DNA from: Roseimicrobium gellanilyticum
GTDB taxonomy: Bacteria > Verrucomicrobiota > Verrucomicrobiia > Verrucomicrobiales > Verrucomicrobiaceae
NCBI RefSeq assembly: GCF_003315205.1
Contig: NZ_QNRR01000014.1
Span: forward strand, 1-64,000
Direction of reading: 5' to 3'
DNA length: 64,000 nt
Shown here: positions 1 to 64,000 of the stretch, in pieces
How positions within the stretch are numbered: position 1 is the stretch's first letter
Layout of the letters: the number at the start of each line of letters is the position of its first letter
Program-made: the position numbers and the translations under genes
The notes under the pieces: generated by a model
What the model was told of the DNA's origin: nothing
What the model saw: the letters and a program-made list of their open reading frames with translations, nothing else
Database searches by the model: none

Positions 1-111
1 GCCCAACGCACCTTTGAAGGTTTGGAAGCAGCCGTCGCGCAAGCACTGGACACGTTCTCACCAGAGCACTGCGCCAACTTTCTTCGTCATGCCAATTATG
101 CGACAAATTAA
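1..111 (+). CDS. IS630-family transposase, C-terminal end (partial)
   Basis: The window opens inside a reading frame that gives 36 residues and then a TAA stop at 109-111. The end of the peptide, with the pattern ANFLRHANYAT, resembles the usual C-terminus of IS630-type DDE transposases, whose last residues follow the catalytic domain. Only this tail is in the window, so the catalytic residues cannot be checked. The stop codon overlaps the stop of the convergent ligase-like gene on the other strand, as expected if the element inserted into that gene. The family assignment rests on a short stretch and is moderate. Confidence 0.6.
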   Translation, partial: AQRTFEGLEAAVAQALDTFSPEHCANFLRHANYATN

Positions 112-126
112 ATAGAAAATGCTCTA
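1..126 (+). mobile_element. Right end of an IS630-like insertion sequence
   Basis: This covers the transposase tail plus the bases up to the first TA dinucleotide (125-126) that follows it. IS630 elements duplicate a TA target. Beyond this TA the minus-strand frame reads as an intact 2'-5' RNA ligase motif, while inside it the frame runs quickly into a stop. The exact end is an inference, because the left end and its inverted repeat lie outside the window. Confidence 0.4.
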
Positions 127-512
127 GCCAGTGTGCAGTGAGGCACCCACTGCCCAGGGGTATAGTGCGCCCACATGCCATCTGTGGCAGTGGAGATAAC
201 CTCATGAAAGCGTGCATGCTTTTCCAGCATCAGTGAGGTGACCTTGGGCGCGAGAAACAGCACACATTCCGCACCTGGGAACAACCCATATGACGAAAAG
301 CTGAGCTCAAAGGGTGGGACGCCCCCAGAAAAGTCATCCACGATGGCTGGGGCGGTGCTGAGTTCGAGCTGCTCACACACAGCCAGCGACACATGCGGTC
401 GAGCCCCGCAATCGTTCATGCTGGAAAAGCCGATGCTGGAAAGTCGGTCCCACATCTCGCGGATGCGGGCAGTGCCCGGCTCATCGAAGTACATCTCTAC
501 GGCATAAGGCAT
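108..512 (-). pseudogene. 2'-5' RNA ligase-like protein, C-terminus lost
   Basis: The frame from the ATG at 512 gives 134 residues. It carries the two motifs of the 2H phosphoesterase / 2'-5' RNA ligase superfamily: HVSL near residue 40 and HCTL near residue 127, spaced as in the family. Known members continue for about 40-50 residues after the second motif, whereas this one stops seven residues later at a codon that lies within the insertion-sequence end. It is therefore most likely truncated by that insertion. Both catalytic histidines remain, so residual activity cannot be excluded. A longer frame up to 704 exists but overlaps the start of hisF and lacks family similarity, so the internal start at 512 was chosen. 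Confidence 0.6.
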
Positions 513-684
513 GATCGGTCGCCTGGAGTGACTTGCCAAGGGGTCGTGTACGCGAGGGCGAAGCACAACCGGAAATGGCGAAATTGCCACCTGCCCTTGC
601 CAAGCCCCCTTCCCCGCCCTACGCATCTGCCGCCTTGCGCGTCCCAGTCTCCGGAGACAAGCAGCGCACGTATCCCTTTTCTCA

Positions 685-1458
685 ATGCTCACCAAACGCA
701 TCATCCCCTGCCTTGACGTTCATGACGGCCGTGTCGTGAAAGGCACCAAGTTCCTGGACCTGCGCGACGCCGGAGATCCGGTGGAATGTGCCGTGGCCTA
801 CAACAACCAGGGCGCGGATGAACTGGTCTTCCTGGACATCACGGCCACCAGCGATGAGCGCCGCACCATGGTGGATGTGGTGGAGCGCACGGCAGAGCGC
901 TGCTTCATGCCGGTGACGGTCGGCGGTGGCATTCGTACCGTCGCGGACATGCGGAAGATGCTCCTGGCCGGTGCAGACAAGGTCAGCGTCAATACCGCAG
1001 CCATCTTCAATCCCGAAGTGGTGGATGAAGCCGCGAGCGCCTTCGGTTGCCAATGCATCGTGGTCGCCATCGATGCCAAGCGCAACGAGCGTGGCTCCTG
1101 GACGGTGTACACCCACGGTGGTCGCAAGCCTGCGATTCGTGATGGCAAGGAACTCGACGCCATCGAATGGGCTGCGGAAGTCTGTAAGCGCGGCGCGGGT
1201 GAGATTCTACTCACCAGCATGGATGCGGATGGCACCAAGGCGGGCTACGACCTCGGCCTCAATCGCACGGTAAGCGAAGCCGTGACCATTCCGGTCATCG
1301 CCAGCGGTGGTGCGGGAAACCTGGACCACATGGTAGACGTGTTGCGCGATGGCAAGGCGGACGCAGTGCTGGCCGCCAGCATCTTCCACTTCGGTGAATA
1401 CACCGTGGGCGATGTGAAGCGCCACTTGCAGAAGCATGACATTCCTGTGCGGTTGTAG
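685..1458 (+). CDS. hisF: Imidazole glycerol phosphate synthase, cyclase subunit HisF
   Basis: HisF is the cyclase half of the HisH-HisF complex in histidine synthesis. It converts PRFAR and ammonia to imidazole glycerol phosphate and AICAR in the cytoplasm. The 257-residue length is normal for this (beta/alpha)8 barrel. The N-terminal RIIPCLDV motif holds the first catalytic aspartate, and the second lies in the VAIDAK motif near residue 130. The phosphate-binding glycines (VGGGIR, ASGGAG) are present. No clear Shine-Dalgarno sequence precedes the ATG. Other his genes are not adjacent, so the pathway is dispersed here. Confidence 0.97.
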
Positions 1459-1509
1459 CTCAACACGCAGGTCAAATCTCCGGATACCCCCCTTGGGAAA
1501 GAGACGAAC

Positions 1510-1986
1510 ATGAAGCGTGCGGGACTCTTGGTGCTCGGACTCGTGTCCTTCCTCATCGGAAGCGCGATTCTCGCATGGTGCGCCTATGGGCTCTTCATGC
1601 CCAACGACCATTTTCGTTTTCGCCTCGTTGAGGTGCCAAAATTACTATTACCGGTGGCCATGATCTGGGTCGGCTGGTGGTGGATGCGTGGAGAGCGCAT
1701 GCAGTCGGCAGTGACCTACGGCTCGCAAATTGAACTCACTCTGGACCTGAACGGCCCAGACTTCGGTACAGCCCTTGAACGTGAGAAGGCACTCGATTTG
1801 AAGCATCGTCTTGAGCAAGTACTGGCCGAAGGTCGGTTGGGTGAAATTGACGGTGAAGAATTTGGTGATGGTGCGTGCACCATCTTCATTTTCACGAACT
1901 CTCCTACCGAGGCTTCAAGCGCGATTCAGACCTTCTTCCACTCGGAAGGTATCGAGCGCTATTCTCTGAAGACCTCCCCTCTGTAA
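1510..1986 (+). CDS. Hypothetical membrane protein with a C-terminal alpha/beta domain
   Basis: A 158-residue protein with two likely membrane helices (about residues 4-29 and 41-59), the second ending in a Trp-rich segment, followed by a soluble domain of about 95 residues. The soluble part contains the segment IDGEEFGDGACTIFIF, with alternating hydrophobic residues typical of a small alpha/beta fold. I do not recognise a characterised family. The gene lies 51 bp after hisF on the same strand and may be co-transcribed with it, but nothing links it to histidine synthesis. Confidence 0.65.
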   Translation: MKRAGLLVLGLVSFLIGSAILAWCAYGLFMPNDHFRFRLVEVPKLLLPVAMIWVGWWWMRGERMQSAVTYGSQIELTLDLNGPDFGTALEREKALDLKHRLEQVLAEGRLGEIDGEEFGDGACTIFIFTNSPTEASSAIQTFFHSEGIERYSLKTSPL

Positions 1987-2022
1987 GGAGGTACCCTCTG
2001 CCTCTCAGAAGTCACCTCCGGG

Positions 2023-2190
2023 ATTTCACCAGATGAAGGATACTTGCGTCTCACTGGTGATGATGGCGAATCCGCATGCCATGGCCGGTTTCGTCTGGGA
2101 CCGAAATGCAAAAACAACGTGAACACCCAGCGCCCGCGCTGTGTCGTATGCGGCAGCGAGATCACCACGAAGCATCCCTTCGAGGCATCA
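2023..2190 (+). pseudogene. Decayed duplicate of the downstream zinc-ribbon gene's 3' part
   Basis: The same frame as the next gene is open from 1987 but has no ATG before 2215. Its translation around 2029-2184 resembles the C-terminal part of the downstream protein: a DE-x-[FY] segment, a DG segment, a CK-x3-N-x-[RQ] segment, then CVVCGSEI and H-x-F against CVICGVEL and H-x-F. It looks like the tail of a former tandem copy that lost its own start and stop. Alternatively, a TTG start at 2044 would produce a 175-residue protein with two ribbons. Confidence 0.4.
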
Positions 2191-2214
2191 CGCGAAACAC
2201 CTCACTCTCCCACG

Positions 2215-2571
2215 ATGATTGTCGATCTCTATCAACAGGGCCGCATCAATGACGCGCAGTCCACCGCCAACCACGCTGCAGCCAAGGCGGAAGCAGTGCA
2301 CGAACGACTGGCCAGCCAGGAACGCCGCATTGAGCGCCTCGCCTTGCACTGCCAGGCGATGTGGGAAATGCTTCGCGAACGAGCGCAGTTCACTGACGAA
2401 GAATTCGTGAACAAGGTGCTGGAAATCGACCTCCGCGATGGTCGTACGGATGGCAGGATGGGTGTGCAGATTTCCGACTGCCCGAACTGCAAGCAAAAGA
2501 CCAATTCCCGCCGCGCCACATGCGTCATCTGTGGAGTGGAACTTCCACGGGACCATGTGTTTCAAGTTTGA
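2215..2571 (+). CDS. Small coiled-coil protein with C-terminal zinc ribbon
   Basis: From the ATG at 2215 the product has 118 residues. The first half (about 10-55) is helical and charged with heptad-like spacing. The last thirty residues contain two CxxC pairs, C89/C92 and C103/C106, that would form a zinc ribbon. No enzyme motif is present, so a protein- or nucleic-acid-contact role is only a guess. The frame continues upstream without a stop into a degenerate copy of the same ribbon. I preferred the first ATG because the upstream section looks decayed. Confidence 0.6.
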   Translation: MIVDLYQQGRINDAQSTANHAAAKAEAVHERLASQERRIERLALHCQAMWEMLRERAQFTDEEFVNKVLEIDLRDGRTDGRMGVQISDCPNCKQKTNSRRATCVICGVELPRDHVFQV

Positions 2572-2607
2572 TGTGCCGCGCCACGCACCGGAACCGCGCC
2601 CCGACCC

Positions 2608-2862
2608 ATGCCAGAAGATGCCCGTTCAGACCAGGCTGACGGCCACAGTCATGCAGCTGCATGGTTGTTGGGCATTTCGGGCGCCATTCTCTTCTACATC
2701 CTGAGTCCGCCGCCGCTGGCCTGGATGTTTGAGCATTTCGGATGGAACACGCCTACCTGGCCCCAGTACGTGTACGCCCCGCTCATCATCCTGTATGACC
2801 AGTTCGAGCCGGTGAAGAACTTCTACGATAGCTATTCCAAACTGCTGGGGGTCACCCTTTGA
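2608..2862 (+). CDS. Hypothetical small membrane protein
   Basis: An 84-residue protein with one clear membrane segment (about residues 18-37), followed by a Pro/Trp/Tyr-rich part with a second moderately hydrophobic stretch (about 52-63). The His-rich acidic N-terminus is probably cytoplasmic. It lies 36 bp after the zinc-ribbon gene and 74 bp before yqeY, so it could belong to one transcript with them. Small proteins of this type often occur in planctomycete and verrucomicrobial genomes, but I do not recognise a named family. Confidence 0.5.
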   Translation: MPEDARSDQADGHSHAAAWLLGISGAILFYILSPPPLAWMFEHFGWNTPTWPQYVYAPLIILYDQFEPVKNFYDSYSKLLGVTL

Positions 2863-2936
2863 GGAACCGCATTCCCTTGTGCGACGGGGCGAGCCGTGCC
2901 AATCTCAGGTCTTCAACCTTCCTTTTCACATCGACC

Positions 2937-3389
2937 ATGAGCATCACCGCGCAACTCACTGAGGACATCAAGACCGCCATGAAGGCCAAGGACACCGTGG
3001 CCCTCAACACCGTGCGCTCGCTCAAGTCCGCCCTGAAATATGCCGCCATTGAAAAGCACGGCGCAGACGGGGAACTCGACGATGCAGACTCCATTGTGGT
3101 CATCCGCCGGGAAATCAAAAAGCGCCAGGACTCTGTGGCCCAGTATGAGACCGCACAGCGTCCCGAGCTGGCCGAAGTGGAGAAGGCTGAAATCGCCGTG
3201 CTGGAGAAGTATCTGCCCGCCGCAATGAGCCAGGCCGAACTGGAAAAGCTGGTCACGGATGCCATTGCGGAATCCGGCGCCACCACCAAGAAGGACATGG
3301 GCAAGGTGATGAAGCTCCTGCAAGAACGGGCCGCCGGCCGCGTGGACGGCAAGACCCTGAGCACGGAGGTGAACAAGCGCTTGAGCTGA
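2937..3389 (+). CDS. yqeY: GatB/YqeY domain protein
   Basis: The 150-residue product matches the free-standing YqeY family. It starts with a helical segment (LTEDIKTAMKAKD) and has the family core around RSLKSALKYA, followed by the second helical domain (EKYLPAAMSQAELEKLV) and a C-terminal segment containing GKVMKLLQ. YqeY resembles the C-terminal tRNA-binding domain of GatB but acts alone; its cellular role is not settled. The start at 2937 fits the family N-terminus. The frame is open upstream to 2859, which would add 26 unrelated residues. Confidence 0.9.
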   Translation: MSITAQLTEDIKTAMKAKDTVALNTVRSLKSALKYAAIEKHGADGELDDADSIVVIRREIKKRQDSVAQYETAQRPELAEVEKAEIAVLEKYLPAAMSQAELEKLVTDAIAESGATTKKDMGKVMKLLQERAAGRVDGKTLSTEVNKRLS

Positions 3390-3416
3390 GGCTCAAGCCG
3401 CGCTTCAGGAACAGGC

Positions 3417-4439
3417 GTGTCACTGCGAGATTCCTGGAAAATCGCCGCCCAGTCGCGTGAACTGCGCGACAAGCCAGTGGCGCGTACCATCTTTGAAACG
3501 CCACTGGTACTCTTTCGTGATGCCTCAGGCGCGGCACAAGCGCTGGTAGATCGCTGTGCGCATCGCAATATGGCCCTTTCCGAGGGCAAGGTAAACGCCG
3601 GCTGCGTGGAGTGCCCCTACCACGGCTGGCGTTATGATGGCGACGGCCGCTGCCAGCATGTGCCCTCGCTGGGCGACAATGCCAAACCTCCGCGCGTCAA
3701 TGTCCGCTCCTTCCCCGTGGTGGAGCAGCAGGGCTTCATCTGGGTATGGATGGGCGATGATCCCTCTATGGCTCCCACGCACCCTCCGTATGAGTTTGCG
3801 CATCTGGGCGATGCAGGCTGGACCACATTCGTGATGAACACCCGCTTCGAAGCCAGTGTAGAAGCCTGTTTGGAAAACTTCCTGGACTGCCCGCACACGG
3901 TGTATGTGCACAAGGGCTGGTTCCGCAGTCCCGACACCCGGGTGCTGCGTGCCCATGTCACCAGGGATGCCACCAGCGCCTCCGCGCAATTCGAAGGCGA
4001 ACCCATCTCGACGAGTGTGGTGTCCAAGCTTCTGTTTCCGAAAGGAAAGGAAGTGGTGCACACCGACCGCTTCATCCTGCCAAATATCAGCCGGGTGGAC
4101 TATGCCTTCACTCCGGAGCGGCATTTCATCATCACCTCCCAATGCACACCCATCAGTGAGCACGAGTCGCAGGTGTACACCGTGATGACCTATGCCTTCG
4201 GCAAGATTGGCTGGCTGGTGCGCCTGTTCTTTGAGCCGCTCTCACGCATCATCATAGGGCAGGACGTGGACGTATTGAAGCGCATGACACGGCAGCTCCG
4301 GCGCTTTGGTGGAGCGCAATTCTCCCATGTGGAGACGGATCTCCTCGGCCTGCACATCCAGGGCATGAGGAGAAAAATGGAACGCGGTGAACCCCAAGAC
4401 GCAGATGCCTCCGGACGAACCATCGAGATCCGCTTTTGA
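3417..4439 (+). CDS. Rieske [2Fe-2S] aromatic-ring-hydroxylase-type oxygenase
   Basis: A 340-residue cytoplasmic oxygenase alpha subunit beginning at a GTG. The N-terminal Rieske domain has the ligand pairs C47-x-H49 and C66-x2-H69. The catalytic domain carries the mononuclear iron histidines H160 and H165 in the D-x2-H-x4-H arrangement, and a likely acidic ligand in the IIGQDVDVL segment near the C-terminus. Family members use a separate reductase to hydroxylate, demethylate or desaturate small molecules; the substrate here is unknown and no reductase gene is adjacent. It is the first gene of a run whose members overlap or nearly touch (membrane protein, GNAT-like, GH3, GNAT), which suggests a biosynthetic or detoxifying pathway. 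Confidence 0.88.
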   Translation: MSLRDSWKIAAQSRELRDKPVARTIFETPLVLFRDASGAAQALVDRCAHRNMALSEGKVNAGCVECPYHGWRYDGDGRCQHVPSLGDNAKPPRVNVRSFPVVEQQGFIWVWMGDDPSMAPTHPPYEFAHLGDAGWTTFVMNTRFEASVEACLENFLDCPHTVYVHKGWFRSPDTRVLRAHVTRDATSASAQFEGEPISTSVVSKLLFPKGKEVVHTDRFILPNISRVDYAFTPERHFIITSQCTPISEHESQVYTVMTYAFGKIGWLVRLFFEPLSRIIIGQDVDVLKRMTRQLRRFGGAQFSHVETDLLGLHIQGMRRKMERGEPQDADASGRTIEIRF

Positions 4440-5013
4440 AATCCTGCTGGCACACCGCGGTGTCATCGCACTGTTGGTGCTCTCTGCCACCGTGGGGCTG
4501 TTTTCCATCATACAGAACAGTGGTGCCATCGTGGGTGGACGCATCAGCCCGCCCAAGATCGCGTGGCTGAACTTCGCGCTCTTCGTATTCGTGGTGCTGC
4601 CCGTCATCATGGGCTGGTATGCCCAGGTGGATGCGGCCACGAGTCGGCTCTATCGCATGGTCTTCTGGAGTTTCCTCATCCGTGGTGTGATCGAGTTCTA
4701 TATGCTCTACGTGTCGCGATCCTGGCGCTGTGGATATGGCATCTCCCATGATCTGCTCACCGCAGTGCTGGTGGTCATTTTCTGGCAGAGTGCAGGAGGG
4801 CTCACCATGCTGCTGCTGGCCACACTCCTCGTCGAGGCGCGCATGGCCAAGATCTTCCGTGCCCGCGTGGATCCTGCCACGGGTATCTACTTTGCCGACA
4901 ACAGCGCTCATTTCGCCGCCGTGAATCGTTTCACCTGGTGGGTGAATGCCACGCTGTACCCCATCCTGGGGTGGCTTCTGTGGCGGAATCATGCATTGTT
5001 CATCCCAGCATGA
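4387..5013 (+). CDS. Hypothetical multi-pass membrane protein
   Basis: A 208-residue protein with five or six likely membrane helices and a short cytoplasmic loop near residues 150-180. It begins at a GTG inside the end of the Rieske gene (53 bp overlap), preceded by a GGAG about 15 bases upstream, and its stop overlaps the ATG of the next gene. I do not recognise the family. Its position between an oxygenase and two acyltransferase-like genes suggests a transport role or an integral membrane enzyme in the same pathway. Confidence 0.7.
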   Translation: MNPKTQMPPDEPSRSAFEILLAHRGVIALLVLSATVGLFSIIQNSGAIVGGRISPPKIAWLNFALFVFVVLPVIMGWYAQVDAATSRLYRMVFWSFLIRGVIEFYMLYVSRSWRCGYGISHDLLTAVLVVIFWQSAGGLTMLLLATLLVEARMAKIFRARVDPATGIYFADNSAHFAAVNRFTWWVNATLYPILGWLLWRNHALFIPA

Positions 5014-5780
5014 AGCAGCTCTCCAGCGAAGTCCGTCGCGTGACCAGCCTCTCCGAGGCGGATGTCCGCGGACTCTTCGTCCTCTTCTCTGCAAGCTACG
5101 AGGCGGTGAGCCTGGAGCAATTCACCGCGGATCTTTCCGCAAAGGATGACGTGCTCCTCCTGTGCGATGCCACCGGCGCGGTGCAGGGCTTTTCCACGCA
5201 AGTCACCCATCGTTTCGAAATTGATGGCCGTGTCATCCGTGTGCTCTTCTCGGGAGACACCATCATCGCCCCGGAGTGGTGGGGCACTCAGGAGCTCGTG
5301 CGCGCCTGGTGCCGCTATGCCGGCCGGGTAAAGGCGCGCCACGCGGAGGAAGCGCTCTACTGGCTGCTGCTTTCCAAGGGACACCGTACCTATCTCTATC
5401 TTCCGCTTTTCTTCCACCACTACCATCCGCGTTCCGGCGCTGAGGACATGACCCTGCAGCGCTTCAAAGACACGGTCGCCTCGCAAATGTTTGGCGGGGA
5501 CTATCACACGGACTCCGGACGCCTGGAGTTTACCTCATCAAAAGGACATCTGCGTAGTGCGCTGGCAGACGTGCCCACCGCGCGCGATCGCCGTGAGCAT
5601 GTGGCATTCTTCCTTGAGCGCAATCCACGCTATGCGGAGGGTCATGAGCTGGTATGCTTCGCGGAAATCTCACCGGAGAACATGCGTGGAGCAGCACGTC
5701 GGCATCTCCAGGAGGGCATGCGCGGCGAATCCAGCGAAGCATCCACCGCCGCCCCATGGGGAAAGCCCGCGGTGTGCTGA
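5010..5780 (+). CDS. GNAT-like hypothetical protein
   Basis: From the ATG at 5010, which overlaps the preceding stop in an ATGA arrangement, the product has 256 residues. The central part, with a strand pair around FEIDGRVIRVLFSGDTII followed by a helix (TQELVRAWCR), resembles the core of GCN5-related N-acetyltransferases. The acetyl-CoA pyrophosphate loop is not canonical, so the assignment is tentative. The translational coupling to the membrane-protein gene and the adjacency to GH3 indicate a shared pathway. A longer frame starts at 4938 but overlaps the upstream gene extensively. Confidence 0.65.
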   Translation: MKQLSSEVRRVTSLSEADVRGLFVLFSASYEAVSLEQFTADLSAKDDVLLLCDATGAVQGFSTQVTHRFEIDGRVIRVLFSGDTIIAPEWWGTQELVRAWCRYAGRVKARHAEEALYWLLLSKGHRTYLYLPLFFHHYHPRSGAEDMTLQRFKDTVASQMFGGDYHTDSGRLEFTSSKGHLRSALADVPTARDRREHVAFFLERNPRYAEGHELVCFAEISPENMRGAARRHLQEGMRGESSEASTAAPWGKPAVC

Positions 5781-5807
5781 CATCCCGCTCCACGCTGATT
5801 GATTCGC

Positions 5808-7280
5808 ATGCTCGCACATCTCGCCTGGAAGAGCCTCTGCCGGCCTGCGCATCGGCGGTTGGTTGAAGCGATGGCTCATCCTCGGAAGGCCCAGCAAAAG
5901 GTGCTCACGGGTTTACTTCACAAGAATGCCGCATCCCATTTTGGCAAAGGTCATGCCCTGCATCCGCAGATGAGCGCACGGGAGTTCCAGCAGGCCGTGC
6001 CCACCTTCACCTATGAGGATCTCCGCCCTCTCATCGAGCGCGCGGCAGACGGTGAGCCCAATGTTCTCACGACCGAATCGGTGCTGATGTTTGAAACCAG
6101 CAGTGGATCCACGAGCGCTGCGAAGCTCATCCCGTACACACGCTCGCTGCGCGCAGAGTTCCAGGCGGCCATTCGTGCATGGATGTATGACCTGTATGCC
6201 ACCCACCCCGCCATGGGTCGCGGGCGGCACTACTGGAGCATCACACCGCTGCACCGCGAGAAGCGGAAGACGAACGGTGGCATCCCCATTGGATTCGATG
6301 ATGATGCGGAATACCTTGGCCGCCTCGAGCAGTGGCTCTCGGCCAGGCTCTTTGCCGTACCGGCTTCCGTTGGGAAGATGCCTGACATGGACTCCTGCCT
6401 CGCGGCGACGCGTGATTATCTCCGGAAGGCACGCGATCTCCGATTCATCTCGGTGTGGAGTCCGAGCTTTCTCGATTTGTTGCTGGATGGCTTTGATGAA
6501 TCTCCCACACAACTCTGGCCGGATCTCGCCGTGGTGAGTTGCTGGGGTGACGCGGCGTCACGTGCGGGATTTGCAGCTCTGCAGAAGAGACTGCCCGGAG
6601 TGAAACTTCAGGCGAAGGGCCTGCTGGCCACCGAGGGTGTGATGACGATCCCCATCGAGTCTGCCGGCGGTTGTGTGCCGTGCCTGAACTCGCACTTCTA
6701 TGAATTCCTCCCGGCAAACTCCGCGGACGACGCGACTGAAGCCCTGTTGTGCGACGAACTTGAGGAAGGCAGCGAATACTCCATGGTGATGACCACTGGG
6801 GGCGGCTTCTGGCGGTATCGCATCGGCGACCGCGTTCGCTGTGTCCGCCTGGTGGGGGAAACCCCCGTACTGGAATTCATGGGCAAAGAAGATGGAGTGA
6901 GCGATCTCAAGGGCGAAAAGCTCAACCCTTACTTCGTCGGACGCTCTTTGGATGCACTGCGCCTGCACCATGACCTACGCTCCGCCTTCCTCATGGTGGC
7001 ACCATCCGATGATGGATCATCCTATATCCTGATAGCCGGAGCCTCGCCCCCCTCCTGTGAGCATCTCGCATCTGAACTCGACGCTCTCCTCCAGGAGAAT
7101 CCCCACTATCGCTATTGTCGCACGCTGGGACAGTTGGAACCCATACGTGTCGTACCCGTGCCCTCTGATGCAGCGGCACGCTACCTGCAACGCTGCGTGG
7201 CACTCGGCCAGCGTGCAGGAGATGTGAAGCCCGCCTCACTCCGACGTGAAGGCGGATGGGAGGCATGGATGACCAGCTGA
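5808..7280 (+). CDS. GH3-family acyl-acid-amido synthetase-like protein
   Basis: The 490-residue product belongs to the GH3 branch of the ANL (firefly luciferase) superfamily. In plants these enzymes adenylate carboxylic acids such as jasmonate or auxin and join them to amino acids. The ATP-binding motif ETSSGSTSAAKLIPYT lies near residue 97. The TGGGFWRYRIGDRVRC segment and the EFMGKEDGVSDLKGEKL hinge region of the family are clear. Bacterial GH3 proteins are mostly uncharacterised. Placement between two GNAT-type genes and after a Rieske oxygenase suggests that an oxidised acid is activated and conjugated. The ATG at 5808 fits the family N-terminus better than the TTG at 5799. Confidence 0.88.
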   Translation: MLAHLAWKSLCRPAHRRLVEAMAHPRKAQQKVLTGLLHKNAASHFGKGHALHPQMSAREFQQAVPTFTYEDLRPLIERAADGEPNVLTTESVLMFETSSGSTSAAKLIPYTRSLRAEFQAAIRAWMYDLYATHPAMGRGRHYWSITPLHREKRKTNGGIPIGFDDDAEYLGRLEQWLSARLFAVPASVGKMPDMDSCLAATRDYLRKARDLRFISVWSPSFLDLLLDGFDESPTQLWPDLAVVSCWGDAASRAGFAALQKRLPGVKLQAKGLLATEGVMTIPIESAGGCVPCLNSHFYEFLPANSADDATEALLCDELEEGSEYSMVMTTGGGFWRYRIGDRVRCVRLVGETPVLEFMGKEDGVSDLKGEKLNPYFVGRSLDALRLHHDLRSAFLMVAPSDDGSSYILIAGASPPSCEHLASELDALLQENPHYRYCRTLGQLEPIRVVPVPSDAAARYLQRCVALGQRAGDVKPASLRREGGWEAWMTS

Positions 7281-7310
7281 GATCTCATGCGCTCGTAACG
7301 CACCCCTTCG

Positions 7311-8408
7311 ATGTCGCTGCGTTTCCGCCTCGCCACTGCTGAAGACGACGCTGCTCTACGTCGCGCCTTCGCCGCTACACCCATGGCGGGTGGCGTGCGT
7401 CTGGCTTTTGAGCGTGAGCCATCGTTCTTCGACGCCTTGCGTGTGCAGGGGGATGCAGTGCAGGTCATCGTCTGCGAGGATACCGCCACCCGCGAGATTG
7501 CCGGCATCGGCACGAGGTGTCTTGCCAGAACCTTCGTGAATGGCACGGCGCAGCACGCAGGCTATCTCAGTGACCTGCGTATCCTGCCCCGATGGCGCAA
7601 AGGCACCGTGCTGGCTCGCGGATGGAAATTCCTTCGCGAGCTCGATGCTGATGACGCCACAGCCCTCTATCACACCGCCATTTTTGCCGGGAACGCAGAC
7701 GCGAAGGCGGCCCTCTCCCAGGCGCGCGCCGGAGTGCCGCAGTATCATCCCCTGGGTGCGTTCGTCACTGCTGGGGTTCATCCATCACGCGCAAAAATAT
7801 GTGTTCCTTCACCGCTTCGTATCACGCGCGGCACACCGGCCGCTCTTCCACGCATCGTTGAATTCTTGAATGCACACAATGCCTCACGCCAGTTCGCCCC
7901 CGTGCATCGGCCCGAGGATTTCGCGGTTGGAGGGCGATGGCGTGATTTTCAGACCGAAGACTTTTTTCTCGTGCAGGAGGGATCACACATTCTTGGAACA
8001 GCCGGTGTGTGGAACCAGAGCGGATTCAAGCAGACACGTGTTCTTGGCTATGCGGGCAGATGGCGATTGCTCTACCACCTCTCGCGTTTGTCTCACCGGG
8101 TCCTGCCCATTCCTCGTCTTCCCACGCCGGGAACATTGTTTCAATTCGGCTATGCCAGCTTTCTGGCGGTGCCCTCAGCCCATCCCGAGGTCTTCCGTCT
8201 CCTGATGCAAGCCCTTCGGGAGGAAGCATCCAAGCGAGGCTGGATGCACCTGCTGCTGTCGCTGCACGAGCTGGATCCCTTGTATCCCCTGCTGAAGGAA
8301 ACGCCTCACACGCCTTTCCACGGTGAGCTCTTCTGGTTGAATCCTCGCGGCATGGGGACCGCGCCATCCTCCGCCCAGGTTCCACACATTGAGGCAAGCC
8401 TGTTGTAG
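7311..8408 (+). CDS. GNAT-family N-acetyltransferase
   Basis: A 365-residue protein that begins with a recognisable GNAT start ([17 protein letters not shown]). The [22 protein letters not shown] segment corresponds to strand 4 and the acetyl-CoA-binding loop. The C-terminal half repeats a GNAT-like pattern ([11 protein letters not shown] followed by a helix-rich end), so it may be a tandem-domain member. It follows the GH3 gene by 30 bp and ends the operon. The acceptor is unknown; from context it may acylate the product made by the Rieske and GH3 enzymes. Confidence 0.75.
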
Positions 8409-8617
8409 CTGCGACACAGCAGCAGCAGCGCCTGCCTACATTCTGCACGATCACTACGTTCATCGAGGCATACTGCACGGCGATCTGCTGGGTGGCGGCC
8501 GGTCAGCCTATGAAGGATGGGCCTCACATCGAGCATGCTACGGGCAAAGAATCGCCATGGCACATCCAATGCACCTCCAGCGATCCTACGGGAATCTCAG
8601 AACCTTCCCCATCCACC

Positions 8618-8779
8618 ATGCTCTCCTACACCATCACATTCCTCATCGTCGCATTGATTGCCGCGGCTCTTGGCTTCACCGGCATCGCAGGGACTGCCGC
8701 GGGCATTGCGAAGATTTGCTTCTTCCTCTTCCTGATCCTGTTCCTCGTTTCGCTGTTCACAGGCCGGAGGGCAGCCTGA
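8618..8779 (+). CDS. DUF1328 small membrane protein
   Basis: A 53-residue protein with two membrane helices separated by a glycine-rich turn ([14 protein letters not shown]), the signature of the DUF1328/YtjA family of tiny inner-membrane proteins. Their function is not established, though many are stress-induced. The frame is open from 8492, but only the ATG at 8618 gives the family N-terminus. About 210 bases without a gene separate it from the GNAT operon. Confidence 0.85.
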
Positions 8780-8798
8780 CTCCCTTGCGCCAACGCCC

Positions 8799-8830
8799 GG
8801 TCCCGTGGGACTCGCAAGTCTCACGGGACC
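8799..8830. terminator. Strong hairpin between convergent genes
   Basis: A 14-bp stem with one mismatch (GGTCCCGTG against CACGGGACC at the base) closes on a four-base loop, lying between the stop of the DUF1328 gene and the stop of the convergent regulator gene. No T-run follows, so it is a stable structure that probably limits read-through in both directions rather than a textbook terminator. Confidence 0.45.
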
Positions 8831-8867
8831 GCTTTGAAGAGGCCCTTCAAGCTGCGCCTCACCCAAC

Positions 8868-9389
8868 CTACTGGGCAATGCGATAGCGCTTGCGCTTGCG
8901 GTACAAGGTCGCGGCGTCGATGCCGAGCACCTCCGCGGCCTCCGCCAGGGATTGAGTGCTCTCCACGATGCGGCGGATGTGCTCCTGCTCCAGGGACTTG
9001 ATGCTGATGCGGGCACCCGGCACCACCTGTTCGCCATTCATCCCGGGGGAATCATGGCCGTTGTGTTCGGGTTGCCCCAGATCTTCACTCATGGAGATGA
9101 GGTTGCCCATGAATTCATCGACCGGCGTATCGTCTTCGCAGGTTGCAAATGGCACAACCCTCAGGTCGGGGCGCGTGTGCGCCACCTCCTTCAGGACATT
9201 GCGGGTGGATTCAGGGACGTCATTGTTGGCGGGTACATGCCAGAGGGCCAGGTCATACGGCTCGTGCAACGCGGTGGACAGGGCTTCATGACTGCCTGCC
9301 ACAATGGTGGCGCGGTGTCCGGCCGCCTGCGCCGCTTGCGAAGCCGCATGGTGACTTCTGGCATCATCATCGATGATGAGAATGTTCAT
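8868..9389 (-). CDS. Fis-type regulator with degenerate receiver domain
   Basis: The 173-residue protein has an N-terminal response-regulator receiver fold (MNILIIDDDARSHHAASQAA) and a C-terminal Fis-type helix-turn-helix (EAAEVLGIDAATLYRKRKRY), like the ends of NtrC-family activators. The central AAA+ sigma-54 activation domain is missing. In the receiver, the acidic pair is kept but the phospho-accepting position reads DLALWH instead of DL-x-L-x-D, so an aspartate is replaced by histidine and the usual phosphorylation is unlikely. A good ribosome site (AGGAAAACCTCATG) precedes the start. No histidine kinase gene is nearby. It probably binds DNA constitutively or responds to something other than phosphorylation. 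Confidence 0.8.
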   Translation of the reverse strand: MNILIIDDDARSHHAASQAAQAAGHRATIVAGSHEALSTALHEPYDLALWHVPANNDVPESTRNVLKEVAHTRPDLRVVPFATCEDDTPVDEFMGNLISMSEDLGQPEHNGHDSPGMNGEQVVPGARISIKSLEQEHIRRIVESTQSLAEAAEVLGIDAATLYRKRKRYRIAQ

Positions 9390-9550
9390 GAGGTTTTCCT
9401 CCGCCGCATATCAGGGATGCGGCAATTGATGTTGTGTTCCCCTTTTGGTTCAGTGTTTTCACAACGCCACCGGCACGAGCCTCAGGGGGTTGATGAGGAG
9501 CGTGCCGTGGGCAGCATGCCAGGCATTGCGGGATACCTGCACGGCAGGTT

Positions 9551-9712
9551 TCAATAGTGCGTGTTTTGATCCGCCTTCTGCTCGATCTTCGAGCCCAGCT
9601 TTTCCACGTCACTGCCGAAGCCCTTGACCGTCTTGCAACTGCTCAGCGCGCCGCTCATGGCCACAGCAACAGATGCAAGGAGTGCAAATTGAAGAAGAGT
9701 TTTCGCTTTCAT
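9551..9712 (-). CDS. Entericidin-like small lipoprotein
   Basis: From the ATG at 9712 the product has 53 residues: a signal peptide, a lipobox ending in Cys26 (ALSSC) and a short charged amphipathic tail (VEKLGSKIEQKADQ). This matches the entericidin A/B family of tiny envelope lipoproteins, which are often stress-induced. The frame extends upstream to 9781 but lacks family similarity there. It is separated by about 160 bases from the regulator gene on the same strand. Confidence 0.8.
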   Translation of the reverse strand: MKAKTLLQFALLASVAVAMSGALSSCKTVKGFGSDVEKLGSKIEQKADQNTHY

Positions 9713-9908
9713 GTCAGGTGATATTGGTTTGGACACCCCTGTAAAGCGCATGACTCCTGCCAATTGGGTTGCATTTCGCACAATTCACTGGTTGTGAGCC
9801 AGTTGTGCACCCAGCGAATCAAGGCAAAGGCGCACAATCCAATGCAAAATGCATCGGGATCACCCCTGTCATTCAGGCGTTCTGCACGAGATGATGCACG
9901 GCACCGTG

Positions 9909-10724
9909 CTACACGCGGATCATGTCCTTCACCACTTGGAACCAAAGGTAGAAACACCCGCGCCAGGAGTAGCGGAAGTGATCGGCCCCTTCACGAATGA
10001 TGACACCCGCAGTGAGGTTGTGATTGATCTGCTCGCTCAGGTCGGTTTCCAGCGTGGTGTGCAGTGTGTCAGGATCCTGCGTGGCGATTGCCTCGGGCTT
10101 CACGCCATGCTTCTCCAGGAAGCTGTCATGAGCCACCAGCATTTCGTCAAAGGTCTCAGCGCTGTCGCAACGCTGCAGCCTCTGCTGCGGTGCGAGTTTC
10201 ATGGTAAAGCTAAAAGGATAGTTCGTAGTCACGAAGGTCATGCCCTCCTTCGTGCGCGAGGTGAGGCTCGCATGGGAAAAGACAAAGCCCTCCTGTTGAG
10301 CCACGCTCACCGTCGCCTGCAGCTTCTTGGCGCTGTGGTAGAAGATACGAACAAAATGATCCGTGGCCTCCCACTTCCATCCGGCATCATCCGCCTTATC
10401 GAAGCCGGACTCCTCCACCTCCGTGGTGATGAGATCCAAATCCGGGAAGATTTCCCGTGAGGGAGGGAAGCGATGACGAACCTCGCTGTGAAGGGGAAAA
10501 CGCAGTTTCCGCACACGACCCACAATCTCCACCCAAGGAAAGAGCACCCAGAGAGAGAGCGCAAATCCACCCCAAAGGTGGCTGTTCCCTGCCAGGAAAT
10601 ACCCACCCAAATAGGTGGAAACAAGCACAGCCAGCCAGCCCAGTTTGGCGAGCCAGCGATTGTTGAACGTGCGGCACGCGTACGCGAACACCAGCAGTCC
10701 GATGATAATCAGCACTTTTGACAT
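9909..10724 (-). CDS. Hypothetical membrane-anchored protein
   Basis: The product from the ATG at 10724 has 271 residues. Two or three membrane helices occupy the first 75 residues, followed by a soluble domain of about 190 residues rich in beta strands (HFVRIFYHSAKKLQATVSVA). No catalytic motif or known family is visible. The reading frame continues upstream to 10820, but the start at 10724 places the first membrane helix at the N-terminus. It is divergent from the DUF5069 gene. Confidence 0.6.
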   Translation of the reverse strand: MSKVLIIIGLLVFAYACRTFNNRWLAKLGWLAVLVSTYLGGYFLAGNSHLWGGFALSLWVLFPWVEIVGRVRKLRFPLHSEVRHRFPPSREIFPDLDLITTEVEESGFDKADDAGWKWEATDHFVRIFYHSAKKLQATVSVAQQEGFVFSHASLTSRTKEGMTFVTTNYPFSFTMKLAPQQRLQRCDSAETFDEMLVAHDSFLEKHGVKPEAIATQDPDTLHTTLETDLSEQINHNLTAGVIIREGADHFRYSWRGCFYLWFQVVKDMIRV

Positions 10725-10891
10725 GGACGTATGGGGACTTTTTGAATCGGACAGACAACCAATGCACGAAATATGCAAATTGCAAACCCTCATCGGGCGG
10801 GCACTGGCGTATGACCTCAATGATCATGCGTTTGTCCCCGCCCCCTTGGACGCGTTCACTACGCATGGAAAGTTGAATCTGTTCCTCATCT

Positions 10892-11344
10892 ATGAACTTC
10901 TCCGCACCCGATCTTTCACAGCATCCACCTCGCAGCGTTCGCATCCGCTTGGGTGGGTATGTCATCCTCCCACGCATGCTCGACAAATGTCGTGCTGAGA
11001 TCAAAGGCACCCAAGGTCCCTATCACTATGCCTGTCCCATCGACCAGCGCTTCCTCCAGTTCACCGGCGTTGATGCCGAGGCGTTGAAAGCTGAAGTCTC
11101 CAAGGGCCTGGGCGATGGTGAACTCCTGGCGTGGATTCAGAAGAATGGAAAAACTCCACGCTCCGATTGGGAGATCCATCACTGGAGCGCGCATCAAGAA
11201 GCCACCGCTCCTGGAGCCTTCGAATCGCGCGAGTTTGTGAACGAGCAAATCAAGTCCGCGGGGCTCGACAAGCGCAGCGATCTGGCAACCTGGTTTGACT
11301 GGCTGGATGCAGATGACTTCGTGAGCTACGGCGGCAAGGCATAA
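10892..11344 (+). CDS. DUF5069 family protein
   Basis: A 150-residue soluble protein with the hallmarks of DUF5069: an early VILPRMLDKCRAEIKG segment, the YHYACPIDQRFLQFTGVD segment, and later a conserved tryptophan-rich part (SDWEIHHWSAH) and DLATWFDWLDADD near the end. The family is common in Verrucomicrobia and Planctomycetes and has no known function. A bidirectional terminator follows directly. Confidence 0.85.
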   Translation: MNFSAPDLSQHPPRSVRIRLGGYVILPRMLDKCRAEIKGTQGPYHYACPIDQRFLQFTGVDAEALKAEVSKGLGDGELLAWIQKNGKTPRSDWEIHHWSAHQEATAPGAFESREFVNEQIKSAGLDKRSDLATWFDWLDADDFVSYGGKA

Positions 11345-11373
11345 CGAAGCCCTTCTCATCTGCTTCGAACAAC

Positions 11374-11408
11374 AAATCCGTGCAGCACTTCAGCGCTGCA
11401 CGGATTTT
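11374..11408. terminator. Bidirectional intrinsic terminator
   Basis: A perfect 13-bp stem (AAATCCGTGCAGC and its complement) with an eight-base loop sits between the DUF5069 gene and the convergent His-rich gene. The A/T bases at its foot give a short T-run on either strand, so it can serve both genes. Confidence 0.65.
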
Positions 11409-11444
11409 GCATATTCACCAGCGGTGATTCGGATGGCAAAGGGA

Positions 11445-11747
11445 TCAATGATGGCCCGGGCAGTACCAGTGGGCGTGGCCATCGCACCAGACGTGACCGT
11501 GATGATGGCAGTGCTGGCCGCAGAATCGCGTGCCGCAGATGTGGTCACCGCCGCCACCATGGCCACGACCACGACCACGGCGACCCATGGGGTCCGGCGT
11601 TGTGTTGGATGGCGTGCTGGAGGCAATGCCTGTGGTCTTGTCCTGCTGCTGTGCTGTGATGGGCTCTGACGGCAGCGACACTGCCGCCCACATGGTGCCG
11701 CCTGCGGTGAGCAGCAGTGCGGCGGAGATGACGAATAGTTTTTTCAT
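11445..11747 (-). CDS. Exported His/Gly/Cys-rich protein
   Basis: A 100-residue protein with a clear signal peptide (about residues 1-21) and a linker rich in Ser, Thr and Pro. The C-terminal tail of about 45 residues alternates Gly, Arg, His, Cys and Trp (GHGGGGDHICGTRFCGQHCHHH). The spacing of His and Cys suggests binding of Cu, Zn or Ni in the periplasm or outside the cell. No enzyme fold is apparent. A second His-rich exported protein is encoded just upstream on the same strand, so the two may work together in metal storage or buffering. Confidence 0.6.
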   Translation of the reverse strand: MKKLFVISAALLLTAGGTMWAAVSLPSEPITAQQQDKTTGIASSTPSNTTPDPMGRRGRGRGHGGGGDHICGTRFCGQHCHHHGHVWCDGHAHWYCPGHH

Positions 11748-11804
11748 GGGATGGTGCTTCGTTAAAGGCGTGGAACCGACAACTGTGTCGCCGCCAAATG
11801 GCGC

Positions 11805-12116
11805 TTACCTGCGGATGAACACATATCCGATGCCGGGGATGTAGACCTGCACGCCACCATGACTGTGATGATGATGGCCATGACCGTGACCGTTGTGTCC
11901 GCCATAATGATGACCGTGTCCGCTACCTCCATGTCCGCCATGGCCACCATGACCATGACCTCCGTGATTGTGGCCTCCATGGTTGTGACCATGTCCTCCG
12001 TGGTTGTGACCTCCATGATTGTGGCCATGACCATGACCGTGATCGAGAGCGGACGCTGTGGTCGGTACAAATGTCAGAGCTGCGGCTGCGACAAGGGATG
12101 TGAACAGAAATTTCAT
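11805..12116 (-). CDS. Exported His-Gly repeat protein
   Basis: From the ATG at 12116 the product has 103 residues: a signal peptide cleaved near residue 25 (TTASA), then about 60 residues built almost only of His, Gly and Asn in a GHNHGG-type repeat, and a hydrophobic end (VQVYIPGIGYVFIRR) common in small exported verrucomicrobial proteins. The repeat should bind several divalent metal ions. The in-frame stretch up to 12275 is not signal-peptide-like and was excluded. The neighbouring downstream gene encodes another His-rich exported protein. Confidence 0.65.
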   Translation of the reverse strand: MKFLFTSLVAAAALTFVPTTASALDHGHGHGHNHGGHNHGGHGHNHGGHNHGGHGHGGHGGHGGSGHGHHYGGHNGHGHGHHHHSHGGVQVYIPGIGYVFIRR

Positions 12117-12337
12117 TGGGGTTTGGGATGTTTTCCTTGGCTGCACTCTTGTGATAACTGCAGCCACATCCTTCGACGGAGCCCCCTTTTCCTTATTCAT
12201 GCAGGCGCCATTATTTTTTTGGAAGCACGCATAGCGCCCCATCCCACGCGCGCGCGAATGGAGAGGGTGGAGCAACGCACGCAGCAGGGTTCCGAATCAG
12301 CAACAAAGCCCCCGTTCACCGCACACTTGTGCAGTCA

Positions 12338-13774
12338 TCAGGCCAGCATCCCGCGCACCACATTGCCCGGTTGACCGGCCAGGATGGTCTCATTCCGTGA
12401 GCCGCGCTTGTAGGCCAGTTTCTCCGCATTGAGTCCCATCAAATGCAACACGGTGGTGAGATAGTCATGATGATACACCACATCCGTCTGCGCAAAGAGG
12501 CCAAAGTCATCCGTGCTACCATGCACGTGGCCACGCTTCACACCGCCACCAGCCATCCAGATGCTGAAGCCATCCGTGTTATGATCGCGACCAGGCTTGC
12601 CCTTGCCGCGCCCTTGAATCACTGGCAGGCGTCCCATTTCCCCACCCCAATACACCAGGGTGCTGTCCAGCATGCCGCGTGACTTCAGATCGGTAACGAG
12701 GGCCGCGCTGGGCTGGTCCGCCGCGGCACACTTCCTCTGCAATGCTTCGAAGATGTTCTCATGCATGTCCCAGGAGTAGTCCCAGATCTGCACAAATCTC
12801 ACACCTCGCTCCACCAGCCGTCGCGCAATGACGCATGCTTCGCCGAGGCGGCGCGTGCGATCATTGTCCAGACCGTACAGCGCACGCGTGGCCGCGGTTT
12901 CCTTCTTCAAGTCAAACACCTCGCGCGCGGCGATCTGCATGCGGGCGGCCAGTTCGTAGCTCGCCATGCGAGCCTGCAGGTCATGCTCACCGGGGAATTG
13001 TTCAAGATGCCGGCGGTTCAGCGATTCCAAAAGGTTGAGCTGCAGATCCTGCGGTGCGCCCTTCAGGTACGCGGGCGGATCCAGGTTCATGATGCGCGGC
13101 TCCTGCTCGCGTACGTGTGTTCCCTGGAACATTGATGGCAGCAGCCCGCTCGCCCAGAAAGGTGAGCCCGGAGGATTCTTCCCCACCACCAGAGCCACGA
13201 AGGCCGGCAGGTTCTGATTCTCACTGCCGAGACCATAGGTGAGCCAGCTGCCCAGTGCAGGGCGACCGTTGAGGCCGCTGCCGGTATCCATGGCACGCAT
13301 GCCAGCCACATGGTTGCGGATGCCCTTGAGATTCATCGAGCGCACCATGCAAATGTCATCCGCAATGGCCGCCGTGTGCGGCACAAGCTCGCTCAGCTCC
13401 ATTCCGCACTCACCGTGCTTCTTGAATTCAAAGGGACTCGCCATCACCTCACGTGAAGCGCCGCCGGCGTTGTCAAATTTGATCTCCCCTCCGGGGAAGA
13501 GTTTGCCGTCATACTTCTTCAGCAGCGGCTTCGGGTCGAACATGTCGATGTGGCTCGGACCGCCTCCCATGAAAAGCGAGATCATCGCCTTCGCCCTGGG
13601 GGCGTGATGAGGAGCCTTGGGCAGATTGTCATACACCGCGCGCTCCAGCAGGGGCTTCTCAGGATTCACCGCCGCGAGCACACCGTCATCCTTCAGCAAG
13701 CTCATGAACCCCAGCGCGCCGAGGTTCATGGCGCTGCTGCTCAAAAAGTGACGTCGGGAAAAACAATCTGACAT
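12338..13774 (-). CDS. DUF1501 protein, Tat-exported
   Basis: The 478-residue product starts with a twin-arginine signal (SRRHFL) and shows the DUF1501 fold, related to alkaline-phosphatase/sulfatase proteins: SLFMGGGPSHIDMFDPK near residue 65, the ICMVRSMN segment in the middle and TLVYWGGEMGRLPVIQ with GRDHN in the C-terminal third. Such proteins are abundant in Planctomycetes and Verrucomicrobia and normally sit next to a DUF1549/DUF1553 partner. Here the partner gene is about 2.4 kb away, with a beta-helix gene and an exbD gene between. The true substrate is unknown. Confidence 0.88.
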   Translation of the reverse strand: MSDCFSRRHFLSSSAMNLGALGFMSLLKDDGVLAAVNPEKPLLERAVYDNLPKAPHHAPRAKAMISLFMGGGPSHIDMFDPKPLLKKYDGKLFPGGEIKFDNAGGASREVMASPFEFKKHGECGMELSELVPHTAAIADDICMVRSMNLKGIRNHVAGMRAMDTGSGLNGRPALGSWLTYGLGSENQNLPAFVALVVGKNPPGSPFWASGLLPSMFQGTHVREQEPRIMNLDPPAYLKGAPQDLQLNLLESLNRRHLEQFPGEHDLQARMASYELAARMQIAAREVFDLKKETAATRALYGLDNDRTRRLGEACVIARRLVERGVRFVQIWDYSWDMHENIFEALQRKCAAADQPSAALVTDLKSRGMLDSTLVYWGGEMGRLPVIQGRGKGKPGRDHNTDGFSIWMAGGGVKRGHVHGSTDDFGLFAQTDVVYHHDYLTTVLHLMGLNAEKLAYKRGSRNETILAGQPGNVVRGMLA

Positions 13775-13952
13775 GACCCGCACATTACGCCGGTTGTCAG
13801 GGTGTTCTGTCTCCTGCTGAACAAGAGTGGTCCTGTAAAGTACGCGGCATGAAATGGAACATGACCGAATCGCGTATTTTTGTGCCGTCTGAAGCGTGAC
13901 AATCCATCTGTGGCACCGGCGGCTCCCCCCTCTTCCTCACGGCTGATTGTTC

Positions 13953-15578
13953 ATGCACAAACCTTCCTCACTCCTTCCCATTGCCCTGCTTGCCATTGTC
14001 TTGGCAGCAGGCAGCCTCGCCGCTTCGGATACTGGACCCGCGAAGACTCCGATTCCCGCCAACCCACGGGTTAATGTGAAGGACTTCGGCGCGAAGGGAG
14101 ATTGCCGCCGCGTGACGGACGGCACCGTGACTCGAGGGTCGAAGGTCTTCCTCTCCGCGACTGCCAACTTCACCAAGGAGGACATCGGCCAGCCCATCTA
14201 CGTACTGGAAGCATCCTCGCAGACCGTCAAAGATCTGGGTGAAGTCTTCGGATCGCCGCTGACCAGCAAGATTGTCTCTATAGTTGATTCCAGTACAGTC
14301 ATCCTCGCGGACGAAGCGAAGCAGAATGTTTCCAACGCCAAGACATGCTTCGGCACGGACGATTCCCAGGCGATTCAGAAGGCCATCGATTCACTCACGG
14401 AAACCGGAGGCACAGTGTATTTCCCGCCCGGCCTCTATCGGGTCACTTATCAAGGCGGGCCGGGCCTCAATGTGGCGGCGTCAAACATCCGCCTATGCGG
14501 CTCTGGAACCGCCAGCGCCATCTTCAACTCCTCCGTGCTGTTCAAGGCGAAGATGAAAGACGGTAAAATCATCACGGAACAGGGTGGTGTGCCCGCACTT
14601 TACGTGGGAAACCCCAAAAAGGAGGTGAAGAACGTGGAGGTGGATCACCTGTGGCTGGGCGACAACGGTCAAAACTATGACTACCGCGAGTGGGGCGCTC
14701 ATGGCTGGGGAGTGCTGGGATGCACCGGGAAGATTGATGATGTCCACTTCCATGACCTCACCATCGAGACTGCCTTCCTCTGTGGTGTGAACATGGACTC
14801 CGTGACCGATGGATTCTCCATCCACCACGTGACTGTGCTCAGTTCGGGCGAGCATGGCATGTACATTGCCGGCACTGGCTCCAACGGCGACGTGCGTGAC
14901 AATCGCATCCTCGGCACGACACGTGCCATGCGGCAGGGCATCGCGGTGAAAAAGAAGCGCCACCTGCGCATAACCCACAACGAGATCGCCAATGTCGATT
15001 TCCAAGGCATCTGCATCGTCGGTGACATCGAGGATCACAAGTCACACGATGTGGTGATCTCGGAGAACTGGCTCCATGATCTCTCCACGTGGCACACCGA
15101 GGGCATTGTTGTTTCGAACGCTGAGGACGTAGTGATTCAATCCAACGTGATCGAAGACACAAGTTGGATAGGCATCAGCCTGCGCACCACGAACACCTCA
15201 GTCTCCAAAGTCACCATCAAAGACAACCGCATCACACGTGCCGGACAGATGAATCCCTGCTTTGCCATCGCCGTGCAATACCTGCCCCCGGCTGCTGCCA
15301 AACCCGAAGATCCGTGGCCGGGTGGAATCCGCGACCTCGTGGTGGAGGACAACCACATCTCCGATTGCCCCAGTGGCATTTCCTTCTCCAATGTCGGTGG
15401 AAGGAACATTATACGAGGCAACCGCGTCGAACGCGAGCACGACATCGCCTCCGGCGTCTCTTACAAAGTTGGGGCCCTTCCTGGCGCTACCGTCGAGATG
15501 AACGGGAACACAAGCACGAACTACAAGCAATCCGCCATCTCTCCGGCGGTGACGAGTCGTGACAATTCGCTGAAATAA
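13953..15578 (+). CDS. Exported right-handed beta-helix (pectate-lyase-like) protein
   Basis: A 541-residue protein with a signal peptide followed by the Pectate_lyase_3 start motif VNVKDFGAKGD. Then come many parallel-beta-helix coils with repeated asparagine positions (ENWLHDLS, QSNVIEDTS, KDNRITRAG, EDNHISDC), as in NosD and polygalacturonase-like proteins. It probably binds or cleaves a polysaccharide outside the cytoplasm; the catalytic residues cannot be assigned from sequence alone. The gene lies on the opposite strand to its neighbours and may have been inserted between the DUF1501 and DUF1549 genes. Confidence 0.82.
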   Translation: MHKPSSLLPIALLAIVLAAGSLAASDTGPAKTPIPANPRVNVKDFGAKGDCRRVTDGTVTRGSKVFLSATANFTKEDIGQPIYVLEASSQTVKDLGEVFGSPLTSKIVSIVDSSTVILADEAKQNVSNAKTCFGTDDSQAIQKAIDSLTETGGTVYFPPGLYRVTYQGGPGLNVAASNIRLCGSGTASAIFNSSVLFKAKMKDGKIITEQGGVPALYVGNPKKEVKNVEVDHLWLGDNGQNYDYREWGAHGWGVLGCTGKIDDVHFHDLTIETAFLCGVNMDSVTDGFSIHHVTVLSSGEHGMYIAGTGSNGDVRDNRILGTTRAMRQGIAVKKKRHLRITHNEIANVDFQGICIVGDIEDHKSHDVVISENWLHDLSTWHTEGIVVSNAEDVVIQSNVIEDTSWIGISLRTTNTSVSKVTIKDNRITRAGQMNPCFAIAVQYLPPAAAKPEDPWPGGIRDLVVEDNHISDCPSGISFSNVGGRNIIRGNRVEREHDIASGVSYKVGALPGATVEMNGNTSTNYKQSAISPAVTSRDNSLK

Positions 15579-15623
15579 GAAAGGACTTCAGCTCTCCCTC
15601 GCGTCGCGTCTCTCGCAAGGCTC

Positions 15624-16073
15624 TCACTCCTCGCCCACCGCAAACGTCACGTTCGCGAGCTTCGCTTTGGACATCGCATTCATCACATCGATGATGCGCT
15701 CATAGGAAGCCTGTTCCTCAGCGCGAATGGTCACGAGCACCTTGTCCCCGCGCGCTACCGCGTCCGCAGAGATGCGCTGGAGGGCGGCAGTGAACAGAGG
15801 CATCGCCTTCTGTCCGACGGCGTCGTATTGCTCCTCGTTCATCATCACCATACCGTCCTCCGCAATCACGACGTCCAGCTCGGTGGGCGGCAGCGCGGGA
15901 CGCTCACCCACGATAGGGCCAGGGGCCGGAAGACCGAAGGAGAGATGCCGCTCCATCTTCACGGAGTTCGCCATCACCATGAAGAACAGCATGATGACAA
16001 ACACCACATCGATCATCGGAGCGATTTGAAAACCCACATTGACCGGCTCGGAGGAGATGGCAGAGGACTTCAT
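15624..16073 (-). CDS. ExbD/TolR-family biopolymer transport protein
   Basis: The 149-residue product has a short cytoplasmic N-terminus, one membrane helix with the key aspartate (QIAPMIDVVFVIMLFFMV) and a periplasmic domain ending in the usual ExbD pattern (ASYERIIDVMNAMSKA). ExbD works with ExbB and TonB to use the proton gradient at the outer membrane. No ExbB or TonB gene is adjacent, so it must pair with partners encoded elsewhere. The ATG at 16073 gives the family start; the frame is open further upstream. Confidence 0.87.
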   Translation of the reverse strand: MKSSAISSEPVNVGFQIAPMIDVVFVIMLFFMVMANSVKMERHLSFGLPAPGPIVGERPALPPTELDVVIAEDGMVMMNEEQYDAVGQKAMPLFTAALQRISADAVARGDKVLVTIRAEEQASYERIIDVMNAMSKAKLANVTFAVGEE

Positions 16074-16204
16074 GCTGTGATTACGCCATGGAACTGCAGT
16101 CCGTGTCGAGCACAATCTGCGTGCGCCACCCGTGTGCTATTTTAGAGGAGAAAGCGGAGTCGTCGTTACCCAGGTTTTCAACGGGTCTGAATAGATCAGC
16201 CAAC

Positions 16205-18826
16205 CTATTCCACGTAGAGAAACCGGTTCGAGCCCAGCAGCACCTGGCACAGGCTTGCGAGGGCACGCCGCTCCAGTTCCTCGGGTTTTGCGGTAGCATT
16301 GGTTCCCTTCAGGACCTTCGCCTGTTCCGTGAGATAGGAGGCCAGCGAATCGACTTCGGTGGCCGCATCCGGCACCCCGAATACCAGTCGCCACGCCAAT
16401 TCCGCCTGCTTGCGCACATCACCACCAGCTTCCGCACGCACCCGTTTCGCGAGGAAATCCGCCTGCTCCACCACGAAGGCGCTGTTCATGAGCAGGAGGG
16501 ACTGCGGTGCCACCGTGGAGCTGTTGCGCAGTTCACAGTTGGGTTCCATTTGCGGCGCGTCGAAGACGGCCAGCACCTGCGCAGGCAGAGAGCGCTTCTG
16601 CGTGACATAGATGCTGCGGCGGAACAATTGATCCGGCAGCAGCGGCTTGTCTGAGCCCACGACAGTCTGGTTGTTTTCATCCACGCGCACCGGCACCGGC
16701 GGACCGGCGGGCTGGATATTGAGCGTGCCGCACACGGCCAGCGTCGCGTCGCGGATGACTTCGGCCTCCAAGCGACGTACCGGATAACGCCAGAGAAGAG
16801 CATTCGCCGGATCACGCGCCTCGCCTGTGGGTGTCTTCTTCGAACTCTGCCGGTACGCGGCGGAAGTCATGACCAGACGATGCAGCCTCTTCAGGCTCCA
16901 TCCCTGGGACATGAACTCATTGGCAAGCCAGTCCAGCAGCTCGGGATGGCTTGGCTTCTCCCCCTGATGACCGAAGTCACCCGGCGTATTGACCAGACCG
17001 CGGCCGAAGTGGTGCATCCAGAACCGATTCACCAGCACACGCGCCAGCAGCGGGTGTTTCCCACTGGTGAGGTGCTTCGCAAAAGCCAGTCGGCGTCCTG
17101 TGCCCGGCACCGCCGGATCATCAGCCAGGAAGTCGATGGGCTTATCCGGACTCAGCACGGTGAGATCTCCCGGTCCTACAGCATCTCCCGGAAGCTCACG
17201 ATTCCCCCGCATGAAGACCTGGGTCACAGGGACGGTCGTCTTGCTGCCGTACGCCACAGGCTCAGCGAGCACACGGACAAAGTTCTCCTGCGGCTTCTTC
17301 GCCCGGATGGCAGCCGCGCGCGCGGCGTTGTCATCCTGCATCTTTTTCAGGTCATTCTCACGACCATACTTGTTGAGGAAGAGATTCAAGATGCCCACAG
17401 AAGGCGTGACCTTGATGCCGGGGTATTCCTCCACCAGCTTCTTCTGCTCCGCGGTCAGGCTTTTGACATCCTTCTGAAACGCCAGTCCAGCCTCGCGGCA
17501 CTTCAGCTGCAGCTGCGGCGCAAGCGCCTTCACCTCCTGCTCGAAGACCCAATCGCGCAGCTCTACCAGTTTTGCCTGGAGTTCCTTCTCCACCTCGACC
17601 GCCTGTTTCTCCAGTTCCGCGCTCGTTGCACGCTCTTCCGTGGTGAGCAGGGAAATGCGCCGCTGTCTCGGCTCGCGCCATTGCTTCCAGTCCAGCGCAG
17701 GTTCGAAGATGGCGCGCAACCGGTAGAAGTCCTTCTGCAGGATGGGATCGAACCGGTGATCATGGCACTCCGCGCAGCCGACAGTCATCCCCATCAAGGA
17801 ACTGCTCACAATCTTCACCGTCTCGGTGACGACCGCGTTCTTCGCCAGATCCTTGTCCATGCGTTCCGTCCCCGTGCCATCCGGCGCCATGCGGAGGAAG
17901 CCGGTCGCTGTCAGCTTGCGCGTCTGATCCGACGTGAGATTCACCGGGGGCGAAGGAATCATCTCATCACCGGCAAGCTGCTCCCGAATGAATTCATCAA
18001 AGGGCAGATCCTCATTGAGCGCCTGGATCACATAGTCACGGTAGCGCCACGCGTCATCGCGATCCGTATCTTCGTCATTGTATCCCTCAGAGTCCGCATA
18101 ACCCGCCACGTCCAGCCAGTGGCGGCCCCAGCGCTCGCCATACTGCGGAGACTCCAGCAGCCGATCGATCAACCTTTCATAGGCATCGACTCGAGTGTCC
18201 TTTTCAAAAGCTTCCACTTCCTCCGCAGACGGCGGCAGACCAGTGAGATCAAACGAGGCACGTCGAATCAAGGTGACTCGATCCGTTTCTGGTGAAAACG
18301 CCAGTCCTGCTTTCGTGAGCCTCGCCTGCAGAAAGCCATCCACCGGATTCGCATATTCGCTCGTCGGTGCCTTCTGCCGCCTGATTGGCTGGAAGGCCCA
18401 GTACGCCCGCTCCTCCTCAGAGATCACCGTTCCCGGGACCAGCACCGCCGGCTCAGTCCGCAGCGTCTTCGTGCCCTCGGCAATCCACTGCTCGATCTTC
18501 GCAATCTCCGCTTCCGGCAGCTTCTTGCCACCCTTGGGCATGTCACCGCTCTTAAGCTGCTCAATCAGCAGACTATTGTGCGGATCCCCCGAAACGATGG
18601 CCGGTCCACTATCGCCACCCTTCTCCATGAAGTGCTTCAGGCGGACATCGAGACCGCCTTTGATCTCCTTCTCCTCACCGTGGCAGTGAAAGCAATGTGC
18701 CTTGAGAATAGGGCGGATATCCCTCTCAAACATAAGCGGTGCTGCCTGGACGAGGCCGCTGCCAGCCATGTACATCAATGTGGCAGGAAGGGCCTGTAGA
18801 AACGAAAATGACCGCAGTTGTCGCAT
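16205..18826 (-). CDS. DUF1549/DUF1553 protein with planctomycete cytochrome c domain
   Basis: A large exported protein of 873 residues. It has a signal peptide (about 1-28), a PSCyt1-type cytochrome segment with the heme-binding motif C45-x2-C48-H49, the DUF1549 domain (SFDLTGLPPSAEEVEAF, with the RHWLDVAGYADSEGY motif) and a C-terminal DUF1553 domain (LARVLVNRFWMHHFGRGLVNTPGDFG). A coiled-coil linker lies between the two DUFs. These proteins are typical of Planctomycetes and Verrucomicrobia and are thought to act in polysaccharide or sulfated-glycan catabolism with DUF1501 partners; this is not proven. It follows a Gfo/Idh/MocA gene by about 70 bp on the same strand. Confidence 0.92.
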   Translation of the reverse strand: MRQLRSFSFLQALPATLMYMAGSGLVQAAPLMFERDIRPILKAHCFHCHGEEKEIKGGLDVRLKHFMEKGGDSGPAIVSGDPHNSLLIEQLKSGDMPKGGKKLPEAEIAKIEQWIAEGTKTLRTEPAVLVPGTVISEEERAYWAFQPIRRQKAPTSEYANPVDGFLQARLTKAGLAFSPETDRVTLIRRASFDLTGLPPSAEEVEAFEKDTRVDAYERLIDRLLESPQYGERWGRHWLDVAGYADSEGYNDEDTDRDDAWRYRDYVIQALNEDLPFDEFIREQLAGDEMIPSPPVNLTSDQTRKLTATGFLRMAPDGTGTERMDKDLAKNAVVTETVKIVSSSLMGMTVGCAECHDHRFDPILQKDFYRLRAIFEPALDWKQWREPRQRRISLLTTEERATSAELEKQAVEVEKELQAKLVELRDWVFEQEVKALAPQLQLKCREAGLAFQKDVKSLTAEQKKLVEEYPGIKVTPSVGILNLFLNKYGRENDLKKMQDDNAARAAAIRAKKPQENFVRVLAEPVAYGSKTTVPVTQVFMRGNRELPGDAVGPGDLTVLSPDKPIDFLADDPAVPGTGRRLAFAKHLTSGKHPLLARVLVNRFWMHHFGRGLVNTPGDFGHQGEKPSHPELLDWLANEFMSQGWSLKRLHRLVMTSAAYRQSSKKTPTGEARDPANALLWRYPVRRLEAEVIRDATLAVCGTLNIQPAGPPVPVRVDENNQTVVGSDKPLLPDQLFRRSIYVTQKRSLPAQVLAVFDAPQMEPNCELRNSSTVAPQSLLLMNSAFVVEQADFLAKRVRAEAGGDVRKQAELAWRLVFGVPDAATEVDSLASYLTEQAKVLKGTNATAKPEELERRALASLCQVLLGSNRFLYVE

Positions 18827-18895
18827 GGTATCTGAAGCGACAAACTACGGTCCAATGGCGCCCACCCTTTCGAGGCGACAACGCGCAGCGGGTGG

Positions 18896-20404
18896 CTACA
18901 CCGTGATCTCCGGCACCACGAAGGGCGCGCGATACTCACGTGTAAGCAGCTTCGCCGCGGCATCATTGCCCACAGCCTTCTCCGATTTCGGATCAAAATT
19001 CAGCACGGGACCCAAGGTCAGCGGCGTGGCGTTCAAGTCGACCCCATTCGCTTGCAGGTGTGCCAGCATCCGGTCAAAGGTTTCTCCGGCACCGGCATCC
19101 GCGCTGATGGCCTGCTTGATCTCATCCACACTCTTCTTGGCGCCAAGCTGCTGGGAGATGTTGGCCGTATGGCACAGGGCCGCGCTGATATGCCCCTCCA
19201 GCACTTCTGCGTTGAGGTCTTCACGCTTCCGGCCGCGCACCGCCTTGATGAAGTTTTCAAAGTGGTTGTCCGCACCATCCCACTTCTTCACCTCCTTGCC
19301 GTCCTTGTCGTAGGCAATGGCGCTATCGTAATTCGGCACGAGCACGTGACCGCCTTCGCAATGGATCACGACTCCGATCTGGCCGCCCATGAAGTTGTCC
19401 ATGTCCGCGCCATCCTTGATCTTTTCAGTGCTCTTCTCCGCGCCTTTTTCCACTTCAGCCTCCCTGGTCTTGGGAAGTCCGCGCACTTCAAAGATGAGCG
19501 GTGCAGCGGCATAGGCCTGGTAGATGATTTGGGTGTTCGGCGTCTCACCATCATCCTCATAGCCCAGACGTCCGCCCAAGCTCCAGGCGCGGGGAGCGAT
19601 GTCATTTTCCCCAAGGAACCACCGGGCAATGTCCACCTGGTGCACGCCCTGGTTGCCCAGATCACCATTGCCGTAGGCCCACTGCCAGTGCCAGTCGTAG
19701 TCCAGCTTCTTGCGATGGACGGGCACCACCTGCGCGGGGCCAAACCACAAATCAAGATCCACGCCCTCCGGTGCCGGCAGCGGCCCCTTGGCCTTGCCGA
19801 TGCTCTTGCGCCGTTTGTAGCACAGACCACGGGCGATCTTAATCTTGCCGAGGTTCCCCGCCTTCACCCACTGCACGGCATCCCGGATGCTGTAGCTGCT
19901 GCGGATCTGTGACCCGGTTTGGACGATGCGATTGTACTTGCGCGCAGCATTCACGAGTTGCCGCCCTTCCCACACGTTGTGCGAGACGGGCTTCTCCACA
20001 TACACATCCTTGCCCGCCTGCATGGCCCAGATACCCGCCAAGGCATGCCAGTGATTCGGTGTGGCGATGCTGATGGCATCGATGTCCTTGTTCTCAAGGA
20101 GCTTGCGGATGTCTTGATACGTCTGCACCTCCTGGCCCTTCGCCTTGAAGGCATCTGCCTGCTTCGCCAGCACGGCCGGGTTCAGATCGCACAATGCCGC
20201 GACACGCACGCCTTTGATTTCGGAGAACGATTTGATGTGTTCCGCCCCGCGTCCGCGGAAACCAACCACCGCGACATTGATCACATCATTCGCGCTTGAG
20301 CCACCGCCCTCACCCCCGCAGGAAGTCAGGCTCTTGGAGATGAAAAACGAACCGCCCGCGAGTGCGGACTGCCTGAGGAAGGTACGACGGGATGCTCGGG
20401 ACAT
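18896..20404 (-). CDS. Gfo/Idh/MocA-family oxidoreductase, Tat-exported
   Basis: A 502-residue protein with a twin-arginine signal (SRRTFLRQSAL) and then the Rossmann NAD(P)-binding start INVAVVGFRGRGAEHI. The catalytic-region motif YVEKPVSHNVWEGRQL near residue 137 contains the conserved EKP. The WHWQWAYGNGDLGNQGVHQVDIARW segment is typical of the exported subgroup found in Planctomycetes and Verrucomicrobia. The sugar substrate is unknown. It probably forms a transcript with the downstream DUF1549/DUF1553 gene. Confidence 0.9.
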   Translation of the reverse strand: MSRASRRTFLRQSALAGGSFFISKSLTSCGGEGGGSSANDVINVAVVGFRGRGAEHIKSFSEIKGVRVAALCDLNPAVLAKQADAFKAKGQEVQTYQDIRKLLENKDIDAISIATPNHWHALAGIWAMQAGKDVYVEKPVSHNVWEGRQLVNAARKYNRIVQTGSQIRSSYSIRDAVQWVKAGNLGKIKIARGLCYKRRKSIGKAKGPLPAPEGVDLDLWFGPAQVVPVHRKKLDYDWHWQWAYGNGDLGNQGVHQVDIARWFLGENDIAPRAWSLGGRLGYEDDGETPNTQIIYQAYAAAPLIFEVRGLPKTREAEVEKGAEKSTEKIKDGADMDNFMGGQIGVVIHCEGGHVLVPNYDSAIAYDKDGKEVKKWDGADNHFENFIKAVRGRKREDLNAEVLEGHISAALCHTANISQQLGAKKSVDEIKQAISADAGAGETFDRMLAHLQANGVDLNATPLTLGPVLNFDPKSEKAVGNDAAAKLLTREYRAPFVVPEITV

Positions 20405-20413
20405 GGGCGACCC

Positions 20414-21526
20414 TTACAATCCCACAGCAGCTTTGTAATCAAAAAATTCCAGGCCATGCGCCTCGGCAATGGCGTGGTGAGTAACCTTGCCTTCGAAAAG
20501 ATTCAGCCCGCCCAGCAGGTTCGGGTCACGCTTGAAGGCCTTTGGCACTCCATGATCCGCCAGCGTCTCAATGTAGCGGTACGTCACGTTGGTGAGCGCC
20601 TGGGTGGCGGTGCGCGCGTAAGCCGCCGGCATGTTTGCCACGCAGTAGTGGATCACATCCTCCTCCACATAGATGGGGTCCTGGTGGGTGGTAGCCCGCG
20701 AAGTTTCCGCGCAGCCGCCCTGGTCGATTGCGATGTCCACAAACACGCTTCCCGGCTTCATCACGCGCATCATTTCCCGATTGATGAGCTTCGGTGCCTT
20801 CGATCCGGGCACCAGCACGGCTCCAATGAGAAGGTCCACATCCGGCAGCATGTCGAGGATGTGGGCCTGATTGGAGTACAGCGTGTGTGCGGTGCTCAGC
20901 GTGATATCGAGGAAGCGCATGCGTTCCACGTCTACTTCCAGAATCGTCACATCCGCGCCCAGACCCGTGGCCATACGCGCGGCATTCACACCTGCGGTTC
21001 CACCCCCAATCACCACCACCTTTCCCGGCAGCACGCCAGGCACACCGCCCAGCAACACCCCGCACCCGCCTTCGTGCTTCGCAAGGAAGTAACCGCCCAC
21101 CAGCACACTCATACGCCCCGCGATCTCACTCATGGGCTCCAGCAATGGCAGCCGGCGATTCACTTCCACGGTTTCATAGGCAATGCAGGTGGCTCCAGAC
21201 TTGAGCAGGCCTTCCGTAAGGCTCTTGCTGGCAGCGAGGTGCAGGTAGGTGAAAAGGATCTGCCCCGGTCGCAACAAGGGGTACTCCTCAGGCAGCGGCT
21301 CCTTGACTTTCACGATCAATTCCGCCCGTGCAAACACCTCGGCGTGCGTACTCACCACCTCAGCACCGGCCCGCTCGTACTCCGAATCTGGAAAGCCTGA
21401 GCCAAATCCCGCATTCGACTCCACCACCACCTGATGTCCCCGCTTGATGAGCTGATAGGCAGCGCTGGGCAGCAACGCGACACGGTTTTCCTGTGGTTTG
21501 ATCTCCTTGGGTACACCGATGATCAT
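20414..21526 (-). CDS. ald: Alanine dehydrogenase
   Basis: A 370-residue cytoplasmic enzyme that interconverts L-alanine and pyruvate plus ammonia with NAD. The N-terminal [18 protein letters not shown] is diagnostic. Lys75 in VKVKEP and His96 in YLHLAA correspond to the substrate-binding and catalytic residues. The NAD-binding motif [16 protein letters not shown] and the [11 protein letters not shown] segment are intact. The length is that of the typical hexameric enzyme. It ends 9 bp before the exported oxidoreductase gene begins, so it may lead that transcript. Confidence 0.96.
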
Positions 21527-21624
21527 GACTCAAACTTCCGTGAGAACGTTGCCAGAGGCGAGGAAAAAACAAGACGTCCAAGGCATTGACCACGCCCCCC
21601 TCACCTCCGCTCAATCACCCCCTA

Positions 21625-22572
21625 TCACGCCAGTTCTGGCACCAGCGTGGGAAGCGGTTTGCCATTGAAGTAGGCAGTGAGATTGGCCACTACCAGATCC
21701 GCCATGGCTTTGCGGGTCTCCATGGTCCCGCTGCCCACGTGAGGGAGCAGCACCACGTTCTCCATCTTCAGCAGCTTCTTCGGCACATACGGCTCCTCAG
21801 CGTACACATCGAGTCCCGCGCCCTTGATGAATCCGCCCTGCAGCGCACTGATCAGCGCATTCTCATCCACCACAGATCCCCGCGCGATGTTGATCAAGGT
21901 GCCATCCGAACCCAGGGCGAAGAGCACCTGCGCATTCACCAGATTCTTGGTTTGCTCGCCTCCCGGGCACGCCACAATGAGGTAGTGGCACCAGGCCGCC
22001 ATCTCAGCGGGGGAGAAGAAATACTGGTAGGACACGTTGGGTTGCTTCTCACGGCAGCAATAACCCACCTGCATGCCGATCGCCTCAAGTCGACGCGCTA
22101 TAGCCTTCCCGATGCGTCCCAACCCGAGGATGCCCGCTCGTTTCCCCCCCGGCTTGGTAGTCAGCTCGAAATTCCCCCGCGTCCAAAGCCCGGCCTGGAG
22201 GAATTTTGTCGCCGGAACAAGCTTGCGCGAGGTCATAAGCACCAGCGCGAGCGCAATGTCCGCCACATCCTCTGTGAGCACATCGGGGGTATTCGTCACC
22301 CGGATGCCGCGCTGCTTGCAGTAGTCGAGCGGCACGCCGTCATAACCAACACCGAATACACAGATGATCTGCAAAGAGGGAAGATCCCTGAGCAGCGACA
22401 GGTGATAGGTCGTTCCGCCTGCTCCGATGATGGCACGAATATTCGCCCCGTGCCTGTTGAGCAAGCCGTCCTTGTCCTTTGACTGGTGCCAGTCATGGCA
22501 GACGAACTCTTCCTTCAATGGCGCGAGCAGAAGGTCCGGCAATGGTGCCAGCAACAGCACTTCAGGCTTCAC
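21625..22572 (-). CDS. D-2-hydroxyacid dehydrogenase
   Basis: A 315-residue member of the D-isomer-specific 2-hydroxyacid dehydrogenases (glyoxylate/hydroxypyruvate reductase-like). It shows the NAD-binding motif GILGLGRIGKAIARRL, the catalytic arginine in NIARGSVVDE, the glutamate in AGLDVYAEEP and the histidine in LLPHVGSGT. The substrate cannot be fixed from sequence, but the overall pattern is closest to glyoxylate or 2-oxo-carboxylate reductases. It lies about 100 bp upstream of ald on the same strand. Confidence 0.9.
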   Translation of the reverse strand: MKPEVLLLAPLPDLLLAPLKEEFVCHDWHQSKDKDGLLNRHGANIRAIIGAGGTTYHLSLLRDLPSLQIICVFGVGYDGVPLDYCKQRGIRVTNTPDVLTEDVADIALALVLMTSRKLVPATKFLQAGLWTRGNFELTTKPGGKRAGILGLGRIGKAIARRLEAIGMQVGYCCREKQPNVSYQYFFSPAEMAAWCHYLIVACPGGEQTKNLVNAQVLFALGSDGTLINIARGSVVDENALISALQGGFIKGAGLDVYAEEPYVPKKLLKMENVVLLPHVGSGTMETRKAMADLVVANLTAYFNGKPLPTLVPELA

Positions 22573-22852
22573 AAGGGAACATGCCTCCTATCTTTGGCAA
22601 TGCGAGGGAACTTTGGCTTTGAGGCAATTATGAACCATTCTTTGAATATCGTCATTATGGAATGCAGTGGATCTGGGCCTGCCGGAGGCCCTCCGTTATT
22701 TCATTTGCCAGCGGGGACCCCGGCGTGGACGCTTTATTCTGGAAATTCAGGTCAATAATCACTCCGGGGCGCCGAATAGCCCACGCATCCGCGCCGTCGA
22801 ACCCGAACGATCTCTTTTTACCCCTGATTACACCCCCAACCCAACGCCTGCC

Positions 22853-23662
22853 ATGAATCACCAAAGCCGCACCCTGCGGGGCCTTCTCACCATCATGGTT
22901 GCGACCGCAGCCCTGCCTGCGGTCACCGCCTCGGCCGAAGACCGCTTTCGCATCCCCCTACCGCCCCCTCCCAGTGAAGTGATTCGTGATGTCCGTGGGT
23001 TTATCCACGGCATTGGTCGTGGCATCAAGCGCGGTGCCCAGCGTGTGTTCAATGACGAACAGCCGATGGAGGAACAGGATCTCCGCCGCCCCCGACGTGA
23101 CTACGGTCCCAATGGCGAGTGGGACGGACAGTTCTATCCGGACGAATATGATCGGCGCGGCCCACGCCCACCGCAAAACCAGCGACCACTACCCCCGTCA
23201 CAGGAGCGCGACATGCGTGAAATCGCTCCGCGTGACATTCCGGAAGGCCCAGGTGGCTGGACCAGCGAAGAGCAGCTTCGCCGCGAAGAAGCTTCCCGTG
23301 AAGCCGCCCGGAACTACCAGCCTTCGGACATGCCCCCGACCCCTCCGACTTCCAAGAAAAGCACACAGCCACGGCAGGAAGCCGCTCGCACGCCAGCATC
23401 TCCTCCGCAGCCTTTGCCGAACAACAAGGAAGGTGCTTTGAAGGAAAACACCCTGCCTCCCACCACAACCACGCCGAAAACCACCACCACCCCGGCGCCT
23501 TCCACCGAGGTACAATACGCCTCGCCCGTGCCCGGCAAGAAGGGCCTCGTCTACCCTCCCGGTGTCGCGAAGACTCCGGAGAACATGGTGGATGTCGGCG
23601 ACTTCAAGGCGGGCCAGCTCGTGCGCAATCCGCGCAATGGAGAGCTCTTCCGGGTGCCTTGA
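22853..23662 (+). CDS. Exported proline-rich hypothetical protein
   Basis: A 269-residue protein with a signal peptide (cleavage near TASA, residue 27), followed by a basic segment and then long stretches rich in Pro, Arg, Thr and Gln (PRPPQNQRPLPPS; TTTTPKTTTTPAPSTE). The last forty residues form a more ordered end (VYPPGVAKTPENMVDVGDF). It is probably a disordered envelope protein. No family was recognised. The start at 22853 places the signal peptide at the N-terminus; about 280 bases without another gene lie upstream, between it and the divergent dehydrogenase gene. Confidence 0.65.
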   Translation: MNHQSRTLRGLLTIMVATAALPAVTASAEDRFRIPLPPPPSEVIRDVRGFIHGIGRGIKRGAQRVFNDEQPMEEQDLRRPRRDYGPNGEWDGQFYPDEYDRRGPRPPQNQRPLPPSQERDMREIAPRDIPEGPGGWTSEEQLRREEASREAARNYQPSDMPPTPPTSKKSTQPRQEAARTPASPPQPLPNNKEGALKENTLPPTTTTPKTTTTPAPSTEVQYASPVPGKKGLVYPPGVAKTPENMVDVGDFKAGQLVRNPRNGELFRVP

Positions 23663-23692
23663 GTGATATCGATTTGACTGCCTTCAAAGATA

Positions 23693-23726
23693 AAGGCCGC
23701 GCTCGAAAGGCGCGGCCTTATTTTTT
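23693..23726. terminator. Intrinsic terminator
   Basis: A perfect ten-bp GC-rich stem (AAGGCCGCGC and its complement) with a seven-base loop is followed by ATTTTTT on the plus strand, a textbook Rho-independent terminator for the proline-rich protein gene. The opposite strand also has a T-rich flank, so it probably also terminates the convergent DUF4407 gene. Confidence 0.9.
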
Positions 23727-23750
23727 GCTCACATGTTCAGCAATCGCTCA

Positions 23751-25457
23751 TCACGCACTGATTCGTGAAGGCGTCTCTTCATGGAAGAAGAGTTCCATGC
23801 GCCGGCGCATGTCACGGTAAAAGGCCTGGGCCATCTCTTCCACCATCGCGGCTTTGCTACCCTCCTGCGTGGCAACCAGCTCGCGTTCGCGGCGGATGCG
23901 TTCGTCGAAGGCGCGCTCCAGTTCGAGCAGGTGTTCCAGAAATTCCTTCGCCGCGCGTGAGCGATCCACGCCCTCGATGAGCGCGTGTTCGAGCGGTTTG
24001 TTCCGCGTGAGGTGCAGCAGGCGCCCCTCCGAGAGGCCTTCCATGTAGCGGTTGTAGCTCTTGAGGAAGGCCAGACGTTCCTTGTCGAAACGAGTCTCAT
24101 CCTGATCCAGCAGCGTGTCATAGGGACCCGGCTTGGAGAAGAATTTCACCACCAGCGGGATGGTATCCACCAGCATGAAGAGCGCCGTCAGCACCGCATA
24201 AGCGATCAAGGCGAACTGGCCACCCTCGGCATCGTTCTCAAAGAGGGCGTGCAGAGCCTTGGTCTGCGTGAGGATACCGCGGCGTGGTTCCGCACGGATG
24301 GCATCGACGCGCGCCTGCTCGTCCTGCTGCAATTTGGTGAGCTCCCCGGCGAAACTCTTGGATTGCTCCAGCTTGGCATCAATCTGGGCACGCAGGGTGG
24401 CACGGATGCCATTCTGCTGCTCCACGAACGAATCCGCCTGCTGCTGCTGCACCTGTTGCTTCAGACCTTCCAGGCGCTGCTGCTCGAGCTGGGACTTGCG
24501 GAGCGCCTCCGCAGCCGCGACTTCCGCTTGCGAGGTGAGCGACTGCTCGGTGCTGGCCACGTCCGCGCGAAGCTGGCTGAGCTGGCTGGTGAAGGACTCC
24601 AGCAAACCAGAAAGGCGCTTGGATTCATCACGACGCCACGCGAGCTGATCCGCCTGGATGCTCTTGGCACGCGGTCCGAGACCGATGATGCCACTGCGCT
24701 GCCCATTGAGTTCACGCTCGAATTCCTTCTGCCAGAAATCCAACTCCCCTTGCAGCTTCGTGGCCTGTTCATTCAGCGAGGTGATCTCCTTTTCAATGGT
24801 GGTGATCTTTTCACGACTCGGCGCAGTGGCATCCGCAATCTTCTTGTCGAGTTCCTGCTTGGCCTTCGCTTCCTCCGCAGTCATCGGTTTCGCCGCGCCT
24901 TGCAGGGCTTCCTGAACGAGGAACTTCGCGTTGAAGGTCTCATCCCATTGCTTGCGCTGGGTTGCCACTTCGGCATCGAGCGCCGCAATCTTCGCTTCGA
25001 CCGCCTTCTTGTTCGTCTCAAATTCCTTCCTCGCCGCCGAGATGTCGGCATCCCGTTGTTTTTCGATGCTCGTATTGATGGTGTCGCGGAAGAGAAGGAG
25101 CGCCAGCGGGTGCGAAATGGAGAGGCCCATCAACGCGGCTACCACGATGCGCAGGCTGAATTGCGACAGCTTGCGGAAGAAGCTCTGGTAGGCGCGGTAA
25201 GTGGCCAGCAGGGCCCGGTCCACCGTGAGAATGATGAAGGACCACACCAGCGACACGGCGGCAATCACGCGCCAGTCATCCGTGAGCGTCGAGAGGGCAT
25301 ACGCCGCAGCCACGGCGGCAAAGGCACTTGGCACCAACACCGTGGCGCCAAAGGCCACGTACTTCCGCCGCTCCCACGCAGGGCACTCGGCGAGGCTTTC
25401 ATCACTGGCTCCCGATAGCCAGAAGAACAGGCGGGTCAAAGGCCCTGGCGGCTTCAT
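23751..25457 (-). CDS. DUF4407 membrane coiled-coil protein
   Basis: A 568-residue protein with the DUF4407 layout. Several membrane helices lie near the N-terminus (about residues 35-140), with the LVWSFIILTVDRALLATYR motif. A long charged coiled-coil region (about 150-400) of Glu, Lys, Gln and Arg follows. One more membrane segment lies near residue 430 (LIAYAVLTALFMLVDTIPLV), then a second helical cytoplasmic part. The family's function is not known; the topology suggests a mechanical or signalling role at the inner membrane. The 65 bp to the upstream transporter gene allow co-transcription. Confidence 0.88.
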   Translation of the reverse strand: MKPPGPLTRLFFWLSGASDESLAECPAWERRKYVAFGATVLVPSAFAAVAAAYALSTLTDDWRVIAAVSLVWSFIILTVDRALLATYRAYQSFFRKLSQFSLRIVVAALMGLSISHPLALLLFRDTINTSIEKQRDADISAARKEFETNKKAVEAKIAALDAEVATQRKQWDETFNAKFLVQEALQGAAKPMTAEEAKAKQELDKKIADATAPSREKITTIEKEITSLNEQATKLQGELDFWQKEFERELNGQRSGIIGLGPRAKSIQADQLAWRRDESKRLSGLLESFTSQLSQLRADVASTEQSLTSQAEVAAAEALRKSQLEQQRLEGLKQQVQQQQADSFVEQQNGIRATLRAQIDAKLEQSKSFAGELTKLQQDEQARVDAIRAEPRRGILTQTKALHALFENDAEGGQFALIAYAVLTALFMLVDTIPLVVKFFSKPGPYDTLLDQDETRFDKERLAFLKSYNRYMEGLSEGRLLHLTRNKPLEHALIEGVDRSRAAKEFLEHLLELERAFDERIRRERELVATQEGSKAAMVEEMAQAFYRDMRRRMELFFHEETPSRISA

Positions 25458-25522
25458 GCGCGAAGATCTACCTCAAGTCCCCGCAAATGCGAGATCAATC
25501 ACAGGCTGTGCCCCCTCCACCC

Positions 25523-26809
25523 CTAATCCACAGGCCCCTCCACCTCGGCAGGCCCCGCCTTCTCCTCAGGCAGTAGCATCGCCACCACGGCAGCCGGGGC
25601 AAAGAGCCAGCCGGCATAGAGCAGCGCCTCACGCACGTCCCCAATTTTACCAGCGGCCGTGAGCCCGAAATAGACCGTCCCGCCCGCCGCCACGATGCGG
25701 CCGAAGTTGTAGCAGAACCCTGCCCCCGTGGTGCGCAGCAGTGTGGGGAAGAGAGGTGGCAGGCACATGGTGAAGAGGCCGAACACGCCCTGGCACGCGC
25801 CGATGATGCCGAACCACACCAGCGTATCCTGATAACCACGCGGCGTGTGGAAGCACATCCACATCGCTCCAAAGTAGAGGGCCAGCATGAGCACAATGGC
25901 ATTGCGGAAGCCCATCAATTTCGCAAACGCGCCCGCGATGAAGTTACCGATGATGCTGCCGATCATGATCCAGAAGAGCGCCACGGCGGCGACGTGGTTG
26001 CGCTCGGCATCCGTCATGGCCAGCACTTCCGGCAGCTTCCGGATGTGCGCCTGCTGCCAGAACATGAAGGCCCAGTGTGCGGTGAGCGAAATGGCGCAGA
26101 TGGTCAATACACGCCACGTCGTGCTGCGTACTGCGGGCCCGAAAAGAGCACCCAATCCCGGAGGCTTCTCCGTGGCATTGGTACGGGCATGCTCCCACTC
26201 CTCCGTCTCCGGCACCGCCTTGCGAATCCACAGGGTGATCAAGGCAGGGAAGATGCCCACGAGGAAGATCCAGCGGGGCTCGCTGTTACTCAAGAGGAGG
26301 CCCGCTCCACAGGCGAGCAGCACGCCGCAATTCACCGCACTCTGTAGCGTCGCGGCAATCCAGGGACGCCAGGACTTTGGCCATGTCTCGGACAGCAGCG
26401 AAGCGCCCACGGCCCACTCCCCGCCAATGCCCAGCGCGGCGAGGAAGCGGAAGATGAGCAGGTGCCACCACTCCTGCGCGAAGAAGGATAACCCGGTGAA
26501 CAATGCATACGCCAGGATGGTGAGCACCAGCGTCCGACTGCGCCCCAGCAAATCACCCACGCGCCCGAAAAAAGCCCCGCCCAGCGCCCAGCCCACGAGG
26601 AAACCCGCATTGATGATGGCGCCATGCTGTCCCACGCTGGGATCCGTCTGCGGCAGATGCATGAGCAGCGCCACGAAGGGAGTCGCCACCAGCGTGTACA
26701 GATGCATGTCCAGGCCGTCGAAAAGCCAGCCGAGCCACGCCGCCAGTCCGGAGCGCTTTTGATGAGGAGTAAGATCGCGAAGTCGGGTGACGGGAGCGGG
26801 TTGAGACAT
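25523..26809 (-). CDS. Major facilitator transporter (MHS/sugar-acid type)
   Basis: A 428-residue inner-membrane transporter with twelve predicted helices. The N-terminal WLGWLFDGLDMHLYTLV segment with its membrane aspartate and the loop motif GRVGDLLGRSRTLV between helices 2 and 3 are typical of the metabolite:H+ symporter branch that includes carboxylate and sialic-acid carriers. The substrate cannot be inferred. The gene precedes the DUF4407 gene on the same strand; no catabolic enzymes are adjacent. Confidence 0.88.
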   Translation of the reverse strand: MSQPAPVTRLRDLTPHQKRSGLAAWLGWLFDGLDMHLYTLVATPFVALLMHLPQTDPSVGQHGAIINAGFLVGWALGGAFFGRVGDLLGRSRTLVLTILAYALFTGLSFFAQEWWHLLIFRFLAALGIGGEWAVGASLLSETWPKSWRPWIAATLQSAVNCGVLLACGAGLLLSNSEPRWIFLVGIFPALITLWIRKAVPETEEWEHARTNATEKPPGLGALFGPAVRSTTWRVLTICAISLTAHWAFMFWQQAHIRKLPEVLAMTDAERNHVAAVALFWIMIGSIIGNFIAGAFAKLMGFRNAIVLMLALYFGAMWMCFHTPRGYQDTLVWFGIIGACQGVFGLFTMCLPPLFPTLLRTTGAGFCYNFGRIVAAGGTVYFGLTAAGKIGDVREALLYAGWLFAPAAVVAMLLPEEKAGPAEVEGPVD

Positions 26810-26897
26810 TCCGGCGAGTCTAGCGTCGGGATCTCACGGGGGGAAAGCGCAAACTGCACTTCCTACATCCTCCTGAAGCCTTCCTCACCAGGACCAT

Positions 26898-27623
26898 TCA
26901 CTCCGCCTTCGTCCAGGCACCGGCATGCTCGGCTTTTGCCTGGCCCATCGCCTTGCCCAGTTGGAGCACGTACTGGTCAGATTTTGGAAGCGGCGCGGGC
27001 AATCCGGAGATCTGGTGGCCTCGTGGCGACGCATAGCCCTTACGCACCAGCAACTCCCCGAGATCGAAGTGCTTTCCCTGCTCCAGCTCTACTGTGACGA
27101 AGCCGTAGTAGCGCTCGGCACCCGGCACGCGTTCCCACTTGGTGTAGACCTTGAACTTGTTTTGCGTGAGTAGACTGGAGACGAACTTCATCGCACTCAC
27201 CCCAGCGGAAAGCACGGCGTCCGTTGACGGATTCTCGAACAACGCAGCCTGGTCTCGCAGGCGCTTGGGCCGTGAGGCAAAGACCTCCGCCGCGTCCACG
27301 AAATACAACACAAACACATCCTCCTTGGGCCCACTACGGATGCGCAAGGTGTCCGCTTCATTCGCTGTTCCCGGCACCAGATTGGGATCCGGCAGCACCC
27401 ACCACTCTCCCTGCCGGTAGGCGCGCGCCTCCTGCACTTGCTCCTCAAGAGGAACGGCCACAGGAATCGCCTTGGGTGCTTTCACCGCCTCCGCTACGGG
27501 AATGGCCTTCACCGGCTCTTTGTGCAGGCGGTATCGCGCCTTCAGCAGCATGGCCAGGAGCAGCATGAAAAACAGAATCACCACCGTGATGATTCCGTTG
27601 TGAATGGCGGCGCGCGGCGGCAT
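26898..27623 (-). CDS. Membrane-anchored protein with degenerate SNase-like fold
   Basis: The 241-residue product has one N-terminal membrane helix (about residues 9-28), a linker rich in Lys, Ala and Pro, and a domain resembling staphylococcal nuclease: DTLRIRSG, VFVLYFVDAAEV, then a long helix, RYYGFVTVEL and LGELLVRKGYA at the end. The positions matching Asp40 and Glu43 of the nuclease are kept, but the arginines matching Arg35 and Arg87 appear as Val and Phe. Loss of nuclease activity is therefore likely, and a binding role is possible. The alignment was made by eye. Confidence 0.65.
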   Translation of the reverse strand: MPPRAAIHNGIITVVILFFMLLLAMLLKARYRLHKEPVKAIPVAEAVKAPKAIPVAVPLEEQVQEARAYRQGEWWVLPDPNLVPGTANEADTLRIRSGPKEDVFVLYFVDAAEVFASRPKRLRDQAALFENPSTDAVLSAGVSAMKFVSSLLTQNKFKVYTKWERVPGAERYYGFVTVELEQGKHFDLGELLVRKGYASPRGHQISGLPAPLPKSDQYVLQLGKAMGQAKAEHAGAWTKAE

Positions 27624-27670
27624 GAGTCCTTGTAGCCCGAAACCAGTTACTTCGAAATCCCTAATTTCTC

Positions 27671-28270
27671 ATGAATTGGAACGAAATGTATGAACGCGGC
27701 GAGACACCGTGGGAGAAAGGTCTGCCCACACCGGTGCTCACTGAGATGCATGCCAAGCACCCCGAAGTATTCAGCGGTCACACCCTTGTCCCCGGTTGCG
27801 GATTGGGACACGACGCCCGCTGGCTGGCGGAGCAGGGTTGCGGACCGGTGCTGGGCGCGGATATCGCCCCACTGGCCATCGAGAAGGCCTCTGCGGTGGA
27901 TGCCAGGGGCCTCGCCAGCTACCGCCTGCTGGACGTCTTCAATCTGCCCCCGGAGCTTCTCGGCGCCTTTGACTTGGTCTGGGAGCACACCTGCCTGTGC
28001 GCCATCGATCCGACCATGCGCGAGGCCTATGTGCAGGCCGTCCGCTCTGCCCTGAAGAAGAATGGCATGGTCGCCGGCGTGTTCTTCATCAATCCGGAGA
28101 TGGATCCCGGAGAGACCGGTCCACCCTTCGGCATTTCCGTGGCAGAGCTGGAGGCCTTGTGGCGTGAGGCAGGCTTTGAGCTCCTTGACACCTGGGTACC
28201 GAACGCCGCCTATCCCGGCCGCGAAGGACGCGAGCGTGCGATGGTGTTGCGGCTATCTGAGCAAATTTGA
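27671..28270 (+). CDS. TPMT-family SAM-dependent methyltransferase
   Basis: A 199-residue cytoplasmic protein of the thiopurine S-methyltransferase family. It starts with the family signature WNEMYERGETPWEKGLP, has the SAM-binding motif TLVPGCGLGHDARWLAEQG near residue 38 and the acidic motif GADIAPLAIEKA, and ends with the ELLDTWVPN-type strand. Bacterial members methylate thiols, selenium or tellurium compounds or halides; the substrate is not known here. It is divergent from the SNase-like gene. Confidence 0.87.
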   Translation: MNWNEMYERGETPWEKGLPTPVLTEMHAKHPEVFSGHTLVPGCGLGHDARWLAEQGCGPVLGADIAPLAIEKASAVDARGLASYRLLDVFNLPPELLGAFDLVWEHTCLCAIDPTMREAYVQAVRSALKKNGMVAGVFFINPEMDPGETGPPFGISVAELEALWREAGFELLDTWVPNAAYPGREGRERAMVLRLSEQI

Positions 28271-28303
28271 AGTCAGTCTTGCTGCGTGAACGCGCATCCC
28301 ACA

Positions 28304-28463
28304 GGAGCGCGGACACTCTTGTCCGCTGCCCCTGATGTGCCACGCTCTTTCATCCGGCAGGCAAGGCCACAGACCACCAGCTGCTTCTGGAAGATGACTC
28401 TCCAGCTTCTGCGCAAGAAAGCTCGCCACGCTACAGAACGGCGGACAAGAGTGTCCACGCTCC
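28304..28463. repeat. Paired inverted REP/MITE-like element, type A
   Basis: Two 23-bp arms at 28304-28326 and 28441-28463 are inverted copies with one mismatch. Each arm begins with GGAGCG and contains its own small hairpin (GCGGACA, a four-base loop, TGTCCGC). The 114 bases between hold no gene. The layout matches a REP doublet or a small non-autonomous element and lies between two convergent genes, where it may also act as a terminator. A second element of the same design is at 42070-42249. Confidence 0.7.
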
Positions 28464-28524
28464 TTTGGATGACCTTGCCTCCTGCGCTGCGAAACACCCT
28501 GTCGTTCTCGCTCGCCGAGTTGGA

Positions 28525-29793
28525 CTAGAGAAACTCACCCATCCCGGCGCCTACGTCGAAGAGGCGCTGGTGCACGCGGTAGGCGTTGCGGTCGGTCAGG
28601 CTCGCGATCCAATCACACACGAGACGAGCACGGACCTTTTCATCGTCCTCGCGGTCCAGCGCGACTTCCACCGTCTGCGGCAGGAAGTGCCAGGCGCGTG
28701 AACCGTCACGCTTGATGTACCGCTCCTCCAACACTTCAAACAAGCGCTTGAGCACGCTCTCCGCCTTGTAGTCGAGTTGGTGAAGCTGGGGTGTTTCAAA
28801 CACCAGATCCATCGCAATCCGCTTGTTGAGCCGCGCACGTTTTTCCATCGCAGGATCCACCACCAGTTCATAGCGATAGCGACGCGAAAGCTCGCTCATG
28901 AAATTGCCGCGGATCTCCAGCGAGCAGGCACGGATGTGCTCTCCAATGCCGCGCCCCAGCCTGCCTTCCACCTTGCCCTCGCGGATGGCTTTCAGAAGGA
29001 ATTCCACCTGGCCGGCCTCCACGTCATCAAGCTTGCTTGCTCCGGCCCAGGCTTCCAACTTGGAAGCCGTGATAAACCCCCGCTGGATGGCATCCGACAA
29101 GTCATTGATCGAATACGCGGTGTCATCCGCCCAGTCCATGATCTGGCACTCCAGACTCCGGAAGCTGTTGCGTTCCTTTCCGGGCGAGAGCTCGACGGGA
29201 AAAGGCTGGTCCCCATGCACGAAGTCCAGTGCCTCCGACTGCTCGTCATAGAGGTAGTGATTTTTTGCATCAGGCACTTCCTGATACAGTGTCTTATATT
29301 TCATCACACCATCGAGCAGCGCCCGGGTCGGATCCATGCCTTCGCGGCCCTCGCCGAAGATGGTGCGTGTAAGAAGGCGAAGAGTCTGTGCATTCCCCTC
29401 GAATCCGCCATACGGCATCATGAGGTGATGCAGGGCCCGCTCGCCAGTGTGGCCAAACGGCGGGTGGCCCAAGTCATGCGCCAGGCACGTGGCCTCGACC
29501 AGATCCGTGTCGATGCCGTCACTGCCCTGGAGCAGGTCGCTGCTTTTTTGAAGCCAGGCACAGATGGAACGACCCACCTGCGCCACTTCCAGCGAGTGCG
29601 TCAGGCGGGTCCGGTAAAAATCATACTCCCCGACGAGAAAGGAGTAGAAGACCTGGGTCTTGCCCTGCAGACGCCGCAGAGCGGCGCTGTGCAGGATGCG
29701 GTCGCGGTCAATCTGGAACGGCGTGCGGTGATCGTCCGGGTGCGCTGACCGGGACGATACCGTCGCTGTGTCAAAACTGGAGTAGAAGCTCAT
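28525..29793 (-). CDS. dGTPase-like HD-domain triphosphohydrolase
   Basis: The 422-residue product matches deoxyguanosinetriphosphate triphosphohydrolase-like proteins, which cut dNTPs into deoxynucleoside and triphosphate. The first metal histidine lies in RTRLTHSLEVAQVGR, and the HD pair in CLAHDLGHPPFGHTGERAL. A later DDTAYSINDLSDA segment carries the other metal aspartate. The C-terminal helical domain is complete. The ATG at 29793 gives MSFYSSFD, which fits the family start; an upstream extension to 29829 overlaps the neighbouring gene's end. Confidence 0.93.
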   Translation of the reverse strand: MSFYSSFDTATVSSRSAHPDDHRTPFQIDRDRILHSAALRRLQGKTQVFYSFLVGEYDFYRTRLTHSLEVAQVGRSICAWLQKSSDLLQGSDGIDTDLVEATCLAHDLGHPPFGHTGERALHHLMMPYGGFEGNAQTLRLLTRTIFGEGREGMDPTRALLDGVMKYKTLYQEVPDAKNHYLYDEQSEALDFVHGDQPFPVELSPGKERNSFRSLECQIMDWADDTAYSINDLSDAIQRGFITASKLEAWAGASKLDDVEAGQVEFLLKAIREGKVEGRLGRGIGEHIRACSLEIRGNFMSELSRRYRYELVVDPAMEKRARLNKRIAMDLVFETPQLHQLDYKAESVLKRLFEVLEERYIKRDGSRAWHFLPQTVEVALDREDDEKVRARLVCDWIASLTDRNAYRVHQRLFDVGAGMGEFL

Positions 29794-29825
29794 TGCCCCG
29801 ACCGGCGTCGCTGTCGGGCATCCAA

Positions 29826-32042
29826 TCAATCAAAGGAGACCACGTCACTCAACTCCCACTTGAGGGAGACGCGCGGCTGATCCTTCTCCTGGAAGATGTG
29901 TCCCTGCAATGCGTGGAAGGGCTGTACCCACTTGAGGTTCTGGCGCACTTCCTTGATCTGCTCGGGAGTCTGCGTGGGAGACAGGGCCGAGGCATCGGCG
30001 ATCCAGTCTGCCAGGGCGCTGATGTCCAGGCGCCACACACAGCCTTCCACCACCTTCGCGGCAGGTTTGGCGAGATCCGCTGTCAGGGACTCCGCGGCAG
30101 GCTTCGAGGTGCTCACGACCAGAAGCTTGTCGTTGATGGAAGACACCGGGTACAGGTCACCGTTGAAGATCTCGTTCTTGTAGAACCAGGTCGTCATGCC
30201 GTTGGCTTCGGTACTTTCCGGCGTGGGAATCGGGGGAGGAGCCCCACCTTCGGCACCCTTGCCCATCATCGAGGTAGCGATGGTCGCGAAGTTGGTGATG
30301 GTCTTGCTGATGGTGGCCCATCCGGAAGCAATTTCACCGCGGTTCGCCACTTCCGACACCATGGTCAGGCGGGGGAACTTCATCTTCTTTGAATCTTCGA
30401 GCGTCACGCCGGGCAGGGACGGCATCTGGCCATTCACGTCGAGGAGCGCGGCAAACTGGCTGCCCAGACCCTTCTCATCGATCTGGCGATCGGCCTGATA
30501 CACTTCCTTGATGGTGGGAAGCAGCATCATCTCAAACAGGGCAAACTGCTGGCCGCCTTCCGGACCTGCGATGCCGGCCTGCACGAGCTGCTGCGCACCA
30601 GTATAGGCGATGCTCACGAGTTTTTCGATCCAGAGACGGACCGCCTTCTCATACTCAGGATTGCGGTGGTAGGCGATGCCAAAGACCACACCGGGGCGTT
30701 CCACGAGCCCGGCGAAGCTGAGCGGCTTGCCCAGCGTCATGAAGCGGTTGCGCGCACCCCCGAAGAATTCGGCATTGAGGGCGCCACCTTCCCACCAGGA
30801 CACACCAGCGACACTGGTGAATTCACGGGCGTACACATTCTTCTCGAGGCCGGCCATTTCATCGATCTGCTTCTCCAGCGCCTCGCCCATGGGCTTGAAC
30901 ATTTCGCTGTCCTTCAGGGCAGCCACCCCACCGCGCAGCATGGGCACCAGCGGCTGGTCATCATGCAGTGCGCTCATCGTGGCGGCCGTGGAGTACACCA
31001 GACCGGTCAGATCCTTCTGTGCGTACGGCAGCAGCCAGGCCATCTCAGGCTTGGACAGAAGCGACTTGGAGGGATCCGCGGCGAACTTCACGTGGTCCAG
31101 GCTTTTGCCGGTCGCCAGGAGCAGGTACCCCTCCACGGCACCCACAACGAAGACGAATTTCTTGGAGCGCACATCCGCAAGGGCCTTGGTCAAGGCCTTC
31201 TGGGCAGGCTCGGGAAGCATCTTGGCGAAGCCTTCCAGCATCTCCTTCTGCTTCTCCTCGGTGATCACCTTGCTCATGTCGATGGTGATAACCTTGAAGG
31301 CATGTCCATCTGGAGTCTTGAGATCAGAGATCTCGATCTCCGCAGGTTTGTTCTTCAGGGATTTTTCACTGAACAATTCGGCAATGACTTCCGGTCCCTT
31401 GTCGGTCTTCACACCGGCAATCATCGAGGGCAGCTGGAACTTCGAGATGAACTGGCCAAGTTTCTCCAGGCTGGCCTGATCAGTCAGCAGGGGCTGCACC
31501 ATCGCCAGAGGATTCGAGGGCGCGGCTCCGTCCGTCTGGAGGCTGGCTGTGCTGCCAGACAGGATGAGCTTGAAGTACACCTCATTGTAGAGGCGGTTGA
31601 GATCGCGGAGGAGCTCCGCGTCCTGGGCAAAGCCCTGCCCACCGGCAATGAACATATCATCGCCCCACACTTCGAGGGCGAGCTGCTGTGCCTTCTCACC
31701 CGCGGCTGGAGCCGGGGTCTTGTCCTCCACCAGTGCGCTCAGATCCTTCCACCAGGAGGATTTTTTGATGTTCTCCAGATGCTTCTTGAGCTGCGCGGAA
31801 CCGATGTACAGCTCCGTGTCCGCCGGCAATTTCGCGGCAAAACCGAGCTTGGCGGCATGGTCCACGAGCGAGGCTGCCTTTGCAGGCTCCGTCCTGGCTG
31901 GCGCGGAAGGCGATCCCGGCGTTCCACCGTCGGCTGCCTTTGGGGTGGCGGGGTCTTCTTTCTTCCCGCACTGGCTCAGGGAGATTGCCAGAGGTAGAAG
32001 CAGAACGGGAACAAACCGGCGGAATCGACTCAGTGGTTTCAT
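29826..32042 (-). CDS. Large hypothetical lipoprotein
   Basis: A 738-residue lipoprotein with a signal peptide and lipobox ending at Cys25 (LSQC), followed by a Pro/Ala/Thr-rich linker and a long soluble part. The soluble region has alternating helices and strands with repeated features such as PADTELYIGSAQLKKHL and VEGYLLLATGKSLDHVKF, reminiscent of DUF3352-type or translocation-associated lipoproteins, but no firm family can be named. It ends 32 bp before the dGTPase-like gene starts on the same strand. The function is unknown. Confidence 0.7.
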   Translation of the reverse strand: MKPLSRFRRFVPVLLLPLAISLSQCGKKEDPATPKAADGGTPGSPSAPARTEPAKAASLVDHAAKLGFAAKLPADTELYIGSAQLKKHLENIKKSSWWKDLSALVEDKTPAPAAGEKAQQLALEVWGDDMFIAGGQGFAQDAELLRDLNRLYNEVYFKLILSGSTASLQTDGAAPSNPLAMVQPLLTDQASLEKLGQFISKFQLPSMIAGVKTDKGPEVIAELFSEKSLKNKPAEIEISDLKTPDGHAFKVITIDMSKVITEEKQKEMLEGFAKMLPEPAQKALTKALADVRSKKFVFVVGAVEGYLLLATGKSLDHVKFAADPSKSLLSKPEMAWLLPYAQKDLTGLVYSTAATMSALHDDQPLVPMLRGGVAALKDSEMFKPMGEALEKQIDEMAGLEKNVYAREFTSVAGVSWWEGGALNAEFFGGARNRFMTLGKPLSFAGLVERPGVVFGIAYHRNPEYEKAVRLWIEKLVSIAYTGAQQLVQAGIAGPEGGQQFALFEMMLLPTIKEVYQADRQIDEKGLGSQFAALLDVNGQMPSLPGVTLEDSKKMKFPRLTMVSEVANRGEIASGWATISKTITNFATIATSMMGKGAEGGAPPPIPTPESTEANGMTTWFYKNEIFNGDLYPVSSINDKLLVVSTSKPAAESLTADLAKPAAKVVEGCVWRLDISALADWIADASALSPTQTPEQIKEVRQNLKWVQPFHALQGHIFQEKDQPRVSLKWELSDVVSFD

Positions 32043-32280
32043 TGCGGACGAAAAACTAGCAGGGCTGTCCCGCTTGGCAAACGAGTTGCTTGAACACTTG
32101 CTCCATAAAGCAGTAAACCAGCAACCCCGGACAGCCTCTTATTCACAACTTTCCGTGAAGTTGAACATTCCCTGTCCACACCTGTCATCATCACGCGTCA
32201 TCCACCTGAATACAATTTTGCAAAGAGGCCGAACTGCGTGCTTCCCTTATGGCCCCTTCTTTGCCACAATCACATACGAC

Positions 32281-32970
32281 ATGAAAGAATACGCCTTCAT
32301 CCATGAACACGGACAGGTGCCGGACAGCCTGCGCACGGTCCCGTTTCTGGAGTCCTTCAGCGACGAGCAGCTCGACGACGTCCTCAATTCCAGCAGTTAT
32401 ATCCACTGCGAACCTGAGGATGTGATCATCCAGGAAGGGGCGGTCGATTCGCGCATTTACATCCTCCTCAACGGCGTCGTGGACGTGCGCAAGGACGGCA
32501 AGACGCTCGCGACCATCAAGCGTCCGGGCGAGGTGTTTGGTGAGCTGGCCGTGGTCAACGACGACCGCCGTTCCGCCTCGGTGGTGGCCGCCAAGTCGAC
32601 CGTTTGCCTTGCGGTCGACCAGAAGTTTCTTCAGGACGTGAAGCCACGGGATGAGTACCCCGCCTTCTACGCCGCCCTGTACGAATTCATCGCCCGTGTG
32701 ACCGCCGGACGCCTCCAGGCCACCTCCCGCCGCCTCGCCGAGGTGGAGAAGGAACTGCGCGAACTCAAAGCCAGCTTGGGCATCGAAGCCAGCCCTGCTC
32801 CTGACGCCACGCCCGCACCTGCCAAGACCACGCACAATGGCCACGGCGGACTGAAGAAAGCGAAGTCCGCCTCCGCAAGCAAGCGGCCCCCGTCACGCAA
32901 GCCGGTCGCCAAGCGCCCGGCAGCCAAATCACGCCGCGTGCTGGCCAAACGCAAGGCAGGCCGGCGGTAG
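32281..32970 (+). CDS. Cyclic-nucleotide-binding protein with histone-H1-like tail
   Basis: The 229-residue protein has a complete cNMP-binding domain (about residues 20-135). The phosphate-binding cassette is recognisable as GEVFGELAVVNDDRRSASV (residues 83-101). A short coiled coil (145-165) follows, then a tail of about 45 residues made almost only of Lys, Arg, Ala, Pro and Ser (SASKRPPSRKPVAKRPAAK). There is no Crp-type helix-turn-helix. The tail resembles bacterial histone-H1-like proteins and should bind nucleic acid. A longer open frame starts at 31597 but overlaps the lipoprotein gene and is rejected; the ATG at 32281 fits. Confidence 0.85.
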   Translation: MKEYAFIHEHGQVPDSLRTVPFLESFSDEQLDDVLNSSSYIHCEPEDVIIQEGAVDSRIYILLNGVVDVRKDGKTLATIKRPGEVFGELAVVNDDRRSASVVAAKSTVCLAVDQKFLQDVKPRDEYPAFYAALYEFIARVTAGRLQATSRRLAEVEKELRELKASLGIEASPAPDATPAPAKTTHNGHGGLKKAKSASASKRPPSRKPVAKRPAAKSRRVLAKRKAGRR

Positions 32971-32992
32971 GAGTGTTTCACGAAACAGCCAG

Positions 32993-33028
32993 GACACCGG
33001 GGAGGATTTCGCCTCCCTGTCTCGTGTC
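32993..33028. terminator. Possible terminator hairpin between convergent genes
   Basis: An inner stem GGGAGG/CCTCCC with a six-base loop is enclosed by a weaker outer GACAC/GTGTC pairing. It lies between the stops of the cyclic-nucleotide-binding gene and the convergent porin gene. There is no T-run, so this is a tentative call. Confidence 0.35.
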
Positions 33029-33065
33029 GTAGCGCCCGGTCGGGACATGAAAGCGCCCCTTCCGG

Positions 33066-34460
33066 TCAAAACTTTACGCTCACGGAGATCATTCCAAAGT
33101 CGACGTCCTCCCCTCCGTTTTCTCGAATGAAGCTACCCGCAAAAAAGTGGGTGTAGGCGGCCGCCACCTGGACATGGCGGGTGGCCTGCCAGGTCACCGC
33201 GAGCGAGAGGTCTGTACCTACAAATCGTGAAAACGAGGGATTCCCCTCATAGATGACTCCCCCACCTGGGGTGTAGATCCCATCCTCCCTGCTCTCCCTC
33301 CAATAGAAATCACTTCCGAGATCCACCGTCCAGTTCCGCGCGGGTTGAAGCCGGAGACAGGGGTGCAGGTCAATGAAGTTCTGCGGTCCGAGCAGGGACG
33401 CCTCCGTGAAGTAGTTGCCACGGGGAAACAGAGGATTGAGCGTCTGTAAATCACGACTGGCCCGATCGCGGTCACCTGACGCAATCGCGGCCTTCAATCC
33501 AAGGCGCGGTCGGCCCCAGAGATGAGACAACGTGTATCCATGGTCCGTGGCCACGGACCATGCAGTAATGTCACCCTCTGCGAACCTGCCAAACTGGTAG
33601 AGGGCCTCATGGTTGAAATCCCATCGTCCCCGGGTCCCGAAAAAACGCGCGCCCAGCGTGTGTCTTTCCTCCCGGCCGGAGCCTTGGCTGAATCTGGCTC
33701 GCGGGTTGTCCACCCCCAGATAATACAGGTCGAGCTTGATGCCGGACAATGAAGGGAAGGGCATCGTAGCGTATGCGCCCCAGAACCAGAGATCGCGAAT
33801 GTGCTGGTCATCGAAGGCCCCGGGATCCACTTCAACGGGACTGGAGAAGAAGAGATCCACACTGCTTTCACCCTGCCGGTAGAGAAGCCGTATGGCGTCA
33901 AAAGCCCGCCGGCTGTTGGTTCCCTCGCGGACACTGATCAGACGCTCAGAGCCGTAGGACATCTCCTGCCTGCCCACACGCATGGTCAGACTTCGCTCGT
34001 CCCTGGTGAAGATCACAACATCAGCAAAGAGTTGATGCAGATCCGCTGTGTCCCGGTCCGTGGCACGCGGGCCACCGGGACGTCCATCCTCCAACGAACT
34101 CTGCAGCTGTCCAAAGATGCGGAACCTGTCGGAGACGTGATAGTCCGCGTGCAACAGGTAACGCTGCATCAGGTACGCATTGTCCGCATCTGGAGCGGTG
34201 CGAAAAAACTCGTTTTCGTAACTCTCGAAGCGCTCGCGTAACTCTCCTCCAAATGAAAGGAAGCCTGCGTGCTCATCCGCCACCGGCAGGTACTTGACCC
34301 CATCCCAAAAGCCAGAGCGCTCGGCCGGATCCTTCAAAAAAGAATAGTCTTCATCGTAGCGCAACGACTTGAACACGGGGCGCTCCGCCTCCGCCCACAC
34401 ACCGGCAGCCATCGCTGCCCACGCAAAGGCCTCCGCAATGAAAAGTTCCAGGCGGCGCAT
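33066..34460 (-). CDS. Alginate-export-type outer-membrane porin
   Basis: A 464-residue protein with a signal peptide (about 1-24) and a beta-barrel pattern of alternating residues typical of the alginate_exp (AlgE/OprD-like) family: FGGELRERFESYEN in the first strand, RFRIFGQLQSSLEDG, then DLHQLFADV and RVGRQEMSYGSERLI. The last strand ends with Phe (DFGMISVSVKF), as needed for outer-membrane insertion. It presumably lets an anionic or organic solute cross the outer membrane. It follows two YcaC-like hydrolase genes but is separated from them by a hairpin. Confidence 0.85.
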   Translation of the reverse strand: MRRLELFIAEAFAWAAMAAGVWAEAERPVFKSLRYDEDYSFLKDPAERSGFWDGVKYLPVADEHAGFLSFGGELRERFESYENEFFRTAPDADNAYLMQRYLLHADYHVSDRFRIFGQLQSSLEDGRPGGPRATDRDTADLHQLFADVVIFTRDERSLTMRVGRQEMSYGSERLISVREGTNSRRAFDAIRLLYRQGESSVDLFFSSPVEVDPGAFDDQHIRDLWFWGAYATMPFPSLSGIKLDLYYLGVDNPRARFSQGSGREERHTLGARFFGTRGRWDFNHEALYQFGRFAEGDITAWSVATDHGYTLSHLWGRPRLGLKAAIASGDRDRASRDLQTLNPLFPRGNYFTEASLLGPQNFIDLHPCLRLQPARNWTVDLGSDFYWRESREDGIYTPGGGVIYEGNPSFSRFVGTDLSLAVTWQATRHVQVAAAYTHFFAGSFIRENGGEDVDFGMISVSVKF

Positions 34461-34485
34461 GACGCTATCCTTCCTTTCTTCAGAT

Positions 34486-34516
34486 GAAAGCGGAGCCGCC
34501 GTGGGAGCGGCTCCGC
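34486..34516 (-). terminator. Terminator-like hairpin
   Basis: A perfect ten-bp stem (GCGGAGCCGC and its complement) with a seven-base loop lies downstream of the second YcaC-like gene and just before the porin gene, both on the minus strand. Only TTTC follows on that strand, so it may attenuate rather than fully stop transcription into the porin gene. Confidence 0.5.
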
Positions 34517-34553
34517 CATTCCGGGGTCAACGCGCAGGGAAGCTCCTCCCGGC

Positions 34554-35231
34554 TCAGCGCTGTGAGTCGAGAACCTCACCCTTCTTCGTCACATCTTGTG
34601 CCTTCAGGTAGCTCTCGATCAGCAGCTGGTACGGCGGGAAGACTGCACTGTACGCCTCGGCCCACTGTTGAGCGTCAGGACGGTTCCAGCTCTTCTGGAT
34701 TTCCGAGCACACCGCTGCGGTATCCATCGGCACCACCCCCGCCTGCACCACCCTGGCGAGGGTGATTTCCTGGGCCATCTTTGAGTAGGTGCCGGAGGCA
34801 TCCACAACAGTAAAAACCTGATACCCTTCATGCACTGCCGCGATGGCAGGGAAGGCCATGCACACACTGGTGATCGTACCCGCGATGATGAGTTGCTTGC
34901 GACCCGTAGCCTTGACCGCAGCGACAAAGTCCGGGTTGTCCCATGCGTTGATTTCTCCACGTCTGGCCACGTATTTCGCATGAGGCGCATACTTGTGGAT
35001 CTCGGGAATCAAGGGTCCATTGGGCCCCTGTGGCACTGAGGCCGTCGTGATGACGGGCATGTTCGCCAGGGTGGCGATTTTTGCCAGCGTGGTGGCATTG
35101 GCACGCAATTCTGTCATGGGCATGTCCTTGACAGTCTGGAAGAGACCGCTCTGGTGATCGATGAGCAACATGGCTGCGTTGGCTGCATCGATGACCGGCT
35201 TGGTACCATTGAAGTTTGCCGGAGCACTCAT
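34554..35231 (-). CDS. YcaC-like isochorismatase-family hydrolase, second copy
   Basis: A 225-residue cysteine hydrolase of the isochorismatase superfamily. It contains the catalytic aspartate in MLLIDHQSGL, the YVARRGEINAWDNPDF segment that follows the cis-peptide loop, and the nucleophile cysteine in TSVCMAFPAI. It clearly resembles the neighbouring gene product at 35280-35915 (same INAWDN, AVKATGRKQL and DASGTYS patterns) but has diverged and has a longer N-terminus. The substrate is unknown, as for YcaC. It probably shares a transcript with its paralogue. Confidence 0.88.
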   Translation of the reverse strand: MSAPANFNGTKPVIDAANAAMLLIDHQSGLFQTVKDMPMTELRANATTLAKIATLANMPVITTASVPQGPNGPLIPEIHKYAPHAKYVARRGEINAWDNPDFVAAVKATGRKQLIIAGTITSVCMAFPAIAAVHEGYQVFTVVDASGTYSKMAQEITLARVVQAGVVPMDTAAVCSEIQKSWNRPDAQQWAEAYSAVFPPYQLLIESYLKAQDVTKKGEVLDSQR

Positions 35232-35279
35232 GGTAGTAGCTGATGGGGTAAGTGCGGGATCTGGAAAGCCTGCATGGAC

Positions 35280-35915
35280 TCAGCGTTTGCCCGCTTTCCT
35301 GCCTGCGTCATAGCTCTGCATGAGGCAGCGATAGCTCGGCAGATGGTTCGAGAAGAGCGTCGCAAGCCCCTCGATGTCGTTGCGCCAGTCTCGGTGCAAT
35401 TCACACGCAACGCCAAACCATGTCATCATTTGTGCCCCTGCTCTCTGCATGCGCAGCCACGCTGCCTCTCGGGTGGTCTGGTTGAAAGTGCCTGACGCAT
35501 CCGCGACCACGAAGACCTCATACCCCTCCTCCAACGCGGACAACGCGGGGAAAGCCACACAAACTTCAGTCACAATACCGGCGATCAGCAATTGCTTTTT
35601 CCCCGTGGCCTTCACCGCTTTGACGAAGTCCTCGTTGTCCCAGGCATTGATGTTGCCCGGCCGGGCGATGTAGGGCGCCTTGGGGAACTTCTCCTTGAGC
35701 TCAGGCACCAGCGGACCATTGGGGCCATCCTCAAAGCTGGTCGTGAGGATGGTCGGAAGCTTGAAGTACTCGGCGATATCGGCCATCGCGAGCACCCCGT
35801 TTTTGAAATCATCCGGAGAAAAATCCTGGACGAGATTGGTGAGGCCCGTCTGGTGATCCACCAGCAGGACGGCAACGTTGGCTTTATCAAGGCGGTTGTA
35901 TTTGAATTGGCTCAT
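35280..35915 (-). CDS. ycaC: YcaC-family cysteine hydrolase
   Basis: The 211-residue product is very close to the enterobacterial YcaC protein along its whole length: VAVLLVDHQTGL with the catalytic aspartate at about residue 20, PYIARPGNINAWDNEDFV, KATGKKQLLIAGIVTEVCVA with the nucleophile Cys119, and MTWFGVACELHRDWRND. YcaC forms ring-shaped oligomers; its substrate is not established. The ATG at 35915 is preceded by a good ribosome site (AAAGGAGACACC). It is divergent from a LysR regulator that may control it. Confidence 0.93.
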   Translation of the reverse strand: MSQFKYNRLDKANVAVLLVDHQTGLTNLVQDFSPDDFKNGVLAMADIAEYFKLPTILTTSFEDGPNGPLVPELKEKFPKAPYIARPGNINAWDNEDFVKAVKATGKKQLLIAGIVTEVCVAFPALSALEEGYEVFVVADASGTFNQTTREAAWLRMQRAGAQMMTWFGVACELHRDWRNDIEGLATLFSNHLPSYRCLMQSYDAGRKAGKR

Positions 35916-35953
35916 GGTGTCTCCTTTGAAGGTTCGAGGTAAGGCCGCAAATA

Positions 35954-35979
35954 CCGGGCAAAATTGCATCCGGCAAAAT
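35954..35979. promoter_or_regulatory. Direct repeat in the ycaC/LysR divergent region
   Basis: Two near-identical units, CCGGGCAAAAT (35954-35964) and CCGGCAAAAT (35970-35979), are spaced five bases apart in the short region between the divergent ycaC and lysR genes. On the minus strand the second unit begins a TTGCCG that is 17 bases from TATTTG, a possible ycaC promoter. The repeat is a candidate operator for the LysR protein. Confidence 0.35.
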
Positions 35980-36024
35980 ACTTCTTTGTTTCCCTCACCA
36001 TGCCCGGCAGGTATGCTGACCCCG

Positions 36025-36909
36025 ATGGAACTGCGGCATCTTAAATACTTTGTGGCCGTCGCTCAGGAGGAAAACATCACTCGCGCGGCAGCAAAGTTGC
36101 ACGTGGCACAGCCCGCCCTCAGCAGGCAGATTCGCGATCTCGAACTTGAGCTGGGGGTGCCGCTTTTCGAACACAACGCGCGCTCAGTCCGGCTGACCGA
36201 AGCGGGCCGCGTCTTTCTGAAAAACGCCAGATCGACCCTCAAACAAGCAGAGCTGGCCACGCAATCTGTCCGGGAGTTTGCGATGGGACACCAGGGAGAA
36301 ATCCACATTGGCTACGCAGCTTCTCTGACCGTGGAACTCCTTCCGCGCGCCATCAAACTCTTCCAGGAGAAGCATCCCCGGGTCCATGTGCAGATCCATG
36401 ACCTGTCCACAGAAGGCATGCTTGCAGGCTTGCGGGATGGCACCCTTCATGCCGCGCTTCTGGTGCGCCCCTCCACGCCCGCATTGGGTGGGCTGATTTA
36501 TGAGGAGGCCATCTATTTCCGTCCTGGCGTGGCCCTGCCTACTTCCCATCCCCTCGGTGGTCTGGACTCCATTCTCCCCGTCCATTTGGCCGGGGAAAGC
36601 ATCCTCGCCTACAGCCAATCCGACTATCCCGAATATCACGTATGGCTGAAGGGGATCCTCAAGAAGGTCCGCCCCTCGCCGAAAATCGTGGCCGAATACG
36701 ACAGCTCCACAAGCCTGATCGCTGCAGTCGAATCCGGCTGCGGCATTGCCCTCGTGCAGGTAGGTTTTGAAAAACTCGCTGGAGCACGACTCAACACCCG
36801 GCCTCTCGATGCCCCGAACTCCGGTTTCTCTTTCGGAGTCGCCTGGCGCAAAGATGATGCTTCGGAAGCCACCCGGTTTTTTGTAGAGTCCATCCAAGCC
36901 CGTTGCTGA
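36025..36909 (+). CDS. LysR-family transcriptional regulator
   Basis: A 294-residue regulator with the canonical LysR N-terminus MELRHLKYFVAVAQEENITRAA and a winged helix-turn-helix (HVAQPALSRQIRDLE), followed by the co-inducer-binding domain (HQGEIHIGYAASLTVELLP onward). LysR proteins usually control the gene transcribed divergently from them, here the pair of YcaC-like hydrolases and possibly the porin. An ATG at 36013 would add four residues. The effector is unknown. Confidence 0.93.
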   Translation: MELRHLKYFVAVAQEENITRAAAKLHVAQPALSRQIRDLELELGVPLFEHNARSVRLTEAGRVFLKNARSTLKQAELATQSVREFAMGHQGEIHIGYAASLTVELLPRAIKLFQEKHPRVHVQIHDLSTEGMLAGLRDGTLHAALLVRPSTPALGGLIYEEAIYFRPGVALPTSHPLGGLDSILPVHLAGESILAYSQSDYPEYHVWLKGILKKVRPSPKIVAEYDSSTSLIAAVESGCGIALVQVGFEKLAGARLNTRPLDAPNSGFSFGVAWRKDDASEATRFFVESIQARC

Positions 36910-36994
36910 CGCACCCCGCATGCCTCTCAGCGGATGGCGAATGTGCGGCCTGCGGTTGCCCATTCCCACATCCTGCGCCACGCTGCACGCCCGC

Positions 36995-37891
36995 ATGGCT
37001 TCCCCGCGCAGTTTCCGTCTTGAAATGCTCCAGGTAGCGCGGCTCGCGCCCAAGTTGCTGGGGGAGTCCGCGTCGCTGGTGGAGAAGTTCCTTCTTTCGC
37101 AAGTGACAGCAGAAGGCGGGTTCGCAGATCGGCAGGGGAAACCGGACCTGTATTACACGGTGTTTGGTCTCGAGTCTTTGCTCGCCCTCCGGATTGAGGC
37201 ACCCAAGGCAACGGTGTCTGCCTATCTGCGCAGTTTTGGCGCAGGTGAGGGACTGGATTTTGTCCACGCATGCTCCCTGGCGCGGTGTCATGCAAACCTC
37301 GGTGGAGATTTCATTTCCGACGAGCAGAAGCACCGGCTGGCAGATCTCATCGAGACGTACCGCACATCGGAAGGCGGTTACCATGGCACACCGGGCAAAG
37401 CCGCTGGCTCAGCCTATGGTGGCCTGCTCGCATGGGGCGCCTACAATGATCTGGGACTTCCCATGCCGCAGGAAGATCGCTTGGGGGAAGCGCTCGCAGC
37501 GCTGGCGCTTCCCGATGGCTCCTTTGCCAACGAGCCCGGCATGCGTGAAGGTACCACCACCACTACCGCCGCCGCAGTCACGCTCGCACGGCACCTTTCC
37601 TTCCCCCTGCCTTCAGGAACCGGCGACTGGATTTTGAAGCAACTGCATCCCAGCGGCGGCTTTCTCGCGACTCCACGAGCCCCTCTCCCGGACCTGCTCA
37701 GCACCGCTACCGCCCTCCATGCGCTGGACGGCCTGCAGATCCCATTCGGACACGTTCGCGAACTCTGCCTCGACTTTGTCGACAGCCTCTGGACTGCCGA
37801 AGGAGGATTCTACGGCCATTGGGCAGACGATCACCTCGATGCCGAATACACCAGCTATGGACTGCTGGCGTTGGGTCACTTGGGTTCGTAG
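36995..37891 (+). CDS. Prenyltransferase/squalene-oxidase repeat protein
   Basis: A 298-residue protein made of repeats of the prenyltransferase beta-subunit type: AEGGFADRQGKPDLYYTVFGL, SEGGYHGTPGKAAGSAYGGLLA, DGSFANEP and AEGGFYGHWADDHLDAEYTSYG. The fold is the alpha-alpha barrel of geranylgeranyl transferase beta subunits and terpene cyclases. The metal ligands of the true transferases are only partly visible, so the activity is uncertain. Bacterial homologues occur in Planctomycetes and Verrucomicrobia without known substrates. The start at 36995 avoids a non-matching N-terminus. An AT-rich gap with its own promoter separates it from the next gene. Confidence 0.78.
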   Translation: MASPRSFRLEMLQVARLAPKLLGESASLVEKFLLSQVTAEGGFADRQGKPDLYYTVFGLESLLALRIEAPKATVSAYLRSFGAGEGLDFVHACSLARCHANLGGDFISDEQKHRLADLIETYRTSEGGYHGTPGKAAGSAYGGLLAWGAYNDLGLPMPQEDRLGEALAALALPDGSFANEPGMREGTTTTTAAAVTLARHLSFPLPSGTGDWILKQLHPSGGFLATPRAPLPDLLSTATALHALDGLQIPFGHVRELCLDFVDSLWTAEGGFYGHWADDHLDAEYTSYGLLALGHLGS

Positions 37892-38009
37892 CTTTCCCCC
37901 GCGGTTCGGATAGTCCTGCGAGCCAATTCACAAGCCCCTCATCTGCGAGACATTTCTCTTGCCAGAGACGCGCCAGATATTTAAGGTAAATAAAGGATCT
38001 GGATAAATT

Positions 38010-38037
38010 TTGACGCTATAACTATGAACAATATAGT
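38010..38037 (+). promoter_or_regulatory. Promoter upstream of the FG/NPF-rich MglB-like gene
   Basis: TTGACG and TATAGT are separated by 16 bases in an unusually AT-rich stretch (about 37970-38050) that contrasts with the GC-rich surroundings. Transcription would start near 38044, giving a leader of about 40 bases before the ATG at 38084. It probably drives both the long gene and the following MglA-like gene. Confidence 0.55.
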
Positions 38038-38083
38038 TTTAGTAATCGTTTAGGCTTCCGTCCAAATCTTTCTTTGTCCGCTC

Positions 38084-41000
38084 ATGGCATTCTCCATTCG
38101 CAGTTTCTTCGGCAAAGAAAAAGGGGCGGACCCCTTGGCCCCGGGGTCGTCAGCAAATCAAGGCAGCGTTCTTCCTCCCCTGGGTGCCAACCCGTTCCAG
38201 TCCGCATCCAATAATCCCTTCGCTGCCAACGCCGCACATCAGGCAGGGGATTCCACATCCGCTCCCATGAACTCTCCCTTCACTCCCTTCACCCCTGCTG
38301 ATTCGGGACGGACTGAACTGACCGTGGGAGACATCCTCCCCGGGCTGCCGCTTGAGGCTCTCAACAACCGGCAGGTCGCTCTGAACCAGCCGCTGCACCT
38401 CGCGGATGAAATCGTGGAGAGAGCCCTCTCCAGTGGACAACCCGCGATCCCTCTTTTCGAGATCTACCGCGTTTGTCCTGCCCTGTTTCCGGCGCCGATT
38501 TCACCGGAGGACAATCGCACCGTTCCCATCCCTCCGCATAAGATTGCCGGACTGATCCCGAAGAGTGGTCCCGCAGGTGCACCGGGGGCGGGAACTTCTC
38601 CGTTTGCCATCGCGCCTCCTGGATCAGCCCCCGGGTTCGCGGGCGGACCTGCAAGCAACAGCATTTTCTCCCCTTTCGTCCAAGCGGAGCACCCAACGGA
38701 GGACACTGAGTCTTCGACCACTCTTTTTCATCCCTCTCCGTTCAATTTTGGCGCCCCAACCCAGGGACCAAAACCGGAACAAGGTCCCGCAGCCTCACCC
38801 TTCGGTGTTGCCGGTGGAGGCCCCGAGGCCGGTCCGGGAGCGCTTGCTCCCGGCATGCCCAATCCTTTCGCTCCGACCTCAGCTGCCTCATTCGCCTCCA
38901 TGGCCTTCGGCAGCCCTGCGCCAGCACCCGCTCCTGTAGGAATCCCTCCACAGGCTCCCTTGGGACCAGGAGCATCCAGCCCGTTTTCTTTCGGCTCGCC
39001 CAACCCTCCTCCTACGACGCCCACGCCGCAACTTCCGGCACCAGCTCCAGAGCCAGGTCCGGGCGCTCAGTCCTCGCCATTCGCCTCCGCCCTTCCAGAC
39101 CCGGCGAAACAAGCGCCAGCGCCGTTTGATTTCGCCAGCCCGACCCGGCCCACTGTCAGCGCTCCCGAGAACGTTTCTCCCTTCACACCTGCAAGCCCGC
39201 CCCCATCCCCTGCTCCTGCATCCCATCAGCAATCGAACCCCCTTTGGTCGGGTGGCGCTCCCTTCGCGCCCACACCGGCAGCAGCCCCTTCCCCAATTCC
39301 GCTTCCGCCAGCGGTGAATTCGCCGTTTGGCCCAGCGGCTCCAGCGGAGCCCGCTCCATTTGTCCCCCCAACACCATCCCAAATGGGGCCTGCGACTGGA
39401 AACGCCGGCGCACCCTCATGGATGTCAACACCCACCAAACCTGGCATAGGTGCCAGCCCGTTTGCAGGTTTCGCCGTGCCACCACCGGCCCAACCGACTC
39501 CTCTGGCCTCTCTCCCGCCAGAGCACGGTACAACGCTCGACATTCCAGCGTCTGCCGAATCCCAACTTCCCACGGCCTCTGCTCCCCCTGCGATGGTGCC
39601 GATGGCACCAGCCCCTTCCAGCCCAGCTGCCGGGATGCCTGCCTTCCCTGGATTCGCCCTGTCGCCATCTGAGGGCAATCCAGCCAACACTCCATTCCAG
39701 CCAGGTCCGGGATCCGCGAATTTCGCTCCTCCCGGCGAGCCGTCCCTTCCGCCATTGCAGCCCGGTCCTTTCTCCCCCGCACCGGAGTTGTTCCGCCCGG
39801 CCCAGCCGCCGCCTGCGGCAATGAACCCTTTCGAGCGCATCCAGGCTCTCAGCCGCACCGAGGGGTCCCCTTCGGCCCCGGTAGAAGAACGCGCCATGGA
39901 GCCAGCCCCCACCCCCGCTGCAGAAACTCCTGCGCCCATCGCGTCGCCTGCTGTGGCACCTCCCACACCCGCGCCCCAAGCACCCCAAGCACCCCCGAGC
40001 GTGTCTGCACCTGCTCTTGGTCCGATTTCCAGTTCCGTCTTTGCACCAGCGCCGGAACTGCGACCGATGCCGCATCTTCACGCCGCGGTCCACGGACCTG
40101 CGGAGAAGGTGAGCCTGAGCCTCGCCTCTGTACTGAAAGGCTGCAAGACCCACGAAATCGGCATGAGCCCGGACCACATTCCCTCCTGGGTGCGTGTGAA
40201 CCTGCCGCTCGATCTCATCCGTCCCCAGCTTCTCAGCGGGAAAGTCACCCTGCGCGTGACGCAGGTCATGGCCGCCCTCGATCCGGAGCTGCGCAACCTG
40301 ATCACGCCTTGCCGGCAAGATCTTTCGGTGGATCTGCCGATGGGTGAGCTGCGCAAAGCACTCCCCAACGAGCCCTTCCCCGAGCCGAGCGCCAGCGCTC
40401 CCGCTCCGGCAGCCGCAGCGCCAATTTTCCAGCCTTTCTCACCTTCTCCCTCAAACGCAGGGAATGCGAATACCCCGGACTTTGTCTTCGGTACGCCCAC
40501 CAATCCGCCGCCGGTTCCTCCCTTTTTCCAAGTCCCGCCCCCCGCAGAAGCTCCCCAGCCTGCCGCCACACACAGCTCCTGGCCTTTGCCTCCCGGCTCG
40601 CCGGATCCGGAACCCGCGTCCGTCGTGGAATCGGCAGAGCTTGCCTCAGCCTTCTCCTTCCTGAAGGAAGAGCCAGAAATGGAAGCCGCCGTTCCTGAGA
40701 GGGATGTGGTCGTCGACTTCAAGCCAGTGGCTGCAGAGAGTCCGCCTGCCGTCAAGACACCGGAACCCGTCTCCACCCCAGCGCGCACCATTGCGCCGAC
40801 AGCCGCCGAGCCGCCGCACGGCATAACCAAATCTGCCATCCGCGTGATCCCGCCCACACCTGCCAATCAAAGCGCCAGCCAGATGCTGCTGCGCGCGCTG
40901 CTCAACACCGACGAACCGCTGGACACAGCTTCAGTGGCACAACTTCTGGCCTGCCAGCCCGGCATTGTCGCGGTGGCCTGCCTGCGAGATGGAACCTGCC

Positions 41001-41278
41001 TCGCTTCTGCAGGCAATGGCAGCGCGGAAGCCGAACACTTCCTCAATCAGGCGCCGAAGCTGCATCACCACGTGCAGCCGCTCATCCAGCTCACGGGCTC
41101 GCTCGACACCGAGACCTTCAGCATGAACAGCGGCGCGCTGGTCATCACCTTCTCGCTGCAGAGCGAGATCACCTTGGGCGTGCTGCACGATCCGCGCACA
41201 CAAGGCCCTGCCCTCCGCGAACGCATCACCTTGATCGCTCGCTCCCTCACTCCGCTCCTGAATCTCCCGGCTGCCTAA
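38084..41278 (+). CDS. Giant NPF/FG-rich disordered protein with Roadblock/LC7 (MglB-like) domain
   Basis: A 1064-residue protein with four parts. The short N-terminus is followed by an ordered module (residues about 77-159). Next comes a stretch of about 500 residues that is mostly Pro, Ala, Gly, Ser and Phe, with around twenty NPF, SPF or APF motifs and several FG dipeptides (SPFNFG, SPFSFG). A second module (about 676-760) resembles the first. The last 137 residues form a Roadblock/LC7 domain (LACQPGIVAVACLRDGTCLAS; LVITFSLQSEITLGVLHD). MglB is a Roadblock protein that activates the GTPase MglA to set cell polarity, and an MglA-like gene follows 32 bp downstream. The long linker is unlike known MglB proteins. 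Translation from 38084 fits a promoter just upstream. Confidence 0.85.
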   Translation: MAFSIRSFFGKEKGADPLAPGSSANQGSVLPPLGANPFQSASNNPFAANAAHQAGDSTSAPMNSPFTPFTPADSGRTELTVGDILPGLPLEALNNRQVALNQPLHLADEIVERALSSGQPAIPLFEIYRVCPALFPAPISPEDNRTVPIPPHKIAGLIPKSGPAGAPGAGTSPFAIAPPGSAPGFAGGPASNSIFSPFVQAEHPTEDTESSTTLFHPSPFNFGAPTQGPKPEQGPAASPFGVAGGGPEAGPGALAPGMPNPFAPTSAASFASMAFGSPAPAPAPVGIPPQAPLGPGASSPFSFGSPNPPPTTPTPQLPAPAPEPGPGAQSSPFASALPDPAKQAPAPFDFASPTRPTVSAPENVSPFTPASPPPSPAPASHQQSNPLWSGGAPFAPTPAAAPSPIPLPPAVNSPFGPAAPAEPAPFVPPTPSQMGPATGNAGAPSWMSTPTKPGIGASPFAGFAVPPPAQPTPLASLPPEHGTTLDIPASAESQLPTASAPPAMVPMAPAPSSPAAGMPAFPGFALSPSEGNPANTPFQPGPGSANFAPPGEPSLPPLQPGPFSPAPELFRPAQPPPAAMNPFERIQALSRTEGSPSAPVEERAMEPAPTPAAETPAPIASPAVAPPTPAPQAPQAPPSVSAPALGPISSSVFAPAPELRPMPHLHAAVHGPAEKVSLSLASVLKGCKTHEIGMSPDHIPSWVRVNLPLDLIRPQLLSGKVTLRVTQVMAALDPELRNLITPCRQDLSVDLPMGELRKALPNEPFPEPSASAPAPAAAAPIFQPFSPSPSNAGNANTPDFVFGTPTNPPPVPPFFQVPPPAEAPQPAATHSSWPLPPGSPDPEPASVVESAELASAFSFLKEEPEMEAAVPERDVVVDFKPVAAESPPAVKTPEPVSTPARTIAPTAAEPPHGITKSAIRVIPPTPANQSASQMLLRALLNTDEPLDTASVAQLLACQPGIVAVACLRDGTCLASAGNGSAEAEHFLNQAPKLHHHVQPLIQLTGSLDTETFSMNSGALVITFSLQSEITLGVLHDPRTQGPALRERITLIARSLTPLLNLPAA

Positions 41279-41310
41279 CCCCCCCGCTGGATCGCGATCC
41301 GCGCACGCTC

Positions 41311-42024
41311 ATGGCCGTCATTCACGAAGACCGGCGCACGGTCAGTTTCAAAATTGTCTATTGTGGCACGCCCATCGGCGGAAAGACCACAAACCTCCAG
41401 CACATTCACAAGTGCCTGGACCCCGCCTCACGTGGGGAACTGGTGAGCCTGTCCACCGCGGCGGATCGTACACTCTTCTTCGACTTCCTTGCGGTGGAGG
41501 CGCCCATCATGAATGGATACACCGCGAAGTTCCAGCTCTACACGGTGCCCGGTCAGGTGGTGTACAATGCCACCTACCAGCTCGTCATGCGCCAGGCCGA
41601 TGGCCTTGTGTTCGTCGCCGATTCCCAGCTCGATCGCATGGCGGACAACCTGAAGTCCTGGGAGATCTTCCACGCGAACCTGCGTGGCAACGAGCAATCA
41701 CTCGACCGGATCCCGCTCGTACTGCAGTACAACAAGCGGGATCTTCCGAACGCCGCTCCCGTAGAGTACCTGGACTACCTGCTGAACAACGGCCAGCGCC
41801 GACACTACAGCTTCGAAGCGAATGCCGCCCGCGGCCACAACGTGCTCTCCACGCTCAATGCCATCTCCCATGAGGTGCTCACCCGGTTCTCCCAGTGCAT
41901 GACAGAGAACACGTATGAAGGCGAGCAACAACAACAGCAACAGCCCGTGGCCGCGGAGCAGGTCTCCAATGGGCCGGACAGCTACATGGCCCGCAGGCAG
42001 GCGACGCTGGCGAGAAGGTATTGA
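41311..42024 (+). CDS. MglA-like Ras-family GTPase
   Basis: A 237-residue small GTPase. The P-loop is GTPIGGKTTN, followed by NLQHIHKCLD, as in MglA of gliding and twitching bacteria. The switch-II region reads LYTVPGQVVYNATYQLVMRQADG, and the guanine-specificity motif is QYNKRDLP. The C-terminus has a Gln-run (residues about 208-213) and a basic end that are not found in typical MglA proteins. Its neighbour's Roadblock domain is the expected GTPase-activating or localising partner. Together they probably set polarity or organise surface machines such as pili, but no motility genes are present in the window. Confidence 0.9.
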   Translation: MAVIHEDRRTVSFKIVYCGTPIGGKTTNLQHIHKCLDPASRGELVSLSTAADRTLFFDFLAVEAPIMNGYTAKFQLYTVPGQVVYNATYQLVMRQADGLVFVADSQLDRMADNLKSWEIFHANLRGNEQSLDRIPLVLQYNKRDLPNAAPVEYLDYLLNNGQRRHYSFEANAARGHNVLSTLNAISHEVLTRFSQCMTENTYEGEQQQQQQPVAAEQVSNGPDSYMARRQATLARRY

Positions 42025-42069
42025 TCAATACTGTGACCCTTCATCGGTGCGGAGGGGAAGCGTAGCGCT

Positions 42070-42249
42070 CAAGGACCGGGAACGCCTCGTTCCCGCACGA
42101 CTGATGTAGCCACGCGAGCGGTTGCTGCATGCACCGGCACACCGCTGGCTGATGCCACCCAACACACACGCAAGCAACATGGCGTTGCATGCAACGGACG
42201 GAGTGATAAGCACGTCAGGGGTTCGGGAACGAGGCGTTCCCGCTCCTTG
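42070..42249. repeat. Paired inverted REP/MITE-like element, type B
   Basis: Two 26-bp inverted arms at 42070-42095 and 42224-42249 differ at one base. Each arm includes GGGAACG, a three-base loop and CGTTCCC, a hairpin by itself, next to a GGAGCG-like outer part. About 130 bases without a gene separate the arms. The plan is the same as in the element at 28304-28463, though the hairpin sequences differ, which suggests two subfamilies of one REP-like family. Confidence 0.7.
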
Positions 42250-42305
42250 AGGAGGCGCATCCGAATCCAGAGTGAATGCATCGACAGCTACGAGAATCGC
42301 CCTCC

Positions 42306-43130
42306 ATGGTGCGTTTTTTCATGCCCATGATATCTCTTCATCGCGCACGCCTCGTTGCCTCCGCCATCACTGTTTGCGTTACCGCCAGCTTCGCAGCTCC
42401 ACCGCCATCCGCCTTTCGCGAAGCTGCCTGTGAAGACTCGTACACCCGGCACGTGCAGGGCATCTGCACGAATGAAAAGGACGCCATCTACTGGTCATGG
42501 ACCGAGTCACTGGTGAAGACGGATCTGGATGGCCACATCCTCAAGAGCGTGCCGGCACCTGATCACCAGGGCGACCTCTGCCATCACGATGGGAAGGTCT
42601 ATGTCGCGGTGAACCTTGGCAAATTCAACCAGCCTGCAGGCAAGGCGGACTCGTGGGTGTTCGTGTACGATGGGGACACGCTCGCCGAACTCGCCCGCCA
42701 TCCCGTGCAGGAAGCGGTACACGGCGCGGGTGGCATGACATGGAAAGACGGGCATTTCTTCATCGTCGGCGGCCTGCCCCCGGACGGGAAGGAGAACTAC
42801 GTGTACGAGTACGATGAGAAATTCACCTTCGTGAAACGCCATGTGCTGGATAGTGGATACACCCTGATGGGAATCCAGACGGTGGAATATACCAAAGGCG
42901 CCTGGTGGTTCGGCTGCTACGGCAAGCCGCCGGTGCTGCTGCGCGCAGATGAGGACTTCAAGGTCACCGGTCGGTGGGAAATCAACGCCGCCGTGGGGCT
43001 CACCGCGCTGCCGGATGGAAGATTTTTGATGGCAGAGAACAAGGTGGACAAGGACAAGAAGAACACAGCACGCGTGCGCCTCGTGAGAGCGGATGCGGAG
43101 AAGGGACTGGTAGCGGTGCCAGCGCCGTGA
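42306..43130 (+). CDS. Exported propeller-like hypothetical protein
   Basis: A 274-residue protein with a signal peptide (cleaved near TASFA, residue 30) and repeated strand-rich units (VYVAVNLGKFNQP; FVYDGDTLAELARH; MTWKDGHFFIVGG; GLTALPDGRFLMAE) like a small beta-propeller. Two cysteines near each other in the N-terminal part (EAACEDSYTRHVQGIC) may form a disulfide. The function is unknown; sugar binding or a lactonase-like role is possible. It begins downstream of the REP-like element. The start at 42306 gives the signal peptide. Confidence 0.65.
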   Translation: MVRFFMPMISLHRARLVASAITVCVTASFAAPPPSAFREAACEDSYTRHVQGICTNEKDAIYWSWTESLVKTDLDGHILKSVPAPDHQGDLCHHDGKVYVAVNLGKFNQPAGKADSWVFVYDGDTLAELARHPVQEAVHGAGGMTWKDGHFFIVGGLPPDGKENYVYEYDEKFTFVKRHVLDSGYTLMGIQTVEYTKGAWWFGCYGKPPVLLRADEDFKVTGRWEINAAVGLTALPDGRFLMAENKVDKDKKNTARVRLVRADAEKGLVAVPAP

Positions 43131-43196
43131 GGGCGATGGGGAGATGCGGTCAGGCCAGAGGCCCAACGCCCACTGTCAGGCGGGACGCCTAACCTC

Positions 43197-43643
43197 CTAA
43201 TCTGTCCGCTTCGGCTTCCGCTTCAGGCACAGACCCACGAACTGGATCACCAAGCCGGAGACCACCGCCACAGCGCCCGGTTTGATCTGGGTCTCCTTCA
43301 ACATCTTGTCGAGGTCCGGCATGGGCATGCCCTCGGCCTTGGCCTCGGCGAATTTCCTCCCCAACTCCTGAAGCGTGGACCACTGGTCCCACGCCATCCA
43401 GCCCAAGGTACCGACGGCAACCAGCCAGCAAAGCCAGCCAAACACAGGCTTGGGAACCCATGCCATGCCCACCACTGCCACGGAGGCAGTGATCATCACG
43501 ATCGTGAATGTCCTGCTGATTTCGAACAGGTTGATGGTCTGCAGACCTGGGATGTTCAATGCCACTTCCCGGGCTCCCCAGACCAGCATCGCCGCCCCCA
43601 TCAGGGCCAGTACAAAGCGGAAAAAGGGGGGGCGGAGGGACAT
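43197..43643 (-). CDS. Hypothetical membrane protein
   Basis: A 148-residue protein with four likely membrane helices (about residues 9-27, 42-62, 67-84 and 123-141) and a short charged loop before the last helix. No family was recognised. The frame is open far upstream (to 43973) with another ATG at 43730, but the residues added there do not look like a signal or a domain, so the start at 43643 was preferred. The gene is convergent with the secreted propeller-like gene. Confidence 0.55.
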   Translation of the reverse strand: MSLRPPFFRFVLALMGAAMLVWGAREVALNIPGLQTINLFEISRTFTIVMITASVAVVGMAWVPKPVFGWLCWLVAVGTLGWMAWDQWSTLQELGRKFAEAKAEGMPMPDLDKMLKETQIKPGAVAVVSGLVIQFVGLCLKRKPKRTD

Positions 43644-44051
43644 GTCCTTGGGAGGGTGAAACTCTTTCCTGGCTGGCTGGGTTTCACCCCGGAGTGGGGT
43701 TTTTGCAAGTGTTGTCAACAAAGTGCTCATGGGAGTGGCTCCCCGTCCGGCGCACTCCTGGCGGTCGAAATGCGCCGGTGGGGGTTTTTTGGGAGCCGCC
43801 ACTTCCATCGCCGAAGGCAGCGGCTCTTGATGGGTGCATTTGGATCGCCCCGGGTTTGTGACAGGACTTTCGACATTTTCGGGAGGACAAGAGTCACAAG
43901 GTCCTGAAATTGCCCGGCATCCTGAGAAAGCCGGGGTCAAGGGCAGGCAAAAAATATCGTGGCTCCGCGCCACGATTCGCGTATCCTTGAACTCTGGGCA
44001 GGCTCGGTTCCTGCTTCGTCCTAGGGTCTTGCCCGTTTCCCTTTACCCGCT
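43644..44051. other. Region without a confident gene
   Basis: About 400 bases between the divergent membrane-protein and sigma-factor genes. It holds a small stem-loop with T5 (ACCCC/GGGGT, 43686-43704) and a perfect seven-bp inverted repeat (ATCGTGG/CCACGAT, 43956-43976) about 75 bases before the sigma-factor start, which may be an operator or leader structure. The in-frame extension of the membrane protein is not convincing. Confidence 0.4.
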
Positions 44052-44825
44052 ATGAGCGACAACTATCCGACCTCATCGTTCCCCAGCACGACCACAGGGC
44101 GAGGACAGCATGACCCCAATTTCGTCACACGCTGGGACGTCGTGAACCGCGCCAAGGATGGGGCTGACAGCAAGGAGGGCCTGAGCGCGCTGGAAGAGAT
44201 CTGCCGCATCTATCGCCACCCCATCTACGTCGCTCTGCGCTTCAAGCATGGCTACGAGCACCACGATGCGGAGGACATCGCGCAATCCTTCATCACCTGG
44301 CTGATCCACGGGGGATACCTGCGCCGTGCAGATCCAGAGAAGGGGCGCTTCCGCTCCTTCCTGCTGAGCTATCTGGACAACTACGTCTCCAACCACCGCC
44401 GCAAGCAGCAGGCACAGAAGCGCGGTGGCCGCATCATCCACGTGGCCGCAGAATTCCCCAGCGAGACAAATCGCACCGCAGTGGAACCGAAGGACGAGAA
44501 CACGCCGGACAAGGAATTCGACCGCGCATGGACGGTAGCAACCTTCCGTGAAGCGCTCGATCGTCTGCGCGCGAAGTTCGTGGCGGAGAATCGCGGTGAA
44601 GAATTCGAGACGCTGCAGGAGTTCCTTCTGCGCAAGCGTGGCGAAGGTGAAAGCTACAGCACCGCCGCTGCCAAGCTCGGCATCACGGAGGTGAACATGC
44701 GCCAGCGCGTGTCCCGTTTCGGCAGGAAGTTCCGCCAGACCCTCGAAGAGGTGATCAAGCCGATGGTGGCCGAGAAGGAACTCGATGACGAGCTCAGCTA
44801 CCTGTGGCGCTGCTTTGAGAAGTAG
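44052..44825 (+). CDS. ECF-type RNA polymerase sigma factor (planctomycete/verrucomicrobial type)
   Basis: A 257-residue sigma factor of the extracytoplasmic-function group. Region 2 is marked by HHDAEDIAQSFITWLI and GRFRSFLLSYLDNYVSNHRRK, with the KRGG segment after it. Region 4 has the helix-turn-helix around GESYSTAAAKLGITEVNMRQRVSRFGRKF. This group in Planctomycetes and Verrucomicrobia often acts without a classic membrane anti-sigma factor, and none is encoded next to it. The C-terminal extension (KPMVAEKELDDELSYLW) may regulate it. A short inverted repeat lies upstream. Confidence 0.88.
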   Translation: MSDNYPTSSFPSTTTGRGQHDPNFVTRWDVVNRAKDGADSKEGLSALEEICRIYRHPIYVALRFKHGYEHHDAEDIAQSFITWLIHGGYLRRADPEKGRFRSFLLSYLDNYVSNHRRKQQAQKRGGRIIHVAAEFPSETNRTAVEPKDENTPDKEFDRAWTVATFREALDRLRAKFVAENRGEEFETLQEFLLRKRGEGESYSTAAAKLGITEVNMRQRVSRFGRKFRQTLEEVIKPMVAEKELDDELSYLWRCFEK

Positions 44826-44853
44826 CACGCGGCAGGCGCGTGGCCTTCCAATT

Positions 44854-44907
44854 CCCCGGCCGGCGAATCACCAGCCGGGGCCGCCCGGGCAGCTCCGGCC
44901 CGGGTTT
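44854..44907. terminator. Tandem hairpins at convergent gene ends
   Basis: Two consecutive GC-rich hairpins, CCCCGGC/GCCGGGG (44854-44880) and CCCGGGC/GCCCGGG (44884-44904), are followed by TTT between the sigma-factor gene and the convergent membrane-protein gene. Together they form a strong barrier to read-through, although the T-run is short. Confidence 0.55.
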
Positions 44908-44931
44908 GCGTCCATGGGTGCGGCGGCACCG

Positions 44932-45231
44932 TCAGATGGTGTGTTTGCCCAGAATGTGACCAGGCTCGCGGAGCACTTCCATGGTGCCCCACAGGGCGCC
45001 CAGCGTCAGCAGCAGCACACCCACGGCATAGGGCAGACCAAGTATGAATGTCCCCAGCACTTTCAGCCAGGCCACATGATCCACCACCATGGAGAGGGAC
45101 GTGCCAAGCAGGAAGAATATGCCTGCTATGCCCACCAGGTCGAAGGGTTTGCGGGGCGTTTCGTAGCCCGACATCTTCGCAAACCAGGGCGCGACGAGGC
45201 ACACCAACCCGAGTACGATGAGGTCCAACAT
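44932..45231 (-). CDS. Hypothetical small membrane protein
   Basis: A 99-residue protein with three likely membrane helices (about residues 2-18, 29-48 and 55-78) and a short polar end with the motif REPGHILGKHTI. I do not recognise a family. The ATG at 45231 starts directly at the first helix and is preceded by a GAATTCACCTCC-like purine-poor region on the opposite strand; a longer frame starts at 45279. It lies convergent to the sigma factor. Confidence 0.55.
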   Translation of the reverse strand: MLDLIVLGLVCLVAPWFAKMSGYETPRKPFDLVGIAGIFFLLGTSLSMVVDHVAWLKVLGTFILGLPYAVGVLLLTLGALWGTMEVLREPGHILGKHTI

Positions 45232-45365
45232 AGAATTCACCTCCCTTCTATGAAATTGCGACAGCAGGTGGGCTGGCACGGTTCAACAATTCAGCGGAAA
45301 TAAACGCCCGCCTATCCTCCTTTGCCGGCATCCAAACGCCAGAGCCAACGTAGAGCCCAAACTCT

Positions 45366-45394
45366 TTGAATGCCGTCCGCAGAGCCGGTATACT
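45366..45394 (+). promoter_or_regulatory. Sigma-70-type promoter of the protease operon
   Basis: TTGAAT and TATACT are separated by exactly 17 bases. Transcription would start near 45401, only about ten bases before the ATG at 45412, so the message has almost no leader and no Shine-Dalgarno sequence. Confidence 0.65.
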
Positions 45395-45411
45395 TATATT
45401 TCTATCCTTAA

Positions 45412-46368
45412 ATGCCCCTGAAATTGCATCTCTGCCTTCTGCTCACCTGCCTGACGGTGAATTCTTCCGCGGTACTGGCAAAGGAAATCAAGCTGGAGGA
45501 CCTGCTGAACGTACAGCGCCAGGTACAGGCTCAGTTTGACCGGGCCCGTCAGGCCGTCGTCACCGTTCAGTGCGGTGGCGGCACCGGCAGTGGGGTGATT
45601 GTGAGCCCCAGCGGTCTCATCCTTACCGCAGCACACGTGACGGATGGGGGAAAGAAGAAGGCAAACATCGTGCTGCATGATGGCCGCACGGTGGAGGCCA
45701 CCAGCCTGGGTGTGGACACTGCCACGGACGCCGGCATGCTCCAGCTCCCCCCACCCGCAAAGGCCTGGCCCTACGCCGCGCTGGCCCGCGATGTCCGTGA
45801 GCTGAAGATTGGGCAGTGGTGCTTCGCCATCGGCAACCCCGGCGGTTGGGATGCCGCTCGCGGCCCGGTCCTTCGCATTGGCAAGCTGGTGAAGATCTCC
45901 GCCAATACCCTGCAGAGTGACTGTGTGCTCATGGGGGGCGACAGTGGAGGCGGCCTCTTCAATTTGAATGGCGAGGTCATCGGCATCCACAGCCGCATCT
46001 GGACAGGCAGGGATCAAAATCTGCACGTGAGCATGGCCCCCTTTCTGCGCTCATGGGATATGATGAAGAAGGGCGAGTCCGTCACGCTTTGGGAGCAGGG
46101 CAACGGCGGATGGATGGGCATCTACACGGAAGGCACGGACGCAGGCCTCACCGTGCGCAAGGTGGCGCCAGACTCCCCCGGGGCGAAAGCGGGACTCAAG
46201 GAAGGCGATATCATTCTCAGTGTAAACAACAAGAAGATGGCAGCGCGCCCGGAATTCCGGGAAGCCATCCGGGCCCGACGCACCGGCGAACTGGTGACAC
46301 TCAAGGTGAAGTCAGGAACCGTGGAACGTCTCATCGAAGTGAAGCTGGGAAAGCAACCCCAGGAATGA
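45412..46368 (+). CDS. Exported S1C trypsin-like protease with PDZ domain
   Basis: A 318-residue DegP/HtrA-type protease with a signal peptide (about 1-23). The catalytic triad is complete: His75 in LTAAHVT, Asp106 in DTATDAGML and Ser178 in MGGDSGGGLF. A single PDZ domain follows (about 225-310, with VAPDSPGAKAGLKEGDIILSVNNKK). It degrades or refolds damaged envelope proteins or cuts specific targets. Next in the operon is a catalytically dead relative. The promoter just upstream leaves a very short leader. Confidence 0.92.
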   Translation: MPLKLHLCLLLTCLTVNSSAVLAKEIKLEDLLNVQRQVQAQFDRARQAVVTVQCGGGTGSGVIVSPSGLILTAAHVTDGGKKKANIVLHDGRTVEATSLGVDTATDAGMLQLPPPAKAWPYAALARDVRELKIGQWCFAIGNPGGWDAARGPVLRIGKLVKISANTLQSDCVLMGGDSGGGLFNLNGEVIGIHSRIWTGRDQNLHVSMAPFLRSWDMMKKGESVTLWEQGNGGWMGIYTEGTDAGLTVRKVAPDSPGAKAGLKEGDIILSVNNKKMAARPEFREAIRARRTGELVTLKVKSGTVERLIEVKLGKQPQE

Positions 46369-46394
46369 CTGGAGATAGTAGAAGCTGATACACC

Positions 46395-47468
46395 GTGGTG
46401 AACCCCATCCTCCCAGCCCTTCCCGCAACGCGCAGCGCCCTCTTCTGTCTGGCGCTCGGTGCCCTGCTGACTGCATCTCCCGCGCTCCCGGCAGCAGATC
46501 CATGGGTGCTGACGGATGAAGATCGCACCAACGGCAGTGCCACTCTGGAGGCCCTCGGCAGCGTTCGCGAAGGCGCCACCTCCGGCACGGTCCGCATCGG
46601 CGCCACAGACAAGGAATCCGTGCCTGGAGTGGTTGTTTCACAGGACGGCTATGTCATCACTGCCGCCAGTGAGGCGGCGCAACGCAAACCCTTGCGCGCT
46701 CACCTGGCCGATGGATCCTCCGTCGACGTACGAGTGGTAAAAGAGGATGACACCCTCAATGTGGTCCTCCTGAAAATGGAAGACTCCGCTCTGCCGCCCG
46801 TGAAATGGGGGGAATCCATGTCGCTCAAGATCGGGCAGTGGCTTTTCTCCATGACAGGCCGCTCGAAAGAGATCCGCATGGGCGTGATGAGTGCCCGCCG
46901 GCGCGCCATTCCGGATTCCGGTGCGGTGCTCGGGGTGCGCTTCGGGGTGGACGACGCCGAGGTCGGCGTCATCATCGAGGAGGTCGCGGACGACAGCCCT
47001 GCAGACAGGGCAGGGCTCAAAGATGATGATGTGGTGATGGCGGTGAACGGGGAGAAAGTCTTCCGCAATGAAAACGTCGCCCGCATCATCTCCGCCCACC
47101 GCCCGGGTGATGTGGTGAAGGTCCTCTACTCCCGGAAAGGAGCCGAGTCTGAATGCGAGGTGAAGCTCGCCAGCAAGAAGCACGTGATCATGAACTGGCT
47201 GGGCGAGGACTTCGCCAACCACGGTGTGTCCCTGCGCACCGACAACTTCCCCGAAGTGATCCAGCACGACCAACCGCTGCAGCCAGAGGACATCGGTGGG
47301 GCGCTCTTTGATCTCGAAGGCCGTGCCGTGGCCCTCAACATTGCACGGGTGGATCGGGTGACGAACTATGCCCTGCCCGTCGAGACTTTCCTCCCCCAGG
47401 TCACCAAGTGGATGGAGGAAGATCGCAAGAAGAACGGCACCAAAAACACAGCCGACGCCGGGGAGTGA
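46395..47468 (+). CDS. Catalytically dead S1C protease homologue with nested PDZ
   Basis: A 357-residue exported protein beginning at a GTG, with a signal peptide (about 1-33). It keeps the S1C fold: VVSQDGYVITAAS corresponds to the histidine motif but has Ser92 in place of histidine, LNVVLLKM carries Asn122 in place of aspartate, and DIGGALFDLEGRAVALNIA has Ile300 in place of serine. A PDZ domain (about 180-260) lies between the aspartate and serine motifs, not after them as in the preceding protease. It should be a regulatory or chaperone-like pseudoprotease, perhaps for the active protease 26 bp upstream. Confidence 0.8.
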   Translation: MVNPILPALPATRSALFCLALGALLTASPALPAADPWVLTDEDRTNGSATLEALGSVREGATSGTVRIGATDKESVPGVVVSQDGYVITAASEAAQRKPLRAHLADGSSVDVRVVKEDDTLNVVLLKMEDSALPPVKWGESMSLKIGQWLFSMTGRSKEIRMGVMSARRRAIPDSGAVLGVRFGVDDAEVGVIIEEVADDSPADRAGLKDDDVVMAVNGEKVFRNENVARIISAHRPGDVVKVLYSRKGAESECEVKLASKKHVIMNWLGEDFANHGVSLRTDNFPEVIQHDQPLQPEDIGGALFDLEGRAVALNIARVDRVTNYALPVETFLPQVTKWMEEDRKKNGTKNTADAGE

Positions 47469-47513
47469 CGCCACACTATTGACGGCTGCGCTCCCACCAT
47501 TCACTCTCCACGC

Positions 47514-48833
47514 ATGCGCTATCGTCCGCTTCCCTCTTCCTTGTTTGCCGATGCCCGCAAACGGCTGCGCAAAAAACTGAAGCCCGGTGCGGTGGTCATC
47601 GTCCACGCGAATGACATCTACCCCACCAGCGCGGATGGCACGATGCCCTTCGTGCAAAGCAGCGACCTCTTCTACCTCACCGGCGTGGATCAGGAGGAGA
47701 CGGTGCTCATCCTCTTTCCCGATGCCCCGGATGAAAAGCAGCGGGAGATGCTCTTTGTCCGCGAGACGAATGAGCACATCGCGATCTGGGAAGGTGAGAA
47801 GCTGACGAAGCAGCAGGCAGCGGAACGCACCGGTATTCCCGTGAAGTCCATCCATTGGCTGGACCGTTTCAACGATGTCTTCCGCCACGTGATGTGCCAG
47901 GCGGAGAACGTGTACCTCAACAGCAACGAGCATCTCCGTGCTGCGGTGGATGTGGAAACGCGGGAGATGCGCTTCACGCGGCGGTGCCAGCACGAGTTCC
48001 CCCTGCATCACTACCACCGTCTCGCGCCTATCCTGCACGAATTGCGCGTCATCAAGAGTCCCGATGAAGTGAAGGTCATCAGGCAGGCCATCGACATCAC
48101 CGGTTCCGCTTTTCAACGGCTGCTTCACTTCGTGAAGCCCGGAGTGATGGAGTATGAGGTCGAGGCGGAGCTCATTCACGAGTTCATCCGCAAGGGTGGA
48201 CAGGGCCATGCCTTCTCCCCCATCATCGCCAGTGGGAAGAATGCCTGTGCCTTGCACTACAACACGAACGATTCCCAATGCCAGGACGGCGACCTGCTGC
48301 TCACCGACTTCGGCGCACGCTATGGCAACTACAATGCGGACCTGACACGCACCATCCCGGTGAGTGGCACCTTCACCAAGTGGCAGCGCTCCGTGTACAA
48401 TGCGGTGCTCAAGGTCCAGCGTGAGGCCATGAAAATGCTGAAGCCCGGGGTACTGCTCAAGGAATATCAGGAGAAGGTGGGTGCTGTCACGGAAGAGGAG
48501 CTTCTCAAGCTCAAGCTTCTCACCAAGAAGGAAGTGAAAGAGGCGCTGGAGAAGGATCCGGAGAAGCCCGCCTACAAGAAGTACTTCATGCACGGCACGA
48601 GCCACCACCTGGGCCTGGATGTGCACGATGTGGGAAGCTCCTGGCGACGCATCGAGCCCGGCATGGTCTTCACCGTCGAGCCGGGACTCTATATCCGTGA
48701 GCAGGGCATTGGCATCCGATTGGAGAATGATGTGCTCATCACCAAGAAGGGTGCGGTGGATCTCATGGACCACATCCCCATTGAGGCAGATGACATCGAG
48801 GCAGGAATGGCTTCTGCGAGCAAGAAGAAGTAG
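47514..48833 (+). CDS. M24-family Xaa-Pro aminopeptidase
   Basis: A 439-residue metallopeptidase that removes an N-terminal residue preceding proline. The N-terminal creatinase-like domain (VQSSDLFYLTGVDQEETVLILFP) is complete. In the catalytic domain the metal ligands are visible: two aspartates in LLTDFGARYGNYNADLTRT, a histidine in MHGTSHHLGLDVHD and glutamates in FTVEPGLYI and IRLENDVLI. No signal peptide is evident, so it is probably cytoplasmic. It is the third gene of the operon after two S1C proteins. Confidence 0.94.
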   Translation: MRYRPLPSSLFADARKRLRKKLKPGAVVIVHANDIYPTSADGTMPFVQSSDLFYLTGVDQEETVLILFPDAPDEKQREMLFVRETNEHIAIWEGEKLTKQQAAERTGIPVKSIHWLDRFNDVFRHVMCQAENVYLNSNEHLRAAVDVETREMRFTRRCQHEFPLHHYHRLAPILHELRVIKSPDEVKVIRQAIDITGSAFQRLLHFVKPGVMEYEVEAELIHEFIRKGGQGHAFSPIIASGKNACALHYNTNDSQCQDGDLLLTDFGARYGNYNADLTRTIPVSGTFTKWQRSVYNAVLKVQREAMKMLKPGVLLKEYQEKVGAVTEEELLKLKLLTKKEVKEALEKDPEKPAYKKYFMHGTSHHLGLDVHDVGSSWRRIEPGMVFTVEPGLYIREQGIGIRLENDVLITKKGAVDLMDHIPIEADDIEAGMASASKKK

Positions 48834-48859
48834 GAACGCCAACCGCTTCTCCTCCGCCC

Positions 48860-49573
48860 ATGCGTGATCTGACCAGCTTCGCCAGCATGAAGCTCAAGGC
48901 CGCGCTGTTCGTGGTCATCGGCGTGTTTTCAGGAATACTCGTCGTTCTCGGGAATGACTTTGCGGCCTGGAAGAAGGCATTGCTGCTCGCGATGTGCGTT
49001 TGGGCCTTTTGCCGGGCGTATTATTTCGCCTTCTACGTGATCGAGAAGTATGTGGATCCGAGTTTCAAATTCTCCGGATTGGGATCGGCGGTGAAGTATT
49101 TGATGGGGCGAAAAGCGAGTACTCCGGAAGAAGCAGTATCTACGAGGCAATTTGAGGAGACGTCCCTGCCACGTCCGCCGACTCTTCCAGTATCATGGTG
49201 GCTGCTTTGGCTATTCATGGTCACCCTCGCCAGCGCCATCCCCACCTTCCACCTCCGCGAAAATGTCAGCGAGCTCATCGAGCCGCTGCGCTATCCATGG
49301 GGACTGCTCCCCTCCGTGTTCCTGGCGTTCCGGTGGTTCGGAGAGATCTCCTGGTACATTTTGGCAGCCTATGTCGTGGCAGGACTCATCGCGTGGAAGA
49401 AGCCGGCGTGGGGACGTTTGGCGATTCTGCTCGTGCTGGTGCTGCACATGGTGTTCGCGACGTTGCACACGGTGTACAGCTCAAAGCTCGTAATCCTCGC
49501 GATCAAGGAAGAGGTATTGCGGAGGGAACTCAATGATAAGTCTGATAAGACCAATCGGCCGACCAAGAAGTAG
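48860..49573 (+). CDS. Hypothetical multi-pass membrane protein
   Basis: A 237-residue protein with a helix near the N-terminus (about 12-28), a second (35-53), two more around residues 110-128 and 150-175, and one at about 185-210. A Lys-rich C-terminus follows. The loop after the second helix contains a conserved-looking segment (KFSGLGSAVKYLMGRK). No family was recognised. It follows the aminopeptidase gene by 26 bp and ends the operon. Confidence 0.62.
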   Translation: MRDLTSFASMKLKAALFVVIGVFSGILVVLGNDFAAWKKALLLAMCVWAFCRAYYFAFYVIEKYVDPSFKFSGLGSAVKYLMGRKASTPEEAVSTRQFEETSLPRPPTLPVSWWLLWLFMVTLASAIPTFHLRENVSELIEPLRYPWGLLPSVFLAFRWFGEISWYILAAYVVAGLIAWKKPAWGRLAILLVLVLHMVFATLHTVYSSKLVILAIKEEVLRRELNDKSDKTNRPTKK

Positions 49574-49617
49574 CGCACTCCGCTTTGCTATCGGAGCCAG
49601 CGCCTGCCAACGCCAGC

Positions 49618-50865
49618 TCACCTCAGCCCCACACCCAGCGCGCGGTACTTCGCCTCGAAATCCGCATCGATGGCGTCCAGTTCGTCCGGTGCGAAGAGCG
49701 ATTTGAGAAACATGGCACGCACCTCCTCCAGGGAGGCGCGTTCATTGCCCTCCACCTCTGGAGGAAGCGAACCCTCCCGTCCGCGGGTGCGGAGCCAGCG
49801 CGAGCCGTCGCCCACCACATGGAAGTAGTTTCGGATGCGCCGGGCATCACCATTGTCCGCAAGGTGCATGAGGTAGTGAACGAAGTACATGGAGGAGATG
49901 TAGAGCCGATGCAGGGCAATCAGGGCGTCGTGTCCCTGCTTTGTGGTATCCCACTCCTCTGAGCGCGTCTTCACCAGCTCACTGGGCTTCATCACCCACT
50001 GTCCGCTGAAGTCCACTCCGGCCCGCGTAAGCTGCTGGTAGAACTCGATGCGCTGCCGCATGGCCAGCACCCGCTCCCGCTCGCCCAGATAAAACACCCC
50101 GCTCCGATATGGAATCATCGCCGCGTACTCTGCGATGCCTTCTGTCATCCAGCGGGGCATGAGCGGAATGAGATCCGAGGTGATCTGATGGGCCATCTCA
50201 TGGATGAGCACGGTGGCCTTGTAGCCATCTCCCTTGGTGTTCTTGCCCATGAAGTTCACGATGCCCAGGCTTTCAAACGGCACGAGCAGCACTCCCTCAC
50301 CGCGCCCGTTGCTGATGAAGACCCCTGCACTGCCCTCAGGACCACCCGCACGCGCATAGTTCTCCCGGCTGCGCACAATGCGCGCCTGCAAGGTCCGGCC
50401 CTCCAATGAAGGGAAGGTCACCGGCAGGGAATGGAGCAGCTTGATGGTGCCCTCCGCCACCGTGGCGAAGTCATTCATGACCGCCGTGGACATCTCCGCA
50501 TCACACACGAAGTCGTAGTGCTTGCTGCTGAAGGTGTACTCGCCCTCACTCGATCCACCATCCTTCACGAAAATGGGTGGCTGCTGGATATTTGCGGGCC
50601 ACGGCGGAGGAGGCGGCAGCGCCTGCAGCGTGGATTTACCGGTGGCCCATTCCTTGACCCAGGATTGGTCAGCCTCTGAGAGATCCGCAATGCGCAAGTT
50701 CGCACGCTGACGGTTGGGCAGCATGACGACGGCACGATCCTTCTCCACCCCCAGCATCTCCGCCTCCAGCGTGCGGCCATCGCCGTTCTTCCACTCGCGC
50801 CCAATCAGGGCGGTGCCTCCGAGCAGCAGAAGCGAAAGCCAGATCACACGCAGGGAAAACTTCAT
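49618..50865 (-). CDS. Exported SHD1-domain gluzincin metallopeptidase
   Basis: A 415-residue exported protein. After the signal peptide comes an SHD1 domain (about 22-75; REWKNGDGRTLEAEMLGVEKDRAVV), found in many planctomycete/verrucomicrobial exported proteins. The second half is a peptidase MA-like domain with the zinc motif H222-E-x2-H226 (LIHEMAHQI) and a later glutamate in WMTEGIAEY. It probably degrades a protein outside the cytoplasm. It is the last of three genes (small exported protein, C39-like peptidase, gluzincin) with gaps of 16 and 47 bp. Confidence 0.82.
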   Translation of the reverse strand: MKFSLRVIWLSLLLLGGTALIGREWKNGDGRTLEAEMLGVEKDRAVVMLPNRQRANLRIADLSEADQSWVKEWATGKSTLQALPPPPPWPANIQQPPIFVKDGGSSEGEYTFSSKHYDFVCDAEMSTAVMNDFATVAEGTIKLLHSLPVTFPSLEGRTLQARIVRSRENYARAGGPEGSAGVFISNGRGEGVLLVPFESLGIVNFMGKNTKGDGYKATVLIHEMAHQITSDLIPLMPRWMTEGIAEYAAMIPYRSGVFYLGERERVLAMRQRIEFYQQLTRAGVDFSGQWVMKPSELVKTRSEEWDTTKQGHDALIALHRLYISSMYFVHYLMHLADNGDARRIRNYFHVVGDGSRWLRTRGREGSLPPEVEGNERASLEEVRAMFLKSLFAPDELDAIDADFEAKYRALGVGLR

Positions 50866-50912
50866 CCCGCATGGGACAGCGCGCTTGGGGAATCTGTTCG
50901 CTGCGGGAACGC

Positions 50913-52151
50913 TCATTTGCTGAAGTACACCACATAGTAGCTGGTGCCTTCCAGCTCTTCATAGCGCATTCTGCGATTTCGCGCCTGCGGCCCCCAGCTT
51001 TCTGTGAAGATCACCTCGCGACGGTCATCGCGATACCCATTGATGATGCTAGCATGAGCCGGCGCATCCTTCCCTGGCCAGCTCTTGCGATCCTCGCTGC
51101 CCGCCACAGGCAGCTCTGCCTTCTCGCCCCGTGCAATTCGGGCGGAATAGGCGCTGTGCAAATAATCCCGCTCTTGGGACCAACGGCGAAAGACCACCAC
51201 CGGCATGCCCGAGTCGATGGTGCGTTTCATCAGATGGATATCGAATCTCGGTGAACGCTGCGCCTTGATGCCTGCCTCCCGTGCGATCTGCCCAAACATC
51301 TCCCGGATGTCCGGATTCGACTCCGCTCCGTAGGTGAAGCCATTCACCACCGCCAGCTCCTCCACACTACACGTGAGTCCGAAGTGATGGCCAATCATCG
51401 CGAGGATGGCCACGCCGCAATAGCCTCGATTCCCCTGAGGCAGCATGGGAACGCCCGGGATGCGCGACTCAGGCTGGGCATCCGAGGCGGGTCGCGGTGT
51501 CATGTTTCCCAGAGCAGAAGGCCGCGCTCCGGGAGTCGCTGAAGCCCCCGCGGATCGTGCCAGCAGGCTGCGTGCTTCCGCCTCATTGCGGAAGAAGTCC
51601 ACCTGCAGCAGTTGCTTCTCCTTGCTCAACACCCGCGCAATACCGCCCGCACCCATCCAGAGCTGTGTGCGCAATCGCAAGCCGCCACGCTCTCCGAGCA
51701 TCACCTCACCTTGCGGCTGCATGCCCATCTTGCGAAGGCCATCCTGCAGACGCTGCTTTCTCAAGGCAAACTCGTTATCAAACCGCACCCGTGCCGCCTC
51801 GAAGGATTCGCCCTGCACATTGGAGTTGCCGAATCCGAAAAAATTCCCCGCATCCAGCACCACCACCGTGACGGAATGCACCTCCGCAGTGGGCAGGAAC
51901 CGCGCGGCAATGGCATCCGGCCTGATGCCAAAGATCTCCACCTCATCGCCCAGTGCGGCGCGGGATACAGGTGCATTCGCATCTGCGGGATCACGCACCC
52001 AAAGCCGGATGAAATCCGGCATCTTCCAGACGTCAGGTGTTCCCAGGGCGCGCTCGAACGCCGGCGAGTCGAGGCCCAGCGCCGGATGTGATGTGATACA
52101 CCACATTGCCAACCAGGACAGCAGCAGACTCCGGCGCGACGCGTGAGGCAT
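50913..52151 (-). CDS. Exported C39-like cysteine peptidase
   Basis: A 412-residue protein with a signal peptide (about 1-26), an N-terminal domain of about 170 residues of unknown type, and a C-terminal papain-like C39 domain. The C39 domain has Cys245 in NRGYCGVAIL, His366 in PAHASIINGY and the following ESWG segment. The PMLPQG motif just before the cysteine is typical of the family. It should cut a leader or cross-linked peptide in the envelope. It begins 16 bp after a small exported protein gene on the same strand. Confidence 0.82.
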   Translation of the reverse strand: MPHASRRSLLLSWLAMWCITSHPALGLDSPAFERALGTPDVWKMPDFIRLWVRDPADANAPVSRAALGDEVEIFGIRPDAIAARFLPTAEVHSVTVVVLDAGNFFGFGNSNVQGESFEAARVRFDNEFALRKQRLQDGLRKMGMQPQGEVMLGERGGLRLRTQLWMGAGGIARVLSKEKQLLQVDFFRNEAEARSLLARSAGASATPGARPSALGNMTPRPASDAQPESRIPGVPMLPQGNRGYCGVAILAMIGHHFGLTCSVEELAVVNGFTYGAESNPDIREMFGQIAREAGIKAQRSPRFDIHLMKRTIDSGMPVVVFRRWSQERDYLHSAYSARIARGEKAELPVAGSEDRKSWPGKDAPAHASIINGYRDDRREVIFTESWGPQARNRRMRYEELEGTSYYVVYFSK

Positions 52152-52167
52152 GGCAAGGCGGCGCCCG

Positions 52168-52671
52168 TCAGCGCTTCAAGGTTGCGATCACCGCGCCAGA
52201 CTTCCATTCCTTCAGCACCACGGTGTACTCCTTGCCTGCGAAGGAAAGGCCCCCATCGGTGAGCTTCTGTTCGGCGGCTCCGGTGAAGGTCGCCACGGTG
52301 CGGGAGAGGCGCTTCAGCAAATCGGATCGCGGCACCTTGGTTTTCTCCGCGCTGAACTGCACGGCCACCGAGGTGATTTCGGGGCCGGTCTCCGAGTTGT
52401 TCACCACCACATTGTCTGCGGCGAATCCAAACACCTGGCCTGGGTCATTCAGCATGCGTCCAGTGGAGTCCGTGCCCATGATCCAGGGCACTTGTGGCAG
52501 CTTCGAGAGCTGCCAATGGCCGGCTTCTTTAAACCAATCCTCAATGGGAAGATGACGCGGGTTGCCGCTGGCGTTGAGAAACAAACCTCCAACGGATTGC
52601 GGAATGGCGGCAACGCGTGGTGCAACCGCGGTGAAGAAGACGCCAGCAAGGAGCAGCGGTAGGAGTTTCAT
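52168..52671 (-). CDS. Small exported hypothetical protein
   Basis: A 167-residue protein with a signal peptide (about 1-21, ending near RVAA). The mature part begins with a Gly/Leu segment (PQSVGGLFLNASGNPRHLP) and continues with strand-rich sequence (ITSVAVQFSAEKTK; LSFAGKEYTVVLKEWKSGAV). No motif was recognised. As the first gene of the three-gene peptidase operon it may be a substrate, inhibitor or partner of the two peptidases. The ATG at 52671 was chosen because the four residues before it add nothing to the signal. Confidence 0.6.
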   Translation of the reverse strand: MKLLPLLLAGVFFTAVAPRVAAIPQSVGGLFLNASGNPRHLPIEDWFKEAGHWQLSKLPQVPWIMGTDSTGRMLNDPGQVFGFAADNVVVNNSETGPEITSVAVQFSAEKTKVPRSDLLKRLSRTVATFTGAAEQKLTDGGLSFAGKEYTVVLKEWKSGAVIATLKR

Positions 52672-52832
52672 GGCGAGACGCAATGCAAAGTTTGAACCCG
52701 ACAGGGAAACCAGCGTAAGACGAATCTTCGCGAAGAGGAAGACAAAACAACAGTGGAGGAGATCAGGAGGAGATCCTCAAGACCTAGGCAGATGCAGAGG
52801 CAAGGCTTCTGGAGGAGCCTGCTACAATGGGG

Positions 52833-53588
52833 TCAGCCACGCCATGCGTCCCACAGGAGCTTGAGTGTCATCACAAAAACCACCGTAAGGAACACCGGAC
52901 GGATGAAGGCCGCTCCTCGCTTGATGACCATCCCGGAGCCGAGACGCGCACCCAGAAGCTGCCCGGCGATCATCACGCCACCCGCGACGAAATGCACCGA
53001 GCCATTCACGAGGAAAATGGCCAGCGCTCCGACGTTACTGGCGAGGTTTGCTGCCTTGGTGTAGCCCGTGGCGGAGCGCAGATCCAAACCCAGCAAAGCC
53101 ACCAGGGCTACCGTCCAGAAAGAACCCACTCCCGGGCCAAAGAATCCATCATAGAATCCCAGCGCGATACCGAAGAGAATGGCAAAGGTCAGCCACGGCA
53201 TCCGGCGCGGACCAGTGTGGATGCCGAAGTGGCGGTTCAGTGCGGTATACACCGCCACGGCAGCGAGCATCCACGGAATAAGCTGCTTCAGAACTTCCTT
53301 GCTAAGCACGCTGACGGCGATGGCCCCACCCATGCTGGCAAGTCCGGAGAGCACCACCGCAAGCCACAGGCAGGGAGTTTTCATGAGTCCGGCCCGCGCA
53401 TAGCGCCACACGGCGATGCCAGTGCCGAAGCAGGCTTGGAACTTGTTTGTCCCCAGCGCCACCTGCGGTGGCACGCCGGAAGCCAGAAGCGCCGGCACCG
53501 CGATAAGCCCGCCGCCGCCCGCAATGGCATCGATGAATCCACCCGCGAATCCGGCGAGGAACAAGAGTGCGAGGGTGAGGAGCGACAT
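52833..53588 (-). CDS. TSUP/TauE-SafE family exporter
   Basis: A 251-residue inner-membrane protein with eight predicted helices in two repeats. The family motif GFAGGFIDAIAGGGGLIAVP at the N-terminus and its second-half copy (FALGFYDGFFGPGVGSF-type segment) are clear. Members carry sulfite, sulfoacetate or other organosulfur anions; some are formate or phosphonate carriers. The substrate is unknown. The gene stands alone between two other operons. Confidence 0.9.
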   Translation of the reverse strand: MSLLTLALLFLAGFAGGFIDAIAGGGGLIAVPALLASGVPPQVALGTNKFQACFGTGIAVWRYARAGLMKTPCLWLAVVLSGLASMGGAIAVSVLSKEVLKQLIPWMLAAVAVYTALNRHFGIHTGPRRMPWLTFAILFGIALGFYDGFFGPGVGSFWTVALVALLGLDLRSATGYTKAANLASNVGALAIFLVNGSVHFVAGGVMIAGQLLGARLGSGMVIKRGAAFIRPVFLTVVFVMTLKLLWDAWRG

Positions 53589-53690
53589 GAGAGAGTGGAA
53601 ACCGAATCAGCATCAGTATGCACGCAACGCCCACACCGCAGGCTGAATACCGGTGTTCTGTGGACTCAGCAACGAGGGCAGCATACGGTA

Positions 53691-55553
53691 CTAGAGCTTT
53701 GGAGGTGCCGGCTTGATGGGCGCCATCTGGCCGCTGGCGATGCCGTGCACCTTCATGGCGCGCCTGTAGACCGTCTTTCCGCAGGCGATGAAGAGTTCGC
53801 TCAGATCCTTGCCGCCGAAGGAGACATCAAATGGCTTCTCAGGCGTGGGAATGATGAAGTTCACCCGCCCAGCCTGATCACATACCTGAATGCCAAGTGT
53901 GGTCGCCACATACACACGGCCATCCGTATCCACGCAGATGCCGCGGGGGTAGTTGACCGGACCCTCCTCGGTATCAAGTTTTACAAACCGCTGCCCATGT
54001 TTGAGGGAGCCATCCGGCTGCACCTGCCAGCTGATCACCTCCGGTTGCTGCCAGTCGCATGCGTAGAGGAGCGTCTGATCCGGTGAAAAAGCCAGCCTTC
54101 CTGCAGAAAAGGGAAGATCCGCATACTTGGTCCGTCGCGTCATGGCTCCATCAGGAGCAATGGAGACAATCGAAGGCAGGGTATTTCCCACGTCTCTGAT
54201 ATCACCCACGGGAGATTCCCCCGCAATGTTGGAATAGCATGCCGCATAAACACGACCATTGAAGCTGGCGCAAAGGGAGCCATTTCTCGCACCAGTCACC
54301 GTGCGTGTCACCTTCCCTTCACCATCCAGCGAGACCAACGTATGCTGCGGAGGTGAAGTGTCCCTGTTCTGGATGCTGGCAATGATGCCCTCCTGATTGC
54401 ATGGGACAATGGATGTTATGCCTTCGAGCCCGGAAGCAAAAATTTTCGCCGGACCATTCGCTGGAATAGAAACGATGGTCCCTGTGTCGTTCTCGACGAC
54501 ATACACGACACCAGCCTTGTCTGAAGCGAGGTGCTCCCATGACCACAGCTGATGCTTGGGTCCGCGCTGCATGACCTTGAAGGAGACCACATCATCCATG
54601 CGGGCTGCGACATCCCAGCCCTTTTCTGCCTGGCACACTTCGTACCCCTTCCACTTCGACTCGCCCCTGGCATTCGCCTTGATCTCCCTGGTCGTCTGCC
54701 AGTCGCGCCAGAGCCAGCGCAATACATCCGGGAAGATTTGAGAGGCGTGCTTCTGATTGTGCCCACCTTCACTCCAAGCGTGGTTCACGTCATAACCAGC
54801 CCAGGTGAAGGAGCGCTCCATCATCTGGTTCGCCATCCACCAGTCGCCGCAGTAGAGGTTGTTATCTCCGGTGCCACTCTGGAGAAAAATGCGGATGGGC
54901 TTGGGCTCGAACTTGCGAACGAGCACGGGAAGACGATCCCCACCGTGGATTCCCACGTAGGTGCCAACTCCAGTGAAAACGCGGCGAAAGCGATCCGGCC
55001 GGTGCCATGCCACCATGAAAGCCGCAATGCCACCGCTGCTGTTCCCTGAGATCGCCGCGTCATTGGGGTCCGCGCTGAGCTTGATCCCGTGCTTCGTTTC
55101 GATGGCTGGCAGGAACTCCTCAATCAGAAAGCGGGAGTAGGTGTCCGTGATGCTGTCATACTCGAAACTGCGGTTGAAGCGCGGTAGCGCATTCCCATCG
55201 GCTGCAGGTATCACGCCCGGCTTGATGAAGACACCAATGAGCGGTGGGATGTCTTTCTTCGCGATCAGGTTGTCGAACACCACCGGCGCCTGGTAGATGA
55301 CGCCATCCTGAAACACCATGAAGGCAGCAGGCTTGGACCGGTCGAGCCCTTGGGGGATGTAGAGCTGGTACTCGCGCTGGGTGCCTGGGAAGCAACTCTT
55401 TCCATCTGCAGTGTAGGTGTCCTTGATCAGCTCCCCCTTTGGCACATCCGGCTGCGGCTTCGAATCGGCGGTGAGGGGGAACTCCGGTTCCGCCGATTTC
55501 ACTTGTGGTGAAAGCAGGAGAAAAAGCACGAGCAAAAGGGGGTGCGGGCGCAT
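53691..55553 (-). CDS. Exported esterase fused to an SMP-30/gluconolactonase-type propeller
   Basis: A 620-residue exported protein with two domains. After the signal peptide (about 1-20) comes an esterase-D-type alpha/beta hydrolase (about 30-290) with the nucleophile motif GNSSGG and a likely catalytic histidine in EGGHNQKHA. The C-terminal half (about 320-600) has propeller repeats of the SMP-30/gluconolactonase/LRE-like type (GKVTRTVTGARNGSLCASFNGRVYA; YPRGICVDTDGRVYVATT). Such fusions are seen in planctomycete and verrucomicrobial glycan-degrading genomes. The likely role is release of ester groups from plant or algal polysaccharide. Confidence 0.85.
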   Translation of the reverse strand: MRPHPLLLVLFLLLSPQVKSAEPEFPLTADSKPQPDVPKGELIKDTYTADGKSCFPGTQREYQLYIPQGLDRSKPAAFMVFQDGVIYQAPVVFDNLIAKKDIPPLIGVFIKPGVIPAADGNALPRFNRSFEYDSITDTYSRFLIEEFLPAIETKHGIKLSADPNDAAISGNSSGGIAAFMVAWHRPDRFRRVFTGVGTYVGIHGGDRLPVLVRKFEPKPIRIFLQSGTGDNNLYCGDWWMANQMMERSFTWAGYDVNHAWSEGGHNQKHASQIFPDVLRWLWRDWQTTREIKANARGESKWKGYEVCQAEKGWDVAARMDDVVSFKVMQRGPKHQLWSWEHLASDKAGVVYVVENDTGTIVSIPANGPAKIFASGLEGITSIVPCNQEGIIASIQNRDTSPPQHTLVSLDGEGKVTRTVTGARNGSLCASFNGRVYAACYSNIAGESPVGDIRDVGNTLPSIVSIAPDGAMTRRTKYADLPFSAGRLAFSPDQTLLYACDWQQPEVISWQVQPDGSLKHGQRFVKLDTEEGPVNYPRGICVDTDGRVYVATTLGIQVCDQAGRVNFIIPTPEKPFDVSFGGKDLSELFIACGKTVYRRAMKVHGIASGQMAPIKPAPPKL

Positions 55554-55663
55554 GGTGGAAAGGAGTGTGGAGGGAAATGCCGTGGGTGGCAAGAATCGGT
55601 GCGGGTTCCCTTCGGCGGACATTGCAGCACGGGTACGGCATGCGTATCCTCTAGGAAGGACCC

Positions 55664-56122
55664 ATGATCATCCGGCATATCTACATTTCCCCTGCCCACA
55701 TCTTCGTGGGACACCACGGCAAGCCCGCGGGTGAGACGCCCATGGAGGAGGTCGTGGAAGTGGAGTGCGTGGCGGGAAAGGGGCTCAGAGGAGACCGCTA
55801 TTTCGACTTCAAGGAGAACTTCAAAGGACAGGCCACCTTCTTCTCCGAGGAAGTGTACGAGCGGCTCTGCGAACAGATGCAGGTCACGGACAAGGACCCC
55901 TCGGTCTTCCGGCGGAATATCATCGTGCGCGGGGCGGACCTGAACAGCCTCATCGGCGCGGAGTTTGATGTACAGGGTGTGCGTTTCATCGGCACTCAGG
56001 AAGCCGCGCCATGCTATTGGATGAACCAGGCCTTTGGAGAAGGCGCGGAGCAGTTGCTCAAAGGAAACGGCGGTCTCCGCGCGCGCATCTTGAGTGATGG
56101 CATGCTGAGGCGGAACGGCTGA
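55664..56122 (+). CDS. MOSC-domain protein
   Basis: A 152-residue protein consisting of a single MOSC domain, the molybdenum cofactor sulfurase C-terminal fold. It shows VVEVECVAGKGLRGDRYFD with the conserved glycine-rich turn, RRNIIVRGADLNSLIGAEF, and the cysteine in APCYWMNQAFG. MOSC proteins bind sulfur or molybdopterin and pass it to molybdenum enzymes. It heads a cluster with mobA, fdhD and a cysteine desulfurase. Confidence 0.9.
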   Translation: MIIRHIYISPAHIFVGHHGKPAGETPMEEVVEVECVAGKGLRGDRYFDFKENFKGQATFFSEEVYERLCEQMQVTDKDPSVFRRNIIVRGADLNSLIGAEFDVQGVRFIGTQEAAPCYWMNQAFGEGAEQLLKGNGGLRARILSDGMLRRNG

Positions 56123-56146
56123 AGGAAGAAGAAGAAAGACATTCCC

Positions 56147-56734
56147 ATGGACCAGGCACAAGACCTTCCAGCATTCGCCGCCGCACTCATCTGCGGAGGG
56201 AGGTCCTTTCGCATGGGCCGTGACAAAGCATGGCTCGACTGGGGAGGCAGCCCGCTCTGGAGCGTGCAACTCGAAAAGCTCAGCTCGCTGAAACCCGCGC
56301 GACTCCTCATTGCCTGCCGAGAAGAGCAGAACATCCAGGCGCTGGGCGCGGAGGTGCTGCATGACCCGCCCGGCAACGCCGGACCACTGCCTCCTCTGCT
56401 GCGCTGCATGGAGCATGTGCAGATGCCGTTGCTCGCCCTGGCCGTGGACATGCCGGAGATCACCCCGGACCTGCTGTGCCGCATGGTCGCGGAGGGCCAG
56501 CCTGCAAAGCGTGGTGTGATATTTCGTTCCGAGGCCTATGGCTACGAACCCCTCGCTGCCCTCTACCCTGTGGAGGTGCTCCCATTGTTGCGCACCGCCG
56601 TGCAGGCTCATGATTTTCGCCTGCAGAACTTCGCGCAAGCTGCGGTGGACGCAGGCTTGATGCTCGTGCGGCACCCCTCACACCTTGAGGAAGGCCAGTT
56701 CAAAAACGTAAACACTCCCGATGACCTCCCCTGA
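56147..56734 (+). CDS. mobA: Molybdenum cofactor guanylyltransferase MobA
   Basis: A 195-residue cytoplasmic enzyme that attaches GMP from GTP to molybdopterin to make bis-MGD. The nucleotide-binding start (AALICGGRSFRMGRDKAWLDW) and the LAVDMPEI metal motif are intact. It lies 24 bp after the MOSC gene, and its end overlaps the start of fdhD by 14 bp, so they are translated together. Confidence 0.93.
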   Translation: MDQAQDLPAFAAALICGGRSFRMGRDKAWLDWGGSPLWSVQLEKLSSLKPARLLIACREEQNIQALGAEVLHDPPGNAGPLPPLLRCMEHVQMPLLALAVDMPEITPDLLCRMVAEGQPAKRGVIFRSEAYGYEPLAALYPVEVLPLLRTAVQAHDFRLQNFAQAAVDAGLMLVRHPSHLEEGQFKNVNTPDDLP

Positions 56735-57554
56735 CGCCGACACCGATGCCTCAACGCCCGTGCGGCTCTCGCGACTGGTGCGGGGAATCCCCATCGCGCG
56801 CGAGCAGGATGTCGTGGCCACGGAAGAGCCGTTGGAGATTCGCGTCGAAGGTCGCAGCCTCGCGGTGGTGATGCGCACCCCCGGACATGATGAAGAACTC
56901 ACCGCAGGCTTCCTCCTGACCGAGGGGATCATCCAGGACGGCTCGCAGATATTCGAGCTCTCCGTGTGCCCGAGCCGCTCTGAAGGGCAGGGCAATGTGG
57001 CGGACGTGCTCCTCTCCGGCACTCAGGTGGACTGGGATTCGCTCACGCGCCATGTGTTCTCCGGCAGCAGTTGCGGAGTGTGCGGGAAGGCGACAATCGA
57101 TTCCGTATTTCAGAAATTTCCACACGTCAGCGCGGACTGGCAAGTGTCATCCGATTTGCTGCTGAGTCTGCCGGACAAATTGCGCGCGGCGCAGTCCACC
57201 TTCGATCAAACTGGCGGCCTGCACGCAAGCGCGCTCTTCAACCTCGAAGGCAAACTCATCGTCCTGCGCGAAGACGTGGGCCGCCACAACGCACTCGACA
57301 AGGTACTGGGATACGCCCTCATGTCGGGCATGCTGCCTCTTTCAAAGTGCATCCTCATGGTGAGCGGCAGGGTCTCCTTCGAGATCATGCAGAAGGCGCT
57401 CGCGGGGGGGATTCCACTGCTCGCCGCCGTCTCTGCTCCCAGCAGCCTTGCCGTGCAGTTCGCGAAAGGCTCAAAGCAAACCCTCGTGGGCTTCCTCCGC
57501 GGCGACCGCATGAATGTGTATGCGGGAAATGAGCGGGTCACCCACGAAGGGTGA
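56721..57554 (+). CDS. fdhD: Formate dehydrogenase accessory sulfurtransferase FdhD
   Basis: A 277-residue protein that takes sulfur from a cysteine desulfurase and delivers it to the molybdenum cofactor of formate dehydrogenase. The essential cysteines are C118 and C121 in SSCGVCGKA. The REDVGRHNALDKVLG motif that follows and the late SGRVSFEIMQKAL segment are typical. It overlaps mobA. No formate dehydrogenase is in the window, so the target lies elsewhere. Confidence 0.95.
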   Translation: MTSPDADTDASTPVRLSRLVRGIPIAREQDVVATEEPLEIRVEGRSLAVVMRTPGHDEELTAGFLLTEGIIQDGSQIFELSVCPSRSEGQGNVADVLLSGTQVDWDSLTRHVFSGSSCGVCGKATIDSVFQKFPHVSADWQVSSDLLLSLPDKLRAAQSTFDQTGGLHASALFNLEGKLIVLREDVGRHNALDKVLGYALMSGMLPLSKCILMVSGRVSFEIMQKALAGGIPLLAAVSAPSSLAVQFAKGSKQTLVGFLRGDRMNVYAGNERVTHEG

Positions 57555-57647
57555 AACGCAAAGCAACGAAGCAGCAAAGAGATGGAAATTCACGAGGCGA
57601 AGCCTCCTTGCATACCTCGCATCTCCGTTGCACGCTAACTCCCACCC

Positions 57648-58775
57648 ATGCCCGGCTACTTTGACCACAACGCCACCACGCCGCTCCATCCCGTGGCGCG
57701 TGAAGCATGGCTGAAGGCAAGCGAGCGTCACTGGCACAACCCCTCCGGTCTCTACCGCGAAGCCGCGGAGACCAAACACCGGCTGGAAGAAGCGCGTGAA
57801 CGACTTGGCAAGCTGCTGGAGTGCGAGCCCCAACGCATTGTCTTCACCTCAGGAGCCACGGAAGCGAACAACGCCGTGCTGCGCATGCTCGCTGCGAAGC
57901 TCCCGGGTGACAGCACCGTCCTCACCTGTTGCATGGAGCACCCCAGCGTGCAGGTGCCCTTGCGTGCAGCCTTCGGCAAGCGTGTGCGGGAAGTGCCCCC
58001 ACGGCCCGATACCTCGCTGGACTGGGAGGCCTTCACCACTGCATTACAAACCCAGCGTCCCGCACTCGCCACTTTCATGGCGGCGAATAATGAATGCGGC
58101 ACCTTGCTCCCCTGGCTTCAGATCGGAATTGCATGTCGCGATGCTGGCGTACGTTTCCACTGCGATGCCACCCAGTGGATCGGCAAGATGCCCGGCATAC
58201 AACTGGGACAATGTTGCGACTACATCACCGGCAGTGCCCACAAGTTCGGTGGCCCCAAGGGCGTCGGATTTCTCGTGCTGAGTTCCGAAGATGAAGCTCT
58301 CGGTCTCCTCACGGGCGGACCACAGGAGGAAGGACGGCGCGCGGGCACGGAGAACTATCCCTCCATCGAGGCCATGGTGACCGTGCTGGAGCATCTCATG
58401 TCCAGGCTGGAATCGATGTCTGCCCAGGTCGAACTGCGCGAAGCCTTCGAAAAACAAATCAACCTTTCCATCCCCGGCACGAAGATTGTGGGCCAGGGCA
58501 CGCAACGCCTTTGGAATACCAGCATGCTCATCCTGCCGCGGCACGATCACCGCAAGTGGCTCGCACGTCTCAGCCAGCAGGGCTTTGCGGTCTCCACCGG
58601 CTCGGCATGCAGCGCGGGACATGATGGCGCCTCCCAAGTGCTGCAAGCCATCGGCGCCACACAGGAGGAAATGAAGCGCGTCCTACGTATCAGCGGCGGA
58701 TGGGAGACGACTGAAGAGGAATGGAGTGGCCTCACCGCTGCCATGGTCCGCGTGCGTGACAGCCTGGACGGCTAG
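57648..58775 (+). CDS. Cysteine desulfurase (NifS/IscS family)
   Basis: A 375-residue PLP enzyme that removes sulfur from cysteine to leave a protein persulfide. It starts with YFDHNATTPLHP, has the PLP lysine K199 in GSAHKFGGPKG, the EEGRRAGTEN segment, and the active cysteine C321 in STGSACSAGHD. It closes the MOSC-mobA-fdhD cluster and is the natural sulfur donor for FdhD, although general iron-sulfur work cannot be excluded. Confidence 0.93.
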   Translation: MPGYFDHNATTPLHPVAREAWLKASERHWHNPSGLYREAAETKHRLEEARERLGKLLECEPQRIVFTSGATEANNAVLRMLAAKLPGDSTVLTCCMEHPSVQVPLRAAFGKRVREVPPRPDTSLDWEAFTTALQTQRPALATFMAANNECGTLLPWLQIGIACRDAGVRFHCDATQWIGKMPGIQLGQCCDYITGSAHKFGGPKGVGFLVLSSEDEALGLLTGGPQEEGRRAGTENYPSIEAMVTVLEHLMSRLESMSAQVELREAFEKQINLSIPGTKIVGQGTQRLWNTSMLILPRHDHRKWLARLSQQGFAVSTGSACSAGHDGASQVLQAIGATQEEMKRVLRISGGWETTEEEWSGLTAAMVRVRDSLDG

Positions 58776-58845
58776 AGCTCTTTTGGTTCTGACACAGCCA
58801 CATGGCCATTTCATCATCACCCACGTTTCATGACGTGGCCGCAAA

Positions 58846-60048
58846 TCACCTCTCGCTGACACCATACTTCTTCAGCGGGCTATCCTTCCCCTTGGTGAGA
58901 TCACCCGCCGCCGGATCCTTCAGCATCGGGTCCTTGTCATAGACCCCGTCGACCTCAGCCACCGGCAGGCGCACGAAGGACTGCGTGCGCGCGGGATTGT
59001 CCACGCAGTACCACGCGTTCTTCTCAAACTTAAACGTCTGCGGCTCGGTTCCACCACCCACATTCACGGTAGTGGAGAGGTCCGTGGCGTGGAAGACGAT
59101 GAGGTTCTCCCGGAAGACACCGTTGCGACAAGGGGCGTATGCCGCGTCCTGATTCTCCTGGAGGATGCGCAGCACCCAGCGGGTCGGGCGATAGATGGTG
59201 TTCCTCTGGAATACCGCCCCGTCCACACCCACAAAAGCAACGGGTGCAGCCGACCCGGTGAAGTAGCAGTCCTCCACCGTGATGTCCTTCGCTTCGCATC
59301 CAGGGTTCGCCGGTCGCATGTATTCCAGACCGGTGCTTCCTCCCACATTCACCGCGCGACCTCCCGCATGGATGAACTGACACCGACGAATCACGATGGC
59401 GCGGCTGCCTCCTTTGCTCTGCACCGCGTTTGCCCCTGCTGACGCACCACCAGCATGATGGCTGAACACACAGTTCTCGACCACGCCTTCATGACAACCC
59501 ACGAAATCGATCGCTGACCCACCACCGCCCCACCGCTCAACGCGGCAACCCACAATCGTGAATCCATCCACCCCTGACATCTTGATGCCATCCTGGTTTC
59601 CCTTGGAGCCGATGTTCGTCACGGTGAGACGTCGCAGCACGATGCCACGGACCGGCGTGTCTCGATTGCCCGCATCATCGACATTCACGCCATTCCCAGT
59701 GGCGCCGTTGACGTGCAGATCGCGAAGCTCCACATGGCTGCAGCCACTGAGGTGAATGCCGCCTCCTCCACCCTCGAACACGGGAGGTTGCTTGTCATCC
59801 GCAGCCATGATGACGATTGACTTGCCTGCCTCACCTTTCAGACCTGAAGCTGAAATGCCTCCGCGATATGTGCCCGGCGCAACACGGATGATCGTGCCGG
59901 GGGTCGCTTGCTGTAGCGCTTGTAGCAGTGCTGTGCGATCTGAGACTTCCACCTCCGCAGCATGGATCGCATCAATCGCGGAGAAAAGAACCAGCGCCAG
60001 CGCGGCGGCAGAGGACGTGGCACCGAAGTGAGGGCTCGAAAACATCAT
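58846..60048 (-). CDS. Exported right-handed beta-helix protein
   Basis: A 400-residue protein with a signal peptide (about 1-30) followed by parallel-beta-helix repeats: GTIIRVAPGTYRGGISASG, GIHLSGCSHVELRDLHVNG, GIKMSGVDGFTIVGCRVERWG, AIDFVGCHEGVVENCVFS and AIVIRRCQFIHAGGRAVNVGG. Repeated cysteines occur at similar places in the coils. Such proteins bind or cut polysaccharides such as alginate, pectin or chondroitin. No catalytic residues can be fixed by eye. The start at 60048 gives the signal; a longer frame from 60144 does not. Confidence 0.82.
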   Translation of the reverse strand: MMFSSPHFGATSSAAALALVLFSAIDAIHAAEVEVSDRTALLQALQQATPGTIIRVAPGTYRGGISASGLKGEAGKSIVIMAADDKQPPVFEGGGGGIHLSGCSHVELRDLHVNGATGNGVNVDDAGNRDTPVRGIVLRRLTVTNIGSKGNQDGIKMSGVDGFTIVGCRVERWGGGGSAIDFVGCHEGVVENCVFSHHAGGASAGANAVQSKGGSRAIVIRRCQFIHAGGRAVNVGGSTGLEYMRPANPGCEAKDITVEDCYFTGSAAPVAFVGVDGAVFQRNTIYRPTRWVLRILQENQDAAYAPCRNGVFRENLIVFHATDLSTTVNVGGGTEPQTFKFEKNAWYCVDNPARTQSFVRLPVAEVDGVYDKDPMLKDPAAGDLTKGKDSPLKKYGVSER

Positions 60049-60104
60049 GGCACGACCCTTTAAGGAGCCGTGCCACACGATCTTTCCTGAACTGGAAAGC
60101 GTCC

Positions 60105-61139
60105 TTACTTCTTCTGCACCTTCGCTGGGATGGCCTGATTCCACTTTCCAAAGGAGAACTCACGCGCGGTGAAGACCCACAGGGCCACCTTCTTCTTCGC
60201 CCAGAAGTCGGGATTCTTCACCGTGGCGCGGGCGATTTCACGGCGCGGGCCATCCGCGCCACCGGCCTGCATGGAGAACTCCTCCACTGCCGACCCCAGT
60301 TCCACCTGCAGATGATCCACAAAGCCGCCCTGCTGTGCGAGCATCGCGCCACCGCGACGGAACACCTGCAGATGACTGTCTCCCAAGACCAGCACGGGGC
60401 TCGCGGGATCGCTTTCCACCGTGGTGACATCGGCACCTGCGGACTTGCCCGCACGCTGCATGGGAAGCTTCTCCTTTGGCACGGAGGCTCTTTGCGCATC
60501 GGTCAGCAGGTCCCCATGAAACTCAAGATCCTGCACGGGCAGCGTGGCAAAGCCGCTCCCGGCTGCCTGCGCAATGGCGGGATTCGCCTTCAACTTCTCC
60601 GCCACAAGCTTCGCCACCACCTGGCAGGCGTAGGGTGACCAGTGGGAATCCGTCGCGCAGTAGAGCTGCTTGCCATCAGCCTTCGCACGTTCCGCCTTGA
60701 ACACCGTTTCCAGATCCAGCACTTCAACCCCAGCAGCCTTCAGCTTCTCATAGTAGGGCACCAGGCTGGGAACGGATTTTGCATCAGCTCCGGCGTTCAG
60801 TTTCTCGGGATAGATGGCCGCCTTCGGCGGCACGGGGACGAGCAGCAGTTCGACTCCCAGCGCCTTGAGCTCTTGCGCGTATTTGGTGATCGCGGGCAGC
60901 GGATCCGTTCCCTCCTTGTTCACCTTCGCCATGTCTGCCGCAGCGAGGTCACCATTCGCAAGGTGTTCCAGTTCCTTACGCAGGAAGAACCAGCCTTTGT
61001 CCGCACCTTGCACGGAGAGATTCGTCGCTTGCGAGCCGGACAGCGCAGACTTCACGGCTTCCGTGAAGTCCTGCGCGTGGACGAGTGGAGTGCCGGCCAT
61101 CATGGCAGCGGCGAGAACAAAGGCAGCAAGGGGTTTCAT
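60105..61139 (-). CDS. Exported AlgX/AlgJ-like SGNH-fold protein
   Basis: A 344-residue exported protein with a signal peptide (about 1-23). The layout matches the AlgX/AlgJ group: GADKGWFFLRKELEHL near the start, the DSHWSPYACQ motif with aspartate and histidine, and LGDSHLQVFRRGG with the serine. AlgX and AlgJ add acetyl groups to alginate in the periplasm with the help of a membrane O-acyltransferase. No such transferase gene is adjacent. It lies upstream of the beta-helix gene on the same strand. Confidence 0.82.
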   Translation of the reverse strand: MKPLAAFVLAAAMMAGTPLVHAQDFTEAVKSALSGSQATNLSVQGADKGWFFLRKELEHLANGDLAAADMAKVNKEGTDPLPAITKYAQELKALGVELLLVPVPPKAAIYPEKLNAGADAKSVPSLVPYYEKLKAAGVEVLDLETVFKAERAKADGKQLYCATDSHWSPYACQVVAKLVAEKLKANPAIAQAAGSGFATLPVQDLEFHGDLLTDAQRASVPKEKLPMQRAGKSAGADVTTVESDPASPVLVLGDSHLQVFRRGGAMLAQQGGFVDHLQVELGSAVEEFSMQAGGADGPRREIARATVKNPDFWAKKKVALWVFTAREFSFGKWNQAIPAKVQKK

Positions 61140-61214
61140 GATCGGGGACAGCGTGGATGGAATATTACAAGGTAGAGTACGGAGAATGGACAAAATATCT
61201 TGGGTGACGGCGAA

Positions 61215-63431
61215 TCAAGGCGCCACGCGGGGCGAGGCCACATCGAACCACGCCTCCTGGTCAAAGGCCGTGGTATCATCGATGACACGCTCTCCCTTCA
61301 ACTGGGTGTGATCGACTTCACGCTCGATCAGCAGTTCGTACGTCTTGCCCACTTCGCGCGGAAATCCCTGCACGACTTTCTCACCCAGCATGGCCCAGTG
61401 CTTCACCAGCACGGTCTTGGTTTCCAGGGTGCCCTGATGGATCTTCTCCACCTCATAGAGATGGGCGACAAGTGCGCCCGTGTAGGGGGAGATGCCTTCC
61501 GGGGTTGGCATCGGAGAGCTCTCCGTCAACTTGCCGGAGAGCTTCACGCGCTGCGGAGCGGAAGGGAACGTGGAAACACGTGCCTGCGCCGCATGGGCAT
61601 TGCTGGCTATCTCCTCGTCCGTCAGAATGCGGTCATACAAGGCCACCTGCAGCAGGCCGCCATTCCAGCCACCCCCGAAGGTCAAGGTTTCCGGACCAGG
61701 CTTGGCACCTCCACCGGGCAAGGAATCCAGCTCAAGAGGCTCGCCATTCACCTGCGCGGCGAAGCCCTCCGCGCTTCGCGTCACCGCGAGGTGATACGGC
61801 ACCGCGGGCAGCGCTGTCTTGCTCCTCCATGCCGTGGCTCCTCTCACCAGAACGAGATGACCGGTATCTTCGCCAACAGTGAAATCCGCTCCGTTGAAGA
61901 TCGTGGTCAACGGCGCGTTGGCCGCCGTTCCCTCGTATTGACCCGGAAGCACCAGTGCTTCAAACGTGGCCGCAGGCTGCGTACGCAGGTGCGTTACCGC
62001 CGCTTTCACAAACTCCGGCTCTGCTTCATAGGAGCCGCCATCCAGCAGCAGTTCCCCCATGCGTCCGTAGCGTGCGGCATCACGCCCCGCCAGCACCGAC
62101 TCGTGCTTCGCGCCATCGCGTGTCGCGAAGGCATTGAGCGTGGTGCGATCCTTCCAGAAAAAGAGCAGGCCTTCCTTGCTGGCAGGCCATGAACTCGCGA
62201 TGACGGAGGCACCGGACTGCGTAGCGGTAGGGATGGTGTATCCCTTGAGATTCGCACTGTCGGCATTGGCGATCCAGGCATCCGGGTAGGCATCACCGCG
62301 GTTGTCGTGGCAGATTTGCAGCCATGCTTCCATCTTGTCCGCGGTCTCGCTCATGCGTCCCAGGTAGATTTCGGCAGAGCCGCCACCTTTGTTGATCACC
62401 GATCCGTCTTCGCCCTTCTTCTTCGCATAGGGGCCCGTGATGACGATGTAGCGTGCGTGATTGCTCCAGCGCGGATGGTAGAGTTCGCTGCCCTTCATGC
62501 CGGCAGCTTCGCTGAGATTGATATACCAATTCTTGCTGCCGTCCTCAGCCGCCATGGCCACCTTTCGATGTTCACCATCAAAGGTCCAGCCCACCCCGCT
62601 GTTATCCGGTGCCAGCCCGCTCCAGCACCCGGTCGTGATCTTCTTCGCCGTGTATTTGCCTCCCTGGAGGATGAGGACACCAGAATGTGGCCAGGGAAAC
62701 TGGCCACTGGCTCGCGTGCCATCCCGCGAGAACTGCACATTGTCCGGAGTGATGGGCGTGTCGTCGTACATCACCTCGACCTTGGAGGGATCCTCGAGAG
62801 GAAAACGGATCAGCTTGTCTCCTTCCAGGGAGAGTCCTTTGGTGGCCTTCAGATTGGAGACCGCAAAAACGTACTCGGTGCCACTCGCAGGATCCTTCCA
62901 GCAGTCGACTGCGTAGCCCTCCGCCAGCTTCACCGGGGCAGAGCCCTTCCAATCCGTGCGGTAGATGACGGGGTGATAGTGCTTCTTCCCCCCTTTGCGC
63001 ACAGTGTTCTTGTCCGTGTAAAGAATGACCTCGCCAGTGGTCGAGAGCAGCGGGCGGGAGTAGTTGGCAGGCTTGGAAAGTATCGCACGCTCACCCTTGC
63101 CGTCACGTGTGTCGATGCCCATGAGCAGGAGCTTGTCACTCTGTGCAAAGGTGTCTCCTTCGTGGGGTTGGGACGCCTTGGCCCACACCAGGCGGGTATG
63201 CGCCCCCGTGAAAGCTTCGATCGCCTGGCTGGTCTCCGTGGGATTGTCGTCCGGCGGGTGCGACTTGTCCGACTTGGATTTTGATTTGTCCTTGGAGGAC
63301 GACTTTTCCTTGGAAGACTTGCTCTTGGTCTCCTTCCCATCGTCCCCATCCTTGTCGCAGGACGGAAGCAGGGAGAGCGACGCCATGGCGGCGGACGCGA
63401 GCAAGAGAGAAAAATGACGGGGCAACTTCAT
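61215..63431 (-). CDS. Large lipoprotein with LamG-like domain
   Basis: A 738-residue lipoprotein: signal peptide with lipobox at Cys25 (LLPSC), then a strongly charged Lys/Ser repeat linker (about 30-60). A propeller-like middle part (LLSTTGEVILYTD; YVFAVSNLKATKGLSLEGDKLIRFP; YHPRWSNHARYIVITG) is followed by a concanavalin/LamG-type domain (LTFGGGWNGGLLQVALYDRILTDEEIASN). Such proteins are typical of Planctomycetes and Verrucomicrobia that handle polysaccharides. It is the first gene of the three-gene set with the AlgX/AlgJ-like and beta-helix genes. Confidence 0.8.
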   Translation of the reverse strand: MKLPRHFSLLLASAAMASLSLLPSCDKDGDDGKETKSKSSKEKSSSKDKSKSKSDKSHPPDDNPTETSQAIEAFTGAHTRLVWAKASQPHEGDTFAQSDKLLLMGIDTRDGKGERAILSKPANYSRPLLSTTGEVILYTDKNTVRKGGKKHYHPVIYRTDWKGSAPVKLAEGYAVDCWKDPASGTEYVFAVSNLKATKGLSLEGDKLIRFPLEDPSKVEVMYDDTPITPDNVQFSRDGTRASGQFPWPHSGVLILQGGKYTAKKITTGCWSGLAPDNSGVGWTFDGEHRKVAMAAEDGSKNWYINLSEAAGMKGSELYHPRWSNHARYIVITGPYAKKKGEDGSVINKGGGSAEIYLGRMSETADKMEAWLQICHDNRGDAYPDAWIANADSANLKGYTIPTATQSGASVIASSWPASKEGLLFFWKDRTTLNAFATRDGAKHESVLAGRDAARYGRMGELLLDGGSYEAEPEFVKAAVTHLRTQPAATFEALVLPGQYEGTAANAPLTTIFNGADFTVGEDTGHLVLVRGATAWRSKTALPAVPYHLAVTRSAEGFAAQVNGEPLELDSLPGGGAKPGPETLTFGGGWNGGLLQVALYDRILTDEEIASNAHAAQARVSTFPSAPQRVKLSGKLTESSPMPTPEGISPYTGALVAHLYEVEKIHQGTLETKTVLVKHWAMLGEKVVQGFPREVGKTYELLIEREVDHTQLKGERVIDDTTAFDQEAWFDVASPRVAP

Positions 63432-63715
63432 TCAGCGCAATAACCAGACGGATGGATCCAATACGGGCGCAACTCCACCATGCTGGAGGGCTGGTCTCGG
63501 CGAAAACAAAAACTCGCCGGGGAGTAGAGCTGCGACATGAGCAGCATCTCCTTTCTACCAAGGAGGCTGCAGGCGGGCGTCACATGGAGACGTCTTCACG
63601 GGGGCGTGCTGGGCGCCGCAGGGGCGTCCGCACCACGTGAGGTCTGTCCGAAGGCAAGGTTCACGGAAAGTCCCTAGGTTGACTTTACGCTGGTCGCAAG
63701 CACTTTCGCCACCCC

Positions 63716-64000
63716 ATGCGTATCCTCTCTGGACTCCAGCCCACCGGCCGGCTTCACCTCGGCAACTACTTCGGCATGATGCAGCCTGCGCTGCAGCTTC
63801 AGCACGAGGGAGAGGCATTTTATTTCATCGCGGACTACCATTCCCTCACGGCCATTCAGAATGCGAAGGTCCTTCGCGAAAACGTGCAGAATCTGGCTGT
63901 CGATTTCCTCGCCTGCGGACTCGATCCGGAGAAGGCCGTCTTCTTCCGCCAGAGCGATGTGCCTGAGGTGACGGAACTCTCGTGGATTCTCAACACCGTC
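63716..64000 (+). CDS. trpS: Tryptophanyl-tRNA synthetase (partial, runs off the window)
   Basis: The first 95 residues of a class I tryptophanyl-tRNA synthetase. The start reads MRILSGLQPTGRLHLGNYFG with the HIGH-type motif HLGN, and YFIADYHSLTAI follows as in the family. The KMSKS loop and the C-terminal part are outside the window. About 280 bases without a gene separate it from the divergent lipoprotein gene; no clear T-box or attenuator is visible there. Confidence 0.95.
   Translation, partial: MRILSGLQPTGRLHLGNYFGMMQPALQLQHEGEAFYFIADYHSLTAIQNAKVLRENVQNLAVDFLACGLDPEKAVFFRQSDVPEVTELSWILNTV

Follow-up and report, generated by a model that had tools for sequence, protein, structure and literature searches.

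A Roseimicrobium MglA-family GTPase gene paired with a gene for a long putative scaffold ending in a predicted Roadblock domain

Introduction

Within the window analysed here (a stretch of 64,000 nucleotides from Roseimicrobium gellanilyticum), a gene for an MglA-family small GTPase directly follows a gene for a 1064-residue protein, and the question it raises is what this long partner is and how it might serve the switch. The best-characterised MglA modules are those of Myxococcus, Thermus and Bdellovibrio; to our knowledge, polarity and surface motility have hardly been studied in Verrucomicrobiota. An initial annotation took the pair for an MglBA-like polarity module in which the Roadblock protein carries a long disordered region, with some motifs resembling FG-nucleoporin units.

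Results

Both open reading frames were found where the initial annotation had placed them, 32 bp apart by the ORF calls (Table 1), and the GTPase matched MglA in the PDB at E 8e-48. The GTPase was present in 104 of the 189 genomes of the order Verrucomicrobiales. The order relatives comprised 40 regions, in 37 of which the GTPase ORF was placed by script; together with the window, a same-strand ORF ended just 5' of the GTPase in 38 of 38 cases, with a length of 312-1230 aa in 37 and a cut at the contig end in L058. A profile search placed a match to the C-terminal Roadblock domain, RB1, next to the GTPase in 40/40 order regions. An assembly or annotation error is ruled out by this recurrence of the pair, with a long partner, in the relatives examined from the order. 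In agreement with the annotation, no earlier description of such a system was found in the literature searched, and we infer that the pair is a variant of the MglA module.

Table 1. Positions of the gene pair, its parts and a neighbouring gene within the window
Feature	Position	Strand	Basis
Prenyltransferase alpha-alpha-toroid gene (putative module neighbour)	36920..37891	+	PF00432 E 8.5e-13
U-RB1 scaffold gene	38084..41278	+	ATG ORF, 1064 aa; homologues in relatives
N-terminal peptide MAFSIRSFFGK, hydrophobic-basic	38084..38116	+	similar across order
U domain copy 1	38318..38545 (residues 79-154)	+	profile/seed matches
Pro/Ala/Gly/Ser linker 1 with SPF/NPF motifs	38546..40114	+	shuffle and ORF comparison
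U domain copy 2	40115..40351 (residues 678-756)	+	profile/seed matches; AlphaFold2 pLDDT 82.3, pTM 0.64
Linker 2	40352..40900	+	shuffle and ORF comparison
Predicted Roadblock domain, RB1 class	40901..41254 (residues 940-1057)	+	homologue profiles, AlphaFold2, Foldseek, VIA
MglA-family small GTPase gene	41311..42024	+	ATG ORF, 237 aa; Group 1 signatures

Judged by its motifs, the GTPase appears to carry a Group 1-type MglA active site as defined by Wuichet & Sogaard-Andersen in 2014 (PMC4316618). The P-loop GxxxxGK[TS] is present as G19-x4-G24, K25 and T26, an intrinsic arginine stands beside the G2 threonine (R53-T54; T54 is invariant and R53 kept in at least 90% of 21 sequences), and the G3 and G4 motifs read TVPGQ (78-82) and, for [NT]KxD, NKRD (141-144). 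For the Group 1 coupling to an MglB homologue within four genes, RB1 would qualify under the survey's broad Roadblock definition, while across the whole genome the narrower MglB-type profile recognised no such gene, its best match reaching E 0.13. The parts of the 2014 survey cited here list Verrucomicrobia in Group 5 and not in Group 1 (PMC4316618). On a GTPase tree built by a quick method (131 rows after manual removal of seven near-duplicates, with manually set architecture labels based on locus numbers), two changes were needed for the U-RB1 label, a count compatible with a single origin and with more than one.

A Pfam/NCBIfam scan of the 1064-aa protein gave no match up to E 1, and a Robl_LC7 search of its own genome returned nothing at E 0.001; the Roadblock claim therefore rests on homologues, AlphaFold2 and fold searches. 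Among 30 aligned homologues, Robl_LC7 was matched by 20 (best E 9e-15, cut-off 0.1) but not by the window protein's own domain. The alignment included nine short Roadblocks as an outgroup, and since these can account for no more than nine of the matches, 11 or more of the 21 members from long proteins must match. The AlphaFold2 model of RB1 scored a pLDDT of 91.3 and a pTM of 0.86. Its first Foldseek matches were Roadblock (3e-6) and MglB (1e-5), and VIA aligned it with an archaeal Roadblock at Z 14.9 and Thermus MglB at Z 14.0; profilins, whose arrangement is related, followed at Z of about 11 and below. The Roadblock fold that the annotation had read at the C-terminus is thus borne out by prediction as an MglB/LAMTOR fold.

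The further reading of the long protein as an MglB with a long linker did not survive profile comparison. The RB1 profile matched MglB at E 0.0046, MglC at 0.0024, LAMTOR2 at 0.0008-0.0034 and Asgard Roadblocks at 2.3e-11. A separate MglB-type gene, RB2, lies 3' of the GTPase in 33/40 order loci, in addition to RB1, and its profile matched MglB in the PDB at E 8e-30 (about 1e-29). These values rule out MglB orthology of the long protein and, as far as profiles can tell, assign RB1 to a non-MglB Roadblock class, which in relatives stands beside the MglB-type one and has weak similarity to MglC. The RB1 and RB2 profiles cross-match in places (for example, the RB2 gene of L190 against RB1 at 2e-5). 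A single Robl_LC7 domain in a protein of 129-179 aa was reported for 58 of the 63 first BLAST hits for MglB (PMC4316618), whereas the window protein, although it shares the predicted fold, has U domains and linkers in addition.

The domain here called U, about 78 residues long and conserved, went unmentioned in the initial annotation; the window protein has two copies and its relatives one to three. The first matches came from single window seeds, the hhalign match between the copies (E 6e-9) used first-round profiles, and the iterated search, which took both copies as seeds, cannot count as independent evidence that they are homologous. Neither Pfam nor the PDB held a credible match to U, and at the level of fold Foldseek returned nothing at E 0.001 and none of 30 re-aligned chains reached Z 2, results that do not in themselves establish a new fold. 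U domains are conserved far outside Verrucomicrobiales. They occurred in 30 of 387 genomes of the phylum, 29 of them among the 40 GTPase-bearing genomes, as against about three expected under independence (simple arithmetic that ignores relatedness); none was found at E 1e-4 in the other 11 GTPase genomes, for each of which up to 13 candidates were scored. Of a further 20 loci picked for a U match, 18 had U and RB1 in a single ORF, the exceptions being L200, which had no RB1 match, and L205, which was cut.

Outside the domains lie 792 of the 1064 residues, 60% of them Pro, Ala, Gly or Ser. The long low-complexity region described in the annotation is indeed rich in motifs and kept in homologues, but it is split by the two U domains. 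It contains four NPF, ten SPF, two TPF and three APF motifs; the 16 [NST]PF motifs compare with a shuffle mean of 2.2 (0/300 shuffles reached the count), and their density of 20.2 per 1000 residues with 0.38 in 55 other, mechanically picked window ORFs. Enrichment (≤3/300 shuffles) was seen in 38/43 order proteins, among which three contigs were counted twice (L056/L072, L060/L073 and L037/L078) and L076 and L077 were assigned to the order from record title and tree only, and in 0/31 proteins outside the order. The lack of SPF/NPF enrichment outside the order means that the mechanism cannot have these motifs at its core. Motif residues were better conserved than like linker residues (first residue 0.76 vs 0.36, P 0.83 vs 0.63, F 0.77 vs 0.66) over 13 pairs, some with a common member, the first-residue control being run without T. 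The likeness to FG nucleoporins proved weak: FG occurred seven times in the linker with 3.5 expected, a marginal excess (15/300 shuffles reached it), and was enriched at the same threshold in only 10/43 order members. The shuffle test thus rules out as the main feature the enriched FG dipeptides that mark disordered regions of nucleoporin type.

The N-terminal peptide recurs across the order as the pattern [FLW]x(0-1)[FILV][RKQN]x[LIMFVW][FLW] within the N-terminal 48 residues in 38/43 members, a pattern that was composed after viewing the sequences and without a shuffle control. In the window protein no TM segment was found, the sole hydrophobic window falling within RB1, and an amphipathic N-terminal helix was not supported (39/200 shuffles were as good). 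Such a helix was also rejected as a general feature: 22/73 proteins reached ≤10/200 shuffles, and just four of these belong to the order. The gene directly 5' of MglA in L087 and L107 encodes hydrophobic N-terminal segments together with a U-domain match (whole-protein E 2.5e-9 and 3e-15, respectively). In Zixibacteria, a protein with several hydrophobic segments is encoded 5' of RB1, and no U domain was found in it (hhalign probability 0.1). Weak C-terminal Roadblock matches were noted in several members of this membrane protein.

The wider set of relatives consisted of the best 80 of at least 578 confirmed stretches, with taxon names outside the order taken from record titles, some of which are wrong (L078 'Akkermansia', L098 'Prosthecobacter'). 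PilB lies 3' of the cassette in 7/7 Zixibacteria loci, with PilT and PilC in the five that reach further, and pilus genes also adjoin L079, L080, L081, L088, L092, L094, L192 and L208. Overall, pilus genes were found near the GTPase in 17 of 141 stretches (140 loci and the window, with unequal flanks), two of them weak (L065, L137). None lies next to the GTPase in the window, and in order loci L032-L078 neither PilB nor PilT was found near it, the only PilC match being 29% identical (L065). Co-occurrence with PilT was uninformative as a test of a pilus link, the PilT family being present in 189/189 order genomes with or without the GTPase. ExbB and ExbD lie 3' of the GTPase in 14/40 order loci and in L083, and ExbB in L208; in the order, a TonB-like gene often accompanies them after the GTPase and RB2. 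The GTPases of these loci are about 38-68% identical to that of the window, and neither the window nor its clade has an ExbB/ExbD gene adjacent to the pair. A FabF gene stands 3' in several loci. The prenyltransferase-like gene occupies the same place in 6/37 relatives (L052-L057), or 7/38 with the window, all in the window clade. Lipid anchoring of the GTPase through this neighbour was rejected, as the last 37 residues of the GTPase contain no Cys and a search of solved structures with the neighbour's sequence returned nothing at E 0.001.

Discussion

On balance, we lean towards a reading in which a membrane-proximal Roadblock scaffold sets the place and time of MglA action on pili or proton-channel machines. 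A Ras-like switch (MglA) would be served by a dedicated scaffold ending in RB1, which may bind the GTPase alone or via a Roadblock dimer and might have a GAP or GEF role. The N-terminus and U domains would keep the complex near the cytoplasmic membrane while the long linker would display many SPF/NPF docking motifs, and the module would control the site and timing of the switch's action on a surface machine. Judging from the genes that flank the module in distant relatives, type IV pilus motor proteins are the best-supported candidate target, with the ExbB/ExbD proton channel as a second candidate within the order. A possible analogy is offered by Myxococcus, in which MglA and SgmX recruit PilB to the leading pole (PMC11580455). 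Given that the search of this genome recognised no gene of MglB type, its switch may be regulated mainly by the RB1 protein.

That the pair is instead a plain MglBA polarity module, the long protein being a lineage-specific MglB (GAP) with a decorative linker that works as in Myxococcus, seems unlikely. The Roadblock gene placed 32 bp upstream, a fold with MglB among its top matches and the Group 1 signatures would all suit such a module, but the RB1 profile reaches MglB only at E 0.005 as against 8e-30 for RB2, the U domains are conserved far past the order, and RB2 accompanies RB1 in 33/40 order loci, so RB1 is not simply a long MglB. Regulation of an ExbB/ExbD/TonB-type machine in the envelope or in uptake, rather than of pili or polarity, is likewise improbable: the recurrence of these genes in many order loci, their appearance in L083 and L208 outside it and the identity of the linked GTPases speak for it, yet they are found in a minority of order loci and not beside the window pair, pilus genes take their place in Zixibacteria and some Verrucomicrobiota, and, as FabF follows in several loci, the synteny may in part reflect an old gene order.

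We regard as quite improbable the idea, raised in the initial annotation, of a polarity or surface hub that phase-separates through SPF/NPF stickers. The motif excess over shuffles and the conservation of motif residues are what a multivalent condensate former would show, but the enrichment is confined to the order while the module is wider, FG enrichment is inconsistent, and site-level conservation fits docking motifs at least as well as condensation. The membrane-proximal scaffold can also be cast in a broader form, which we put forward only tentatively and with some doubt: a GTPase-positioning system widespread in Verrucomicrobiota, in which a new U family (possibly a new fold) was fused to a non-MglB Roadblock, perhaps from a membrane-anchored ancestor, and to which Verrucomicrobiales added a multivalent SPF/NPF docking code by which the MglA switch, in the window clade without a recognisable MglB, would recruit pili or ExbBD-type machines to one envelope site, as a counterpart in plan of Ragulator.

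Many Verrucomicrobiota were found to encode an MglA bearing Group 1 signatures along with a putative scaffold family of its own. The GTPase is accompanied by both Roadblock classes at most loci of the order and, it seems, by only one in the window's clade; this difference amounts to a natural experiment on which of the two regulates the switch. Short-motif docking in a bacterial scaffold could be tested on the [NS]PF code specific to the order, and the U domain lends itself well to structure work.

Like MglA/MglB of Myxococcus xanthus and Thermus thermophilus, the locus combines an MglA-family GTPase (R53-T54, TVPGQ, NKRD) with a Roadblock protein encoded just 5' and, in distant relatives, pilus genes as neighbours; unlike them, its upstream Roadblock appears to be of non-MglB type, with 1064 aa rather than about 160, two U domains and a motif-rich linker, in a genome with no recognised MglB-type gene. 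RomR has a proline-rich linker, and a Pfam/NCBIfam scan found no receiver domain in the window protein, a difference from RomR. RomR is a localisation protein of larger size, whose C-terminal helix binds MglC (PMC12719032), a paralogue of MglB in M. xanthus (PMC7949163). Scaffold and extra Roadblock would here be joined in one chain, although RB1 is no closer to MglC than to LAMTOR2 or MglB. FG nucleoporins likewise have low-complexity linkers with short Phe-containing motifs, but the enriched motif here is [NS]PF and not FG. In Ragulator (LAMTOR1-5) at animal lysosomes, scaffold-held Roadblock domains recruit Ras-like GTPases to the membrane (PMC5680233); the RB1 model aligns with one chain of that complex at Z 14.2 (VIA), but the GTPase family differs and the likeness is only one of plan.

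A long protein of a second Roadblock class

Both ORFs that the initial annotation had described, a long protein and an MglA-type GTPase immediately downstream, are present in the window (see table). The GTPase matched MglA at E 8e-48 (phmmer against PDB sequences) and bears the sequence marks given for Group 1 MglA proteins, namely an Arg adjacent to the G2 Thr, TVPGQ, and NKxD; the accessible parts of the survey that defines them place Verrucomicrobia under Group 5 and not within the Group 1 lineages (Wuichet & Sogaard-Andersen 2014, PMC4316618). The C-terminus of the GTPase lacks Cys. No paralogue of either gene was recovered from the genome at the search thresholds.

Features of the gene pair and of related loci
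Feature	Position or loci	Strand	Remark
Long-protein gene	38084-41278	+	1064-codon ORF
MglA-family GTPase gene	41311-42024	+	237-codon ORF, 32 bp downstream of the long-protein gene
U domain, copy 1	residues 79-154 of the long protein		
U domain, copy 2	residues 678-756 of the long protein		
Prenyltransferase alpha-alpha-toroid gene	36920-37891		PF00432, upstream of the pair
U-match protein outside Verrucomicrobiota	L087, 3669-5990		record titled Methylomirabilota
U-match protein outside Verrucomicrobiota	L107, 5012-5971		record titled Hebobacteria
Zixibacteria hydrophobic-segment protein	L099, L104, L113, L116, L119, L125		upstream of RB1
Divergent response-regulator gene	L084, L085, L088, L089, L090, L092, L094, L095, L098		

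The long protein had no match in Pfam or NCBIfam, and the Roadblock model matched nothing in the whole genome (E 0.001), so the Roadblock reading was examined through relatives. The final 120 residues can be aligned to short upstream Roadblocks, and 20 of the 30 aligned members, the window's own domain not among them, matched Robl_LC7 (E ≤0.1). Structure prediction bears out the proposed C-terminal Roadblock fold: the AlphaFold2 model is confident (pLDDT 91.3, pTM 0.86), and its top structural matches are Roadblock, MglB, and LAMTOR chains (Foldseek, VIA).

The likeness to MglB did not extend to sequence profiles. In relatives, a second Roadblock gene (RB2) lies 3' of the GTPase, and its profile matched MglB (E 8e-30) far better than MglC (0.35), whereas the profile of the long protein's C-terminal class (RB1) found Asgard archaeal Roadblocks best (2e-11) and gave just weak matches to MglC (0.0024), LAMTOR2, and MglB (0.0046), in a broad alignment of 30 rows, most 13-40% identical to the window, that reduces sensitivity. 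By these profile matches, therefore, RB2 is the Roadblock of MglB type, and the long protein represents a second class. RB2 is present in 33 of 40 loci of the order Verrucomicrobiales (absent from L051-L056 and L061). With the RB2 profile, the best match in the window's genome had an E of 0.13, genomes G056, G004, and G063 had no match, G049 gave 0.28, G021 a stop-containing fragment (0.005), and G162 a clear match (4e-34). Because these searches found mostly nothing, MglB was probably lost in the window's clade, the alternative being divergence past recognition. Elsewhere, RB2 genes 3' of the GTPase are lengthened to 398-555 aa (L049, L070, and L071), as a low-complexity acidic tail in L049; thus the MglB-type protein, too, appears to have acquired a long tail in some lineages.

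A repeated domain and a motif-rich linker

The long protein also carries a repeated domain of ∼78 residues (U), whose two copies are related by profile comparison (hhalign probability 95.9, E 6e-9). An iterated profile found U in every one of 56 long proteins searched, and as two partial matches in the short L041 protein. Pfam does not describe U (two single-member matches, E 0.02-0.04, among 38), and AlphaFold gave a model of fair quality (pLDDT 82.3, pTM 0.64) that had no PDB match. Searched against the window's genome up to E 1, the profiles of U and RB1 each matched the long-protein gene only. Among 387 genomes sampled across the phylum, U occurs in 30 (E 1e-4), all but one (G490) among the 40 that bear the GTPase; the other 11 GTPase genomes have no U at this threshold, with at most 13 candidates scored per genome. 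Of another 20 stretches retrieved around U matches, 18 encode U and RB1 in a single ORF, the exceptions being L200, which has no RB1 match, and L205, which is truncated. Seventeen of these stretches hold a GTPase; the U-RB1 gene is divergent from it in 15, and in L208 and L209 the two are in line.

Outside its domains the long protein has 792 residues, of which P, A, G, and S make up 60%. The motif-rich linker of the initial annotation was upheld: NPF, SPF, and TPF together ([NST]PF) number 16 as compared to 2.2 in shuffles. The FG dipeptides held up less well. By the same mark (≤3 of 300 shuffles reaching the count), [NST]PF is enriched in 38 of 43 proteins of the order, three contigs being counted twice (exceptions L032, L041, L044, L046, and L049), and FG in only 10; none of 31 proteins outside the order is enriched in [NST]PF. 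The linkers are fast-evolving, as judged by window to L052 identity (51% in linkers, 85% in domains), and motif residues are more conserved than like linker residues elsewhere (13 pairs, some with a common member).

Distribution of the gene pair

The GTPase occurs in 104 of 189 genomes and 27 of 43 genera of the order; family f2 (genomes of 2-3.5 Mb in its largest genus) supplies none of the 104. Forty regions were fetched, and the GTPase ORF was placed by script in 37 and in the window, an ORF criterion having excluded L036, L045, and L067. A same-strand ORF ends directly 5' of the GTPase in all 38 placed loci, with a length of 312-1230 aa except in L058 (cut at a contig end), and with domain profiles an RB1 match adjoins the GTPase in 40 of 40 regions, the three unplaced ones included. 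The pair is thus recurrent across the order, part of the comparison with other Verrucomicrobiota for which the initial annotation had called.

A scan of species genomes with the GTPase alignment confirmed at least 578 stretches, of which the best 80 were taken as named loci. Among these 80, upstream same-strand ORFs of at least 477 aa occurred in loci titled or placed as Verrucomicrobiota and in L086 and L087. In ten other loci (seven from Zixibacteria, one from Planctomycetota, plus BRC1 and Zipacnadia), MglA is flanked by a short upstream Roadblock (112-130 aa) and a second one downstream (161-201 aa), and the remainder, a few cut or unusual exceptions aside, either carry an upstream MglB-type gene or lack a Roadblock match.

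A putative membrane-proximal scaffold for the MglA switch

The most likely model, and one slightly more probable than not, casts the long protein as a membrane-proximal scaffold: it would bind and place the MglA switch, and the switch so placed would control a surface machine, for which pili are the best-supported candidate. A TM segment was looked for in the window's long protein and none was found; a peptide similar to its short N-terminal one is present in 38 of 43 order members. The U-match proteins of L087 and L107, encoded directly 5' of MglA, have hydrophobic N-terminal segments, and a protein upstream of RB1 in Zixibacteria combines several hydrophobic segments with a linker of variable sequence and a C-terminus that weakly resembles Roadblock; it may be a third Roadblock ahead of RB1-MglA-RB2-PilB. 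These segments suggest a possible membrane-anchored ancestor.

Pilus genes were found in 17 of 141 stretches surveyed (140 loci and the window, with differing flank lengths). Among the best 80 loci of the species-genome scan, PilB follows the RB1-MglA-RB2 cassette in all seven Zixibacteria loci, and PilT and PilC lie beyond it in five. PilB is upstream in L079, L080, L081 (with PilC), and L208, a PilT-family gene is downstream in L088, L092, and L094, L192 has PilB and PilC as neighbors, and weak matches occur in L065 (PilC) and L137. NCBIfam names, some from matches below curated cut-offs, were checked for L079 (PilB), L088 (PilT family), L106 (PilB and PilT), and L081 (PilC/GspF-like). No pilus gene was found beside the GTPase in the many deltaproteobacterial loci, in order loci except L065, or in the window. 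Studies in Myxococcus report that MglA and SgmX bring PilB to the leading cell pole (PMC11580455), that MglC, the second Roadblock protein there, is bound by RomR (PMC12719032), and that RomY stimulates MglB (PMC9481161). Consistent with the initial annotation, the U-RB1 and MglA architecture was not found described in the portion of the MglA/MglB, Roadblock-scaffold, and Verrucomicrobia/Prosthecobacter GTPase literature covered, which includes few subscription journals.

Other neighbors recur as well. Of the 40 order loci, 14 have ExbB and ExbD after the GTPase, as does L083, while L208 has ExbB; the gene beyond is often a TonB-like one, itself without a Pfam match. In nine Limisphaerales-type loci a divergent response-regulator gene lies ∼2-3 kb upstream of the GTPase; the one checked, in L084, carries DUF4388, and this regulator is a possible input to the module. 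The prenyltransferase gene is conserved in position in the window's own clade only (L052-L057), nearly the same set of loci as those without an MglB-type gene, although L057 has both.
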